Shown: in pieces, positions 1 to 59,424 of the stretch
How the letters are laid out: every line of letters begins with the position of its first letter
Position numbering within the stretch: position 1 is the stretch's first letter
Program-made: the position numbers and the translations under genes
Notes under the pieces: generated by a model
Databases searched by the model: none
Told to the model about the DNA's origin: nothing
Seen by the model: the letters and a program-made list of their open reading frames with translations, nothing else
Source of the DNA: an uncultured Anaerobiospirillum sp.
GTDB taxonomy: Bacteria > Pseudomonadota > Gammaproteobacteria > Enterobacterales > Succinivibrionaceae
Reading direction: 5' to 3'
Assembly: GCA_944390115.1 (NCBI GenBank)
Contig: CALXOW010000016.1
Location: 1 to 59,424, forward strand
Length of the DNA: 59,424 nucleotides

Positions 1-16
1 AGCAAAATCTCTCTAG

Positions 17-37
17 AAGCCTTGTGCAATAAGGCTT
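17..37 (-). terminator. Stem-loop downstream of truncated ATPase gene
   Basis: A perfect 7-bp stem (AAGCCTT / AAGGCTT) with a 7-nt loop lies just beyond the stop of the neighbouring minus-strand gene. The T-tract after it is weak on both strands, so terminator activity is only possible. Confidence 0.3.
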
Positions 38-71
38 TTAGAGATTTATGTCTTCGAATGAACCTCTAAAG

Positions 72-737
72 TCAGGTATTAAGCCAAGTGTAGAACTCGC
101 TGAGCACGTCCAGTACGGCCTGGTATCTAACTGGGTAGCCGTAGCTTGCGGTCAGCGGATAATCCCAATCGTCGATTAAGAACACCAAGCGATTTTTCAA
201 GGAGATGCTGGAGAGGTGGCCAAGCAAGCGATTGAGGGTGGTCGCCGCAAACTCCATCTTTTTCACTTGAGCAAAGCCAGCGTTAACATAGGCCTCAACC
301 AGCAGGCCCTTAAGCGAATTTCTCAGAGCAACCTCATCTTGACCGGCCAGCCCGGCAAAGGAAAGCTTAATCACCTGATAACGATTTTGATCCGGCCAAT
401 TATCACAAATGGCAGTGTGCTTAAAATCACTGGTGCCATTAACAAAGAGATCAGCTAACATTGAGCACAGCAAAGACTTACCCATGCCTTGAGGGCGGGC
501 CAGGAATACCTTACGCTTGGTCGTGATCAAGCTGTTAAACAACGATGTTTTATCGACATAGAGCATCTTGTAGTCAACAATATCTTCCCAGTCGGCAATA
601 CCAACCGGCAACAGCTGGGCATGTGATTGCGACTGGCTGCTCTTAGGCTTTTTCGAGAAAAAGCAGATTACGCCCAGCAACGCAGCAGCTGCCCAAACGA
701 AAATCGCGCCCAAAATCAATAAAACATCAGTGGTCAT
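72..737 (-). CDS. Truncated, membrane-anchored AAA-ATPase-like protein
   Basis: 221 residues. A transmembrane segment (about residues 4-27) is followed by the N-terminal half of the bacterial AAA-ATPase-like family (PF09820 type): the LPVGIADW and YVDKTSL entry motifs, a Walker A-like RPQGMGKS at about residue 83, and a Walker B-like LVFLIDDWD at about 182. The full-length paralogue at 2275-4062 has about 595 residues, so the sensor region and the C-terminal PD-(D/E)XK nuclease domain are missing here. The membrane anchor is absent from the two full-length paralogues. The family's function is not established. It may be a decayed copy or a deliberate short, membrane-tethered version. Confidence 0.6.
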   Translation of the reverse strand: MTTDVLLILGAIFVWAAAALLGVICFFSKKPKSSQSQSHAQLLPVGIADWEDIVDYKMLYVDKTSLFNSLITTKRKVFLARPQGMGKSLLCSMLADLFVNGTSDFKHTAICDNWPDQNRYQVIKLSFAGLAGQDEVALRNSLKGLLVEAYVNAGFAQVKKMEFAATTLNRLLGHLSSISLKNRLVFLIDDWDYPLTASYGYPVRYQAVLDVLSEFYTWLNT

Positions 738-847
738 AATTCCGGTTGGTTAACCCTTACTAGTTAAGTTGACAACATATAAAACAACTCTTTTCTGCCG
801 ATCAACTCAAAAGAAAACATCACTTAATATCAACAAAATTAGCCAAC

Positions 848-1021
848 TTATAGTTGGCCAGGTACTCTGCCGCTTAACTTGTCTTTGCCCTCGGCCTTAT
901 CTTTATTATCATTAGACCGATACAGTCTAGAGTCAATCCAAAAGACAACCACTGCGAAGATAAGTATGAGACTGCAAACAACTGCAATCAAGCCAACAAA
1001 AAACAAACCACCCCACTCCAT
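848..1021 (-). CDS. 57-residue single-span membrane protein
   Basis: Not recognised as a known family. The ATG follows AGAGGTAAGAAAT, a good ribosome-binding sequence. The product starts MEWGGLFFVGLIAVV, has one strongly hydrophobic span over residues 5-28, then a charged tail rich in K, D and R (RLYRSNDNKDKAEGKDK). It starts only 5 nt after the stop of the preceding membrane-protein gene, so the two are almost certainly co-transcribed and probably act together at the inner membrane. Confidence 0.6.
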   Translation of the reverse strand: MEWGGLFFVGLIAVVCSLILIFAVVVFWIDSRLYRSNDNKDKAEGKDKLSGRVPGQL

Positions 1022-1026
1022 ATTTC

Positions 1027-1584
1027 TTACCTCTTATCAATATTTACTTGATCTGTATTGCTTGATAAATGATTTAACAGCTGAACAGTAACTTTTAAGG
1101 CTTCATTTATTTCATCAACTGAATTAGCCTTTGATAGTGCTATCTCTAATTGCTGGTAGGCACAGGCTATGGCGTTATCCTTTGCCGCTTCTGTTTGATC
1201 ACGTATTTCAGCAGTATTTAACTGCTCTATCTGAGACGAAATTAAATTTTGTTTATCTTCAATTTCTTTGCTAGTAATAGCATTTTGTAGACGTTTTTCT
1301 TTGTTGTTACTAACACCAACAGAGAATAACATTATAGCTATTACCATAAGTGTTAATGCAAGGAAAAATACACACGCAAATAATGCATATAAAGCAATTG
1401 AAATTGCCCATACACTTTGATCAGGCACAGCAGTAAAGTAATACCATGTATGGAAATCAAAAGGATCAAAATTAGGTGTATCAGGTATTTCCTGCCAAAT
1501 ATAAACGCCAATAGAAGCAATAAAAGTGACCAAACCGCCAGCTGCTGCTCCTAGAAGAGTAAGTAAATACGTAGAAACTGACAT
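1027..1584 (-). CDS. Two-span membrane protein with C-terminal coiled coil, unknown
   Basis: 185 residues from the ATG at 1584, preferred because GAAAGAGACGA precedes it; the frame stays open upstream to 1683. Hydrophobic spans lie at about residues 4-31 (MSVSTYLLTLLGAAAGG and onward) and 58-92, separated by a roughly 25-residue loop with DPFDFHTWYYF. The C-terminal 90 residues are polar and helical (heptad-like EKRLQNAITSKEIEDKQNL), consistent with a cytoplasmic coiled coil. No family recognised. It is followed after 5 nt by the 57-residue membrane protein and preceded by antitoxin-like genes, so it may belong to a mobile or defensive cassette. Confidence 0.55.
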   Translation of the reverse strand: MSVSTYLLTLLGAAAGGLVTFIASIGVYIWQEIPDTPNFDPFDFHTWYYFTAVPDQSVWAISIALYALFACVFFLALTLMVIAIMLFSVGVSNNKEKRLQNAITSKEIEDKQNLISSQIEQLNTAEIRDQTEAAKDNAIACAYQQLEIALSKANSVDEINEALKVTVQLLNHLSSNTDQVNIDKR

Positions 1585-1676
1585 ACAAATCGTCTCTTTC
1601 AAGAAATCATTATTCAGCCACAGTAGCTTAGCTTGAGGCCATTGTACCCCATTGCAAGGCATAATACCGCGTAAGC

Positions 1677-1817
1677 TCACCAACTTCTGCGCTCCGTCTC
1701 AAAAGCGGAGGCTAGGTTGCGACTCGGGCATAAGCGGCAAGCTAAATCCGCGCAAATGCGCTCCATACACGCGGCCAGCTCCGCATCAAGCTCAATATTG
1801 ACGGTAACTTTGGCCAT
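1677..1817 (-). pseudogene. RelB/DinJ antitoxin N-terminal remnant
   Basis: 46 codons starting at an ATG that overlaps the TAA of the upstream antitoxin by one base (TAATG). The first half (MAKVTVNIELDAELAACM) is typical of the ribbon-helix-helix DNA-binding strand and helix of RelB/DinJ antitoxins. The frame then loses similarity and stops after RRSW. The toxin-binding C-terminus and the cognate toxin are missing, so this is probably a truncated antitoxin gene. Confidence 0.5.
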
Positions 1818-2080
1818 TAGTCCACCTCGATCAGATCGTGCTCGGAAAAGTGAGAGCGCCCGGCATCGAGGTCGGCCTTGACTTGTGCGAGATAGCGCAA
1901 ATTGCTTTCGCTGTAGAAAGGATCGGCATAAAGCTCAAAGGGAATGCCGAGGTGCGCCACGACTTGCTGGGCGTAGCGGACGCAGGCGTCGTTAAAGGTC
2001 AGGCCCTGCTCGGCGCAGATCTCGTTGATACGGCTGAACTCGTCAGCGGGTAGAGTTAGTTGAATCGTCCTGGCCGCCAT
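1817..2080 (-). CDS. RelB/DinJ-family antitoxin, no adjacent toxin
   Basis: 87 residues beginning MAARTIQLTLPADEFSRINE. The start at 2080 was chosen because AGGAGGTGCT immediately precedes it, although the frame is open upstream to 2239. The N-terminal strand (RTIQLTLPAD) and following helices match the ribbon-helix-helix antitoxins of the RelB/DinJ class, which bind their own operator and neutralise a RelE/YafQ RNase. No toxin gene follows: the next frame is a broken antitoxin remnant. It may be solitary or may have lost its partner. Confidence 0.55.
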   Translation of the reverse strand: MAARTIQLTLPADEFSRINEICAEQGLTFNDACVRYAQQVVAHLGIPFELYADPFYSESNLRYLAQVKADLDAGRSHFSEHDLIEVD

Positions 2081-2105
2081 AGCACCTCCTAGTGGACTCA
2101 TTGTT

Positions 2106-2133
2106 ACCATATACTTAGCTTCAGCTTTGCCAA
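2106..2133 (-). promoter_or_regulatory. Likely sigma-70 promoter of the antitoxin
   Basis: Reading the minus strand, TTGGCA and TATGGT are separated by 16 nt, and the -10 lies 25 nt before the antitoxin ATG. Matches are partial but well placed. Confidence 0.4.
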
Positions 2134-2164
2134 GTATTATCACACAGCGCAGGAGACTAGACTC

Positions 2165-2206
2165 AAAAACTAAGGGCCTGGCCCCTGTGTGGGAACATGG
2201 CCCTGA
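2165..2206 (-). terminator. Terminator after AAA-ATPase gene, groEL-terminator type
   Basis: A GC-rich hairpin (AGGGCC...GGCCCT around CCCACACAGGGG) followed on the minus strand by TTAGTTTTTGAG. It agrees at about 35 of 42 positions with the groEL terminator at 6659-6700, so the two appear to be copies of one terminator element. Confidence 0.55.
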
Positions 2207-2274
2207 AATCATAACCCTAGTCGTGCCTTCCTCTACCAACTGGAGATAAAGTCATCTCTGCTGTTGGATCTTAA

Positions 2275-4062
2275 TTATCTTGAGTTTCCAGCTAGACCTG
2301 ACTCTTCCAGGTACTTAGTGAAGAGGTTGACCGTATGGATGCGGCCGCATGAGCTGCCCGTGGCATCAAACTTGTGCCAAGCAGCGATACAACGGCGCAT
2401 GTTTGAGATAACGAGGGCGACCCCAATTACAGGCTTGCCTGCGGTATGGTGGTTTACGGCATAGCCCTTGGCGATAATCTGCTTTGTGGCAGCTTTAAGC
2501 AAACCGTACCTGTCCTTGAGCGAGCGCTTGCGATCGTTCTCGGTGATGTTATGGATGAGCTTAAGCTCAAAGACGTAGAACTTGTCACCGATCTTAAGCT
2601 CTATGTCAGAACGTCCCTGATAGTTAGGCGTTTCTTCCCGCACCTCATCGGCAATATCACGGAACCAGCCCGCAATTAAGGTACGATACAAAGGTTCGTG
2701 CGGAAACCTGAAGGTATCAGAAAGTATGCCGCTGAGTAGCTCATTGATCCGGGCGCATACTGCCTTGATGTCGCCTTGCAATAAAGCTGTTTTGATAGCA
2801 GCTTTAAGTGCTGAAACTTCGTTAATACTCTTCTTGCTTTTGGCACCAATAAAGCGCATTAGAACCAAATCAAATTCTTCTAATACTTCCAGATTAGGCA
2901 AGCCACAGTGGTATGTCTTATTGTTGCTTTGAGCGCCTGATACTATGCTCTTAATGGTGAGATAACCAGACTCTGCTAATAACTGAGAGGCTGTAACTTC
3001 GTCAAAATTAACCGGAGTAGCCAGATCGTCCGTGGTAAGATCGGTACCTTCATATTTGAGTTGGCACAGCGCCTCAAGATCTGTCGGGCGATGACTTAAG
3101 AACTCTTTTAAGGCCTGAGCAGCATTTGAGCTATTCATCCAAAAGGCCTTAAACTCAGGATGATAATCCGATTCTGCACCGGGAGTTACGCGATCAAAGA
3201 ATTGATTAATATCCCATGGACTGTAAAGTTTGACCTCTGCTTTTTCATCAAAGCAGAAGCCATCGTAGTAGGCCTGAAGTTCAGCGATCAGCTCCGCTTC
3301 ACTCAGGCCTAGAACTCGAGCCGCTTCTTTTATATACGGGGCATAACAGGTGACTAACTCCTCGTGGGTATAACCAACTAAGGAAGCATAGTCGGGATCC
3401 ATGCTAATATCACGAATATCCTGACCCGTGAACAGCGAGGCTGAACTATAACGCATAATGCCGGTAACCAAGATAAAACGAAAAGAGTCAATGGAGCGCA
3501 GCCAAGAATAAAAACATTTTAATGCAGACAGAGCAATGTTATATTTAGCTTTTTCGCCGAGATTTGACGAAAGAGGATGATCCCACTCGTCAATTATGAA
3601 AACAAGTTCATTATCGCGCGATATCGGCTTGAGCGCCTTAAGGAAACGATCTAAAGTTTTATATTTATTTTCGTACTCCTCTACCTCATGAAAACCTGCG
3701 TTGCCATAAGCATCAACTAGTGCGCCAATCAATGATTGTTCAAATTCACGCTTCGTGTCACCAGCGATATCAACGAAGGTAAGTCTGATAACTGGGAAAG
3801 CACCAGGCTGCTCAGGCCACTGATCGTAAATGGCGGTGCCTTCGAAATTAATTGTTCCATTGTTAAATAGATCTTCCAGCATGGAGCAAAGCATTGATTT
3901 GCCCATACGACGCGGACGTGACAGGAAAATCTTGTTCTTGGCCACAACTAAGCTTCTGAGCTTATCGGTCTTATCGACAAAGAACATGTCACGCTTACGG
4001 AGCTGGCTCCAGTTAGAAATGCCAATCGGCAATGTTTTGAGCTTGTTATTTGCCTGCGACAT
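2275..4062 (-). CDS. AAA-ATPase/PD-(D/E)XK nuclease-like protein
   Basis: 595 residues; the ATG follows AGGGGAAAGTTAAT. The N-terminal AAA-ATPase-like domain (PF09820 type) shows LPIGISNW and FVDKTDKL at the start, a Walker A-like RPRRMGKS near residue 53 and a Walker B-like LVFIIDEWD near 154. A C-terminal PD-(D/E)XK-type segment (PF08011 type) carries SDIELKIGDKFYVFELKL, the usual D...ExK pattern. Proteins of this architecture occur in many paralogous copies in some anaerobe genomes; their biological role is unproven, and mobility or defence have been suggested from the nuclease-like fold. It lies between an antitoxin gene and a decayed paralogue. Confidence 0.8.
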   Translation of the reverse strand: MSQANNKLKTLPIGISNWSQLRKRDMFFVDKTDKLRSLVVAKNKIFLSRPRRMGKSMLCSMLEDLFNNGTINFEGTAIYDQWPEQPGAFPVIRLTFVDIAGDTKREFEQSLIGALVDAYGNAGFHEVEEYENKYKTLDRFLKALKPISRDNELVFIIDEWDHPLSSNLGEKAKYNIALSALKCFYSWLRSIDSFRFILVTGIMRYSSASLFTGQDIRDISMDPDYASLVGYTHEELVTCYAPYIKEAARVLGLSEAELIAELQAYYDGFCFDEKAEVKLYSPWDINQFFDRVTPGAESDYHPEFKAFWMNSSNAAQALKEFLSHRPTDLEALCQLKYEGTDLTTDDLATPVNFDEVTASQLLAESGYLTIKSIVSGAQSNNKTYHCGLPNLEVLEEFDLVLMRFIGAKSKKSINEVSALKAAIKTALLQGDIKAVCARINELLSGILSDTFRFPHEPLYRTLIAGWFRDIADEVREETPNYQGRSDIELKIGDKFYVFELKLIHNITENDRKRSLKDRYGLLKAATKQIIAKGYAVNHHTAGKPVIGVALVISNMRRCIAAWHKFDATGSSCGRIHTVNLFTKYLEESGLAGNSR

Positions 4063-4105
4063 ATTAACTTTCCCCTACCTGTGCCCATGATCCGCACGTT
4101 TTTTT

Positions 4106-4205
4106 TTAATCATTTTGAGCTATCAGCTCATCCTGCTCTTCTAGGTACTTGGTGAAGAGGTACGCCGTATGGCGGCGACCGCATGAACTGCCCCGAAATC
4201 AAATT
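4106..4205 (-). pseudogene. C-terminal scrap of another AAA-ATPase/PD-(D/E)XK gene
   Basis: On the minus strand this stretch encodes GSSCGRRHTAYLFTKYLEEQ and ends at a TAA. It matches the last 35 residues of the 595-residue paralogue (GSSCGRIHTVNLFTKYLEES). A short AKFD segment precedes it in another frame, shifted by a 2-nt deletion. Nothing else of the gene remains, so this is the tail of a deleted copy. The adjacent 4206-4382 shows no convincing gene. Confidence 0.65.
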
Positions 4206-4382
4206 TAGCACAGTTCTTGGTGATCCGACCTCAAAAAGTAATAAGCAAAAGGATGGCCCGCATCGAGCTCGACCGTGATTGTCCAAAGTACAGAGCTCCA
4301 AGCTCGTCAGTCGGTAGAGTGAGAAGCATAAACCTATTCGGCACGGATCTACCTGCGACCTTGGAGCCAATATTGCCCCCAA

Positions 4383-6080
4383 CTAACGCTCAATCAAGTC
4401 GGCCATACCCAGCCGAGCAATACCACGCGCCCCAGGTGCTCCACAGAAGACTATGCCAAAACGTGCGACCCGAGGCTCACTATTGCCATCAAGAGCGTAT
4501 TTGCGGTCTTTGATCTGCTGCAAGGCTTCAGCGAGCTTGGCATCAAGCTTTTTAGGATCAGAGCTTTCCTCATACTTGAATTCCAAGACGATCGTGGTCT
4601 GGAGGCCTGGCAGATCAAACACACAATCAGCCCGGCCATTGAGGGACATGACTTCAACGCGTGGCTTATATCCCAAGCCAAATAAGAGCATGATGATCAG
4701 GTCCACCGCCCAAAACTCATTTTCCGGTCTGTGGCTATACGGCAAGGTGCCAATGGCCTCATTGAAAGCGGCACGGATCTGCTCTGCGTCAAGACTAGTC
4801 AGCGCAGCAAGCACCTTACGGCTCGAACTGTTAGTGCAAAGATCAAGCTCAAGGCTGAAGAAATGCCTGGCCAGCAAATTAGTCAAGCCCCACAGAGTCT
4901 CGCGATTAGGACAAGCCAAATGAGCCTTCCCTGCTGCTCTGAAGCGCTTACTGAGCGTGAGATATCCCGTCTGAAACAGCAAGGAATAAGGATTCTTAGG
5001 GGTGATCAGCGATGCTTGCACCAGCTCTTTGCCCCCAAGCACAAATTCGCCTTGGCTCACCTGGGCAATGATCTGCTCAAGCTCAGTCCGAGCGAAGAAA
5101 CGCTTAAGCAACTGAAGAAAGCGGCCTCCTTCCTCCGTGACCCAATAAGGACGAAGCGTAGCCTGTTCGTTGGCAAAAAAGCGCAGCACCGACCAAGTCG
5201 AAAAGACCAAGTTTTCTTGCGAGCCCGCAAAGGAGTAGCCACCATACCAGGCAGACAGGCGCTTTAACAAGGCATCAACTTGAGCCTCACTCACCGTCTC
5301 AAGGGCGCAGCCATCCTGAATTGACGCCGCATAGCGCAGGTTCTGCGCAAAATACTGCTTGAGCTCATCCGTGGTATAGCCACAACAAGCCGCAAAACCC
5401 GGAGCTTGGGATACGTCGGTGAAGTTGTTAGCTGCCGTGCCTAAACCCAGTTCCTGAAAGCGGGTAGTCCCGGTAAAGAAGACACAGCGGAATTTGTCAT
5501 CGTGGCTTTTTACCGCGCTAAATAGCTGGCACATCAGATCCTTGCAGCGTTCAAGCTCTTGCTCTTGATTGTAGTGATGGAGCAGTGGCGCATCGAACTC
5601 ATCGATCAGGAACACTAAGGAATTAGGGGCCAAGTGCTCCAGCATGGAGTAAAAGCAAGCTCCAAAATCGCTCGAATTATCTGGCTCGGCGAGCTCGCAG
5701 GCGCGACAGAATGAGGCGATCGCCTTCTTCAGCTCCTCCTCAAAGCGTGCCACCGTACGCCCTGAATTGAGGTTAGCCAAATCCAGATGCAGCACCAGAT
5801 AAGTGCCATCATCGTGCCACAGCTTTTCAATGGCCAGTCCCTTAAAGTAGGAGTCATGCCCCTCATAGGGCTCAACCCCATGCAGGAACAGCTCCTCTAT
5901 GGTGGACAGCAGCGTGCTTTTGCCAAAGCGACGTGGCCGGGTCAGGATGTGAGGGCAATCACTGGCAGCAAGCTCGTAAACGAAGGCGGTCTTGTCGACA
6001 TAGACCTTGCCCTTGCTCCGCAATTTAGCAAAAGTCTGACTGGCAGTAGGCAGCTTAAGTTTTAGCTTACGAAACCCCAT
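4383..6080 (-). CDS. AAA-ATPase/PD-(D/E)XK nuclease-like protein, second subfamily
   Basis: 565 residues, ATG preceded by GGGGGAAGGTCAGG. Same two-domain plan as the 2275-4062 protein but clearly diverged: KVYVDKTAFVYEL entry motif, Walker A-like RPRRFGKSTLL near residue 47, Walker B-like LVFLIDEFDAPLL near 157, and FFTGTTRFQE after it. The C-terminus carries NGRADCVFDLPG followed by IVLEFKYEES, the D...ExK active-site pattern, then ALQQIKDRKYA. All three catalytic signatures appear intact. It is of a common type in gut anaerobes, with unknown cellular function. Confidence 0.8.
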   Translation of the reverse strand: MGFRKLKLKLPTASQTFAKLRSKGKVYVDKTAFVYELAASDCPHILTRPRRFGKSTLLSTIEELFLHGVEPYEGHDSYFKGLAIEKLWHDDGTYLVLHLDLANLNSGRTVARFEEELKKAIASFCRACELAEPDNSSDFGACFYSMLEHLAPNSLVFLIDEFDAPLLHHYNQEQELERCKDLMCQLFSAVKSHDDKFRCVFFTGTTRFQELGLGTAANNFTDVSQAPGFAACCGYTTDELKQYFAQNLRYAASIQDGCALETVSEAQVDALLKRLSAWYGGYSFAGSQENLVFSTWSVLRFFANEQATLRPYWVTEEGGRFLQLLKRFFARTELEQIIAQVSQGEFVLGGKELVQASLITPKNPYSLLFQTGYLTLSKRFRAAGKAHLACPNRETLWGLTNLLARHFFSLELDLCTNSSSRKVLAALTSLDAEQIRAAFNEAIGTLPYSHRPENEFWAVDLIIMLLFGLGYKPRVEVMSLNGRADCVFDLPGLQTTIVLEFKYEESSDPKKLDAKLAEALQQIKDRKYALDGNSEPRVARFGIVFCGAPGARGIARLGMADLIER

Positions 6081-6360
6081 CCTGACCTTCCCCCTAACAT
6101 CAAGGGCAGCTTAAGAGACATTAAACTTCCCAAATTTTACCACAACAGGCAGTTTGGGCTGACTTAACACCACTCAGAAGCAGCGCATAAACAAGACAGA
6201 ATCGCGCTTTCTAATGCAACTTCTGCTGCCGCGCAAGATTGCGTTGGCCGGTACAGTGGCGGTGATCAAAAGTGCGGATAAGGAACCATACCGACCAATG
6301 TGGTGAATCATTAGAGTCGTCACATAATTAGTAATACCTAATAAGTATTATTGCACAAAG

Positions 6361-6635
6361 TACGATCCTGAGTTTTTACAAAACACTGTAAGGTGGTATC
6401 TGCCCAAATACAAATGGCTTATTTATGCTGTTCTTTGAGGCAGTGTTACTGTCAGACATATCTTACAACTGCATAAATATGCTGTTTTGTAACAGTTGGC
6501 GCTTATTGCTATGTAAACCGCTTAAATGACAAAGCCCTTATTTAAGGGAAATTCTTATAAGCAACCCATCTCCCCAATAAGCCAAACTTCAGCTCAAACC
6601 TATCTTACTTAATTTTGTAAAAACTCAGGTACGAT
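6361..6635. mobile_element. MITE-like insertion with 17-bp TIRs and 6-bp target duplication
   Basis: A perfect inverted repeat, CCTGAGTTTTTACAAAA at 6367-6383 and its complement at 6613-6629, bounds a 263-bp non-coding core. Each outer end is immediately flanked by the direct repeat TACGAT (6361-6366 and 6630-6635), the expected signature of a transposition target duplication. The core is AT-rich with internal palindromes, for example CCCTTATTTAAGGG, and has no open frame. A short imperfect extension (GTAAG) continues the inverted repeat inward. The rest of the 6081-6658 gap shows nothing else recognisable. Confidence 0.6.
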
Positions 6636-6658
6636 ACTAAATTCACAAAAACTGAAAA

Positions 6659-6703
6659 AAAAACTGAGGGCCAGGCCCCCGTGTGGGAGCCTGACCCTCA
6701 GCT
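6659..6703 (-). terminator. groESL intrinsic terminator
   Basis: On the minus strand, CTGAGGGTCAGG pairs with the complementary arm ending GGCCCTCAG around CCCACACGGGG, followed by a run of eight or more T. It lies about 55 nt after the groEL stop. Confidence 0.8.
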
Positions 6704-6755
6704 TTTTATTTTTTGGTTGTGACTTGGTTCAGTCACTAGGCCGCGTGGGCGGGCA

Positions 6756-8408
<1,653 letters not shown>

Positions 8409-8512
8409 CTAATTAATCCTAACGGAAACTTGTTCCAACAACCGGTTTACAACAGATGCGCACTCAATGCGTAGGTTTTACGCCCTCTGGTGCGCGGCGC
8501 TTTTGCGGGAGC

Positions 8513-8803
8513 TTACTCAGCAACAACAGCTAAGATGTCGCTCTCGGAGAGGATGAAGACTTCCTCGCCGTCTAAGCGCTCTTTCTTGGTGCCGTAGCCT
8601 TCGTTGTAAACAACAGTATCGCCAACCTTAACCGACATTGGAGCGAAGGAGCCATTGTCGAGGAGACGGCCCTTGCCGACAGCCAGAACCTTACCACGGG
8701 TCGACTTTTGAGCAGCCGAACCTAATAAGATGCCACCCTCAGACTTGGTCTCAACCTCGAAAGGCTTGACGATTACACGGTCATATAAAGGAATTAAATT
8801 CAT
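8513..8803 (-). CDS. groES: Co-chaperonin GroES
   Basis: 96 residues, the usual length. It forms the heptameric lid of the GroEL chamber. Begins [16 protein letters not shown] and contains the GGILLG mobile-loop sequence and the [17 protein letters not shown] region. First gene of the groESL operon. Confidence 0.97.
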
Positions 8804-9030
8804 TTTAAATGCCCCGATTGCACGCTCTTACCGCCCCTGCGGCAAAATGACGTGCTCCGTAAAATCTGTAACTTAGCAAGCTTACGCCTACTATTGGCGA
8901 CGGACTTGTGAGGATCACCTCTAAGCTCAGCGCTCTGGCCTTAAAGAACCAGGCGCGGGCCAGCGGATCAAAATGCAAGGGAACTTAGAACTGTTCCTCA
9001 CGCAAATCCACCACCTTGGAACATAACCCT

Positions 9031-9059
9031 AGATGGGGGTACCCCTGATGCTTTTCAAG
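9031..9059 (-). promoter_or_regulatory. Sigma-32 (RpoH) type heat-shock promoter of groESL
   Basis: The minus strand reads CTTGAA, a 15-nt spacer, then CCCCATCT, essentially the RpoH consensus -35 and -10. It lies about 230 nt before groES, giving a long 5' leader. No CIRCE inverted repeat was found, so control is probably by sigma-32 rather than HrcA. Confidence 0.75.
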
Positions 9060-9079
9060 GGTACCCTCAAAAAATTTTT

Positions 9080-9100
9080 TAGGCCGTATTTATCAGGCCC
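9080..9100 (-). terminator. Possible terminator of the DMT transporter gene
   Basis: On the minus strand GGCCTGATAAATACGGCC forms a short hairpin followed by TAAAAAATTTTTT, about 15 nt after the stop codon. The stem is short. Confidence 0.4.
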
Positions 9101-9112
9101 TGCGCCGGGCTC

Positions 9113-10354
9113 CTACTTAGAGCTTGCGGCCTGGTCCTCAGTAGTGGTGGCAGAACTCTCTGCACTTGCGGCTTTCTGCGAGCTTACCGCCGCACTCTCC
9201 CCAGCGCTGGTCTTTTCTGCCTGAACCGACTCAGCATTTGCGCTCGGCTCAGCCTTGGTATCAGGCTGAGCACTCGATTCTACTGCTGGTGCCGAGTCCT
9301 CTTGCTTGAGCGGATGCCCGTCAGGCAGGGCCGCCCCCTCAGGTAGCTCGACACCACGCGCGGCGAGATTGGCATTGTGGCGCTCGGCCAAATCCGAGAA
9401 GCGCTTTAACAGGTCATGGCCTTGACCATCGGTGGCCTCGGCAATCTGCGCCTGCTTTTGATTTTGCAGCTGAACCTTGGAGCGCACGGTCAGAATGACG
9501 CCCGACAAAATCAGGATGGCGCCGATGACTACCGCCGGATGCAGCGCCTCACCTAAGAAGACCACGCCCACAATGCCACCGGTGAGCGGTACCAGGTAGA
9601 CAAAGACACCGGCCTTGGAGGCACCGACGTACTGCACCGCGTAATTCCAGGCGACAAAGGCAAAGAGACCTGAGAAGATCACGAGGTAGCTAAAGCCCAT
9701 GAGCGCTTGTGGGGTCACGGTGTACACATGTAAAGAGCCGGTAACTAAGCCCACTAAGAAGCATTGGAGCGAACCAAAGAGGCCGGACCAAGCGGTCACC
9801 GCAATCGTGCCTAAGCGCCCGTGAATCTGCCACGAGATCACGACGTAAGCCGACCAGGCGATCTCGGCAAAAAGGATGATGACATCGCCGATGTTGAAGG
9901 AGAGGTTCAAGATCACCTCAAGCGAGCCCTTGGCCACAATGCAGACCGCGCCGACGCACGAAATGACGATGCCAAGCCAGCCAAAGCGATTGAGGCGCTC
10001 GCCTAAGAAGATAAAGGCCAAGACCGTGGTCGCAGTCGGGCCAATACTCTCGATTAAGGCGGTGTTGGTGGCGGTGGTGTAATTAAGGCCTAAGAACAAG
10101 AGGCCGTTGTGCACCAACATGCCCATAAAGCCCATGAAGAAGCAGACCACCAAGACACCGCGCTCGGGCTTGAGACTCTTCTTGTCGCGCAGAATAAAAA
10201 GCCACAAGAACAGCACCGCCGAGACCAGCGCAAAGCGCATACCGGTGATCATCAAAGGCGAGAACGCCTCGACGGTGAATTTTCCACTGACTGGGGTGGC
10301 GCCCCAAATCAAGCAAACGGTTAAAAGAAGCAGATAGTACTTGGCCTGAGCCAT
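9113..10354 (-). CDS. EamA/DMT-superfamily transporter with polar tail
   Basis: 413 residues from the ATG at 10354 (MAQAKYYLLLLTVCLIWG), chosen because the hydrophobic first span starts there and GAGGTCGCT precedes it; the frame is open upstream but lacks membrane-protein character. About ten transmembrane segments in two EamA repeats occupy residues 1-295, typical of drug/metabolite exporters of the inner membrane; the substrate cannot be deduced. The last 115 or so residues form an unusual Ala/Ser/Glu-rich low-complexity cytoplasmic tail, not normal for the family. Confidence 0.8.
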   Translation of the reverse strand: MAQAKYYLLLLTVCLIWGATPVSGKFTVEAFSPLMITGMRFALVSAVLFLWLFILRDKKSLKPERGVLVVCFFMGFMGMLVHNGLLFLGLNYTTATNTALIESIGPTATTVLAFIFLGERLNRFGWLGIVISCVGAVCIVAKGSLEVILNLSFNIGDVIILFAEIAWSAYVVISWQIHGRLGTIAVTAWSGLFGSLQCFLVGLVTGSLHVYTVTPQALMGFSYLVIFSGLFAFVAWNYAVQYVGASKAGVFVYLVPLTGGIVGVVFLGEALHPAVVIGAILILSGVILTVRSKVQLQNQKQAQIAEATDGQGHDLLKRFSDLAERHNANLAARGVELPEGAALPDGHPLKQEDSAPAVESSAQPDTKAEPSANAESVQAEKTSAGESAAVSSQKAASAESSATTTEDQAASSK

Positions 10355-10643
10355 AGCGACCTCACACCAAAGCAAATAATGAAGAAAAAAATAAGGGTTA
10401 CAGGGAATCTTGCGGGGCAGAACCACCCAGCGCTGAAGAAAAAGCCCAGGCACAACAAGCCTTACGCGCCCATCGCAGGCACGCTTGAGCCGCCCTGAAA
10501 TTTGGTCAGCGCCCGCCCCCAGAGGCCCCAGCATGCTATCTCAGAGCCAAAGTCGCGTAAGTGCCCTGATCTGGGGCTAAAGCCCGCACCTACGGCCTAC
10601 TTGCGGTAGGGAACCACCCGGCGTCGGCGCTGAGCTTGGATCG

Positions 10644-11351
10644 TTACGACTTCGGCGGATTGTCGTCGTCGATTTCCTCGAATTTGGCGTCCTTGACCAC
10701 GCGCTCGGATTCAAACTTCTCGCGCATCTTGGCAAAGCCTTGCTTTTCTTGGTACACCGGCACGTCGCCACGTGCGGCTTCCTGAGCGGCGGCCTCTTCC
10801 TTAGCGCGCTGCGCATCGCTCTTGCCGTACTTGGCCTCGTACTCGGACTGATAGCGGCTATAGCCCTTACCTCGGCTGAAGATGCCCATCCCAGCAACCT
10901 TCTCGAAGATCGGGTGGTCAAAGAAGCCGCGCTGCGACAGGCTATTGGAGAAGTTTAAAAGCAGCATCAGCGTGGCAATGGCATCAGAGAGAAAGCCTGG
11001 GACCACGTAGAGCACAATCACGAGCTGGCCAATCATGGCGCGCTTGCGGCAGCGATTGAGAAAGGCCGAAATTTCATTGGGGCCCATTTGGGCTAAGCGC
11101 TGCTTGAGCTGATCGATCTGGGCCTGCGACCACAGATTAGGATCAGGCTCGCGCTGGCCGATTAAGTCGTGGAGCAATTGCAGGTACTGCAGCTCACGCA
11201 TCGAGGCATGCCCGGCGAGCTTAACGCCGACGAAGCTGACCGCTGCAATCAAGAAGATGGTCAAGAGATAACCAATGGCATTGCCAATCACGACAAAGGT
11301 GTAGATCTCAAGCATGACCCACAAGAAGAAAACGATGAAGAAACGGCCCAT
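10644..11351 (-). CDS. fxsA: FxsA family membrane protein
   Basis: 235 residues from ATG 11351 (MGRFFIVFFLWVMLEIYTFV), preceded by GAGGGCGCC. The first 140 residues match FxsA, a small inner-membrane protein known in E. coli for relieving F-plasmid exclusion of phage T7: two N-terminal spans, the GVKLAGHASMREL cytoplasmic stretch, and a third span IVLYVVPGFLSDAIATLMLL. The C-terminal 90 residues are charged and variable, as usual for this family. The physiological role is poorly understood. Confidence 0.8.
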   Translation of the reverse strand: MGRFFIVFFLWVMLEIYTFVVIGNAIGYLLTIFLIAAVSFVGVKLAGHASMRELQYLQLLHDLIGQREPDPNLWSQAQIDQLKQRLAQMGPNEISAFLNRCRKRAMIGQLVIVLYVVPGFLSDAIATLMLLLNFSNSLSQRGFFDHPIFEKVAGMGIFSRGKGYSRYQSEYEAKYGKSDAQRAKEEAAAQEAARGDVPVYQEKQGFAKMREKFESERVVKDAKFEEIDDDNPPKS

Positions 11352-11449
11352 GTGGCGCCCTCGCACCCAAGAAAGAGAAAATCGGTAAGGCCATGATAAA
11401 GGCCTTTTTTCATTATACAAGCCTAGTTTTGCTAAACCTTGGGGGCGAT

Positions 11450-11478
11450 CACTTTAGCCGCTGTCATGCGGCTATAAT
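11450..11478 (+). promoter_or_regulatory. Putative promoter of dsbD
   Basis: A perfect TATAAT at 11473-11478 lies 32 nt before the dsbD start; the -35 region (CACTTT, 17 nt upstream) is a poor match. Confidence 0.45.
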
Positions 11479-11510
11479 GGGGGCATTGTTGGTTGGCCGG
11501 AGGTGCTCTT

Positions 11511-13469
11511 ATGACCCTTTTCTCATGGAGTTATGACTTATCACGCCCCTTGCGCGGAGCACAGCTGTGGGTCTGTGCGCTCCTCTTGTGCCTAGCAAGC
11601 TTCACGGTGGCCGCTGAAGAGACCACTGAGGCGCCCTCGTGGGACAATCTCACCCAGGCCTTGCAATTAGACCCAAGTGAATCTGCCGACCGAAACTCAC
11701 CTCTTGCTGCGCCGCAGGATGACTCAGCACACCTCCTAACTGCCTCCGCGCTGCCCTTTATGGTAGATGCCAGCTTTAGTGAGGATACGGTGCACTTTAC
11801 GATTAGTATGGCTTCCGGCGCCTATATTTATCGTGACTCCATCGTCCTGACCTCAAACAGTGGCAGCCTCTTGCTCGCTCAACCCAACCTGCCTGAGGCG
11901 ATCGAGCATGAAGACAGCATGGGCACCAATCTGGTGTACTTTGATGAGCTGCAATTTGACGCCTCCATTTTGTCCGCGCAAGCTGGGGATGAGCTCACCT
12001 TAAGCTACCAAGGCTGCGATGCTCAGGGCATCTGCTACCCACCGCAGAACTATAGCGTGGAGTTAATCAAGGACGTTAAGGTTTCCTACACCAAGCTCGA
12101 CCAAGCCGCACAAAACCCGCAAAGCACGACCGCGTCCGCCCCCAGCGGCGCTGCGTCCCAGACTGAGCCTAGTAAGTCCCCATCGCTGTGGAGCCTGCTC
12201 TCGACTGAAGCCGAAGGCAGTGCCATCAGCGACTTTATTACCCAAAACTTAGGCATCGGCTTACTGCTGTGCTTCCTCTTAGGCATTGGCCTCGACCTCA
12301 CCCCGTGTGTGCTGCCGATGCTGCCGATTTTCTCGGCTCTGATTGTGTCCAAACCTCGTGGGGGCAAGCATGTTAGCTTTGCGATCTTGCTGCGTCAAAA
12401 CTTAGGCTACGCCTTGGGCCTGTCGCTGTGCTATATGGTCCTGGGCTTAATCTTTGCCGCCTTAGGTGCCTCCTTCCACGGCTTCTTGCAGCATCCGCTC
12501 GTCACCTGCACCATTGCCCTGCTGCTCTTGGTGTGCGCGGCCGCGTGCGCCGATCTCATTGAGCTCAAAGTGCCAAGCTTTATCACCGGTCCCCTGCAAG
12601 AGCGCATCAGCAAGGTCAATACTAAGAGCATGGGCGGTGCCTTTGCCTTAGGTGTCGTCTCCGCCATTGTCGCCAGTCCGTGCACTTCCGCCCCGCTGGC
12701 CGGTGCCCTCCTTTACGTCATGCAAAGTGGCAACACCCTGATGGGCGCCTTGGTCTTCTTCGTGATTGGCCTGGGCATGGCCACGCCGCTCTTAATCATC
12801 GGTCTCTTTGGCGGCCGCTACTTAATGAAGGGCGGTATGGTCGGCGACTTAGTTAAGCGCTTCTTAGCGGTAGTGCTGCTCTTTGCCGCGTACTTCATTA
12901 CCCGTCATTTGATGGGACAGGCTGAGCCTTTTATCCTATCGTTCACCGTCTTTATCGCGAGCCTCTACGTCATTGGCACAATCATTTACTTTATCATCAA
13001 GCATCGCCTCACCTTAACTTGGGTGAGCGTTGCCGCGCTGTTGGCCCTGCTGCCGACCTACCTGTCCTATCATGCGCTCTTTGCGCAGGTTAGACCCGAG
13101 GCCGTCCAGCCCTATGAGGGCTTTACCAAGGTCACCAGCCTCAGCCAGCTGCAAGCGCTGCAAAAGAACGGCCCTGCTTTTGTCACCTTTACTGCCTCGT
13201 GGTGTACCAATTGCCGCTATATGGCACACCATATCTACAATCAAGCTGAGTTCTTAGAATTAAGTGCACAGTTCACGCGCATTGTCATCGACATTAGCGA
13301 CGCCAACAATCCGCAAACCAAGGAGCTGATTGCGCATTTTAAGGTGATAGGCGTACCTTATATCGTGACCTTAGATGACCAAGGGCAGATCCACTCCAGC
13401 CATATTGGTCTGGCTAGCAAAGAGATGGTGCGCGATATCGTGCTCGACCTCAAAAACGCGCTCGACTAA
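11511..13469 (+). CDS. dsbD: Thiol:disulfide interchange protein DsbD
   Basis: 652 residues from ATG 11511, preceded by GGAGGTGCTCTT. Transfers reducing power from cytoplasmic thioredoxin across the inner membrane to periplasmic DsbC/DsbG and cytochrome-c maturation. Signal peptide at residues 1-30; periplasmic alpha domain with the cysteine pair in GCDAQGICYPPQ; eight-span beta domain (about residues 235-500) with its redox cysteines in LTPCVLPMLP and ASPCTSAPLAG; C-terminal thioredoxin-like gamma domain with WCTNC near residue 563. All six catalytic cysteines are present. The 228 nt after it holds only short GC-rich palindromes. Confidence 0.92.
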   Translation: MTLFSWSYDLSRPLRGAQLWVCALLLCLASFTVAAEETTEAPSWDNLTQALQLDPSESADRNSPLAAPQDDSAHLLTASALPFMVDASFSEDTVHFTISMASGAYIYRDSIVLTSNSGSLLLAQPNLPEAIEHEDSMGTNLVYFDELQFDASILSAQAGDELTLSYQGCDAQGICYPPQNYSVELIKDVKVSYTKLDQAAQNPQSTTASAPSGAASQTEPSKSPSLWSLLSTEAEGSAISDFITQNLGIGLLLCFLLGIGLDLTPCVLPMLPIFSALIVSKPRGGKHVSFAILLRQNLGYALGLSLCYMVLGLIFAALGASFHGFLQHPLVTCTIALLLLVCAAACADLIELKVPSFITGPLQERISKVNTKSMGGAFALGVVSAIVASPCTSAPLAGALLYVMQSGNTLMGALVFFVIGLGMATPLLIIGLFGGRYLMKGGMVGDLVKRFLAVVLLFAAYFITRHLMGQAEPFILSFTVFIASLYVIGTIIYFIIKHRLTLTWVSVAALLALLPTYLSYHALFAQVRPEAVQPYEGFTKVTSLSQLQALQKNGPAFVTFTASWCTNCRYMAHHIYNQAEFLELSAQFTRIVIDISDANNPQTKELIAHFKVIGVPYIVTLDDQGQIHSSHIGLASKEMVRDIVLDLKNALD

Positions 13470-13697
13470 GGCCCAACGCCTAGCAGCACGGGCTCAGCTG
13501 GCTCATAGCTAGCTCATAGCTGGCCCTGCTAAGCCCACCGGTTGGTGCACCGGTCGGCGCCTAGGCATTAGCCCCGGCGGCGCCACAACTGCCAGACGGC
13601 GCCCCAGCAGCTGCCCAATTGGCGCCACCGCAGGAGCCTGGCCGCTTGGGCATGGGCCTTGCGTCAATTCGGTTCCTCAATTAATTGGAGATGTTAG

Positions 13698-14771
13698 ATG
13701 ACCGCTACCACGACTAATGGCAAGGTGATTGAAGGCTTAACCCAAGACGTCAGCACAGTGGCGCTGCAACAGCCGCCGCTCATTGTGGCGGAACTGTCGG
13801 GCAATCACCAAGGCAAGTTAGAAAATGCGATCGCCTTGATGGATTTAGCCCATGAGTGTGGCGCGGACATGATCAAGATCCAAACCTACACCGAGGACTC
13901 GCTCACCATTGACTCGACCCGTCCAGAGTTTCAGATCACCAAGGGCTTATGGGCCGGATATAGCCTCTACAACCTCTATCAAGAGGCCAAGACTCCACGC
14001 GAGTGGATGAAGCCGCTCTTTGCTCACGCCCGTGAGCGCGGCATCACGCTCTTTAGCTCGCCTTTTTACTTTGAGGACGTCGATGCCTTAGAAGAGGCTG
14101 GCTGCCCTATCTACAAGATTGCCTCCTACGAGCTTAACTTCCCGCAGCTGATTGCCTATTGCGCTGACACCAAGAAGCCTATGGTGATGTCCACTGGTAT
14201 GGCCAGCCTCGAGGAAATCGACCGCGCGGTACAGACCGCACGCGACCACGGCTGCACCGATTTGACCTTGCTCCACTGCGAGAGTATCTACCCTGCTCCT
14301 CCAACCTCCTTTAACCTGCGCACCATTCCGTTCTTAAAGGAGCGCTATGGCTGCAAGGTTGGCCTCTCCAATCACTCGATTGGTCACACCTTAGACGTCG
14401 CCGCGACCGCCTTAGGTGCCGACATGATTGAAAAGCACTTTGCGCGTGACCGCCAAAGCGGCATTGATGCGGCCTTCTCGATGACTCCAGACGAGTTAAA
14501 GGCCTTAAAGGAAGCCACCGCCTTAGCCGCGCAAACCATGGGCTACCAGGCCATTGCCTTAAGCGAGACTGACCTGGCAGGCCGCAAGGGCCGCCGCTCG
14601 GTGTACTTAGTCAAGGACTTAGCCCCAGGCGAGACCTTAACCCAAGAGCACGTGCGCATCATCCGCCCAGGTCTGGGCTTAGAGCCATACCGCCTGCCTG
14701 AGGTGTTAGGCAAGAAGGCCAGCCACGAGCTCAAGGCGCCACAGCCTTTGAACGCCGCTGACTTTAGCTAA
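13698..14771 (+). CDS. pseI: NeuB-family sialic/pseudaminic acid synthase (PseI-like)
   Basis: 357 residues; ATG 13698 follows GGAGATGTTAG. Condenses phosphoenolpyruvate with a hexosamine to make a nonulosonic acid for glycans or flagellin modification. Signatures: VAELSGNHQG, MIKIQTYTEDSLTID, YKIASYELNFP, MSTGMA, GLSNHSIGHT and IEKHFARDR, then a C-terminal SAF domain (RRSVYLVKDLAPGETL). The WAGYSLYNLYQEAKTPREW stretch is characteristic of PseI rather than NeuB. No other nonulosonate-pathway gene is in the window, so it is isolated here. Confidence 0.75.
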   Translation: MTATTTNGKVIEGLTQDVSTVALQQPPLIVAELSGNHQGKLENAIALMDLAHECGADMIKIQTYTEDSLTIDSTRPEFQITKGLWAGYSLYNLYQEAKTPREWMKPLFAHARERGITLFSSPFYFEDVDALEEAGCPIYKIASYELNFPQLIAYCADTKKPMVMSTGMASLEEIDRAVQTARDHGCTDLTLLHCESIYPAPPTSFNLRTIPFLKERYGCKVGLSNHSIGHTLDVAATALGADMIEKHFARDRQSGIDAAFSMTPDELKALKEATALAAQTMGYQAIALSETDLAGRKGRRSVYLVKDLAPGETLTQEHVRIIRPGLGLEPYRLPEVLGKKASHELKAPQPLNAADFS

Positions 14772-15071
14772 CAGTCAGCAGCACTCGAGCACACTTGAGG
14801 AGCGCTCGTTCACAACACACTCTGAGGGCTTAATACCTCGGTCAGCCGGTGTCGCCACCAAGCTACACAGTACCAAGGCGCGGCACCAAGCCTGTGCCAT
14901 CCCGGCTTAGCGCGGCGGTTCTTAGTTTGTGCCATACCACCGAAACGTGGTCACCAGTCGCAGCTCGGTGTCTAAAAGCTGTGCCCTGTGCCTACACTCT
15001 AGAGCACAATGTCAGTAATAGCGCCCGCGTGCCTCACTGTGTGTGCTTTTAGGCGCAAATGTGCAACTTTA

Positions 15072-15100
15072 CGTGCTTTTTACAAAAAAGCACGCTTTTT
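15072..15100 (+). terminator. Intrinsic terminator between pseI and phoA
   Basis: CGTGCTTTTT and AAAAAGCACG form a perfect 10-bp stem with a 3-nt loop, followed by CTTTTT. The rest of the 14772-15254 gap shows no gene and no recognisable Pho box. Confidence 0.65.
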
Positions 15101-15254
15101 AACTCGAACTTTATTTTTTGGGCCCTGTGAACTTAACTTTGGGCCCCTATCATGAGCACCATCAAAAGCAACCATTATTGATGTCGAGGCGCAACCACGT
15201 GCTTGCGCCTTAGAACTGGAATATCAGCCGCATAGCGGCAAAGGTTTATTAAAG

Positions 15255-16706
15255 ATGATGCTCAAGAAGTCCGTGTTAGCCCAATCCCTGACCGCAGCCG
15301 CTGCTGCTTTCATGTTAGCCGCCTGCTCGGCCAATGCCAGTGATCAGGCTATCGACGATAGCGCCCTCTACGTCCGTCAAGCTGCCGGTGATGTCACTCA
15401 GTTTGCTGGCGCTCGTCGTATCCCAGACAACCAGACTGAGCTCTACTCCAACGTTCTGGAGCTGGCTAAGAAGCAGCACGCCAAGAACGTCATTCTCTTA
15501 ATCGGCGATGGCATGGGCGATAGCGAAATCACCGCTGCCCGTAACTTTGCCCACGGTGCTGGTGGCTTCTTCAAGGGCTTAGACTCCTTACCATTTACCG
15601 GCCAGTACACCCACTACTCCTTAGATCGCAACACCCACAAGCCAGATTACGTTACCGACTCGGCAGCTTCGGCTACCGCTTGGTCGACCGGCGTTAAGAG
15701 CTACAACGGCGCTATCGGCGTCGACGTTTTTGGCAAGCCACACCAGAGCTTACTGGAGATGGCCAAGGCTAACGGTCTTGCTACCGGCGACGTTTCGACC
15801 GCTGAAATCCAAGACGCTACCCCAGCAGCCCAAATCGCTCACGTCACCGAGCGTAAGTGCTATGGTCCAAACGTTACCTCGCAGAAGTGCGCTGCTAACG
15901 CCTTAGAAAACGGCGGCCAAGGCTCGATCTCCGAGCAGCTCTTAAACGTCCGCGCTGACGTTATCTTAGGCGGCGGTGCTGCTACCTTCAATGAGAAGGC
16001 CAAGGCCGGTGAGTACAAGGACATGACCTTATTTGAGCAGGCTGAAAAGCGTGGCTTCCAAGTAGTCCGTGACTTAAACGGCATGAACGCCATTACCGTT
16101 GCCAACCAAGATCAACCAGTCTTAGGTCTGTTCTCGGACGGCAATATGCCAATTCGCCTCAAGGGCCCACAGGCTGAATTAAACGGCATCCAAAAGGATG
16201 TGGTCAAGTGCGAGGTTAACAGCGAGCGCGGTGCTCAGATCCCAACCTTAGCCCAAATGACCCAAAAGGCAATTGACCTGCTGAAGGTTAACGACAAGGG
16301 CTTCTTCTTACAAGTTGAAGGCGCTTCGATCGACAAGCAGGCCCACGCTTCCAATCCATGCGGTCAATTTGGTGAGACCATGGACTTAGACGAGGCCGTT
16401 CAAGTTGCCATGGACTTTGCCAAGAAGGACGGCAACACCCTGGTTATCGTTACCGCTGACCACGCTCACGCCACCCAGATCGTCTATCCAGACGCCACCA
16501 CTCCAGGCTTTAGCCAGCGCGTCTTAACCCACGACGGCGTCCCAATGGCCATCAACTATGGCAACTCGACCGACATCGATGACGCAGGTCACACCGGTGC
16601 TCAGTTACGTGTTGCCGCTTACGGCCCAGGTGCCTTACGTGTCGTAGGCTTAACCGACCAGACCGATATCTTCTTCACGATTCGTGACACCCTGAACTTA
16701 AAGTAG
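15255..16706 (+). CDS. phoA: Alkaline phosphatase (PhoA type)
   Basis: 483 residues. Periplasmic metal-dependent phosphomonoesterase. N-terminus is a signal peptide ending MLAACS, a lipobox, so the enzyme may be membrane-anchored as a lipoprotein. Catalytic-core motifs: [14 protein letters not shown] (metal ligand Asp), [10 protein letters not shown] with the nucleophilic Ser near residue 135, [11 protein letters not shown], and [11 protein letters not shown] near 400, all very close to E. coli PhoA. Two adjacent ATGs follow AAAGGTTTATTAAAG. Phosphate-starvation control is usual in the family, but no clear PhoB box was found upstream. Confidence 0.92.
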
Positions 16707-16750
16707 TCACATACCCCCGAAAAAAGAACAAAAGTAAGTTCGACTGACCA

Positions 16751-16780
16751 AAAGCTCGCAGCCACGCTGCGGGCTTTTTT
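16751..16780 (+). terminator. phoA intrinsic terminator
   Basis: AAAGCTCGCAGC pairs with GCTGCGGGCTTT around a CAC loop, ending in TTTTTT, 45 nt after the phoA stop. Confidence 0.8.
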
Positions 16781-16807
16781 CATGCCTCCAGCATAGAAAC
16801 CGCCCAT

Positions 16808-16861
16808 AAACACCACGCCCGCTGGAGCCACGGCACTTGGTGTCGGGTCCCAGCGGGCGTG
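16808..16861. repeat. 54-bp terminator-like repeat, left copy
   Basis: Identical except for one base (T/C) to 18269-18322. Each copy contains a 12-bp inverted repeat, CACGCCCGCTGG and its complement. The two copies bracket the toxin-antitoxin genes in direct orientation. This copy lacks the downstream T-run that the right copy has on the minus strand. Confidence 0.8.
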
Positions 16862-16886
16862 TAAAAGCTTAATGTAAGAACTTGCT

Positions 16887-17285
16887 CTAGGCAGAAGTTT
16901 TGTTATAAGTTTCTTTAACCGGAGCCTCGTCTGAAACAAAAGTATCATCTGCTTCGGACTCAGAGCTAGGCACATCATCATAATGAAAGCGCAAACCCAA
17001 GGAAGCAACCAATTTCTTTAACACATCAGCATTTCTGCCGCCATTACCCTTTAAAACATTGTAAAGCTCGTCTTTGGTCAAGCCAACTTGTTGAGCAAGA
17101 TTACTCAAGAACTTAAAATAAGCAATATCTTTTAAGGTGGCAAAGAGGACTAAGCCATCACCTGAATCTTCCTGCAAGGCGCTTTTCCAGGCCTCCAAGC
17201 AGTCGTCTTCAGAATGCAGGAAATCCTGATAATCAAATTCAATCAACTCATCAGTAACAAAGTGACGATCAGTCATATCTGTCAT
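16887..17285 (-). CDS. HigA-like antitoxin (HI1420 type)
   Basis: 132 residues. The central helix-turn-helix region (KDIAYFKFLSNLAQQVGLTKDELYNVLKGNGGRNADVL, about residues 53-90) matches the putative addiction-module antidote family typified by H. influenzae HI1420. The start ATG overlaps the toxin TGA by four bases (ATGA), so it is translationally coupled downstream of the toxin, the HigBA order. N- and C-terminal extensions are acidic. Expected role: bind and neutralise the preceding toxin and repress the operon. Confidence 0.75.
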   Translation of the reverse strand: MTDMTDRHFVTDELIEFDYQDFLHSEDDCLEAWKSALQEDSGDGLVLFATLKDIAYFKFLSNLAQQVGLTKDELYNVLKGNGGRNADVLKKLVASLGLRFHYDDVPSSESEADDTFVSDEAPVKETYNKTSA

Positions 17286-17656
17286 AATTTTTCTGTCTCC
17301 TTTGCATGAATTTGAGCAGCAAGCTTCTTTGCTTTTTCGATATCTGCTGGCTGGCTATCTTTAACTCCACCAGCTAGAAAAAAGATAACTTGGTTACCAA
17401 CTCTTGTGAAATAAAGACGAACACCAGGACCTTCAAAAATACGAATTTCTGATACCTTGTCGCCAACTGACTTTATACGGCCAAAATTACCGTCTTCTAC
17501 AGCTCTAAGTCGTTTTACAACTATCTTATAAAGTCTCTGATCTTTTTTAGCTAATGATTGCAACCACTTCTTAAAAGTTGTTGTGTATGAAAGATTATAA
17601 TGTTTTTGACTGGAAGATGTTACTCTATCAGCAATACTATCAAAATTGTTGAACAT
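17282..17656 (-). CDS. HigB/RelE-superfamily toxin (HI1419, Gp49 type)
   Basis: 124 residues. Begins with an N-terminal extension, then TTTFKKWLQSLAKKDQRLYKIVVKRLRAVEDGNFGRIKSVGDKVSEIRI and GVRLYFTRVGNQVIFFLAGGVKDSQ, the diagnostic pattern of phage-derived Gp49-like/HI1419 addiction toxins, predicted ribosome-dependent mRNA interferases. First gene of the pair. The AT-rich upstream region contrasts with the GC-rich housekeeping neighbours, suggesting acquisition. Confidence 0.75.
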   Translation of the reverse strand: MFNNFDSIADRVTSSSQKHYNLSYTTTFKKWLQSLAKKDQRLYKIVVKRLRAVEDGNFGRIKSVGDKVSEIRIFEGPGVRLYFTRVGNQVIFFLAGGVKDSQPADIEKAKKLAAQIHAKETEKL

Positions 17657-17738
17657 TTATATTACCATTAAAATATAGCAAACGCCATTAGTTTTTGCTA
17701 ATAAATTTTTGTTTTATAATTTTATTAAATTTCAGAAG

Positions 17739-17758
17739 AACAGCTTAAACAAGCTGTT
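17739..17758. terminator. Hairpin between orphan toxin and toxin-antitoxin pair
   Basis: AACAGCTT / AAGCTGTT with an AAAC loop forms a perfect 8-bp stem, T-flanked on the plus side (TTGCTT) and followed by TCTTCTG on the minus side. Possibly ends the orphan toxin transcript. The surrounding 17657-17862 has no antitoxin frame. Confidence 0.4.
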
Positions 17759-17862
17759 TTGCTTAGTAATTGTAATAAAGTTAATTAGCCAAAATCACTG
17801 ACGTTTACTATAATTTATTAAAAATTAAGTATAGCATTGCTCCCACAAAATAACATTATTTA

Positions 17863-18204
17863 TTAAGCATCTATCATTTTCATAAATTCCTTGGTCTTGA
17901 TATCGTACTCTTCCTGAAATTTATGAGAAATAACTTGTGCTTTAGCTATATCAGCGTTACGCGAGATTTGTGCAACAGATGCAAATAAAATTACAATCCT
18001 TGATCCTTCTTTATAAAAATAAATACGAACATTAGGATATGAAGCAATTCGAGCCTCATAGATATAATCACCAACCTTAGTGGCGTCACCAAGGAACCCT
18101 ACACGCATATGCGCAAGCATCGCTAAAATACGAAAGTACAGAAACTTATCCACCCCCTTAAACCAGTGCATGAATTCATCTGTCTGCGAAACAAAGTAAA
18201 ACAT
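17863..18204 (-). CDS. Orphan HI1419/RelE-like toxin paralogue
   Basis: 113 residues related to the toxin 200 nt downstream: MFYFVSQTDEFMHWFKGVDK, LAHMRVGFLGDATKVGDYIYEARI, VRIYFYKEGSRIVILFASV and DIAKAQVISHKF follow the same order of strands and helices. No antitoxin frame follows within the 206-nt gap to the toxin-antitoxin pair. It may be inactive, may be neutralised by the nearby HigA-like protein, or may have lost its partner. Confidence 0.6.
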   Translation of the reverse strand: MFYFVSQTDEFMHWFKGVDKFLYFRILAMLAHMRVGFLGDATKVGDYIYEARIASYPNVRIYFYKEGSRIVILFASVAQISRNADIAKAQVISHKFQEEYDIKTKEFMKMIDA

Positions 18205-18268
18205 AAGCTATCTCCACTAATACCTAATACGATTTTACCATATTTTAGAGTCAAATCCTCAAAAATAA

Positions 18269-18322
18269 AAACACCACGCCCGCTGGAGCCACGGCACTTG
18301 GTGTCGGGCCCCAGCGGGCGTG
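18269..18322 (-). terminator. 54-bp repeat, right copy; fkpA terminator
   Basis: The 12-bp stem CACGCCCGCTGG / CCAGCGGGCGTG is followed on the minus strand by GTGTTTTTATTTTTG, giving a complete intrinsic terminator 27 nt after the fkpA stop. One base differs from the copy at 16808-16861. Confidence 0.7.
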
Positions 18323-18348
18323 AAGAAGATCTCTTGAGGGTGCGCCTA

Positions 18349-19143
18349 CTACTGGGCGGCAGCCTCTGCCTCTGGAGCGGCAGGAGGTACGACCTCGACT
18401 AACTCGATCTCAAAGATTAAGACCGAGTTAGGCTTAATCAGGTCACCGGCGCCCATCTCACCGTAAGCCAGATCCGATGGGATGTAGAGCATGGCCTTAC
18501 CGCCTTCCTTCATCAGCTGTAAGCCCTCGGTCCAGCCTGGGATGATGTTGGCCAGTGGGAAGGCAATTGGATCCTTTTGCTCATCAAAGACTTGACCGTC
18601 AATGGTGGTGCCCTTGTAGCGGACACGGACGGTATCGGAGGTGGTAGGAACCTTACCTGAGCCCTCGGCAATAATCTTGTACTGGAGGCCCGATGGCGTG
18701 GTCTGAACGCCCTCGGCCTTAGCGTTCTCAGCTAAGAACTTCTTGCCTTCCTCTAAGTTCTTTTGGGCCTCGTCAGCAGCCTTCTTCTCTAAGCCCTCAC
18801 GGACCTTTTGGTCTAAGGCGACTAAGGTGTCAGCAATGTCCTTCTCGCTTAAGGCGGTCTTGCTGTTAATGGCATCAACAAAGCCCTGAATGACCAGTTC
18901 CTGGTTCAAATTGCCAATGAACTCGCTTTGGTCGCGCTGAATGGTAGCGATGTAGGTACCGACGCTGGCACCAATCGAGTAGGAAACCTTGTCATCAAAG
19001 GACGACTCAGCCGTGACCACAGCAGCTTTGGCGGGAGCGGCAGCGCTGTCATTGGCGGCAGCAACGGCCTTATCTTCACCACAAGCAGCAAGCATCAGTG
19101 CAGCTGCACCTAATACCGATACGGCTAACAGATTCTTCTTCAT
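18349..19143 (-). CDS. fkpA: FKBP-type peptidyl-prolyl isomerase, FkpA-like lipoprotein
   Basis: 264 residues from ATG 19143 (MKKNLLAVSVLGAAALMLAACGED). The signal peptide ends in a lipobox, LMLAAC. An FKBP N-terminal dimerisation domain (about 45-150, VSYSIGASVGTYIATI) is followed by the FKBP isomerase domain (GLQYKIIAEGSGKVP, VRVRYKGTTIDGQVFDEQ, IPSDLAYGE, LIFEIELVEV). Periplasmic folding chaperone and prolyl isomerase. The ATG has no obvious Shine-Dalgarno; an in-frame TTG lies seven codons upstream. Double TAG stop. Confidence 0.88.
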   Translation of the reverse strand: MKKNLLAVSVLGAAALMLAACGEDKAVAAANDSAAAPAKAAVVTAESSFDDKVSYSIGASVGTYIATIQRDQSEFIGNLNQELVIQGFVDAINSKTALSEKDIADTLVALDQKVREGLEKKAADEAQKNLEEGKKFLAENAKAEGVQTTPSGLQYKIIAEGSGKVPTTSDTVRVRYKGTTIDGQVFDEQKDPIAFPLANIIPGWTEGLQLMKEGGKAMLYIPSDLAYGEMGAGDLIKPNSVLIFEIELVEVVPPAAPEAEAAAQ

Positions 19144-19299
19144 AGGAAAAAAATAAAAATCCAATCAGGAAAGATTAACAGGCACTAGCTTAGCACATTG
19201 GCCTTATGGCGAACTTAGGGCCCGCAAAATTTGGGCATCTTAAGCCTTATTGGGCGCCCTTGGCTCCAATGGCCTAGATCCAGCTAAAAAGCTGGGCCG

Positions 19300-19509
19300 C
19301 GCCTAGTGGGCTCGAGCCCTCAGGGCTAGACCTCTGCGGGCTAAACCTCGCCTAGTGGGCTCGAGTCCACAGGGCTAGACCTCTGCGCGCTAAACCTCGC
19401 CTAGTGGGCTCGAGTCCTCAGGGCTAAAGCTCTGCGCGCTAGACCTCGCCTAGTGGGCTCGAGTCCTCAGGGCTAAAGCTCTGCGCGCTAGACCTCGCTT
19501 AGTGAGCTG
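19300..19509. repeat. 49-bp tandem repeat running into the thiL 3' end
   Basis: Four complete 49-bp units begin at 19300, 19349, 19398 and 19447; a fifth, partial unit begins at 19496. Each starts CGCCTAGTGGGCTCGAG and ends near GCGCGCTAGACCT; a few substitutions separate the units, most in the first. The partial unit supplies the last codons and stop of thiL, so the array looks like serial duplication of that gene end. Confidence 0.9.
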
Positions 19510-20603
19510 TTGCGCAAGAAATGGTTAAACGAGCCCACACCTAAACGCAGCGTGGTCGGCTCACCTTGGGCGTTGACGATCGTGATGAGACCACTGTCGG
19601 TGGCCAGGAAGTTATGATCCCAATCCTGCTCGCTCTCACTTGCGACCACCTCACCGATGCAGGTGCACAAGAAGCCCTCAAGCTCGGGGTCTTGCTTGAG
19701 CTCCGCCTCAAAGGCCGCTTGCTTATCCTGTGGCACAGTAAAGATGAGATTGTAGTCACCGCCTGCACTTAAGCCTAACTTGAGCAGAGACTTCTCGGAG
19801 ATCTTAAAGTGCGGCAGTAAGGAGCGTGAGAGCTCGTCAAGCGGCAGGCTCTCGTAATTGAGCAAGGCACAGCAATGCGATTGCATCAGAATGTGGCTTA
19901 AATCGCCCAACAGGCCATCGGACACGTCGATACCGCACTGACTGTAAGCGACGACATGCTCCACAAACTTGCTCATGCGCGCATCGTAGGCAAAGGCGTG
20001 CTCTTCAAAGTGGCGGCGCTCGTCAGAGTCGAGATTGCGCAGGCTATTGTTATAGACCGTCTTGACGTAGAGGCCGTTGGAGCCCAGTGAGCCCGTGACG
20101 TAGATGCGATCGCCCACTTGAGCGCCGTTACGGCGTAACAGGCCGGTACCGACACATTGACCAAAGGCGGTCGCGCTGATGGTCAAGGGCGCATTGCGAT
20201 TGTTGCTGCGCGTGACATTGCCGCCAATGAGCAGGCAGTTGTGGCGCGCCAGGCACTCTTCTACGCCCTGGGCAAAGGCCTGCCAAAACTGATCAAAATC
20301 AAGGTAGCGCTCCGAGATATCAAGGCTCAGCGTAATGTACTGAGGACGAGCGCCCATCGCGTAGACGTCCGAGAAGTTGACCTCAAGGGCGCGCGCGCCT
20401 AACAAATGCGGATTGAAATTAGGGAAGAAGTGGACATTCTCAACTAAGGTGTCAGTGGTAATCGCGTAATTGCCACTCAGCTTTAAAATGGCCGCATCAT
20501 CCCCGATCCCCAGCACCACCCCCGCTGAGGAGGTCTCAGGGCGCGCCGCATGCTGTAAGCGGGCAAAGTACTGATGGATAAAGGAAAATTCATCATCGAC
20601 CAT
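19488..20603 (-). CDS. thiL: Thiamine-monophosphate kinase
   Basis: 371 residues, slightly long for the family (about 325). Phosphorylates thiamine monophosphate to the diphosphate cofactor. Motifs: GIGDDAAILKL, TTDTLVENVHFF, EVNFSDVYAMGARPQY, LIGGNVTRS, GIDVSDGLLGDLSHIL and GGDYNLIFTV. Last gene of a nusB-side cluster, as in many gammaproteobacteria (ribE/ribH/nusB/thiL). Its final codons lie within a 49-bp tandem repeat unit. Confidence 0.9.
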   Translation of the reverse strand: MVDDEFSFIHQYFARLQHAARPETSSAGVVLGIGDDAAILKLSGNYAITTDTLVENVHFFPNFNPHLLGARALEVNFSDVYAMGARPQYITLSLDISERYLDFDQFWQAFAQGVEECLARHNCLLIGGNVTRSNNRNAPLTISATAFGQCVGTGLLRRNGAQVGDRIYVTGSLGSNGLYVKTVYNNSLRNLDSDERRHFEEHAFAYDARMSKFVEHVVAYSQCGIDVSDGLLGDLSHILMQSHCCALLNYESLPLDELSRSLLPHFKISEKSLLKLGLSAGGDYNLIFTVPQDKQAAFEAELKQDPELEGFLCTCIGEVVASESEQDWDHNFLATDSGLITIVNAQGEPTTLRLGVGSFNHFLRNSSLSEV

Positions 20604-20742
20604 TTTTGAGACTGTCCTAAATCACGAAAAAAAATTAGACCCCGCAGGGTCCAATCGCGCAACGCTATGCGGCATCAGGTGCCGCCACCTCGAGCCTGAC
20701 CTTGGATCTTGACCTCTTAGGTCATCTGACCTAGAGTCCTAG

Positions 20743-20772
20743 ACCTACTGGGTCGTAAATGACCCACTAGGT
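20743..20772. other. Stem-loop between nusB and thiL
   Basis: ACCTACTGGGTC and GACCCACTAGGT pair with one mismatch around a 6-nt loop. There is no T-run, so it is more likely an mRNA-stability or processing structure than a terminator. Smaller AGGTC-containing palindromes lie beside it. Confidence 0.4.
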
Positions 20773-20798
20773 TTGAGCGCTTTGCTCTTATAGGCTCG

Positions 20799-21239
20799 TT
20801 ACTTATTTTGAGCTTGAATGCTCTTGATGACCTTATCTAAGACGCCGTTGACGAACTTGTGGCTGTCTTGCTCGGCAAAGGACTTAGCCAAGACAATGGC
20901 CTCGTTGATCACGACCTTAAATGGGACTTCTTGGCGGTACATCAGCTCAAAGGTGCCGATACGTAAGATCGCCTTGTCCACCTGATCGAGATCCTTTAAC
21001 GGACGGGATAAGAATGGGGCAAAAGCCGCATCCAAGGTATCGCAATTAGCGATCACGCCTTGAATCAGATCGTGCATGTAGTCAAGATCAGCACCGGCTA
21101 CCGGTTGATCTTCTAAGAACTGTTGCTCAATGGTCGAGGCTGACATGCCCGTCAACTGCCATTGATAAATCGCCTGCAGCGCAAAGTGGCGCGCCTTATG
21201 ACGCATCGCAGGAGTGACTGCACCCTCAGTTTGATCCAT
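20799..21239 (-). CDS. nusB: Transcription antitermination factor NusB
   Basis: 146 residues from ATG 21239 (MDQTEGAVTPAMRHKARHFA), preceded by TTGAGGTTTTT. All-helical RNA-binding protein that joins NusE at boxA for rRNA antitermination. Diagnostic: ARHFALQAIYQWQLTG, DKAILRIGTFELMYR, INEAIVLAKSFAEQDSHKFVNGVLDK. Lies in the standard order after ribH. Confidence 0.93.
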   Translation of the reverse strand: MDQTEGAVTPAMRHKARHFALQAIYQWQLTGMSASTIEQQFLEDQPVAGADLDYMHDLIQGVIANCDTLDAAFAPFLSRPLKDLDQVDKAILRIGTFELMYRQEVPFKVVINEAIVLAKSFAEQDSHKFVNGVLDKVIKSIQAQNK

Positions 21240-21330
21240 AAAAACCTCAAGAAAAAAGAACGAAGGCCCAAGCGCGCTTAACACGGCTTGGGCTCAGTTA
21301 GCACTAGGCGCTAGCCTAGCTTAGTCACCC

Positions 21331-21807
21331 CTAGGCCTTAAGCTGACGGGTGACGTTAATCATTTCTAAGGCCGCCGAAGCAGCTTCGCTGCCCTTGTTA
21401 CCAGCCTTGGAACCAGCACGTTGGACTGCCTCATCGATGGTGTTGGTGGTTAAGACACCATTGGAGACGATGCAGCGGTTATTTAAGGTAACTTGGGTAA
21501 TGCCCTTAGCGCACTCATTGGCGACCACCTCAAAGTGGTAGGTAGCACCACGAATGACGCAGCCTAAGGCGATCAGGGCGTCGTACTTGCCGCTTTGAGC
21601 CATCAGCTCTAAAGTCAAAGGAATCTCGATAGCACCTGGGACACGTACGACCGTGATGTTGGAGTCCTCAACTTGGCCCTCACGCTTTAAGGTATCTAAT
21701 GCGCCCTCTAACAGACGCTCGCAGATAAAGCTGTTAAAACGCGAAACGACAATGCCGACCTTGGCATCAGAGCAAGGCTTAATGCCCTCAATAAAATTAA
21801 CTGCCAT
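21331..21807 (-). CDS. ribH: 6,7-dimethyl-8-ribityllumazine synthase
   Basis: 158 residues. Condenses the ribitylamino-uracil with 3,4-dihydroxybutanone phosphate in riboflavin synthesis; forms icosahedral capsids in many bacteria. Motifs: [51 protein letters not shown], and [21 protein letters not shown]. Sits between ribE and nusB. Confidence 0.95.
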
Positions 21808-21970
21808 TGCAGACTCCCAAAAAATACCAACCGGCGCGGCCCAGCCCCCTATTAACTCAAGCGCATCAGGCTCAAGCTTAGGTGTTTAGGGTGAGCCCGC
21901 AAGAGCTCGCTCAGAGCCCTGCTGCCGCCGCATTTTGCGCCACTAGTATAGCAAAAGTGCGCCTTTAGCC

Positions 21971-22651
21971 CTAGAAAAAGCCATTTTCTTGCAAGGAGGC
22001 TAAGGTCACGCGACTGCCTTGCTCCCCTATGGCACCCGAAGGCGCAGCACTCGGGGTCATGGCTCCGGCCACCATCAAGCGCTCTAAGTAGCGCGCAATG
22101 ACATCGACCTCGAGGTTGACCAGAGTGCCCGGATTAAAGTCAGTCGCGATCTCGCCTTGGGTGTGCGGAATTAAGGTCAGGCGAAAATCGCAGTCACGCA
22201 CCTCATTGACCGTCAGCGAAATGCCATCGACCGCAATCGAGCCCTTCATCGCGATATAGCGCGCTAAGCTCTTGGGTGCCTGCACCCAGATATTGAGCGC
22301 CTCGTCCACGCGGTAGCGCTCGAGCACCGTGCCCACGCCATCGACGTGACCTTGCATGATGTGACCGCCCAGGCGCGTGACCGGCGTGCACGCCAGCTCC
22401 AAATTGACCTTAATCCCAGCGGTGTAATGCGCGAAGGTCGTGAGGTTAAAACTCTCAAAGGACAAATCCGCCTCGTAGGCGTTATCGCGCAAGGCTGTGG
22501 CCGTGAGGCACACGCCATTAGTGGCAATGGAGTCGCCCAGCTGAACCTCCGACAAAAAGCCCGGCTTCGTGGCCACCACCACATGCGCGCCCTTACCTTG
22601 GCGCGTAATACTTTGCAGCACGCCCACGCTCTGCACAATTCCCGTAAACAT
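21971..22651 (-). CDS. ribE: Riboflavin synthase, alpha subunit
   Basis: 226 residues from ATG 22651, with GAGGAGATCTG directly upstream. Dismutates two lumazines to riboflavin. Two lumazine-binding repeats begin MFTGIVQSVGVLQSI and MQGHVDGVGTVLERY. DSIATNGVCLTATAL and GSIAVDGISLTVNEV are the paired ligand sites. The C-terminus is extended by some 20 residues rich in small amino acids. Confidence 0.93.
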   Translation of the reverse strand: MFTGIVQSVGVLQSITRQGKGAHVVVATKPGFLSEVQLGDSIATNGVCLTATALRDNAYEADLSFESFNLTTFAHYTAGIKVNLELACTPVTRLGGHIMQGHVDGVGTVLERYRVDEALNIWVQAPKSLARYIAMKGSIAVDGISLTVNEVRDCDFRLTLIPHTQGEIATDFNPGTLVNLEVDVIARYLERLMVAGAMTPSAAPSGAIGEQGSRVTLASLQENGFF

Positions 22652-22687
22652 CAGATCTCCTCGCAAGCTCAAAGGCGCTATCTTAAC

Positions 22688-24208
22688 CTAAGAGGACGCC
22701 TTAGAGGCCGTCTTCTTAGCGGTCACTTTCTTTGCCCGGCTAGCGCTTGTCTTCTTGGCAGCACCAGTGGCCGCTTTCTGAGCTGAGCTCGCGCTCTTCT
22801 TGGCAGAAGCGGAGGCGGTCTTAGCCGGACTCAAAGCCGTCTTCTTGCGGCTGGTGCGCTTGACCGCAGGCAAACGCAGCGGCTGTGACAGCACCACTAA
22901 GACGTTATCGGCAATGACCTTGCAGTCCATCTGGGCAAAGCGCTGCGCCGCCTGTAAGGTTGGAGGCTCAGGCAGCTTGAGGCCGCTTTGGGCGGTGGCG
23001 CCTAAGAACATTGGGGCTAAGTAGCAATAGCACTCATCGACCAGGCCTTGATTTAAGAAGGCGGAGGTCAGAGCCGCACCTGCTTCGACCATGGCGACGC
23101 GCATTTCCTTGGAGCCCAAGAAATCAAGCAAGGCCTCAAGCGAGACATGGTCACGGTCTTGCGGCAGCACTAAGATCGAAACCCGATCGGTGAAGCGCTC
23201 CACTACGAAGTTAGGACCGGAGGCGATAATACGCTCGGCATTGACCTTCCAGCCGGTCTTGACGCGCGAGACCGGGAGCTTAGGCACTGCACCTTCCTCT
23301 GTGGCTACTACCGCCTCATGAATCTTGGCTAAGTTTTGCTTGGTGCCCACCGCAATAAAGCTCTCGCCTTGGCTAAAGATGGAGTAAGGCTTGATGAGCT
23401 CAGGATCATAGTCCTGGCAGAAGGTGCCATGGGTGTCGATCACCACCTTTGGTGGCTGGCGGATGAGCGCGGTATCAAGACCGGTCATGACCTCAGCTGG
23501 CAGCTCATCGATGCGCACGTTGTAGCGCGGATTGTCCACGCGCACTGTGGCGGCGGTGGTGATGAGGACATCGGCCCACAGACGCAGGCGCTGGCCATCG
23601 GAGCGGCTATCCTCGTTGGTGATCCACTTCGAGGTGCCGTCGGACAAGGCGATCTTGCCATCGATGCTCATGCCGAGCTTGGTGATAACAAATGGGCGGT
23701 TGGTGGTGATGCTCTTAAAGAAGGCACGATTGAGCTTTAAGCAGCGCTCATTGAGCTTGCCCCCGGCTAGCACCACTTCGATCCCGGCCTCTTGGAGCAT
23801 AGCGATGCCGCCGCCTGCGACCTTAGGGTTAGGATCCCGCGAGCCAATGACCACGCGCTTGACGCCCGCCTCAATCAAGGCCTTAGCGCATGGTGGGGTA
23901 CGGCCATAATGGCAGCACGGCTCCAAGGTGACGTAGACGCAGGCTCCGGCCACATCACCGCCTGCGTCGCGTAACGCCATAATCTCAGCGTGCGGTTGAC
24001 CGGCGGCATGGTGAAAACCTTGGCCCAAGATCTCACCATCGCGCACAATGACGCAGCCCACGGCCGGATTAGGCGAGGTGGTATAGCGTCCGCGCTTGGC
24101 CTCTTTGAGCGCCAGCTTCAAATAATGAGCATCAGTCTCATTGAGCTCGACTGGTTTGACCACGCCGAGTTTGCCCTTACCCTTTTTCTTGCCTTCACCC
24201 TTAGCCAT
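22688..24208 (-). CDS. ribD: Bifunctional riboflavin deaminase/reductase RibD with histone-H1-like tail
   Basis: 506 residues, against about 370 for the family. N-terminal deaminase domain with the zinc motif PHAEIMAL and EPCCHYGRTPPCAKAL; C-terminal reductase domain (KLGMSIDGKIALSDGTSKWI, VRVDNPRYNVRI, EAGAALTSAFLNQGLVDE). Carries out steps two and three of riboflavin synthesis. Both ends are extended: a basic leader (KGEGKKKGKGK) and, after residue 450, a roughly 55-residue Lys/Ala/Ser tail with repeated AKK and ASA motifs like histone H1-type nucleoid proteins. ATG follows GGAGGCGCT. Confidence 0.92.
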   Translation of the reverse strand: MAKGEGKKKGKGKLGVVKPVELNETDAHYLKLALKEAKRGRYTTSPNPAVGCVIVRDGEILGQGFHHAAGQPHAEIMALRDAGGDVAGACVYVTLEPCCHYGRTPPCAKALIEAGVKRVVIGSRDPNPKVAGGGIAMLQEAGIEVVLAGGKLNERCLKLNRAFFKSITTNRPFVITKLGMSIDGKIALSDGTSKWITNEDSRSDGQRLRLWADVLITTAATVRVDNPRYNVRIDELPAEVMTGLDTALIRQPPKVVIDTHGTFCQDYDPELIKPYSIFSQGESFIAVGTKQNLAKIHEAVVATEEGAVPKLPVSRVKTGWKVNAERIIASGPNFVVERFTDRVSILVLPQDRDHVSLEALLDFLGSKEMRVAMVEAGAALTSAFLNQGLVDECYCYLAPMFLGATAQSGLKLPEPPTLQAAQRFAQMDCKVIADNVLVVLSQPLRLPAVKRTSRKKTALSPAKTASASAKKSASSAQKAATGAAKKTSASRAKKVTAKKTASKASS

Positions 24209-24265
24209 AGCGCCTCCTAGACCAAAAACAATCCATTCCTCATTTTATGCCGCAAAAGCGCATTA

Positions 24266-24314
24266 AAAAAGCCCACGGCGCAGACTTAAAGCAATCTGCA
24301 CCATGGGCTTTTTC
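24266..24314 (-). terminator. glyA intrinsic terminator
   Basis: On the minus strand AAAGCCCATGGTGCAGA pairs with TCTGCGCCGTGGGCTTT (one mismatch) and runs into TTTTTTA. It separates glyA from ribD. Confidence 0.75.
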
Positions 24315-24402
24315 TGATTCAGGACCGGGTTGATCCTGACTCTGCGTTAGTACGAGCTCTGCTTGAGTCTTAACTCAGCGCAGGTCTTAACGCCGCATCC
24401 GC

Positions 24403-25665
24403 TTAGTCCTTGTAAACTGGGAACTTAGCGCATAAGGCCTTGACCTTTTCGCGGGCGGCAGCGATGACGCTCTCGTCCTTGTAGTTGTCGAGGACGTCGC
24501 AGATGATGTTGGCCAGCTCACGAACCTCCGGCTCCTTGAAGCCACGACGGGTGCAAGCTGGGGTACCAAGACGCAGGCCGGAGGTGATAAATGGGCTGCG
24601 TGGGTCGCCTGGAACCGAGTTCTTGTTGACGGTGATGTTAGCCTGACCTAAAGCAGTCTCAGCATCCTTACCGGTCATCTCTAAGCCGATGAAGTCCAGT
24701 AAGAATAAGTGGTTGTGGGTGCCGCCGGAGACGACCTTGTAACCACGCTTCATGACTTCCTCGCACATAGCCTTAGCGTTAGCGACGACCTGCTTTTGGT
24801 AGTCAACGAACCAAGGCTCCATGGCCTCCTTGAAGACGACCGCCTTAGCGGCGATGACGTGCATTAATGGGCCGCCTTGCGAACCTGGGAAGATGGCGCT
24901 GTTGAGGCGCTTGTAGAGCTCTTGGTCGTGGCAGTTGGAGAGGATAAAGCCCGAACGTGGACCACCTAAGGACTTGTGGGTGGTGGAGGTGACAACGTGA
25001 GCGTAGTCAATTGGGCTTGGGTAAACGCCAGCGGCGATTAAACCGGCAACGTGAGCCATATCGACCATTAAGTAAGCGCCGACCTCGTCTGCGATCTCAC
25101 GCATTTTCTTCCAGTCAACGATGCCCGAGTAGGCCGAGAAGCCAGCAACTAAGACCTTTGGCTTAACCTCTAAGGCCTTGGCGCGGATATCGTCGTAGTC
25201 AAGCTCACCGGCGGCATTAACACCGTATTGGACCGAGTGGTAAACCTTGCCCGAGAAGGAAACGGAAGCACCGTGGGTTAAGTGACCACCAGCGGCTAAG
25301 GACAGACCTAAGATGGTGTCACCAGGCTGGCACATAGCCATATAGGCAGCGCAGTTAGCCTGGGAGCCAGCGTGAGGCTGGACGTTAGCGTAATCGCAGT
25401 GGAAGAGCTTGCAGGCGCGCTCAATGGCTAAGCGCTCGACTTGATCGACGTACTCGCAGCCACCGTAGTAACGCTTGCCAGGATAGCCCTCAGCGTACTT
25501 GTTGGTCAGTTGCGAGCCTTGAGCCTCCATGACACAACGGCTGGCGTAATTTTCCGAGGCAATGAGCTCAATGTGATCTTCTTGGCGCTGATTCTCAGCG
25601 TCCATAGCAGCAAAGAGTTCTGGATCGTATTGAGCGATAGACTTCGCGTTATTAATCATCATCAT
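24403..25665 (-). CDS. glyA: Serine hydroxymethyltransferase
   Basis: 420 residues. PLP enzyme interconverting serine and glycine and supplying methylene-tetrahydrofolate. [39 protein letters not shown] and the PLP lysine in [16 protein letters not shown] are exact family signatures. Three consecutive ATGs open the gene, and there is no strong Shine-Dalgarno. The 25666-26074 upstream gap shows no gene and no recognised operator. Confidence 0.96.
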
Positions 25666-26074
25666 AGTAATCTGGCGCTACCACGCCTCAGCCCTAGGCT
25701 TACGCCTCCCTCTCCCTCCTTAGGATTTGAGAGGAGCCATTGAGCACCACTGAGCTAAGAACGCAGCAGTTTTTCCTCACAAAGGATGAACACCCAGGAT
25801 GACTGACGTCACCGACTGACCAACGATCAAGCCCAAAGCCAAAATGTCCCAAAAGTAAAAGGGCACACCCTCAAAGCTTGATCTGCGCCGCAAATTTTAT
25901 CACAGACCCACCCCGATCTCCCCAAAAAATCCCAAGAAAATCGCATTTGCGCCCCACCGCGCGCCGTGTTAGCCCCTACACCGCAACAATTAAGCCCTAT
26001 GCAATGCCCGCAAACCCAATCAAATTGCGGCAGACTAAGCGCAGCGTCCCTACCTCGAGCTGGCTCAGTGGTGG

Positions 26075-26911
26075 TCAATAAGGTACTTGGCTCGAGTAGA
26101 ACACTGGGCCAAACTTGGACTCGTCGTTAAGCGCGTGCAACACCGCTGCCCCAGACTTCTTTTGCCTTTTGGCCGCCTCTCCATCGACCATAGGCGGGGC
26201 TGACATATACAAGCGCTTTAGGCCAAAGACATGGTCGTCCTGAATAAGTTTAAACAAGCGCTTCTTATCCGTATTGTCATGGCTTCCGACCAGACGATGA
26301 ACCTCTTCACAGACAAAGAGATCCGCCCGCAACATACTCATTTTATTAAAAAAGTCATACAGCCCTTGCAGCGCTTGGTAGGTGACAAAAAAGACCACCA
26401 TTTGATCTTTATCAGAAGTCAACAGTATCTCAAGATCAGCCCACATTTGCTTAATCATGGCCTTAGCATCAGTGAAGGCGGGGCACTGCAACTCAGCAGG
26501 AGTCAGATACCTAGCAAGGTCACTGTCGCCACTCTTTTGTTCTGTCTTAGAATCAGAACAGAGCGCATAAGCAAAGAAAGGATTACGCGCGTTACACTTC
26601 CACTCAAGCAAGGTTTGATTGAGCAAGGCCAGTGATGATACCAAGTAAATGATGGCACTCGAGCCGTTGCCTGGAAGATCTTCGGCAATCTTAAGGGCGG
26701 TCAAAGTTCTGCTGGTGCCACTGGGCATAATGAGCTGGCCGCGCGCCTGAGTCTCAAAGCCATTTAAGACCGCAGTGACCGCCTCCTGCAGGTCAAGATG
26801 AGGCTGCTGAAGAATGGGCGGGCTTAGCGTAAGGTCAGCGTTACCAACCTGGGGTGTCGCCGCACGCGGCGAGATTTCGGAGGGCTGCGTAGTAATAGGA
26901 GCTTTAGGCAT
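26075..26911 (-). pseudogene. Type ISP restriction-like helicase fragment with damaged motifs
   Basis: 278 residues from ATG 26911, well placed after GGGAGGCACT. Matches the first helicase lobe of large DEAD/DEAH proteins of type ISP restriction systems: QEAVTAVLNGFETQARGQLI, ALKIAEDLPGNGSSAI, IYLVSSLALLNQTLLEW, YALCSDSK. The Walker A lysine position reads GTSRT instead of GTGKT, and the DEAH box reads CEEVHR. The nuclease domain before it and the second helicase lobe, methylase and specificity domains after it are missing. Probably a decayed remnant, although the clean start leaves open a repurposed short protein. Confidence 0.55.
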
Positions 26912-27773
26912 AGTGCCTCCCAAGGCATTGATGTGGATTCTTAGAACTTGGCATGATTGCACCGCACGTCGCACGTCAATTGGCCAAAGTACGGCAAGAA
27001 GCTACCGAGAACAGGGGCAGAAGCTAGGCTGCGCTACGATACTCCCGTCTTAAGACAGCTTGACTGTCGGCATAATTACCAAGTAAACCGAAACAGCATC
27101 AGCTTAATTTAAATCACCTAATTTTGCAAGCGTTTTAACAATCAAAAACTTTTCGTAGGTTAAAAATAGCCTAAGACAACATCAACCCCAAGCTCATACA
27201 GCCACCATACTTTTCGTGAGTTACCTCGTGGCAAGCAGTAACCCCTCAGTTTCCTGCACAGCAAAAGCTTTAAATAAGCCATTCTTAGGCTGCAACAACT
27301 GCCCTCAACCGAAGTGCGCGGTAATTAGCCGTAACTGCACTGAGTTAGCCTCAGCTCACGACCTGATTTGAGGCAAAAACGCCGTGCTAAGCCGCAATCT
27401 TTTCCCTTAACGGAATCCACATCACAAGTTAACAATGCCATAACTCCAGAAGGCGGAAGCACGGGACATAAGTGGGACAAATGGCTTATTTATGGCATCG
27501 AGCATCCAGAGGTATCTTGTTTTAGAGCCGTCTTGGGACGCGTTAAGGCACGCAGACAGCGCGAAAATGGAGCACTGTGAGAGTGCAGAAAAAGGGCGTT
27601 GGGTGCATAATGGGAAATCCCCTGCCGTTTTGGTTGTAACTAGGGCAGGTGAGTGGGAGTTTTTTCGCAAAATTTGCCAAAAACCGGCCCAAAGTGGCGG
27701 AAAAGTTGCGCAAATTGCGCTAAAACTGGCTTTTGTTGGTAAAATTGGGCCAACTTTCAGACGGAGATAGAGA
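26912..27773. other. AT-rich gap without a gene
   Basis: No convincing coding frame on either strand. It holds copies of the GGCTTATTTA motif at 27274-27283 (reverse) and 27484-27493 (forward), the second in a 17-bp stretch identical to one inside the MITE at 6411-6427. A TAAAAT about 30 nt before aroQ may be its -10. Confidence 0.5.
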
Positions 27774-28232
27774 TTGTCTAACACGCCCAAGATTCTGGTC
27801 ATTAATGGCCCCAATCTCAACTTCTTAGGCATCCGTGAGCCCTCGGTTTACGGCGCTGATAACTTGCAAACCTTGGTCGCCTCGCTTAAGGCCCAGTCTA
27901 AAGAATTAGGCTGTGAGCTCGAGCACTTCCAGTCCAATAGCGAAGGCGCCATCGTCGATAGGATTCAGGCTGCCTATGGCAACACCGACTTTATCTTGAT
28001 TAATGCCGGTGCCTATACCCATACCAGCGTGGCGATCTTAGATGCCTTGAGCGCTGTCTCCATTCCATTCATTGAGATTCACATCTCCAATGTCCACGCC
28101 CGTGAGGAATTTCGTCATCACTCCTTCCTCTCGGCTAAGGCCATGGGAGTCATCGTCGGCTTTGGCTTAAACGGCTATCGTTACGCCTTAGACCAGGCCG
28201 TGTCATACGTAAAGAGCAAAAAGGCTAACTAG
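27774..28232 (+). CDS. aroQ: Type II 3-dehydroquinate dehydratase
   Basis: 152 residues with a TTG start at 27774, supported by GGAGATAGAGA directly upstream and by alignment of the product start ([20 protein letters not shown]). Dodecameric shikimate-pathway enzyme converting 3-dehydroquinate to dehydroshikimate. Motifs: [17 protein letters not shown] (catalytic Tyr loop), [25 protein letters not shown] and [17 protein letters not shown]. Lies upstream of accB-accC, the arrangement seen in many gammaproteobacteria. Confidence 0.94.
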
Positions 28233-28708
28233 CCTTCAAGGCGCACGCCTGAAGGCGCAAGCTTCAAGGCGCGCGCCTTACGCTCTCTTTTCCCGGCGGG
28301 GCCGGCTTAAAGTCGGCCCTGCTTAGTGCTAATTGCTAGCTTAAGCTAGCCTGAGCTATCCCAGTAACGGATGGCGCCACGGCCTGAAGTCAGGTCTGTG
28401 GAAGTGGAGCACCTACAAAAAGGAACTTTGCGCTAAAAGCAAAGGTCTTTAGTGCAGGGACAATGCTCCTTAACCCAAAAAGCGACCGCTGCAAACTATG
28501 GCCCCGCCATGGTCGTTTCGGCAGTGGTGGATTGCGCTTGCGGTAACCAAGGACACGGCCTGTTAGAAGGCCTGCTCTACGGTTGCCAGGTTTGCACGGC
28601 TCAGGCCGCCTGCCAGCACAGAGAAAAAGACCCGGTCTTGTTCTCTTGTGGCGTGCGGGTCGACCGACCGCGCTGTGCTTGGTTGCTTTTGCTTAATAGG
28701 GATTTTTC
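28233..28708. other. 476-nt accB leader region, no gene
   Basis: Contains several GC-rich palindromes, for example CCTTCAAGGCGCACGCCTGAAGG-like arms just after aroQ and GGCCTGTTAGAAGGCC near 28557. A short frame here has no family support. A long structured leader would fit the autoregulation known for accBC in other bacteria; that is inference. Confidence 0.35.
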
Positions 28709-29197
28709 ATGGAAATCGACATTCACAAGATTGCTAAATTGATTAACCTCGTATCGAACTCTGATGTCGCGGAGATCAATTTAAAGCAAGGTGACGAAGA
28801 GCTTCGTATCTGCCGTCAAACGGCACCGGTAGCCGCCGCTCCAGCCGTTCAGACCGTCATTGCCCCAGCTCCAGCCGTCGCCCCTGTAGCTGCTCCTGCT
28901 GCCGCTCCTGTAGCAGCCCCTGCTGCTGCCGCCCCTGCTGCCGCTCCTGCCGCTGTGGATGACTCTAAGATCATGCGCTCGACCATGGTCGGTACCTTCT
29001 ATCGCGCCGCTTCCCCTACCAGCGCTCCATTTGTTGAGGTAGGTGATACGGTCAAGGAAGGCGACACCCTGTGCATCGTTGAAGCCATGAAGATGATCAA
29101 CCAAATTCCATCTGACCGCGCCGGTACCATCAAGCGCATCTTAGTCGAGAATGGCTCGACGGTTGAGTTTGACCAGCCAATCTTCGAATTTGAATAG
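28709..29197 (+). CDS. accB: Biotin carboxyl carrier protein of acetyl-CoA carboxylase
   Basis: 162 residues. Carries biotin between the carboxylase and transferase halves of acetyl-CoA carboxylase, the first step of fatty-acid synthesis. N-terminal [15 protein letters not shown] domain, a long Ala/Pro linker (about residues 32-85), and a biotinyl domain with the modified lysine in [13 protein letters not shown] follows ATAGGGATTTTTC. First gene of accB-accC. Confidence 0.95.
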
Positions 29198-29226
29198 ACC
29201 GCACTCCAAAACTAGGCCCCATAAGA

Positions 29227-29266
29227 GATAACGCCCCGGTTCAAGGGATAACGCCCCGGTTTAAGG
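29227..29266 (+). repeat. Two tandem 20-bp units between accB and accC
   Basis: GATAACGCCCCGGTTCAAGG is followed immediately by the same 20 bases with one change (C to T). The unit lies in the accB-accC spacer and may affect relative expression. Confidence 0.75.
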
Positions 29267-29368
29267 GGCCATGCCTGAGTCCTAAAGCTCAGGGCTCTTT
29301 TGGGCCTACTAATGGTGCGCACCTTCTTTTCGGTGCGCCCGTGCGCCAGTTTTTGTGGGAAGAAGTTT

Positions 29369-30919
29369 ATGCAAATTGATAAGGTGGTCATTGCCAACCG
29401 TGGTGAGATTGCGCTGCGCATCTTGCGCGCCTGCCGCCAGTTAGGCTTAAAGACGGTCGCCGTGCACTCCAGTGCTGACCGCGACTTAATGCACGTCAAG
29501 CTCGCCGATGAGACGATCTGCATTGGTCCAGCTGCCGCCAAGGATTCCTATCTCAATATCCCAAGCATCATTGCTGCCGCTGAAGCGACCGGTGCTACCG
29601 CCATTCACCCAGGCTACGGCTTTCTCTCGGAGAATGCTGACTTTGCCGAGATGGTGGAGAAGTCGGGCTTTATCTTTATTGGCCCATCGGCCGATACCAT
29701 TCGCTTATTAGGCGATAAGGTGTCCGCTAAGCGTGCGATGAAGCGCGCGGGTGTGCCATGCGTGCCCGGCTCTGATGGCGCCTTAGGTGATGATTTAGCC
29801 GAGAACATCAAGTTAGCTAACAAGATTGGCTACCCTATCATCATCAAGGCCGCAGGTGGCGGTGGTGGTCGTGGTATGCGCGTAGTGCGCCGCGACGAGG
29901 ACTTGGAAGAGGCGATTGCCTTGACCCGCCGTGAGGCCGATATGTTCTTTAACAATCCGGCCGTCTACATGGAAAAGTTCCTCGAGAACCCACGCCACAT
30001 CGAGTTCCAGCTGCTCTCGGACGGGCGCGGCCACGCCGTGTACTTAGGTGAGCGTGACTGCTCGATTCAGCGCCGCAATCAAAAGGTGTTAGAAGAGGCA
30101 CCTGCTCCATTTATCTCCGAGGAGCAACGCCACGAAATCGGTATGTCGTGCGTTAAGGCCTGCATCGACATCGGCTATCGCGGTGCCGGTACCTTTGAGT
30201 TCCTCTACGAAAACGGCCAATTCTTCTTCATCGAAGTCAACACCCGTATTCAGGTGGAGCACCCAATCACCGAGATGATCACCGGTATCGACTTAGTCCG
30301 TGAGATGATCTCCATTTGCGCCGGTGACCCACTCTCGATCAAGCAAGAAGATATCAAGCTCCACGGTCACGCCTTTGAGTGCCGTATCAACGCCGAAGAT
30401 CCTAAGACCTTTATCCCAAGCCCAGGTCTTATCACCCGTCTGCACATCCCAGGCGGCCCAGGCGTACGTTGGGACTCGCACATCTACGAGAGCTATCGCG
30501 TACCACCTCACTACGATTCGCTCGTGGGCAAGCTCATTGTCCACGACGACACCCGTGAGCTGGCGATGGCCCGTGCCCGCGAGGCCTTAGATGAGATGGT
30601 CATCGACGGCATCAAGACCAATATCCCACTGCACAAGCAGCTCTTAACTGACCCAGTTGAGCTGCACGGTGGCGCCTCGATTCACTACCTCGAGCAAATG
30701 CTCGAGCACGGCTCACAGGCTCCAGCCGTCGCCGAGGCTGCCCCAAAGGCAGAGCCAAAGCCAGCGACAAAGGCCCCGGCCAAGGCCGAAGCCGAAGCTA
30801 AGCCTGCGGCTAAGAGCACCAAGGCCAAGAAGGCCCCAGCTAAGGCTGAGACTAAGGCCGCAGCTGAGACCAAGGCTCCAGCCAAGGCCCCAGCCAAGCG
30901 TACTTGCAAGCGCAAGTAA
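29369..30919 (+). CDS. accC: Biotin carboxylase AccC with Ala/Lys/Pro tail
   Basis: 516 residues from ATG 29369 ([19 protein letters not shown]); the family is about 449. ATP-grasp enzyme that carboxylates biotin on Acc[15 protein letters not shown] is the glycine-rich ATP loop; [31 protein letters not shown] and [17 protein letters not shown] are catalytic signatures. After about residue 445 comes a roughly 70-residue low-complexity extension of AKAPAKAE-type repeats ending KRTCKRK, absent from ordinary AccC proteins. Confidence 0.94.
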
Positions 30920-30946
30920 TAAAAAAGCTCTAAGCTTAATCTGACC

Positions 30947-30976
30947 AAACAAGCGCCTGCGGGCGCTTGTTTGCTT
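30947..30976 (+). terminator. accBC intrinsic terminator
   Basis: AAACAAGCGCC and GGCGCTTGTTT form a perfect 11-bp stem with a 4-nt loop, followed by GCTTT. Located 28 nt after accC; also usable on the minus strand. Confidence 0.7.
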
Positions 30977-31085
30977 TGGGCGCGAGCTAAAGGTGAGCTC
31001 ACCTCTCGAGCCGCCGCGCCCCAGGCCCTGCCTTTAGCCGCCATACCACTGCCTCAGGACGGCTGGCACTAAGGGTAGCAGCTAG

Positions 31086-33491
31086 CTAAACCTGCTCGTC
31101 GGCGCGCAGCTTATCGCTCGGGCGTGCACGGGCGCGCTTGAAGTGATGTTCGCCTTGGCCTTGGGACTTGGCGGTCGTCTCTTGGACCTTGCTGTAGGCG
31201 TCGGCGTGGTCCTGGGCGTGGAGCTTGTCTGTTTGCGCCGCTAAGGCCTCCATCTTTTCCTTGGAAGGCGCCTCGTCGACAAAGTTGAGCTCGCGCTTGT
31301 ACATGTCGTCGCGCTTTTGCACCTTCTGGAAGTGCTCTTCGTTCTTGGCGTTGTTGGTGGCATTGATGACGCGCTTGGCTCTGAGCTTCGGCGCAGTCTG
31401 AATGCTCTCAATGCCAGGGCTTGGTAAGACCTTAGGTAAGGTGTCACGCGCAGGTCCCACCACGGGCTTGGTTCCAGCTACCACTTGGCGCAACGGCCCG
31501 TTGTCCCCTAAATGGGTGCTAGCTAAACCTGGGCGCTGCATCTGTGCCGTAAAGGCCGCGCGATTGCCCGGAGCCGTAAGCTTACCGCCTGCGGGCGCCT
31601 GGGTCTGGGTATTCATATTCATACCCGTAACCGAGCGATGGGTGGCTGCGGCCATATGCTGGGCTTGCGCCGTGGCCTTCGGCGTCTGGGCGCGCCCGAG
31701 CGCACGCTCACGGGCGTTGGCCTGATACGAGGCAAAGTCCAAGGTATTGGCCTTACCGCGCTCAATGGTGGCATCGTTTTGTAAGGTGGTACCAAAGGCG
31801 GCACCGGCCATCTTGGCATTCGGCGCGGCGGCCGCACCGGAGCTGCTGCCCTCAACCTTCATGGCACTGCGGGTGGAATTGGAGTTTAAGAAGCGGGCGC
31901 CTCCGGCGCTGGAGACGCCTGAGCCTTGCACCGACTCCTTGACCAATTGCGGTGGGTTAAAGGTGGACGGACTTGAGTCTTGGATCTCACCCACGCGCTT
32001 TAAGGCCGAGGTATCAAGTCCCGCACCGCGCTTAGGACCTTGGTGCTTCTTCAGGCCCGAGGCATCGACGTTATCGCTCTTAGGGATAATGAGCTGATCC
32101 ATATAGCCCACCGACGCGGCAGGGCCCTTAGGCGCGCCCTGCGCCCCGGCGCTTTGCATATGCTGGGCTTGGGCTTGCAGGCGCTCTAAGTCGCTCACGC
32201 TCTTGGCGCTTTGCTGCACCGCCGCATTGGCGCCCTGCATAAAGGCGGCAGTATCCGCCTCGCGCTGGGCCTTGCTCTGCGCCGCCTTCTGCGCTACTGC
32301 TGCCGCAGCCTCAGCGGCCGCTTTTTGCTCCGCAGCTTTTTGCTCAGCGGCCCGCTTTTCGGCTGCGGCCTTCTCTGCTGCTGCTTTTTGCTCGGCGGCG
32401 GCCTTAGCGGCGCTGCCTTGTTCCTTGATCTTTTGAGTCTGGGCCTTGACCTCAGCGCGGGACGCATTCGGGTCGAGGCTGTGCTTGAGCTGCTGTAACT
32501 GTGCTTGCTCTTGGACCGCCTTGGCCTGCTTGGCCTTAGCGGCAGCCACTTCCTTGGCCTTACGCTCCTTGAGCTCTTGCTCCTGTCTAATCTTATCCTC
32601 AGAGGAGATCGCGCCTAAGGCCTCAATCTTGGCCTGACGGCGGGCGCGTGCTTGCTCCTCTTGGGCGCGCTTTTGTGCCGCCGTTGTCGCTGCCGAAGGC
32701 GGGGCACTCGGGGCCGTCTTTTGCGCCGCCGCGAGCTTATCGACCTTTGCCTTGATTTTGCCTTGTTGGCTCTGGGCGCGCGCTTGGGACTGTTCTAAGT
32801 GCTGAGCGTGAGCTTGCTTGACGAAATCGTTGGGATCGCTCTGACCAAAGATCCCTGATAAAAACGAGCTACCACTGTCTTGAGCTTGAGCGGCTTTACG
32901 GGCGGCGGCCACCGCCACCTGGCCTGACTTTAAGGCGGCGCGCGCGCGGGCTTCCTTACTTTGCACCGCTTTTGCGTGCGCCTTTTGGCGTGCGCGTTGC
33001 TTCTTGAGCTCGTCTTGGCGCAGCTTGGCTTGGGCGGTTTGATAGAGATGGCCGTAGGTATCGCGGTTTTGCGCTAAGCGCTCGCGATTGGCCTGTTCGA
33101 TTTCCTGGGGAGTGAGCTTACCCTTCTTATTGCCTTTACGCCCTTGCGCCCGTGAGCGGGCCCGTGCGCGCGCCAGCGCCTGCGCGCGGGCACTTTGTCC
33201 ACGCAGCTGTTGTTCGTCCATGCGCGAGAGCTTTTTGCGCATCGCGTTGAGCTCATGCCCGACCTCTGGGGTGAGATCGGCGACAAAGCGTTTGTCGATC
33301 GGCTGGCCTTTATCGATGGCGTCGAGGATCTTTTTCTTGGCTACATAGACGGCCGCCGAGAGCACCACCGAGAACATCAAGGTATGCGGCAGCGCTGCGG
33401 CAATGCTGATCATCGAGAAGGGCTGCGCAGCGAACAGTACTTCATTCAGGGCAATGATAATGGCCCAGACGCTCAGAAACAGTAAAATCAT
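31086..33491 (-). CDS. 801-residue Ala/Gln/Lys-rich coiled-coil membrane protein, unknown
   Basis: Not recognised. Two hydrophobic segments (about residues 1-22 and 30-51, MILLFLSVWAIIIALNEVLF and SIAAALPHTLMFSVVLS) are followed by 750 hydrophilic residues: an Arg/Ala-rich stretch (RARARSRAQGRKGNKKGK), long charged Ala/Glu/Gln/Lys helices reminiscent of TolA (KAAAEQKAAAEKAAAEKRA), then a Gly/Ser/Pro/Gln-rich disordered part. Topology suggests an inner-membrane anchor with a long extended domain. Composition bias makes homology claims unsafe. Monocistronic, convergent with accC. Confidence 0.6.
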   Translation of the reverse strand: MILLFLSVWAIIIALNEVLFAAQPFSMISIAAALPHTLMFSVVLSAAVYVAKKKILDAIDKGQPIDKRFVADLTPEVGHELNAMRKKLSRMDEQQLRGQSARAQALARARARSRAQGRKGNKKGKLTPQEIEQANRERLAQNRDTYGHLYQTAQAKLRQDELKKQRARQKAHAKAVQSKEARARAALKSGQVAVAAARKAAQAQDSGSSFLSGIFGQSDPNDFVKQAHAQHLEQSQARAQSQQGKIKAKVDKLAAAQKTAPSAPPSAATTAAQKRAQEEQARARRQAKIEALGAISSEDKIRQEQELKERKAKEVAAAKAKQAKAVQEQAQLQQLKHSLDPNASRAEVKAQTQKIKEQGSAAKAAAEQKAAAEKAAAEKRAAEQKAAEQKAAAEAAAAVAQKAAQSKAQREADTAAFMQGANAAVQQSAKSVSDLERLQAQAQHMQSAGAQGAPKGPAASVGYMDQLIIPKSDNVDASGLKKHQGPKRGAGLDTSALKRVGEIQDSSPSTFNPPQLVKESVQGSGVSSAGGARFLNSNSTRSAMKVEGSSSGAAAAPNAKMAGAAFGTTLQNDATIERGKANTLDFASYQANARERALGRAQTPKATAQAQHMAAATHRSVTGMNMNTQTQAPAGGKLTAPGNRAAFTAQMQRPGLASTHLGDNGPLRQVVAGTKPVVGPARDTLPKVLPSPGIESIQTAPKLRAKRVINATNNAKNEEHFQKVQKRDDMYKRELNFVDEAPSKEKMEALAAQTDKLHAQDHADAYSKVQETTAKSQGQGEHHFKRARARPSDKLRADEQV

Positions 33492-33763
33492 GCGCGCACC
33501 CTAAACTCGCCGATTCCACAGGGCCTAAGCCCCACCACCACAAACTCAAATAACGGCAAAATCTCCTTATTGCACCATAAGGGGGTCAAGGCCATCTGTC
33601 AGAAAAGCGCTTAAATATCCCTTTTTCACTAGAAAAAAGTGCTATGACATGCAAGCAAGTTGCCATGCCAGACTCTAAATTGCCCCAAGGTAAAGCAACT
33701 GTCAAGGGGCAAAATGATGGCGCTCTCACCATAAAAAAAAAAATGAAGCCACGCTCCGAGCAG

Positions 33764-33791
33764 AAAAAAGGGGCTCTGCAGCCCCCTTTTT
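33764..33791 (-). terminator. folD terminator, bidirectional
   Basis: AAAAAGGGGGCTGCAGAGCC pairs across CTGCAG with its complement, ending TTTTTT on the minus strand, 20 nt after the folD stop. The rest of 33492-33812 carries no gene. Confidence 0.75.
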
Positions 33792-33812
33792 CCCAGAAGA
33801 AAAGCCCTGAGC

Positions 33813-34670
33813 CTACTGGGCTAAGTGATTTTCATAAGCCTGGACGGTATTTTCCATTAAGGTCGCCACGGTCATTGGGCCGACACCACCTGGCACTGGA
33901 GTGATGTAGGAGGCGTGCTCCTTAGCCTCATCAAAGCCGACGTCGCCGCATAACGAGCCGTCATCTAAGCGGTTGATACCGACGTCGATGACCACAGCGC
34001 CATCCTTAACCCAAGAGCCTGGGACTAAGTGCGGCTTGCCGCAGGCTACGATTAAGAGATCGGCCTGACGGACGTGGTGCTCTAAGTTCTTGGTAAAGCG
34101 GTGGGTTACGGTGACGGTGGCGCCTTCTAACAGTAGCTCTAAGGCCATTGGGCGGCCCACTAAGTTCGAGGCACCGACAATCACGGCATTGATGCCCAAG
34201 AGGTCTAAGCCAATCTTCTTGAGCATAGTCATGACGCCCTTTGGAGTGCAGGCACGCAACAGCGGAATACGCTGGGTTAAGCGGCCGACATTGTAAGGGT
34301 GGAATCCATCGACGTCCTTATCAGGGGCAATCTTTTCGATAACGCGGCGCTCATCTAAGCCCTCAGGCAGTGGGAACTGCACTAAGATACCGTCAATCTC
34401 AGGATTGGAATTACACTCGTCGATTAAGGCCTCAAGCTCTGCTTGTGAGGTGGTAGCAGGCAGGTCATAGGAAAAGCTCTTGATGCCGACATCCGAGCAG
34501 GCCTTACGCTTATTGCGCACATAGACTTGGGAGGCGGGATCGGCTCCCACTAAAATCACCGCCAGACCTGGCGCACGTGCGCCCAAGGCGACCCGGCCCT
34601 CAACCTTAGTCTTCAGCTGAGCGCGTAATTCTTTAGCAATGGCTTTGCCATCAATGATCTGAGCGGTCAT
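33813..34670 (-). CDS. folD: Methylene-tetrahydrofolate dehydrogenase/cyclohydrolase
   Basis: 285 residues from ATG 34670, preceded by GGAGAAGGTG. Oxidises methylene-THF and hydrolyses methenyl-THF, linking to GlyA. Motifs: [75 protein letters not shown]-type NADP loop and [20 protein letters not shown]. Confidence 0.95.
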
Positions 34671-34712
34671 CACCTTCTCCATAAAAAGCCAGAAACCAGC
34701 GCTATTATAAGT

Positions 34713-34750
34713 CAAAACAGAAAAGCCCCAAGGTTTGCACCCTGAGGCTT
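34713..34750 (-). terminator. fabV intrinsic terminator
   Basis: On the minus strand AAGCCTCAGG pairs (with G-U wobbles) with CCTTGGGGCTT and leads into TTTTCTGTTTT. Confidence 0.65.
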
Positions 34751-34799
34751 CCCATTATCTTTGCCTGTAAAAAAGGCAAGCAACAAAGCTGAGAACAGC

Positions 34800-35996
34800 T
34801 TAGACGGTCTCGCAGTCGAACTCGACTAATGGGCTGACGTCAGCGGAGTAATCAACGCCGTCGACCTCAAAGCCGAAGAGCTGTAAGAACTCGTGCTTGT
34901 ACTCTTGGTAATCGGTAATCGACTTTAAGTTCTCGGTGGTGACCTGAGCCCATAAATCCTTGCACTTTAACTGGACGCTATCGCGCAGCTCCCAGCTATC
35001 CATACGGATGCGGCCCTCAGCATCGAGCTCTGGAGCGGAAACGCCGTATAAGGCATCGTGGAAGAGGCGGAAGATGTGCTCAATCACGCTCTCGTGGATA
35101 CCTTGCTCGCGCATTACGCGGAAGCATAAGGAAATGTAGAGCGGCATGACTGGAATCGCCGACGAGGCCTGGGTAACAACCGACTTTAAGACGGCCACGC
35201 GGGCATCGCCCTTGAGGTCGGACATAACCTGACGCAATTCACCTGCGGCACGATCTAAGTCCTCTTTGGCCTTACCTAAGGCGCCATGCCAGTAGATTGG
35301 CCAAGTGATCTCAGTGCCGATATAGCTGTAAGCGACGGTCTTGCAGCCCTCAGCTAAGACGCCAGCGGACTTTAAGGCATTGAGCCACAATTCCCAATCC
35401 TGACCGCCCATTACGGTTACGGTGTTCTTGATTTCCTCTTCGGTGGCAGGCTCGACCGTAGCTTCGATGATGGTGTCGTTGTTGGTATCAATGGCGGTGG
35501 AGACGTAAGGCTTGCCAATTGGCTTTAAGCACGAACGGACCACCTCACCGGTGCTTGGCACCTTGCGTACTGGAGCGGCTAAGGAGTAGACGACTAAGTC
35601 AACTTGACCTAAGTCGGCCTTGATCATGTCGATAACCTTTTGACGGCAGGCATCCGAGAAGGCATCGCCATTGACGTTGCGGGCATAAAGGCCCGCTTCA
35701 TGAGCAAACTTAGTGAAGGCAGCGGTGTTGTACCAACCGGCCGTGCCAGGGCGCTTTTCGGTACCTGGCTTTTCATAGAAGACGCCTAAAGTAGCGGCGC
35801 CCGAACCAAAAGCGGCGCTAATACGCGAGGCTAAGCCGTAACCAGTGGAAGCACCGATGACCAGCACCTTCTTTGGGCCATTATCGACCTTAGGTTGAGA
35901 CTTTACGTAGTCGATCTGGTGCTTAACATTAGCCTCACAGCCCGCAGGATGGGTCGTGACGCAAATAAAACCGCGAACTTTTGGTTCAATTACCAT
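34800..35996 (-). CDS. fabV: Enoyl-ACP/trans-2-enoyl-CoA reductase FabV
   Basis: 398 residues from ATG 35996 ([20 protein letters not shown]), the exact family length; TGAGGTTTTT precedes it. NADH-dependent enoyl reductase of fatty-acid elongation, known in other bacteria as a triclosan-insensitive alternative to Fab[18 protein letters not shown] is the cofactor loop, and [20 protein letters not shown] holds the Tyr-x8-Lys catalytic pair. No FabI-type gene in the window. Confidence 0.95.
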
Positions 35997-36369
35997 AAAA
36001 ACCTCAATCTCAAAATCACGCAGCCAGCAAAAGGGCGCAGCGCAGAAATTTCCCAAGAGCGCAAATATGCATTATAAGCCCTTTTCTAACATCCGCGAAA
36101 ATTCGCCCCGGCGTCATCCCCCAGCGCCCGCACCCCGCGTTCGCACTGCGCCCCAAACAAAGTCCCGCCCCAAAGCCCACACCAAGGCACCCCCAGTAAG
36201 CTGTATTTAGCCCCGACAAAAAGGCCTTAGTTAACTTGCCAGCTACCCCCAGCGCACCTAAGATCATCAAGTTATAATGAGAGGTAGCTTGTTAAAATCA
36301 GGGCAAGGACGAGCCCTGTGGCAAGAGCAGATTTCCTGGGCCTAGGATGGGCCTGAAGAGAGGTTATTG

Positions 36370-37866
36370 ATGATGCGCCAGCTTTTCACCACTTGCTGTG
36401 TTGCCGTACTGATGGCGGTACTTTCTGTTAGTGCGCACGCGGTGCCCGCGAGCAATAAGCCGCTTGAGGGCGCGCAAGTGGGAGTGGCCTATAAGCTGCC
36501 GGGACAGGACCGCACCTACGGTAAGAATCAAGACCTCTACTTCCATCCGGCCTCGACTCAGAAGATCGTGACCGCCCTAGCGGCCATGCTCTATTTGGGT
36601 CCTGATTACCAGATCACCACCAAGCTCCAGGTAAACTCACAAGCGATCAATCCGCAGACCAAGAAGCTTAAGGTCAGTGGTGGCACCTTAAAATCAGATG
36701 TGATTGTGTCCTTTAGCGGCGACCCTACCCTGCGCGTCGACCACTATCGCGGCTTGCTTGCGATCCTCTCTAAGCACGGGGTCAAGCGCATCGACGGTGA
36801 CGTTATCCTCGACGTCAGCCGCTTTGGCGGCCCCAGCCGCGCTAACGGCTGGTCCTGGGATGATCTCCCGGCCTGCTTTACCGCGCCGTCAGCTCCGATC
36901 ATCATCAATCGCAATTGCACCTTTGCCCAGCTCCAAGGTAATGGCGTCGGCACTCCAGCGCGCGCCCTTATTCCACAAGGCGTGCCGATCGACATTAAGT
37001 CTGATGTCACGGTGGTTGCCAGCGAAGACTACGGTGGGGACTGCATCTTAGAGGCAAATCTCTACATCGATAACAAGTACCACTTAACCGGCTGCATCCC
37101 AACCACCAACAAAAACCAGCCGTGGCCACTGTCGCTTGCGATCGCCGATGCTGAGCGCTGGGGTGTGGATTGGACCCGCAGCATCTTAAATCGCCTCGGC
37201 ATCAAGGTTAATGGCGCCATTACCGTAAGTCACACCCCGCAAGGCAATATTACGACTATTGCCCAGCGCCACTCGCCTAAGCTCACATCCTTAGTTGAGT
37301 ACATGCTGCAAAAGTCCAACAACCTCTACGCGGACGCAATTGCCAAGAACCTCGCGGCTGATTACTTTGATCTGCCTGCCACCTACTATCGCGCCAATCG
37401 CGCCATGCGCTCGATCTTAAAGCAGTACGCCAACATCGACTTAGGCAGCGCCTATATCGTCGACGCCTCCGGCCTGTCCCCGCACAATCTGCTCACCCCA
37501 AGCAAAATGCTCGAGCTCTTGGACTATATCAATCAGCACAATGACAAGTTAGGCATAGTCGAGCTCTTACCAGTCTCAGGCAAGTCCGGCACCTTACAAT
37601 GGCGCAGCTCGACCTTTAATCAGCCGCTCAAGGAGCACGTCATCGCCAAGACCGGCACGCTGCAAAACGTCTCGAACTTAGCAGGCTTTGTCATCACAAA
37701 ATCCGGCCAGCGTGTCCCATTTGTGCTGTTCACCAACTCCATCACCTACTCCGAGGCCACGCGCGATCGCGTCAAGTATCGACGCATGCCATCGCCGCAC
37801 TATGCCTACGAGCGCTACGTCCTCGAGAATATCTACAACGAGCGCGTGATGGGCCGCGACTTCTAA
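36370..37866 (+). CDS. dacB: D-alanyl-D-alanine carboxypeptidase/endopeptidase (PBP4)
   Basis: 498 residues. Two ATGs in tandem follow AGAGAGGTTATTG; 36370 chosen. Periplasmic S13-family penicillin-binding protein that trims and cleaves peptidoglycan cross-links. Signal peptide ends SVSAHA near residue 24. Catalytic motifs: PASTQK (SxxK, near 63), KSNN (SxN) and AKTGTLQNVSNLAG (KTG). Between SxxK and SxN lies the extra domain typical of class-C PBP4. The 35997-36369 gap shows no other gene. Confidence 0.93.
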   Translation: MMRQLFTTCCVAVLMAVLSVSAHAVPASNKPLEGAQVGVAYKLPGQDRTYGKNQDLYFHPASTQKIVTALAAMLYLGPDYQITTKLQVNSQAINPQTKKLKVSGGTLKSDVIVSFSGDPTLRVDHYRGLLAILSKHGVKRIDGDVILDVSRFGGPSRANGWSWDDLPACFTAPSAPIIINRNCTFAQLQGNGVGTPARALIPQGVPIDIKSDVTVVASEDYGGDCILEANLYIDNKYHLTGCIPTTNKNQPWPLSLAIADAERWGVDWTRSILNRLGIKVNGAITVSHTPQGNITTIAQRHSPKLTSLVEYMLQKSNNLYADAIAKNLAADYFDLPATYYRANRAMRSILKQYANIDLGSAYIVDASGLSPHNLLTPSKMLELLDYINQHNDKLGIVELLPVSGKSGTLQWRSSTFNQPLKEHVIAKTGTLQNVSNLAGFVITKSGQRVPFVLFTNSITYSEATRDRVKYRRMPSPHYAYERYVLENIYNERVMGRDF

Positions 37867-38160
37867 CCAAAAGAACAGCGCACCACAACGGAGCACAAAA
37901 ACGCCCCAACGCCCACCGCACCGCATTAAGCGCGCGCACTCCCTGCCCCAAGAACAGGCAGGCGCTCCAGCACGGTGCTACAATCGGCTCGACTGAAATT
38001 TGAAAGTTGCATCAGCTCAGGCTGAAGCGCGTCTGAAAGCGATGGCGCGCGCGGCTGTAGGCAGCAAAGCACGAAGCGTAGCACCTGCACTGATGTGGTT
38101 TTAACTAATGCCGCGTAATTCCCTATGCGTAAGCGTAGGGATGTAAGCGGCCGAGCAATC

Positions 38161-38568
38161 TTACTTTGGTTGATTTTGATTCCTGATATAGCGTTCAATT
38201 ATTTCTGTGTTTGCACCATCGCCAACAGAGATGACGCAATAGCTCCTAGTCCAAAATCTTTGGCCCCACAGGAGGTGTTTTATCTCCGAATAGTATTCAG
38301 CTCTAATTTTTTGAGAGGAAACCGACTTCAGTACACGGATTAGGTCTGCTAGTCTAACAGCAGGACTATACTCGATAAGAAGGTGAACATGATCAGCTTC
38401 ACCAGAAAACTCAATTAGATGTGTGTTATAATGAGAACAGACTTCGTGGAAAATTTCCTCAAGTCGAACGAGAATCTTTTGGGTTATAGCTTTTCGTCGA
38501 TAAGCAACAACAAAAATTATATGTGCTTTGAGATTGTAAACGCTATGAGCTGAGGTATTAAATTTCAT
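38161..38568 (-). CDS. tnpA: IS200-like Y1 transposase TnpA
   Basis: 135 residues. HUH single-stranded-DNA transposase: ADHVHLLIEYSP contains the histidine pair, and the nucleophilic tyrosine lies in the helix with RSYCVISVGDGANTEIIERY. LKAHIIFVVAYRRKAIT is the typical N-terminal strand. Length and motifs look intact. Its ATG shares the tetranucleotide CATG with the opposite-strand tnpB start. Confidence 0.9.
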   Translation of the reverse strand: MKFNTSAHSVYNLKAHIIFVVAYRRKAITQKILVRLEEIFHEVCSHYNTHLIEFSGEADHVHLLIEYSPAVRLADLIRVLKSVSSQKIRAEYYSEIKHLLWGQRFWTRSYCVISVGDGANTEIIERYIRNQNQPK

Positions 38569-39901
38569 GGATCGAGTCCAGCAAATTGAAGTACGAAAGG
38601 GCAGCCCTAATTATAAGGCATGCTGTCTTATGTGCTCGTTTTCAAAGAGACTCGGTAACTGCGCAGTTTATCTCATGCGACAAGACTTTTTCAAGTCTAA
38701 GCCTTTGATGAGTAGTGCGCAGCTTGATAGTAAGCTTAAAGAGCTTTACCCTAAAGATTACATGGGCATGCCATCAGCAGCTTCTGCTCAACGTATTGGG
38801 CAAGTTTGTCGCGAACAATTTTCATCTTTTTTGGCAGCATCTGCTAAGTATGAGGTTGATCCATCATCTTTTAGTGGTAAACCAAGACTGCCAGGCTATT
38901 CTAACAAGTACAGAACTTTCTACGTAAGTCGGAATGGCTTCAAGGTTAAAGATGGCAATCTTATTCTTAGCGGTGGCAAGAAGTTTGGCTTACAGCCAAT
39001 AAAGATTACTTGCTGCCAAAATCAACCTTTCAATGCTAAGGCTAGTGAGACAGTATGTTGTGATGTACGCATTTGCCCAAAAGCTAATTGCTTTGTCATT
39101 GAAATTGTTTACCGCAAAGGAATTGATTTAGAAAAATTTGTCCTGCTTAATCACAATGATTCTCTGTTGATTGACTTAGGTCTTGATAACATCGCAGCTT
39201 GTTTTTCGACTAAAGCGGGTGTGCCGCCCCTTTTAGTCAAGGGCGGTGGCTTGAAGTCGATTAATCAGTGGTGGAATAAGCGGGTGGCCGAGCTCCAATC
39301 TAGAGGTCAATTCCGTCATCTTGCCGCTATTGCCTTCAAACGCAACAATCGGATTGACGATTATACTCATAAAGTTGCACACATAATCGTCTCCTACTGT
39401 TTGGCGTTTGATCTCGGCAGAATTATTGTTGGTAAAAATCCAAATTGGAAACAACGAGCCAATATGGGTAAAATCAACAACCAGAAATTCTGTAACATTC
39501 CCCATAGTAAGCTGATTGCTAATATCAAATATTTAGCTGAGGAATACGGCATTGATGTAATTGTACGTGAGGAAAGCTATACATCAAAAGCGAGCGCACT
39601 TGATTTTGATAAGATGCCTAGCATCTATCAAAAAGATGCTCAATGCCATTTTTCTGGCAGCCGCACCAAGCGCGGGCTATATCGTACAAGTACTGGCAAG
39701 CTGATCAATGCAGATCTAAACGGAGCTCTTAACATCGGCAGAAAAGAACTTGGTGACGAGTGGCTTCACACTCTATTAGCCAATGGGGGCTTTGTGGACA
39801 AGCCCGTGGTGATCCGTAATTTGCACCAAAACGCAGGTTGCGGAGCATTACTAAAAGCAGGGCAACGATCCTGCGAAACCGCTGACGTAAGTCAGCGGTA
39901 G
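38567..39901 (+). CDS. tnpB: TnpB RNA-guided nuclease of IS605 type
   Basis: 444 residues. RuvC-like catalytic residues appear in LLIDLGLDNIAACF (Asp), VIVREESYTSKAS (Glu) and LINADLNGALNIGRK (Asp), the pattern of RNA-guided TnpB nucleases related to Cas12. The zinc ribbon normally between the last two (two CxxC pairs) is absent; only CHFSGSRTKRGLYRTS is seen, as in a known TnpB subgroup. The guide (omega) RNA would normally span the gene's 3' end and the right-end hairpin at 39879-39898. Confidence 0.88.
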   Translation: MDRVQQIEVRKGSPNYKACCLMCSFSKRLGNCAVYLMRQDFFKSKPLMSSAQLDSKLKELYPKDYMGMPSAASAQRIGQVCREQFSSFLAASAKYEVDPSSFSGKPRLPGYSNKYRTFYVSRNGFKVKDGNLILSGGKKFGLQPIKITCCQNQPFNAKASETVCCDVRICPKANCFVIEIVYRKGIDLEKFVLLNHNDSLLIDLGLDNIAACFSTKAGVPPLLVKGGGLKSINQWWNKRVAELQSRGQFRHLAAIAFKRNNRIDDYTHKVAHIIVSYCLAFDLGRIIVGKNPNWKQRANMGKINNQKFCNIPHSKLIANIKYLAEEYGIDVIVREESYTSKASALDFDKMPSIYQKDAQCHFSGSRTKRGLYRTSTGKLINADLNGALNIGRKELGDEWLHTLLANGGFVDKPVVIRNLHQNAGCGALLKAGQRSCETADVSQR

Positions 39902-39957
39902 TTCATGTTTCGCGTTCAAACCGCAATGGAGGCTCGCCCAAGTCGGCGAGTGGCTTT

Positions 39958-41172
39958 ATGAAACCGATTGAAAAGTCCCATAAGTTAGATCACGTCTGCT
40001 ACGACATTCGTGGTCGCATTCACCAAGAAGCTTGCCGCATGGAAGATGAAGGTGTGCGCATCTTAAAGCTCAACATCGGCAATCTCGCCACCTTTGGCTT
40101 TGAAGCGCCGGAGGAGGTGATTCGCGACGTGGTCCGCAATCTCCCCAACTCGCAGGGCTACTGCGAATCCAATGGCATTTTCTCGGCTCGTAAGGCAATC
40201 GCCCAGTACTATCAGCAAAAGGGCCTCAAGAATGCCGACGTCGAGGACGTCTATATCGGCAATGGCGTAAGCGAGCTCATCACCACCTCGATGAACGCCC
40301 TGCTCAACAACGGCGACGAGGTCTTAGTTCCAGCTCCAGACTACCCGCTGTGGACGGCTGGTGTCACCCTGGCAGGTGGCCGTGCGGTGCACTATGTATG
40401 CGATGAGGAGCAGGACTGGTTCCCAGATCTTGAAGACATCAAGCGCAAGATCACCCCACGCACGCGTGGTATTGTCATCATCAACCCGAACAATCCAACC
40501 GGTGCAGTCTATAGCACCGAGTTCTTACAGGACTTAATTGAGATCTGCCGTCAGCACGAGCTGATGATCTTCTCGGACGAGATCTACGACAAGATCCTCT
40601 ACGATGACTATGCTCACCGCTCGATCTGCACCTTATGCGACGATCTGCCGATCATCACCTACAACGGCTTATCGAAAGTCTATCGTGCCTGCGGCTTTAG
40701 ACAAGGCTGGATGATTTTGACCGGCCCTAAGGCCAAGATGCGCGGTTATATCGAAGGCATTCGCATGATGATGGCGATGCGTCTGTGCGCCAACGTTCCG
40801 CTCCAGCACGCCATTCAGACCGCCTTAGGTGGCTATCAGAGTATCAACGAGTTAATCGTTCCAGGCGGCCGCTTACACCGTCAGCGCCAAGCCATGTACG
40901 ATCGCTTAAACGCGATCCCAGGCGTCAGCGTCAAGAAGCCATATGGTGCGCTCTACATGTTCCCGAAGCTCGACATCAAGCGCTTCAACATCAAGGACGA
41001 CCAGAAGTTCTGCCTCGACTTACTGCGCCAAGAGAAGATGCTGGTGGTACAAGGCACAGGCTTTAACTGGATTGCTCCAGACCACTTCCGCGTGGTGTTC
41101 TTACCTGACGTCGACGTCATCGACGACGCCTGCAACCGCTTAGAGCACTTCCTCAAGACCTACCACCAGTAG
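39958..41172 (+). CDS. alaA: Glutamate-pyruvate aminotransferase AlaA
   Basis: 404 residues, collinear with E. coli AlaA (405). PLP enzyme making alanine from pyruvate and glutamate. KLNIGNLATFGFEAPEEV, IYIGNGVSELI-like YIGNGVSELITTSM, VPAPDYPLWTAGV, INPNNPTGAVYS, the PLP lysine in NGLSKVYRACGFRQGWM, and ANVPLQHAIQTALGGYQS are diagnostic. The IS605 element ends about 55 nt upstream; a CTCGCC/GGCGAG hairpin at 39932-39949 sits just before the weak ribosome-binding site. Confidence 0.95.
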   Translation: MKPIEKSHKLDHVCYDIRGRIHQEACRMEDEGVRILKLNIGNLATFGFEAPEEVIRDVVRNLPNSQGYCESNGIFSARKAIAQYYQQKGLKNADVEDVYIGNGVSELITTSMNALLNNGDEVLVPAPDYPLWTAGVTLAGGRAVHYVCDEEQDWFPDLEDIKRKITPRTRGIVIINPNNPTGAVYSTEFLQDLIEICRQHELMIFSDEIYDKILYDDYAHRSICTLCDDLPIITYNGLSKVYRACGFRQGWMILTGPKAKMRGYIEGIRMMMAMRLCANVPLQHAIQTALGGYQSINELIVPGGRLHRQRQAMYDRLNAIPGVSVKKPYGALYMFPKLDIKRFNIKDDQKFCLDLLRQEKMLVVQGTGFNWIAPDHFRVVFLPDVDVIDDACNRLEHFLKTYHQ

Positions 41173-41216
41173 GCTGCCCTAAAAAAAAGCAGCCAACCCA
41201 GCCAAACATCGCTGGC

Positions 41217-41249
41217 CACGGCCCCCAGAGCCCCGCTCTGAGGGCCGTG
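41217..41249. other. Large stem-loop after alaA
   Basis: A 15-bp stem with one mismatch (CACGGCCCCCAGAGC and its partner) and a CCC loop. No T-run follows, so it may protect the alaA 3' end or separate it from the array. Confidence 0.5.
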
Positions 41250-41382
41250 TGCGTTAAAGCGGCCAAGAGCAGGCGCTACCACGCCCCGCGCCCCATCAGG
41301 ACCCGCGCTTTCAGGCCGCACCGCAATTGGGGCGAGCCATCCCAGGCTTAGCACCAGCCAGGCTTTTAGGCTCACAGGAAGC

Positions 41383-41478
41383 TTAAGGACGCAATTGCCA
41401 AAGGAGAAAAAGGATTGGACCTGCTATAAGGGCGCACATGATATACGAAATAATGTCAATAGCAGAGATAGAGTCCAT
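41383..41478 (-). CDS. Array peptide A, 31-residue single-span membrane protein
   Basis: Starts MDSISAIDIISYIMCALIAG and ends GPILFLLWQLRP. Acidic N-terminus, one hydrophobic span over residues 5-26, and a C-terminal Arg; the positive-inside rule predicts C-terminus in the cytoplasm. GGAG lies 7 nt before ATG (GGAGTTGTTTTATG). No known family; closest in style to type I toxin peptides or tiny membrane-complex subunits. Confidence 0.7.
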   Translation of the reverse strand: MDSISAIDIISYIMCALIAGPILFLLWQLRP

Positions 41479-41682
41479 AAAACAACTCCATTTGGTGACT
41501 ATGAAACCTACCACAATCCGCTTCAACCTTTAGGCCACACAAGTAAGGTGGGCAGCTGCTACCTGCGCGAACCTTACGCCACACTGCGCCCAGCTCACTT
41601 TCCAAGCTCAAGCGGCAGCCGGTCTAACTGTTGGTCAGCAGTCTTTGGCCTAGAGCCAGCCTGGCTTAGGCTTGCAGCAAGC

Positions 41683-41778
41683 TTAAGGACGGAGGCTCCA
41701 AAGGAGGACGAGAAACGACACTGACACCACAACCGCGATCACCCCGAAAAACGTAAAAATGAAGGTATCCGAATCCAT
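41683..41778 (-). CDS. Array peptide B, 31 residues
   Basis: Starts MDSDTFIFTFFGVIAVVV and ends VLLWSLRP, with S replacing the usual Q. The most diverged hydrophobic core of the SD-class copies. An in-frame ATG directly precedes (41781), with GAGGGGG as ribosome-binding sequence, so the product may have one extra Met. Confidence 0.65.
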   Translation of the reverse strand: MDSDTFIFTFFGVIAVVVSVSFLVLLWSLRP

Positions 41779-41952
41779 CATTGCCCCCTCATTGGCATCT
41801 CAATAACAAACCAAGCGCGGATGCCTCAGCTAAAAGAGCGAACCTTACGCCACACTGCGCCCAGCTCGCTTTCAAGCTCATGCGGCAGCAGGTCTAACTG
41901 GAGACCAGCCATCTTTGGCCTAGAGCCAGCCTGGCTGAGGCTTGAATAAAGC

Positions 41953-42045
41953 CTAAGGGCGTAACTGCCAAATGAGAAAAAGGATTGGACCTGCCACTAA
42001 GACGCCAATGATAGAAAAAATCACATAAATGGTGGTGTCATCCAT
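41953..42045 (-). CDS. Array peptide C, 30 residues
   Basis: Starts MDDTTIYVIFSIIGVLVAGP and ends ILFLIWQLRP. Nearly identical to peptide K except the end (LIWQLRP against LLWQCRP), which suggests recent duplication or gene conversion across 2.1 kb. GGAG is 9 nt before the ATG. Confidence 0.75.
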   Translation of the reverse strand: MDDTTIYVIFSIIGVLVAGPILFLIWQLRP

Positions 42046-42276
42046 GAAAAACAACTCCATTTTAACTAACAAGTCTAGTTTTTTTTTAATCTTGGCAATC
42101 CACAAGCCGCTACTGCCTTTAGGGCACGCAAGCAAGGTGACCAGCCGCTACCTGCGCTAACCTTACGCCACACTGCGCCCAGCTCACTTTCCAAGCTCAA
42201 ACGGCAGCCGGTCTAACTTGAGGCCAGCCATCTTTGGCCTAGAGCCAGCCTGGCTTGGCTTAGGATTGCAGTAAGC

Positions 42277-42372
42277 CTAAGGACGGCACTGCCAAAGCAG
42301 AAACAAGATTGGACCTGCCACTAAGACGCCAATGATAGAGAAAATTATGTAAATAGCGGTATTGGAATCCAT
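42277..42372 (-). CDS. Array peptide D, 31 residues
   Basis: Starts MDSNTAIYIIFSIIGVLVAG and ends PILFLLWQCRP. Shares the IIFSIIGVLVAGPILF core with C and K. GGAGTTGTTTA then ATG. One of five copies with Cys in the WQCR motif. Confidence 0.75.
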   Translation of the reverse strand: MDSNTAIYIIFSIIGVLVAGPILFLLWQCRP

Positions 42373-42598
42373 TAAACAACTCCACTATCAATTAACGAAT
42401 AATGCTTTTTTAACCTTAGCAAACCACAAGTCGCTGTTGTCTTTAGGCCACACAAGCAATGTGACTACGCAATACAACCGGCGCTAACCATACGCCACAC
42501 TGCTCCCAGCTCACTTTTCAAGCACATGTGACAGCCGGTCTAACTGTTTGTCAGCCGCCTTTGGCCTAGAGCCAGCCTGGCTTAGGCTTGAAGGAGGC

Positions 42599-42688
42599 TT
42601 AAGGACGCAATTGCCAAAGGACAAACAAAATTGCCAAAGCAGCCCCAGCGCCAAGAACCGCAAGGATTGTTGGAAAATACTCGACCAC
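42599..42688 (-). CDS. Array peptide E, 29 residues, GTG start
   Basis: Read from GTG at 42688: (M)VEYFPTILAVLGAGAALA then ILFVLWQLRP. The GTG sits exactly 7 nt after GGAG, the same spacing as the ATG of most siblings, which supports this start. The preceding open frame to 42787 lacks family similarity. Confidence 0.65.
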   Translation of the reverse strand: MVEYFPTILAVLGAGAALAILFVLWQLRP

Positions 42689-42768
42689 CTCAAAACTCCC
42701 ATTCGGCAGCAACCTAAGTTGAGCAACCACTCCTGACCGCTTGAGACTGCCATAGCCTTGAATAAAGC

Positions 42769-42864
42769 CTAAGGGCGCAATTGCCACAGCAGAAAAAGGA
42801 TTGACCCTGATGCCACAACAGCAATGCCAATAGCTATTGCATAAAACAATGTGGATTCGTCCAT
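42769..42864 (-). CDS. Array peptide F, 31 residues
   Basis: Starts MDESTLFYAIAIGIAVVASG and ends SILFLLWQLRP. GGAGGAGCTATT precedes the ATG. Its stop is only 80 nt before gene E with no conserved spacer block between, so F and E may share a transcript. Confidence 0.7.
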   Translation of the reverse strand: MDESTLFYAIAIGIAVVASGSILFLLWQLRP

Positions 42865-43040
42865 AATAGCTCCTCCAACTGCGACCTTAACGCAACTAAA
42901 ACAAGGTGACCGCGTTACCGGCGCTAACCTTACGCCACGCTCCGTGCTGCTCGCTTTCTGGATCTCAGGGCAGCAGATCTAAATTGGTTAGATCAGTCTC
43001 TTATCGCCTATAACATACCTGACTCAAGCTTGAAGGAAAC

Positions 43041-43127
43041 CTAAGGACGGCACTGCCAAAGTAGAAACAGAATTGAGCCGGCAACTGATGCTCCTGCAAT
43101 CGCAAGCATTAAAGTATAAACATCCAT
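43041..43127 (-). CDS. Array peptide G, 28 residues, leaderless class
   Basis: Starts MDVYTLMLAIAGASVAGS and ends ILFLLWQCRP. There is no Shine-Dalgarno. Instead TATAAT lies 10 nt before the ATG, in a context shared with gene J (TATAATGTAGTGTACTATGG). It follows gene H by 29 nt, so it could also be read through from H. Confidence 0.7.
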   Translation of the reverse strand: MDVYTLMLAIAGASVAGSILFLLWQCRP

Positions 43128-43156
43128 AGTACACTACATTATAGCAAAAAGCAAAG

Positions 43157-43252
43157 CTAAGAACGACATTGCCAAAGCAAGTATAAAATCGATGCCGACA
43201 ATACAGCAGCGGATCCACCCAATAAAACGTAAACCAAATTTGTATTATCCAT
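43157..43252 (-). CDS. Array peptide H, 31 residues
   Basis: Starts MDNTNLVYVLLGGSAAVLSA and ends SILYLLWQCRS. GGAGTTGTTGT then ATG. Ends in Ser rather than Pro, as do I and J. The downstream stop-codon hairpin is missing or eroded here, where gene G follows directly. Confidence 0.7.
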   Translation of the reverse strand: MDNTNLVYVLLGGSAAVLSASILYLLWQCRS

Positions 43253-43434
43253 ACAACAACTCCATCAAGGAACGGTCAGAATCTCATTAACGGCTAAAGC
43301 GAGGTGACTCAGCTACCGGCGCTAACATGCAACACTCTCAGTCATCTCTCTTTCCAAGCTCACGTGACAGCCGGTCTAACTGGAGGCCAGCCGTCTTTGA
43401 CCTAGATCCAGCCTGACTTAGTCTTAAAGAAAGC

Positions 43435-43527
43435 TTAAGAACGAGACGCCCAAAGAATCAGCAAGATCGTCACAGACATTGCTGCGCCAATAACAGATAG
43501 AATAGTGAGGACAAATGTCTCATCCAT
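43435..43527 (-). CDS. Array peptide I, 30 residues
   Basis: Starts MDETFVLTILSVIGAAMSV and ends TILLILWASRS, the most diverged C-terminus of the set (WASRS). GGAG is 8 nt before the ATG. A hairpin with CTTAGTCTT / AAGCTTAAG arms overlaps its stop. Confidence 0.65.
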   Translation of the reverse strand: MDETFVLTILSVIGAAMSVTILLILWASRS

Positions 43528-43550
43528 GGCAAGAACTCCATTAAGGCTGA

Positions 43551-43707
43551 TTTTTTTTTTTTTGCTCTTGAGAGAGTCTTGGGGAGTGAAGCTGGTGTCG
43601 TAGCAGCAAACAACTCTAAAAATGGATTGAAATCGACCTTTTGCCCACAGGATACCCCTGTTGAACGCGAGGCTCTCCCCCAGACTCTCTCAAGGACCTT
43701 TTTTTTT
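43551..43707 (+). ncRNA. Candidate small RNA inside the array: 20-bp inverted arms with T9 tail
   Basis: Arms at 43567-43586 (CTTGAGAGAGTCTTGGGGAG) and 43675-43694 pair at 19 of 20 positions around an 88-nt loop. A T9 run at 43699-43707 follows on the plus strand, and a T13 run precedes the left arm. The loop contains AAACAACTC (43608-43616), complementary to the GAGTTGTTT of the sORF ribosome-binding sites. No clear promoter was identified. It could equally be a small inserted element or only a terminator. Confidence 0.4.
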
Positions 43708-43814
43708 AGTCCGCACAAGCAAGGTGTCCCGCCGCTACCGGCGCTAACCTTTCCTCCCCATCTTAAGGCAGTGCATCTAACTGGAGGCAATACATTCTTA
43801 GGCTTGAATAAGGC

Positions 43815-43901
43815 CTAAGAACGGCACTGCCACAGCAAATACAACAACGAACCGGCCGCAAACAATCCAGCAACTGCAAGCAACAAAGAAAGAATGTCCA
43901 T
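43815..43901 (-). CDS. Array peptide J, 28 residues, leaderless class
   Basis: Starts MDILSLLLAVAGLFAAGSLL and ends YLLWQCRS. Like gene G it lacks a Shine-Dalgarno and has TATAAT 10 nt before the ATG (TATAATATTGTATACCATGG). Both leaderless-class products are 28 residues, shorter than the others. Confidence 0.7.
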   Translation of the reverse strand: MDILSLLLAVAGLFAAGSLLYLLWQCRS

Positions 43902-44086
43902 GGTATACAATATTATAACAAAGAACGCCTTAATGCAACAAAAGCGAGTGGCTCAGCTACTGACGCTAATCTAGCGCCACGCTGCGCACAGCTCGCTTTC
44001 AAGCAAATGCGGCATCTGGTCTAAGTTGGCCAGACCTACCACCTATGGCAATCGCCAGCCTAACTTAACTTAGGCTTGAAGGAAGC

Positions 44087-44179
44087 CTAAGGGCGGCACT
44101 GCCAAAGCAGGAACAAGATTGGACCTGCCACTAAGACGCCAATGATAGAGAAAATCACATAAATGGTGGTGTCGTCCAT
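44087..44179 (-). CDS. Array peptide K, 30 residues
   Basis: Starts MDDTTIYVIFSIIGVLVAGP and ends ILFLLWQCRP; near-identical to C. GGAGTTGTTTT then ATG. First gene of the array in the direction of transcription, 92 nt after the three-span membrane protein. A CGCAACAT / ATGTTGCG hairpin lies between them at about 44232-44260. Confidence 0.75.
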   Translation of the reverse strand: MDDTTIYVIFSIIGVLVAGPILFLLWQCRP

Positions 44180-44271
44180 AAAACAACTCCATTTTTGACT
44201 ACTACTAAGCCGAGTGTTCAACCTTAATATTTCGCAACATTGGTCGAACAAGATGTTGCGGAAAGCTTAGG

Positions 44272-44793
44272 CTAGTGATCCGAGCGATTCATGGCATTAA
44301 TGAAAAGCCAAAATACCACTACCATAATAAGCCATCGGGCCTCTTTAGCGCAACGAGTAACAGCCTTGTGCATCTTGATTTCAGAGCGCAAGCGCTTCTT
44401 ATTAAGCTGCTCCAGATCATCCTGCTGCCCAGAACCGAGCCCTCTATTACCGAGCCCTCTATTCAAGTCAGCCGATTCAACCGACTCAGCCGACTGGAAA
44501 GCACTGGCAGCACTGGTATTGCCCTTAGACGCATTGTTTGCTGCATTCTTTTTACTCTTCATAAAGGCAAAAGCAAAAACAACGCAAGCAGTAAAGAACA
44601 AAATGGCTTCAACAACCAAGATATAAGCCAAAAGCCCAAATGGCTTCGAGCCCCAATCAATCTCAACCAGCTTCTCAACGCCACTAACCATTGCACCAAA
44701 TAGTGCACCACAGCACACAGCTGAGGTAGCAGCTAAAGACATATTAGGCTGCTCTTCGGCCTTATTTGTCTCATCGGATTCGCCAGACATCAT
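44272..44793 (-). CDS. 173-residue membrane protein upstream of the array, unknown
   Basis: Start placed at the ATGATG at 44793, preceded by GGGGATATC; the open frame reaches 45015 but the extra part looks non-coding. Hydrophobic spans at about residues 18-40 (LAATSAVCCGALFGAMVSGV), 50-75 (GLLAYILVVEAILFFTACVV) and 152-167 (WLIMVVVFWLFINAM), with a polar loop rich in Asn, Ser and Ala and a GLGNRGLGSG repeat. No family recognised. Its position and orientation suggest it could be linked to the peptide array. Confidence 0.55.
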   Translation of the reverse strand: MMSGESDETNKAEEQPNMSLAATSAVCCGALFGAMVSGVEKLVEIDWGSKPFGLLAYILVVEAILFFTACVVFAFAFMKSKKNAANNASKGNTSAASAFQSAESVESADLNRGLGNRGLGSGQQDDLEQLNKKRLRSEIKMHKAVTRCAKEARWLIMVVVFWLFINAMNRSDH

Positions 44794-45050
44794 GATATCC
44801 CCATATTGTCTCACTAAACTCAGCCCAACACCAAGCAAAGCAGGCCTAAATGTTGGGCCACAGCAGCACTGAGGCGTACCGCGTGCCCTGCCGCTAAGCG
44901 GCAGTATGGGGGCATAGCCTGCCCCGTCTGGGCTTAAGGGCCACTCTTCATGACAGCTCCCCGCGTGCTTAGCACGCCCTGCTGTGATGGCATCTGTACT
45001 CACAGCTGCCATCACCAGTCTTAGGTGCGACTATGCCGCACCTTCCCGTG

Positions 45051-48000
45051 CTAGGCCGCGTTAGGGGCCGCAGCTAACTGACCTTGGGCCAGCTCGACCT
45101 TCGAAGCGCCGTCCTGCTCTACCTTACGTGGCGTCTTATTGCCCGCATCAGCGGTGGCCGTACCGCTAGGTGCATTAGCGTCGACAGGGTCAGCACCTTG
45201 GGCCATCATTGGCTCTGGAGCTGATGGATCCGTGCTGAAAGGCTCAGCAGCTGGCATGCTTGGAGCTGGGCTTAGCAAAGCTGCCACTAAGGTCTTGGTG
45301 TAATCCAAGGCCCCCAAGAGAAGTTGCGCCTCGTTGTGTAAGCGCGTCCAGCTTGGCAGTAAGCCTTGCTGCGAGATGTCGCCGCAGTTTTGGCACTTGG
45401 TCTCATCGCTGACGCTATCGTTCAGCGCAGGCTCCTGTGGCTCAGGCTGCAAATCAGGAAGCGGAGCTGGAATGAAGTCCGGCAGATCGCTTGGATCATC
45501 AGGCTCTGGGCTTGGCTCAGGGTCTGGAGTTGGTTCAGGCTCCGGCTCAGGCTCAGGTTCTGGTTCAGGCTCCGGCTCTGGTTCCGGCTCCGGCTCTGGT
45601 TCAGGCTCAGGCTCAGGTTCTGGCTCTGGTTCAGGTTCTGGCTCAGGTTCTGGTTCAGGCTTAGGCTTGATCGTGACCTCAGCTTGCTTAAAGGACACGT
45701 CGTAATTGCTGTTCTCACCGGCCGAACCATTAAGCTTACCGGTCGCCTCGTCGTAATCGAGCTTTAAGCCAAAGTCTTTGATGTTGTCCCCCAGAGCTCC
45801 TACTTCCTCCTTAATGACGTCGTAGTTCTCAATGGTGTCGGCATTTGCTTCGGTGTTGACCTTGCCCTCACCTTCTGTGAACTCTTGGTCCTTGATGACC
45901 AGCTCAATCGGCTTCTTGTGGATTACCAGAGCACCCACACCCTCAAGGCCTTCGCTCCGCTCAGGGAAGTTATCAGGCTTTGCTCCTGCCTCCTGATCCC
46001 AGGTCGCATCGGCGCGGCTGTAGGTGAAATAGAAGTTTTCTCTAAATTTGTCGTTGGCACGATCGGTCAGCTTAAAGGTGTAGGTACCAGCGTCGCTGTA
46101 GTCTTGGCCGAAGTTTTCAGGCGGCGTAAAGTAGGCGTCGAGGTCAAAGCCCTCATTGACCGCATCGGTGAGCGCGCTGTAGTCGTGCGTTGCGTCTTTA
46201 CCTGCGTACATGAAGTTGAAGTCATGCACAAAGTACGGCTTTAAAAAGCCCTTGAGCTGCAACTCACTACCGTCACTATTGCCCACGTAGTACGGGTCAA
46301 CTAAGTAGCTCTCCTGGCCTGCTTCGGCTGCCGCTTGAGCCGCCTCAAAGCTCGTGGCAATGTCCCAGTCCGTGGCCGCAGTATCAAGCGCACCTACCAC
46401 CGGTGTCTTTTGGTCAGGGCCAATCGGCGCCACCACCAGACCGTGCTGATCTAACGAGCCCTGCACCTTACCTGCGACGTGACCATAAGTGATGTGGTCG
46501 CGGTACCAGGCGCTTTCAATGTCCTTAATGCTCGTAGAGCTCAGGTTGACGCTGACATTGGTGAACTTGTTAGCACCTGTGATCTGCCCGGCCAGACCTC
46601 CGACCTCAATCGCGCCCACCTTAATGCTTGCCTCTAAAACATGGGGATCTACAAAGGTAAAGTCCTTAACCTCTACGTTGTGCAAGGTGGTATTGGACAT
46701 CTTGCCTGCCAGCGCGCCGACACTTAAATCCAAGTTATCCGTGTAATATTTATCAATTGACAGATTCAACGTAGAGTCTGCGATCTTGAGGTTAGAAATG
46801 GTCGCGTCCTTAAGCTCAGGGAAGAGCCCATAGGAACCGCTCCCGTTAATTTCGCCTTCGTACTTAATGGTGTTAAAGGCACCATCAAGCTCCAGCCCCG
46901 TTAAATCATGTGCCGCAAGCTTAGTTCGGAGCTCCTCATACTCATCCTCATCCAGATCTAAGTTGTCAACCAGCCAAAACTTAGGATGAGACCAATCGAC
47001 CGGGTTACTGTAAAAACCTTCGGAGGAGATCGCCACCTGGCCTGAGTGGTCGATAAACTCGCCCTCATTAAGCGAGCTGCGTAAAGTCGCATTCTCGCCT
47101 TCAGCCGCACGAAGACCGTTCTCATTCAAGTATGCGCGGAACGTAAGATTACTGTTATCGCTCTTGGCATCAAGCTCACCGCCGATGTCGATACGGTTGG
47201 TGGAGCTGTGTAGCTCAAAGCGCTCCGGCAGACCGCCGCTCACAGTATCACCCGACTGATCCGGCAACATCAAATCATTGAAGTTGTCGATAATGATTTG
47301 GGAGCCATTGACCACCAAATTGTCGGTAGCAATGCGGCCTAATAAACGGACCTTACCCATGCCAGGGGCAAACTCGCCAGACTCTAGGTCCAACTCCTCA
47401 CGGGTAAATTGGTTGGAGAGCTTGAGGTCGTTAATAGACAGAGCAGAGTCGCTCGTATCAGCCAGCTTCAGCAAATCCGAGCTGACCTGCTCTGTGCCCA
47501 GATAGACCTGCTTAAATCCTACGATATCGCCGTAAAGCGTGATGCCATTTGGGTTAATCAGGTAGAAGTTGAGATCAGGTCCGGCCGATGATTTCCTTTT
47601 AATATCACCATGAATCAAAGAGCGTGGGCCGCCCTTGACGATGTTAAGGAAGGAAACCTCCGATTGCTTATTCTGAGAATCAACCGCAAAATACAAGGAA
47701 TGATTAGCTCTCGGATATAAGTCAAAGCTATCCCAGATAACCTTGTAGTTGCTACGATTGCCAAGCCCAGTAATAGTAGCGTCGCTTGCACCAATCTTAT
47801 ATGCTACATTGCTATTGCATGCAGCATTGCCAAGTTGAGGGAAAGCACCATCTGCTTGCGCTGGGGTCAGGGTGGTGGCAGCGGTGAGCACCAGGGCTAA
47901 GGCCATGGAGCTTGCGACCTTACGCGCACAGCGGGTGATGCCTCCGGTGATGCGCTTGGCGATACGGCCGACGAGGCGGCCGGCGCCTTGGATGCAGGCC

Positions 48001-48074
48001 TTAAGCGCACGGGCGATGAAGCCGCTCCGGCGTGGTGGGGTTGAGCCTTTTAGGCTGGATGGTTGCGGTGACAT
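45051..48074 (-). CDS. Two-partner secretion exoprotein (TpsA), haemagglutinin-like adhesin
   Basis: 1007 residues from ATG 48074, preferred because GGAG lies 6 nt upstream; an in-frame ATG at 48185 would add 37 residues. Long basic signal region, then [17 protein letters not shown] cleavage region. The TPS domain (about 75-280) contains [20 protein letters not shown], the canonical NPNGI secretion motif. Beta-helical repeats follow, then an MBG-like domain ([15 protein letters not shown]), about 23 Glu-Pro repeats (45531-45662), and a C-terminus with CQNCG. Secreted through the adjacent TpsB; likely a surface adhesin or exotoxin. Confidence 0.82.
45531..45662 (-). repeat. Hexanucleotide-type repeat coding for (Glu-Pro)n in tpsA
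   Basis: An uninterrupted run of GAACCN/GAGCCN-type codon pairs encoding alternating Glu and Pro. The 6-nt period keeps the frame, so slippage would change spacer length without inactivating the gene. Confidence 0.85.
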
Positions 48075-48207
48075 ATCAGTCTCCAGGGTTTGAGGGTGGA
48101 CCGCAGCGTTTGAGGCTGCACTCTTAGGTGGCGCTAAGCGCATTGCTAAGCGCGGGGTTGGGGAGCACGACACTATGGGTTTCATCTTGGTTGAATCCTA
48201 TTTTTGA

Positions 48208-50172
48208 TTAGAAGGTGTAGCTCAGGGCAAAGGAGATGCGGCCTTCTTTGTCAGCGTAATTCGGGGTCGAGCCGATGCCGTGGCTTAAGTCGAGCTCGGC
48301 ATTGAGGCCGTGACCGTGGTAGCTCAAAGTGATACCGGCGCTGGCGCCACTGTCGCTTGAGTAGATGCGGTCATAGACCTTGGCGTACTCAAGATGCGGG
48401 CTTAAGGTCAGCTCTTCGTAGCTGTCATAGCTGCGGGTGCTGTCGGTGGTGCCGTGCGTGGTGCGCTCATTGGTGTAGAGGCGCAAGTTGAGCGCGTTGC
48501 TCCAGACGATGCCGCTATCGCCCACTAAGGCTGAGCTGGAGTAGGCACGCAGGCCCCGGCTACCGCCTGCTTGCATCTGCTCGGAGCTATCGAGCGCGGT
48601 GTTGGCAAATTGCAGCGTAAGGCCCGTGCTGTAGCTCACGGTGTCGCTCCACCACTGGTTAAAGCCGAGCTCGACGTTGGCTAAGAAGAAGTTCTTTTCC
48701 TCAGTCAGCTCAAACTCGTCATCGCAGTACATGGCGCCATAGGAGAGGCGGCCGCGATAGGAAAAGACGGTGTGATCTTCAGGGTAGGACTTGTAGCCCG
48801 AGAGCTCGGTGTAGCCTGCGATGGAGTGCTTTTGAAACTCGAGATCAAAGGCGCTGAACTCATCGGTCAAGTCGCGATAGCGCAGGCCACTGCGCCACGT
48901 AGTCTTAGCCGTAGCGCTGCGGTAGATTGGCTCCTTGACGTAGAGCTCGCCGTTGTACTCGTGGCCCTTGGCGCCTAACACCTCATAGGCTTGGCTCAGC
49001 TCGTAATTGCTGTAGCAAAAGTCCAGGCCCAAGACCGTCGGGTGCGAGTTGATTGGCAGCTCGTAGGTCAGGCTGTAGTTGTTTTGCTGCTCGTTGGTGC
49101 GGGCGTAAAAGAACGCTAAACGGTCGGCGCTGCCGGTGACGTTGATAAAGTCGGCCATGGCACCAAAGCGATAGCGGCCTGAGCTCTCGGTGCCTTCGTT
49201 ATCGGCAAAAAGCGAGAACTCAAAGTTATCGCGCTGGGGCGCGGCGACCAAATCAAGGTCGTGGTGTAAGCCGTGAACGTCCGTGGCGCTAAACTCACCG
49301 CTTAAGGAAAAGATGCCAAGGTCAGTGAGCTTGAGCAGTTGGTTATTGAGCTTTTCATGCTCAATCGGCAAGCCCACCTGATCGGCTACGCCCCCTAATA
49401 AGTAGTTAAGGTAGCTATCACGGACACCCGAGCTGTTCTCAGTGGAGATGCCATTTAAGGTTGGCGCAGCCACCACCATCGAGAGCACGCCGTCATCGAC
49501 CACCTGCATCGGGAAGTAGGCTTGCGCCCCGATAAAGCCTTGGTCGCGGTAGTAGCGCGTGACCTCGCTTAAAGCCCGCTGTAAGAGCGCGGCGCTGACC
49601 GCGCGCCCACCTAAGGCCGCAAGCTTATCTTGCGCGCCCTGGGTTAAGCTGGCGTGCTCAGGCTCCGTCAGGTACGGTGCGGCGACGAGCTTGATGCCAT
49701 TTAAGGTGCGCGTTTGCTGCTGCGTCCCAACATAAGTAGCCGAAGCCTGAGCGTTGCGCGCAAAGGCGCGGGCGCGCGTTCCAGCCGGAACTTGGGCCAT
49801 CGATGCGCTGGTAGCGGCAGTTAGCTGCGACTCAGTGGCAGCACTTAGGCTCGGAGCGGCACTCTTCTCATTATGAGCCGCGCTACTAAGGCCGGCGCTC
49901 GGTGCGGGGTGCAGCGTGACCTGTTGATCCACGATGGTGAACTTGCTGCGCGCCTCAGCGACGGCGGCCGGGATTGTGGCGGATGCGGCACGAGCGGACG
50001 CGACATTGGCGGATGCGGCACGAGCGGACGCAGCGTTGGCGGACGCGACGTTGGCGGACACGGCACTGGCCTCAGCACCTATTGCGCCTGCCACGGCGCT
50101 GCCGGATAAGAGCGCGGTGGCCAGCAAGGCGGCCCCGGCTCGAGCAAATTTGTAAACGGCGGAAAGTTTCAT
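48208..50172 (-). CDS. Two-partner secretion outer-membrane transporter (TpsB, ShlB/FhaC family)
   Basis: 654 residues. Signal peptide to about residue 28 (LLATALLSGSAVAGA). Ala/Ser repeats (SANVASANAASARAA) and an unstructured stretch follow to about 150, then POTRA-type sequence (LQRALSEVTRYYRDQGFIGAQ and VVDDGVLSMVV), and a 16-strand barrel region ending in FALSYTF, with terminal Phe. QAGGSRGLRAYSSSALVGDSG corresponds to the conserved barrel lid-loop (VRGY-like) motif. Exports the TpsA product encoded immediately downstream. ATG follows AGGAGCAAGCC. Confidence 0.85.
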   Translation of the reverse strand: MKLSAVYKFARAGAALLATALLSGSAVAGAIGAEASAVSANVASANAASARAASANVASARAASATIPAAVAEARSKFTIVDQQVTLHPAPSAGLSSAAHNEKSAAPSLSAATESQLTAATSASMAQVPAGTRARAFARNAQASATYVGTQQQTRTLNGIKLVAAPYLTEPEHASLTQGAQDKLAALGGRAVSAALLQRALSEVTRYYRDQGFIGAQAYFPMQVVDDGVLSMVVAAPTLNGISTENSSGVRDSYLNYLLGGVADQVGLPIEHEKLNNQLLKLTDLGIFSLSGEFSATDVHGLHHDLDLVAAPQRDNFEFSLFADNEGTESSGRYRFGAMADFINVTGSADRLAFFYARTNEQQNNYSLTYELPINSHPTVLGLDFCYSNYELSQAYEVLGAKGHEYNGELYVKEPIYRSATAKTTWRSGLRYRDLTDEFSAFDLEFQKHSIAGYTELSGYKSYPEDHTVFSYRGRLSYGAMYCDDEFELTEEKNFFLANVELGFNQWWSDTVSYSTGLTLQFANTALDSSEQMQAGGSRGLRAYSSSALVGDSGIVWSNALNLRLYTNERTTHGTTDSTRSYDSYEELTLSPHLEYAKVYDRIYSSDSGASAGITLSYHGHGLNAELDLSHGIGSTPNYADKEGRISFALSYTF

Positions 50173-50196
50173 GGCTTGCTCCTATAAAAGCTCCAG

Positions 50197-50235
50197 AAAC
50201 AAAAACGCCGTAACATCAGAAGACGCTACGGCGTT
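50197..50235 (-). terminator. Terminator hairpin in the tpsB leader (possible attenuator)
   Basis: AACGCCGTA (50204-50212) and TACGGCGTT (50227-50235) form a perfect 9-bp stem followed on the minus strand by TTTTTGTTT. It lies 25-63 nt before the tpsB ATG, between any upstream promoter and the ribosome-binding site. Confidence 0.6.
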
Positions 50236-51655
50236 ATCACTACAAAACCCTATGACTAAAATTTAGCATCCGATTTTTTGGGGACCTTTTTACTTAAGAC
50301 GTCCCTTGCTATAAGAATAAACCCCGCCTAAAGCCTATAAAATCGGGCTTTTTACCCCCTATCCTTCCCTACAACTACGCCCACCGCTCATTTCTCGCCG
50401 AGTCCAGATCACTCTCAAGTATCTAGCAAAACAGCAAAAATAATTTTGTCCCTCTGCCATGCCTAAGTCAGCTCACGCCAAGAGCAAGGTGCTATCAGGC
50501 TTTAAGTCGCACTAGTATCCCAGCTTAAAACGCACCATTCTGTAACTAGTTTGTAACTAGGCAAAAAGTGCCATTAACGCATTTTCCGCATAAATAAGCC
50601 CTAAACTGCACTTTGGAATAGACCTCACAATTTTCCACGACCGGCTTATTTAAGCCAAATAAAAGCTGCCCAATCTCACAAAAATAGTTTAAGCAGCGCA
50701 GAAAAATTTTGCGTTCGGTCAGCCCCATGCAGCTGCCCAATTCACCCTACTTTTAGCACGCTCAGCCTGATAAACAGGGGCCCTCGCTGCTGTACAAACT
50801 GACATACCAGTTAGGTTCTGCCTGATTTTGCGCGTTCAGGCCGTTCTGTCCCAGCCCCGCATTCTAGATACGCAGCATGCACCAGCGGCCTAGAACCTGA
50901 TAAATACGGGCTTTAGCGCCCCAAACCGCCTGCTAAAAAGCACTTTTTGCCGGGATTTTGCCCACGCTGCGCCCCCATAGCGTTACCTAAGACCATGGAA
51001 GCAGTACGCGATTAAGCCTCCACGGCTTGTTCGGCCGCACTGCAGCACGCATGAGACGTACACCCACCGCTAAAGCGCACTCATTCCATCGAGCTGAAGC
51101 ACCCCTCCAGTGGCTGCTGAAACGGAGCGCCCCAGAAAATGTACACCTGGCGCTGGTTAGGCGTACCTGGCCGCACAGCGACGTTACGCCCCGGAGCGTC
51201 CAGCTTGCTATGGCCGTTTGTGCGGCCACTACCTCTCATAGCGCTTAAGAAGCGGTGCGCTCCGCTTAGGTCCATCAAGCTTGCACTTGGGATAGGCGGC
51301 AAGTGATATCCACGCTAGAGTAAGCGGCTCAAGCTGCGCTGGTTCCCTACTGCGCGCACGTGCCCCCGATCGCAGTGCGCCAGCAGTATGCTTGTTGGCT
51401 ATGGCACCGGCCATTTGAATGCAGCGCGTAACGACATACGGTCGCGTCCTCGGCTCTGGACGGTGCCCCGCTGGTTTCAGCACGCGGGCGGATGTGTCGC
51501 GCGACTGGATGAGTGGCACATGAGCGTCATGCGCGGCGCGCAAGGGCGCGGACACAGGTCTTGGTGCTGCGCCGCAAAAAAAAAATCGGCCCCAAATGTA
51601 GGCGAGGCCTGCACTTGGAGCCGGGAGCTCTGCCGTGCTCTTCTTCTTTTTTGGT
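50236..51655. other. 1.4-kb region without a convincing gene
   Basis: Short frames on both strands lack ribosome-binding sites, composition typical of genes here, or family similarity. Contains GGCTTATTTATG (reverse, 50589-50600) and GGCTTATTTA (forward, near 50644). The left half is AT-rich and may carry the tpsBA promoter; the right half is GC-rich. Confidence 0.5.
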
Positions 51656-54600
51656 TTAGTCCTGGTGCAAGGAGAAGAGATCGTTGAGCTGGCGATCGGA
51701 GAGCTTGCCCAGCCAGCTCTCACCGGCGGTGACCGTGAGATCGGCTAAGTCGCGCTTGCTTTGGATCATCGCATTGATGCGCTCCTCAAAGGTGTTAGCG
51801 CAGATAAAGCGATAGACCTGGACCTTATTGCGCTGGCCGATACGGTAGGCACGATCCGTGGCTTGGTTCTCAACAGCTGGGTTCCACCACAGGTCAAAGT
51901 GAATGACGTTGTTGGCTGCCGTTAAGTTAAGGCCGGTGCCCGCTGCCTTGAGCGAGAGCAGTAAGAAGCGATTGGATGGGTCATTTTGGAAATTGTCGAC
52001 CATATCCATACGCTCCGAGCGCGTGAGACCACCGTAGAGGAAGTCTGGCTTGCGCTCAAAGCGCTCTTCGATCAGATTCTGGAGAATCTTGCCCATCACC
52101 ACTGATTGGGTAAAGATGAGCGCCTTGCCGTTGGCGTCCGTGATGTCCTGCAATAACTCAAACAGACGCTCGACCTTGCCCGAGTCCTCAGGCTGGTACT
52201 TACCCGAGGCATCAAATTGCGCTGGGCTGTTGCAGATCGCCTTGAGCTGCTGGATCAGCTTTAAGACCAAGGCGCGGCGCATATCCGGGTCTTTGCATTG
52301 CTCAATGAAGGACATAGTTTCATTGACCACGGCTTGGTAGATCGCAGCTTGCTGCTGAGTTAAGGTGCAGAACTGATCGGAGGTGAGCTTATCTGGCAGA
52401 TCGGCAATGATCGCCTTGTCGCTCTTTAAGCGGCGCATGATAAAGGGCGCGGTTAAGCGCTTAAAGCGATCGACCGCTGCTGGGTCGTGATTTTCCTCGA
52501 TCGGCTTAGCAAAGTTCTTGTGGAAGGCTTTGGCCGTGCCAAAGAGGCCCCGGTTGGCAAAGTCCAAGATCGAGAAGTACTCGAGCAAGCGGTTCTCAAC
52601 TGGGGTACCGGACATCGCAATGCGGTAGTCGGCCTTGACCTCACGCATCGCCTTGGAGATGGCGGTGGTGATGGTCTTGATCGCCTGAGCCTCGTCGATC
52701 ACCATCACCGAGTACTCATGCTCTGTGATAGTACTCAGGCGCGCGCGGGCCGTACCGTAGGTGGTGACGATGACATCGCACTGACCAAAGCCAAAGTCCT
52801 TAACCAAGCCGTAGTAGGCATGCAGGCTCAAATCAGGGGCAAAGTGCGCGACCTCACGCTGCCAGTTGGTGACAAGCGAGGTTGGCACCACCACTAAGGC
52901 CGGACGCTCCTTGGTGAGCACGCCTTCTTGCTTGAGCTTTAGTAAGGTCGTAATCACTTGCAAGGTCTTACCCAAGCCCATGTCGTCGGCCAAGATCGAG
53001 CCCACATTGATGCGCGAATTGCGCATCAGCCACTCAAAGCCGCGCACCTGGTATGGACGCAAGGTGGCGTTGAGGCCTTCTGGCAGCGCAATCTGCTCTT
53101 CCTTGAGCATGGAGTCTAATTTGTCCTGGACCCCTGACGAAATTAAGACCGGAGTGTCCTCACAGCTGCCGGTTAACAAGGCCTCCATCAAGTCGCCTTG
53201 CGGCACAATGCCATCCTGTAAGCGCTCAAACTTGTGCTGAATCGACATGAGCAGATCAGGATCGGCGTAAACGAAGCGATCGCGGAAGCGCACGATGTTA
53301 CCGGCGTTGGCCAGCAGCATCTTAAACTCAGCTAAGGACAGGGCTTCATCCCCGACGGCCACGCGCCAATTGAAGTGGAGCAAGGAATTGAGCGACATAA
53401 AGCTCTTGGCGTTCTTAAAGAGCTCATTATCCTCGGCCTCAAGCTCCATCACCGTCTTCGGGCCCTCGAGCTTAGTTAAGCTCTTAGGCAGAACCAAGCG
53501 TACGCCCATTAAGCGCAGCGCAGTTTGCGCGGTGTTAATGAGGTCGTAAAGCTCGGTGAGCGGCACAATGGCGACATTGTGGTCGTGGTTTAAGATCTCC
53601 TTTAAGCTTGCGGACAAGGTGGTCAAACGGGCTACCGTGCGCAGGCACTCTTGGCGCACTGGCTCAAAGGCCGGGTGCGAAATGATGTGGCACAGCGAGA
53701 CAAAGCCGGTCTCATCCATACCGCCCACGACCTTTTGGGCCGAGTCTTCAAGCTCAACTCCGCTGTTAGGCTGCAGCCCCGTTTCATAGTCAAAGTCCTC
53801 GTCGTCGAGGGCATCAGGGTCGGCCTCAACCACCTTTGGCGCCGCAGCCTTAGTCGCAGCCGTAGTCGCAGCCGTAGTCTTTACCGCCGCATCGGCCAAG
53901 ACCGCATCTTGGTTTTCAGCCAGGCGCAGCGCGTTGAGCAGGTCTTGCGAAAAGCCCACGAACCCTAACTCGATGCCGATACCACGGTTATTGGCAAAGA
54001 AGGACTCATAGTCGTTGTAGCCTAAGACCGAGTCGCCCCCGCCCTCGTTGTAGTCGTCATCGTAGTCCGCGCGGAAATCGTCACTGGCAAGGGCACGCCC
54101 CGCCACCGAGTCATCGACTGCAGGCTCGGCTTCCTTGATCTGATTTAAGAACTCCATCGACGGCGCAAAGCGCTCGAACTTGTCGATGCGCTGCTGCATC
54201 TTGCGCGCAGACTCACGGGCCTTAGCCACAATCTCGTGCTCTAACTCAAAGAACACGGTATTGAGGTAATTGCCCTGATCGCTCAAGTCAATAAAGCGCA
54301 GTACTGGAGTGTAGGAGCCCAAAGGCTGCGACAGCGGCGCGACCCAAGTCTCAAGGCGCATGCGCAGGCCTTGGTCATCGATGTCGTCGCTGACCACCGG
54401 AACACCCTCGACGTAGAACATGAAGCGCAGCTCTGGAATCGCATGATGGCCTAAGGAGACACACTTAGGATCCAAAGCAAAGCTCCAGGCCACGTAGGAC
54501 TGGATAAACGGTGCTAAGGCGAGCTCACCTAAGAACTGGGGATCGAGATAATACTGACGGTCGCGGCGATAGAACAAGTAATGCTCAAAGCCTTGCAGCG

Positions 54601-57130
54601 CCAGGCCCACTTGGGTCACCAGCGCCTTGACCTCATCGGCGCAGGTCGCTGGCAGCCAGCGGCAGGCCAGCTCGTGCGCGCTATTAACAAAGAGCTGCGG
54701 CATAATGGCGCGTGATTTGACCAGCTGACTTGCGATAAACCAGAGGTAGTACAGGATCTGCACCTCAGCGCGCTCCTTTAAGAGCACCTTGGTGTTCTTA
54801 ATAAAGCCCGAGAACATCTGGTACAGACCCGCAAAGTGATACGAGTTGGTTTGACGCGGCGGCGGCAGGACCGTGAGGCTATTAGGCTGCGGCGAGCCAT
54901 AACGGTCGGTGGTGATAACGTGCATCGGCACGTTCACCTCTAAAATGCCGTTGGTGCTCAAGTAAAAGAGTGGCGGATGGGCAAAGAAGCCGTGCTCAGT
55001 TAAGCTCGTGTTGGAGAAGTTCGGGGCGCACGCAAAGAGATGGCCGTACTCATCAAAGGCCTTACGGCGTGCGGCAGCCTGCGCCAGCGCCACCTGCTCC
55101 GCGCCAGTGAGCACGCCCTCATCATCACTGCTCCCATCACTGCGCCCGCCACTGCGTGCCATAGCACTACCGGCAGCGGCGGCAATGCTGGCGGCATCCG
55201 CAGTCGGCTTTTCGCCCCCAAAGGGATCTTGGCCACGCGTCGCCCAATCGGCGCGGGGCTCATAGTTAGCCATGGAGCCGTCAAAGTCAAAGACCACCAT
55301 ATCGCGGTCCGTGGTGTCCTTAAGCTGCTTGGTGGCAAGCTTGGCGGCAAATTCCACGGTATGGAATACGCGATTGCGCAGATTGCCCTGGGTAAAGCCC
55401 GGCGCCGACTCGGCGAACATATTGCGGATGCTATCGCCGATATCAGCAATCGGCACGTAAATCAGGCGCTCTAAGGCCTCGATGCTACCGCGATAGCGGC
55501 GCACGTCCAAGGACCCAGAAGTAATGTTCTGGGCGGCGAGCACGGATTTGAGCAAGTCCAAGTGATTCTGAGCGCACTGAGCGCGCTCTTCGGCGGCGCG
55601 CAACATCGACTCAGCAGCCTCTGCCTTTTTCTTGCTGCGGCTCTTGGCCTTAGCCGCGACACATTCTTGCGCTAAGGACTCCGCTCCGCGAATAAAGGCC
55701 TCGTGCGCCGAAATCAGCTCATGCACCTCCAGGCCATCGCTGCCCACCGCAGCTGCCGTAGCCGCTGTAGCTGCCGCAGCCTGCTCAGCTAAGACCTGAG
55801 CCTTAGGCTTGCGCCCGCGCCGCTTCGGTGCTTCCTCAGCGACAGCAGGGGTAGTGCTGGTGACGCTTGCCGCAGGCGCGACATCATCCGGCACCACATC
55901 GTCACCGGCGTCGATGGCGTCCAGCTCCGATAAAGCATCAGCCGACAGCGCCGGAGCCTCCTCTTCCACCGGGGTAGCAGCTTCAGGCTCTTGCGGCAAA
56001 TCAGCTGGGTTATAGCCTAAGATGAGCTCAGTGTTGATTACGCTTTGGGCGGCATCATCGTTATTGCGCTCAATCTCAGCGCTTAAAGCCTGGTACTTAG
56101 CTTCCAGCTCTGAAAGCTTGCTCTGAGCTTGGCTTAGCTCTTCTTTTAACTGCGTGCTGTGCTTAGCATTGGCCTCGATTTCATCGATCTTCTCTTGCCA
56201 GAAAGTCATCATCGCCTGGCGCGACGAAGCGGCGCGGATTTTCTGCGCCTTTTGCAGCTGAGCCCGATAGTTTTCGAGGTTGACGCTCTCAGTATCGGCA
56301 AATTCCTGCGCTTCAGCGATCTTAGTCTCCAGCGTCGCAATCTGGCCCTTGAGCACCTCGATCCGCTTTTTGAGCTGAGCGCACTCATCGGCCTTGCTCC
56401 CTGGCTCAAAGGCGACCTCCGCGCGTTCATAGGTGATGAGATCAGGGGCTAAGTACAGCACCTGCGCATCTTGAGCCGCGACCGGCTCTAAGGCCAAGTC
56501 AAAGTTGTACTGGGTGGCAACCTGCGCTAAGTCATGCGGGCGCATCAAGGCATGGCGATAGAGCGCGGCAAAATCAGCGGTCTTAACCTCGTCGGTCATC
56601 TCATCGAAGATGTTGCGGCTCTTAAGCTCAGCATTGAGATCGATGCCCACCAGCTCAAAGATCAAGAACGGATTGGCGTCGATAAGCTCGCTTAGCTTAT
56701 AGATCACCGCCGCGATGTGCTTGCACGGTACGGCAAAATCAGGGCAGGAGCAGCTCATGCCCAGGTCAGTCCACTTACGTGGAAAGAGCAAGATGTCGTG
56801 CTTTAACGCCAAGTCATAAAGCTTAGGGTCAAGCTCACGGTTGGTCAGGGAGGCCACGATCGACAAATCGGCCAAGGCGTCATCCAAGAAGGCCTTTTTC
56901 TTATTCTCCGGCACGCGCTTAAAGGAGAGTTTGATCGTGTAGTAGGAGTAATGACTACCCGACACCGTCGCCTGAATCTTAGCTAGATGCGGGTTAATCA
57001 TGACATCGACCACACGCCCATTGCGCGCGTAAGACAGGCCGCGCGGGATGCGGTTGGCGTGGTCAATTCCGGTTAAGGAATCAAGCCACTTCTTGCCCCA
57101 CCAAGTCGTACCGTATTGCTTTCGCACCAT
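51656..57130 (-). CDS. Giant SWIM-domain SNF2-family helicase-like ATPase
   Basis: 1824 residues from ATG 57130, preceded by GGAAGGTGTGG. A SWIM zinc motif, CSCPDFAVPCKH, at about 127-138 is followed by a coiled coil (about 255-365) and low-complexity Ala/Pro/Glu stretches with an AT-hook-like KRRGRKPKAQ near 440. The C-terminal 450 residues are a complete SNF2 core: DDMGLGKTLQVITTL (Walker A, near 1380), VIDEAQAIK (Walker B), SGTPVENRLLEYFSI, and QATDRAYRIGQRNKVQVYRF (motif VI). SNF2 proteins remodel nucleoprotein complexes; bacterial SWIM-SNF2 proteins are widespread, but substrates are unknown. Twice the usual length. Confidence 0.88.
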   Translation of the reverse strand: MVRKQYGTTWWGKKWLDSLTGIDHANRIPRGLSYARNGRVVDVMINPHLAKIQATVSGSHYSYYTIKLSFKRVPENKKKAFLDDALADLSIVASLTNRELDPKLYDLALKHDILLFPRKWTDLGMSCSCPDFAVPCKHIAAVIYKLSELIDANPFLIFELVGIDLNAELKSRNIFDEMTDEVKTADFAALYRHALMRPHDLAQVATQYNFDLALEPVAAQDAQVLYLAPDLITYERAEVAFEPGSKADECAQLKKRIEVLKGQIATLETKIAEAQEFADTESVNLENYRAQLQKAQKIRAASSRQAMMTFWQEKIDEIEANAKHSTQLKEELSQAQSKLSELEAKYQALSAEIERNNDDAAQSVINTELILGYNPADLPQEPEAATPVEEEAPALSADALSELDAIDAGDDVVPDDVAPAASVTSTTPAVAEEAPKRRGRKPKAQVLAEQAAAATAATAAAVGSDGLEVHELISAHEAFIRGAESLAQECVAAKAKSRSKKKAEAAESMLRAAEERAQCAQNHLDLLKSVLAAQNITSGSLDVRRYRGSIEALERLIYVPIADIGDSIRNMFAESAPGFTQGNLRNRVFHTVEFAAKLATKQLKDTTDRDMVVFDFDGSMANYEPRADWATRGQDPFGGEKPTADAASIAAAAGSAMARSGGRSDGSSDDEGVLTGAEQVALAQAAARRKAFDEYGHLFACAPNFSNTSLTEHGFFAHPPLFYLSTNGILEVNVPMHVITTDRYGSPQPNSLTVLPPPRQTNSYHFAGLYQMFSGFIKNTKVLLKERAEVQILYYLWFIASQLVKSRAIMPQLFVNSAHELACRWLPATCADEVKALVTQVGLALQGFEHYLFYRRDRQYYLDPQFLGELALAPFIQSYVAWSFALDPKCVSLGHHAIPELRFMFYVEGVPVVSDDIDDQGLRMRLETWVAPLSQPLGSYTPVLRFIDLSDQGNYLNTVFFELEHEIVAKARESARKMQQRIDKFERFAPSMEFLNQIKEAEPAVDDSVAGRALASDDFRADYDDDYNEGGGDSVLGYNDYESFFANNRGIGIELGFVGFSQDLLNALRLAENQDAVLADAAVKTTAATTAATKAAAPKVVEADPDALDDEDFDYETGLQPNSGVELEDSAQKVVGGMDETGFVSLCHIISHPAFEPVRQECLRTVARLTTLSASLKEILNHDHNVAIVPLTELYDLINTAQTALRLMGVRLVLPKSLTKLEGPKTVMELEAEDNELFKNAKSFMSLNSLLHFNWRVAVGDEALSLAEFKMLLANAGNIVRFRDRFVYADPDLLMSIQHKFERLQDGIVPQGDLMEALLTGSCEDTPVLISSGVQDKLDSMLKEEQIALPEGLNATLRPYQVRGFEWLMRNSRINVGSILADDMGLGKTLQVITTLLKLKQEGVLTKERPALVVVPTSLVTNWQREVAHFAPDLSLHAYYGLVKDFGFGQCDVIVTTYGTARARLSTITEHEYSVMVIDEAQAIKTITTAISKAMREVKADYRIAMSGTPVENRLLEYFSILDFANRGLFGTAKAFHKNFAKPIEENHDPAAVDRFKRLTAPFIMRRLKSDKAIIADLPDKLTSDQFCTLTQQQAAIYQAVVNETMSFIEQCKDPDMRRALVLKLIQQLKAICNSPAQFDASGKYQPEDSGKVERLFELLQDITDANGKALIFTQSVVMGKILQNLIEERFERKPDFLYGGLTRSERMDMVDNFQNDPSNRFLLLSLKAAGTGLNLTAANNVIHFDLWWNPAVENQATDRAYRIGQRNKVQVYRFICANTFEERINAMIQSKRDLADLTVTAGESWLGKLSDRQLNDLFSLHQD

Positions 57131-57601
57131 GAAACCACACCTTCCAGACAACGAGAAAAGAAAAAAAAAAGAAAAGAGAAAAAATCGAACTGGCGCCGCC
57201 GCGCCGAACCCTGCTTACTCTAGCCTTGAGCGCAGCACGCCCTAACCCGACGCCTTGATCCGGCGCATAGCCCCGGCGCCTTGGGCCGGATCAGCCTGAC
57301 TGCGCCCCCTCAGGCCCCAAAATCTTTAGATACGTCAACGCCTCGCTGCCACCGAAGCGACAGTGAGGCGTTGCCTCAGCGCAGCACCTGCACTTAAAAA
57401 CTCAAAACCGATGGCTCAGACTGCCCATGCATAACTTGCGCTAAGCCAAGCCGCCACGCCGCGTCAGTCACGGCCTGCCGCGTCCCTGAGCAAGGGCGCA
57501 CGCTGAGCGCGCGCAGGCAGTGCGCAGGCTACGGCTGAGCCCAAGTTGCGTCTGAACCAAGCTACGTTTGAGCTGGCGCTACTACTTTTTCTTAGCTACA
57601 G
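57131..57601. other. 470-nt gap between glycosyltransferase and SNF2 genes
   Basis: No gene seen. An A-rich tract (plus strand 57155-57182) precedes the SNF2 gene. The remainder is GC-rich, with short GCCTGA/GCGCAC palindromes and no clear terminator. Confidence 0.4.
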
Positions 57602-59215
57602 CTACTTTTTCTTGTTCTTGCGCTTAGCGGTGACGCGATTCTTCTTTGAGGACTTGGAGCCTTCCTTGACCTCAGAGTGAACCTTAACGCGGGTTAAGGT
57701 TGGCTGAGCGACCGCGACCGGCTGAGCTACTACCTTAGGCTTGCCGTAGCCTTCGATATCGATCAAAGGCTCATTGGAGGAGCCCAGGTTAACATTTTGC
57801 CCTGGTTGTACTGTGGCGCTAGCCCCGACTGGCACTTCCTGGGCGGTGACCGGCTGAGCGGCTTGCTGCTGGGCAGCTTGAGCCTGCTGAGCCTGCTGGG
57901 CAGCTTGAGCGGCTTGCTGCTCGGCTAAGCGCTTGGCTTGCTCAGCGTAAGCAGCCTTACGGCGCTCGACAGTCTTAGCTGAGAAGTAAGCGGAGCTCTC
58001 TAATGGACGCTTCTCCTGCTGGGCCTTTTGCATCAGTGGCTCAATGTAGGAGAGCAAGCGGTCGATGCTGTGATCTAAGGAATTTTCTTCGGCCGACTTA
58101 GCACAACGCTCGCTCCAATCCTCATTGAGGCAGCGCTCTAAGGCCTCAACCCATGGGGCAATTTCTTCGTCAGTTGGGACGCAACGATAATCACGCTGGG
58201 TGCACTCTGGAGCATCAAGCAGGATACCGCCCTCACGCACCGCCTCAGGTAAGCCGCCGCTCTTAGAGGCCAATACTGGGATACCGTTCATCACCGCTTC
58301 GGTGGCGACACAGCCCCAGGCCTCATGCCAGACCGAAGGCATCACGATGACGCGCGAGATATCGTAAATCAGGCGTGGATCGTCGGTGTGCTCGGCAACC
58401 TTGATTTGCTCAGCGCAAGTAGCGTGCTCGCCCACCAAGAACTTGGAGCCATCGGCATTGTGGAGCTGATTCATCAGCACGGCGTAATTGCCCACGCTCT
58501 TGACCACCAAGAATGGAATCTCAGGGTGCTTCTTTGAGAAGACCTCATGGAGCTTGGTGAAGATCGCCATACCCTTTTCTGGGGTTGGGTTGACCAAGGT
58601 GACGTACTTGATATTTTCCTTTTGGTCACGGCGCGTGGCTAACACACGGGCCTTATCGATAAATTGGCCGACTGACTTGACGTCCACGCCGTCTAAGTCG
58701 CGATACATCGTAGCCGACGACTCCGATGGGGTGAAGACTAAGTCGCAGTCCTCAAAGCTAAAGCCCCGGTGCAGGCCGTTGTGCAGCGCATAGACCACGG
58801 CCATACCACGGACGTGGGCCTCATGGCGCAAGTACTGCGAGAAGACGTCGCCGCTGTAGCCCATGACCAAGTCCGGCTGGAACTTATCTAAGAGCTGGAC
58901 GTAGAGGTCAAAGATAATGTTTTGGTCGCCGTTGGTGACGTCATTGGAGACGTGGCCCTTGGTGTTGGCGACAAAGTACTCAATCCCAGAGTCGATAAAT
59001 TGGAAAAATTTGCGGGACTTAGCGTTAGGGATCTGCTGGGCGATACGGTTGAAGACCTCCAAGCCGCGCACATCATCGCCCACTAAGGCGTTGAGCACCT
59101 TCACCTCAATACCGCGTCGAGCCAAGGCCTCGAGCATAATCTTGGAGTGAATTGCCGCGCCATTGGTATTGTCATGTAAGGACGGAATCGAATACCACAA
59201 AATCTTGTAGGCCAT
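57602..59215 (-). CDS. GT4-family glycosyltransferase with Ala/Gln/Lys tail
   Basis: 537 residues. Begins MAYKILWYSIPSLHDNTNGA, where NGA resembles the donor-binding glycine loop. VYALHNGLHRGFSFEDCDLV and VTLVNPTPEKGMAIF are Rossmann-fold elements; PSVWHEAWGCVATEAVMNGIP carries the E-x7-E motif near residue 300 that binds the nucleotide-sugar in retaining GT-B enzymes. Acceptor and sugar unknown; a role in envelope polysaccharide is likely. After about residue 405 a Gln/Ala-rich coiled region and a basic end (KNRVTAKRKNKKK) extend it beyond the normal length of about 380. Confidence 0.8.
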   Translation of the reverse strand: MAYKILWYSIPSLHDNTNGAAIHSKIMLEALARRGIEVKVLNALVGDDVRGLEVFNRIAQQIPNAKSRKFFQFIDSGIEYFVANTKGHVSNDVTNGDQNIIFDLYVQLLDKFQPDLVMGYSGDVFSQYLRHEAHVRGMAVVYALHNGLHRGFSFEDCDLVFTPSESSATMYRDLDGVDVKSVGQFIDKARVLATRRDQKENIKYVTLVNPTPEKGMAIFTKLHEVFSKKHPEIPFLVVKSVGNYAVLMNQLHNADGSKFLVGEHATCAEQIKVAEHTDDPRLIYDISRVIVMPSVWHEAWGCVATEAVMNGIPVLASKSGGLPEAVREGGILLDAPECTQRDYRCVPTDEEIAPWVEALERCLNEDWSERCAKSAEENSLDHSIDRLLSYIEPLMQKAQQEKRPLESSAYFSAKTVERRKAAYAEQAKRLAEQQAAQAAQQAQQAQAAQQQAAQPVTAQEVPVGASATVQPGQNVNLGSSNEPLIDIEGYGKPKVVAQPVAVAQPTLTRVKVHSEVKEGSKSSKKNRVTAKRKNKKK

Positions 59216-59400
59216 GACCGAAGAAATCCTAACCAGTCGGGAAAATTAAGAACGAACCTGAGAGCGTCCACGCCCGTACCGCAGCACGCACGCCACTCAC
59301 CAAATTCTTTATCTTAAGCGATCTGGCCCCCAATGTCATGCCTAACGCCAGGGCTCCCGCATCTTAATTTGAGGCCGCAATACCGTACAATAACTGCGAC

Positions 59401-59424
59401 ATGAGCACTTCTGAGCTAATGGTG
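59401..59424 (+). CDS. Possible start of a plus-strand gene, cut by the window
   Basis: ATG AGC ACT TCT GAG CTA ATG GTG runs off the end. TACAAT lies about 13 nt upstream and there is no Shine-Dalgarno. The 59216-59400 region contains nothing else recognisable. Too short to identify. Confidence 0.25.

Follow-up and report, generated by a model that had tools for sequence, protein, structure and literature searches.

A recombining tandem array of small, predicted single-pass membrane peptides in Anaerobiospirillum

Known small membrane peptides and the array

The tandem tiny membrane proteins known so far are mostly type I toxins, and other single-helix proteins of about 30-50 aa, such as CydX, KdpF, MgtR and AcrZ, are encoded by single genes and have a known large partner. 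One article (PMC8309996) describes LdrA as a 35-aa peptide that spans the membrane, its positive C-terminus lying in the cytosol, IbsC as a 19-aa peptide, and ZorO as a 29-aa hydrophobic peptide whose ribosome site is sequestered by a 5' structure and which came to light in a search for small hydrophobic proteins duplicated in tandem. The window, the whole stretch of 59,424 nucleotides of Anaerobiospirillum DNA that we analysed, carries eleven homologous open reading frames (ORFs) of 28-31 aa, all on the minus strand between 41383 and 44179, which agrees with the eleven same-strand mini-genes of the initial annotation. The Ldr/Rdl and Ibs/Sib loci of Escherichia coli are alike in that small single-helix membrane peptides are encoded there by tandem genes on the same strand, with LdrA predicted to be C-in, whereas the array differs in having no repeated antisense promoter, no significant family match and an adjoining protein, here called X. 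ZorO/OrzO also has tandem genes and peptides of similar size, and the evidence for 5' sequestration in the array is mixed. The CydX-like proteins resemble the peptides in size and in their one helix and exemplify the way of working that we favor, but the array differs in its 7-11 divergent copies and in having X as a candidate partner. The array genes are as follows.

44087..44179, minus strand: peptide 1, MDDTTIYVIFSIIGVLVAGPILFLLWQCRP; GGAG upstream
43815..43901, minus strand: peptide 2, MDILSLLLAVAGLFAAGSLLYLLWQCRS; without Shine-Dalgarno; TGnTATAAT ends 10 nt 5' of ATG; close G006 copy
43435..43527, minus strand: peptide 3, MDETFVLTILSVIGAAMSVTILLILWASRS
43157..43252, minus strand: peptide 4, MDNTNLVYVLLGGSAAVLSASILYLLWQCRS; G006 copy exists
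43041..43127, minus strand: peptide 5, MDVYTLMLAIAGASVAGSILFLLWQCRP; without Shine-Dalgarno; TGnTATAAT ends 10 nt 5' of ATG; G006 copy exists
42769..42864, minus strand: peptide 6, MDESTLFYAIAIGIAVVASGSILFLLWQLRP
42599..42688, minus strand: peptide 7, MVEYFPTILAVLGAGAALAILFVLWQLRP; GTG start
42277..42372, minus strand: peptide 8, MDSNTAIYIIFSIIGVLVAGPILFLLWQCRP
41953..42045, minus strand: peptide 9, MDDTTIYVIFSIIGVLVAGPILFLIWQLRP; G006 copy exists
41683..41778, minus strand: peptide 10, MDSDTFIFTFFGVIAVVVSVSFLVLLWSLRP; alternative ATG possible one codon upstream
41383..41478, minus strand: peptide 11, MDSISAIDIISYIMCALIAGPILFLLWQLRP

The single hydrophobic span noted in the initial annotation is found in every peptide. 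All 18 copies of the two array-bearing genomes (the window's own and G006, a second Anaerobiospirillum MAG) are shorter than 60 aa with one helix, as judged from hydrophobicity; their spans comprise 19-25 uncharged residues with a low hydrophobic moment (0.07-0.20), and the charge pattern is the same throughout, -1 or -2 at the N-terminus and +1 at the C-terminus. The reported LWQ[LC]R[PS] end holds in part: it is exact in eight of the eleven window peptides, the other three ending in LWASRS (43435), IWQLRP (41953) and LWSLRP (41683), while all eleven keep an invariant L, W and R in the C-terminal part, the shared end reading W-x-x-R. Likewise, the "MD-rich acidic start" comes down to an M-D start and, up to the span, a total of one or two acidic residues, except that peptide 7 has neither ATG nor "MD" and starts with GTG behind GGAG, as does its G006 counterpart. 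When the 59-kb window was scanned for ORFs of 22-60 aa that combine a Shine-Dalgarno motif with a hydrophobic span, 15 rows came back, and the array accounts for 10 of these (nine distinct genes).

A profile search of relatives, as the initial annotation had proposed, revealed conserved frames in G006, and a clear array is present in 2 of 57 Succinivibrionaceae genomes, the same two that carry X. In samples of 395 genomes of the order and 369 of the class, where at most 20 or 21 first-look candidates were scored per genome, only the window's own genome matched at E<=1e-4. Four weak matches were set aside: one in G039 (E 0.005), one in G091 (E 2.7e-4; one internal stop and overlap with a same-strand 574-aa ORF), one in G074 (E 9e-4; overlap with a same-strand 924-aa ORF) and a 10-residue match to a Persephonella record (L024). 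The peptide family, 18 copies in two genomes, is well supported. Its proposed novelty, with a motif unlike that of known toxins, accords with the absence of significant matches in Pfam for all eleven members (best E 0.019) and, for the three members searched, in PHROGs (best E 0.075) and NCBIfam (no match). Solved structures matched neither the peptides (best E 1) nor X (best E 0.45), and no description of the peptide family was found; searches of viral contigs with the peptides and with X, of plasmids and phages with X, and of phages with one peptide were unproductive. In FixS/CcoS and CcmD-type proteins, too, a W and a basic residue follow the hydrophobic helix; their matches, to one member each (E 0.11 and 0.019), were not significant, and no oxidase or cytochrome genes occur among the window proteins scanned.

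Purifying selection and exchange of coding segments

The initial annotation had inferred selection on the peptide and suggested comparing synonymous with non-synonymous change, which we did between the genomes. By comparing five of the seven G006 copies with their close window copies (gA and g10, with no clear single partner, were omitted), we found 6, 4 and 28 differences at codon positions 1, 2 and 3, corresponding to 26.5 synonymous and 11.5 non-synonymous changes (pS 0.24, pN 0.035, pN/pS 0.14; Fisher p 2.5e-9 on rounded counts); w9 served as the partner of g9, with w1 and w8 nearly equally close (pS 0.49 and 0.47, pN 0.02 and 0.04). The synonymous excess includes the C-terminal third of the peptides (pS 0.58, pN 0.19), and the pair w10-g10 gave pS 0.43 and pN 0.29. 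The peptide frame is the sole stop-free one among six and is open in all 18 copies, whereas the other five frames of the same DNA contain 3 to 17 stops over the ten sequences and show higher pN/pS. The array ORFs are real protein-coding genes under purifying selection.

G006 has the same locus, with seven copies on two contigs in a different order. In its slot 1, a peptide-4-type coding sequence is followed by the 3' flank known from slot 1 of the window (95% of 105 nt); in its copy g4, a peptide 4 coding sequence is preceded by the 5' flank of peptide 6 without a single difference (45/45 nt); and the last slots of the two genomes have the 3' flank in common (93% of 101 nt) but not the coding sequence. 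In 41 of 55 unit pairs the flanks are more similar than the coding sequences (12 of the 18 units entered; 55 of 66 pairs with at least 90 aligned flank columns). The G006 units are mosaic: recombination swapped coding segments between slots, while the flanks stayed in position. Since the intergenic conservation may stem from gene conversion, it is no proof of function. Both arrays bear insertions, an IS in G006 and in the window the following element.

43560..43704, no strand assigned: short mobile element lying between peptides 2 and 3; its inverted ends are 20 nt long, and the genome has four copies

Integron cassettes were considered and rejected. The TIGR02249 integrase is above cut-off in none of the eleven genus genomes, its partial matches in six of them (positions 237-304) are accompanied by matches in 4 of 14 control genomes, and the array genes are paralogues rather than unrelated, with segments exchanged on either side of the coding sequence.

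Promoters, translation signals and RNA structure

Two sense promoter-like sites stand out in the array, each with an equal score before its G006 counterpart.

43912..43941, minus strand: sense promoter-like site just 5' of peptide 2, TTGTTG-18-TATAAT with TG
43138..43166, minus strand: sense promoter-like site just 5' of peptide 5, extended -10, TATAAT

A hand-written promoter matrix, run with the E. coli ldr and ibs loci as controls, found an antisense promoter before each of rdlA, rdlB, rdlC, sibA and sibB. In the 3.1 kb of the array, it detected no repeated antisense promoter but two scattered plus-strand hits, and two antisense hits in the 1.6 kb of G006 contig C95. The array total, 2 antisense and 9 sense hits, is no higher than that of shuffled sequence (mean 10.2); what sets the two sense sites apart is therefore their score, position and G006 conservation, not the number of hits. 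No sense hit was obtained upstream of X in the window (44700-45060), a result that lends no support to joint transcription of X and the array. A simple consensus scan gave a single site where 2.5 were expected in the region, and in the ldr stretch it gave none; because it misses the ldr sites, its silence is uninformative, and the matrix was used instead.

The ribosome-binding region (-15..+5) is as accessible in the array as in 16 window genes (0.41 versus 0.40, p 0.80), a measure by which ldr and ibs did not stand out either. When only copies bearing a Shine-Dalgarno motif were compared (14 of 18 array copies, 8 of 16 controls, whose starts are hand-picked ORF starts rather than verified ones), the tetramer was less accessible in the array (0.19 versus 0.35, p 0.037), which leaves some room for translational control. 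The 3' flanks of 11 units gave a consensus fold of -15.9 kcal/mol with RNAalifold, with a covariation term of +0.43 and both-sided change in 2 of 27 pairs, and single folds of 10 units gave z from -2.2 to +0.3; we do not claim a conserved RNA structure there. Rfam had no match at gathering score in the whole window. A dyad between X and peptide 1 shows one compensating pair by eye and is absent from the minimum-energy fold of the window copy.

Protein X and the possible role of the peptides

The genes around the array are listed below.

44272..44793, minus strand: protein X, about 173 aa from a start picked by eye; three hydrophobic segments, two of them strong and the third, at the C-terminus, short
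45051..48185, minus strand: TpsA-like exoprotein, upstream neighbor; TPS domain match below the Pfam cut-off; acidic Pro-Glu repeats
48208..50172, minus strand: TpsB transporter (ShlB/FhaC-type)
39958..41172, plus strand: class I/II aminotransferase, convergent neighbor; in 11/11 genus genomes

Between the window and G006, X is 57% identical, with dS 0.67 and dN 0.31, and TpsA has dS 0.24 and dN 0.11, whereas the aminotransferase, TpsB and S13 peptidase range over dS 0.07-0.22 and dN 0.001-0.011; X and TpsA evolve much faster than the other compared genes. X matches no family above a curated cut-off. In PADLOC-DB, G006 X weakly matched PycTM (E 0.002) as well as a 2TM effector model (E 6e-4), and window X matched no family at E 0.1, so the profile match of a CBASS/Pycsar 2TM effector is not found in both orthologues; two-helix proteins readily match one another. 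No nucleotide cyclase was detected among the window proteins scanned. In the relative G009, the interval between TpsA and the aminotransferase holds, like the array, tandem MD-starting single-helix peptides (locus L051), here two, whose 3' flanks are 88% and coding parts 67% alike. Homology of this pair to the array family, first suggested by an alignment made by eye, is not established (hhalign probability 6%, P 0.006; equally high scores in 1143 and 1288 of 5000 shuffles), and their differences by codon position, 9/5/11, do not alone prove coding.

In the type I form of the toxin reading of the initial annotation, the peptides would damage the membrane once translated and be silenced by an RNA antitoxin, as for Ldr, Ibs and Zor. 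This form accords with the peptides' size, single hydrophobic helix and predicted C-in topology, with their tandem arrangement and restricted distribution, and also with the less accessible Shine-Dalgarno tetramers and the 3' flanks conserved among units. However, the antisense hits are scattered rather than repeated, while the same matrix sees one per copy at ldrA-C and ibsA-B, and -15..+5 accessibility is ordinary. It is for want of the repeated antisense promoter that this form is not supported so far; although an RNA encoded elsewhere or a non-sigma-70 promoter is possible, the reading is weakened, and we regard it as rather unlikely. It is also unlikely that the antidote is a protein, with membrane-active peptides and X as immunity or control protein, or X as the effector restrained by the peptides: the co-occurrence of X and array, the fast evolution of X and the weak effector matches of G006 X speak for it, and the silence of window X at E 0.1 against it.

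Alternatively, the peptides might be accessories of the adjoining two-partner secretion system, which lies on the same strand and whose TpsA is variable too. This seems improbable, as TpsA relatives occur in 11/11 genus genomes and a clear array in two, and other genes fill the TpsA-aminotransferase interval in G005 and G009. Least credible is a selfish or neutral amplification, driven by repeats, kept by recombination between similar flanks and of no important role. The greater likeness of flanks than of coding parts and the tolerated mobile element and IS insertions would agree with it, but it is disfavored by the codon test, with a between-species pN/pS of 0.14 and open frames in 18/18 copies.

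We tentatively favor, as a possibility well short of an even chance, that these are single-pass inner-membrane peptides, presumably N-out/C-in, acting as interchangeable partners of X. Each peptide would make one pass through the inner membrane, placing the acidic N-terminus outside and the W-x-x-R end on the cytoplasmic side; as small regulators or subunits of X, the peptides would dock through the conserved C-terminal foot, the variable core and N-terminus would confer specificity, and altering copies in the array would retune X. The possibility raised in the initial annotation of small subunits of a membrane complex would have in X, to which that annotation does not refer, a candidate partner. 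The setting would most likely be conflict or the envelope, because X and TpsA change so much faster than the other compared genes. We count in favor of the partner reading the coding evidence and purifying selection, the uniform charge pattern, the co-occurrence of X and array, the fast X, the mosaic units, and two good sense promoter-like sites with no repeated antisense one. Against it, 11 and 7 copies are odd for subunits of a single complex, X matches no family above a curated cut-off, and no promoter-like site was found before it in the window. Moreover, the two genomes behind the co-occurrence are close relatives, so that simple co-inheritance of X and array may explain it, and the low tetramer accessibility, which could mean controlled translation as for a harmful product, slightly lowered our estimate.

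More speculatively, and with small probability, the locus might be a recombining repertoire, a cassette-like array of divergent single-helix peptides, shuffled between fixed flanks, from which a hypervariable membrane effector X would draw variable partners; it would then be a diversity-generating defense or competition system of Anaerobiospirillum, and the G009 pair would represent another lineage with the same strategy. Annotation easily overlooks membrane proteins this small. This array has no repeated antisense promoter, coding segments shuffled between fixed flanks and one rapidly changing membrane protein adjoining, which together make it testable whether arrays of this kind adjust a partner protein instead of harming the cell.

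Coding constraint in the peptide array

Eleven homologous ORFs of 28-31 codons occupy the minus strand at 41383-44179, in the following setting:
39958-41172 (+), aminotransferase gene
41383-44179 (-), peptide genes, copy 11 to copy 1
44272-44793 (-), X, a membrane protein gene adjoining copy 1
45051-48185 (-), TpsA gene
48208-50172 (-), TpsB gene
Each of the eleven peptides begins with an acidic stretch, continues into a hydrophobic span free of charged residues, and ends in a C-terminal part in which one L, the W and the R never vary; the exact motif LWQ[LC]R[PS], proposed in the initial annotation as near-invariant, holds in 8 of 11 copies and fails in the other three. Copy 7 has a GTG start with GGAG upstream, as does its counterpart in G006, a second MAG of the genus ('uncultured Anaerobiospirillum sp. 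isolate BRZ_KP__bin38'). Copies 2 and 5 lack a Shine-Dalgarno motif upstream of ATG, and because TGnTATAAT ends 10 nt before ATG in both, their messages would be nearly leaderless; in a matrix scan these promoter-like sites scored 12.3 and 9.3, with identical scores at the matching G006 copies. Between copies 2 and 3 lies a short mobile element (43560-43704, about 130-145 bp, 20-nt inverted ends); elsewhere in this genome, contigs C8, C13 and C29 carry three more copies of it (96-99% identity).

Comparison of five copy pairs between the window and G006 gave 26.5 synonymous versus 11.5 non-synonymous differences (Fisher p 2.5e-9), distributed 6/4/28 over codon positions 1/2/3. The pN/pS value was 0.14 in the peptide frame versus 0.25-3.6 in the other five (two forward, three reverse), which contain 3-17 stops; selection on the peptide, as initially suggested, is borne out by this codon-position bias. 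Over all pairs among 18 copies, which are non-independent, pN/pS was 0.48 for the N-terminal part, 0.66 for the core and 0.33 for the C-terminal part. Thus the C-terminus is constrained at the protein level as had been claimed, and the core described as divergent is, by this measure, relaxed rather than positively selected.

Variation of the locus among relatives

In G006 the interval is split over two contigs, one with the TpsA and X side and the other with the aminotransferase side. Because both contigs show apparent ends of one insertion element (matching inverted ends, repeated CTCGCTTTTG), the G006 array, as read from these ends, probably comprises seven copies, the first following X and the other six preceding the aminotransferase gene. 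The X-side contig bears two transposase genes; the apparent element (L023:6240-9582 plus L022:1-145) parts the first and second copies and is itself broken by a second transposase gene. In G005, a further relative, an AAA-ATPase-like gene occupies the TpsA-aminotransferase interval, and in G009 a 664-aa protein and two other small membrane peptides do, so that its contents vary among the four genomes seen with TpsA next to the aminotransferase. The G009 peptides form a different tandem pair of MD-starting single-helix peptides (L051:600-997). The 3' flanks of this pair are repeated and have favourable folding scores (z -3.0 and -2.0).

When the 5' flank, CDS and 3' flank of each unit were matched separately to their best partners, several units proved to be mosaics. 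The first G006 slot carries a peptide-4-type CDS yet the 3' flank of the first window slot (95% of 105 nt), g4 combines a peptide-4 CDS (94%) with a 5' flank identical to that of peptide 6 (45/45), and the last slots of both genomes share 3' flanks (93% over 101 nt) around different peptides. Among 55 unit pairs, flanks were more alike than CDSs in 41 and less alike in 14.

The 11-copy profile (E 0.01) matched 3 of 57 family genomes: the window's own (3.64 Mb, 123 contigs), G006 with seven matches, and G039, whose single weak match (E 0.005) was set aside. X occurs in 2 of the 57, the same two with a clear array. Among the best 20-21 candidates per genome, the 18-copy profile found the window's genome and two weak matches in 395 order genomes (E 0.001), and the window's genome only in 369 class genomes (E 1e-4); both sets are samples, and G006 is absent from their matches. 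No description of such an array was found in open-licence PMC papers.

Protein X and upstream genes

X (about 173 aa) has two strong hydrophobic segments and, by eye, an additional shorter C-terminal one. It had no family match above the cut-off; G006 X weakly matched 2TM effector (E 6e-4) and PycTM (E 0.002) models, and window X matched neither. The two X proteins are 57% identical (dN 0.31), and because their dS is raised (0.67, versus 0.07 for the aminotransferase, 0.16 for TpsB, 0.22 for the S13 peptidase and 0.24 for TpsA), exchange with a diverged allele is suggested rather than selection alone. The non-coding TpsA-X gap (44788-45050, roughly 260 nt) is near-identical in both genomes save its last ~30 bases. 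Within TpsA (45051-48185), dN/dS between window and G006 is about 1.0 at aligned codons 400-600 and 0.06 at 800-1000. Upstream of the Tps genes lies 51656-57151, whose 1831-aa product combines a SWIM domain with an SNF2 helicase domain; the helicase part accounts for its matches to the ZorD and DpdE defence models.

Possible roles of the peptides

The N-terminal charge is -1 or -2 and the C-terminal charge +1 in 18 of 18 copies. Charge patterns predict membrane orientation by the positive-inside rule, and these uniform charges therefore predict an N-out/C-in topology. The low hydrophobic moments (0.07-0.20) argue against surface activity of the peptides.

Type I toxins were weighed against small partners of X. 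Matrix scanning found an antisense promoter at each of five E. coli ldr/ibs control copies, whereas the array has only two scattered antisense sites, which counts against type I toxins. Ribosome-site accessibility over -15 to +5 resembles that of 16 window genes (0.41 versus 0.40, p 0.80); the Shine-Dalgarno tetramers by themselves are less accessible (0.19 versus 0.35, p 0.037), a point for controlled translation. Because of the antisense-promoter scan and the mixed accessibility results, our preference is modest: we tentatively consider that the peptides may be small partners of X, a reading that we rate as only slightly likelier than type I toxins, both being less likely than not.
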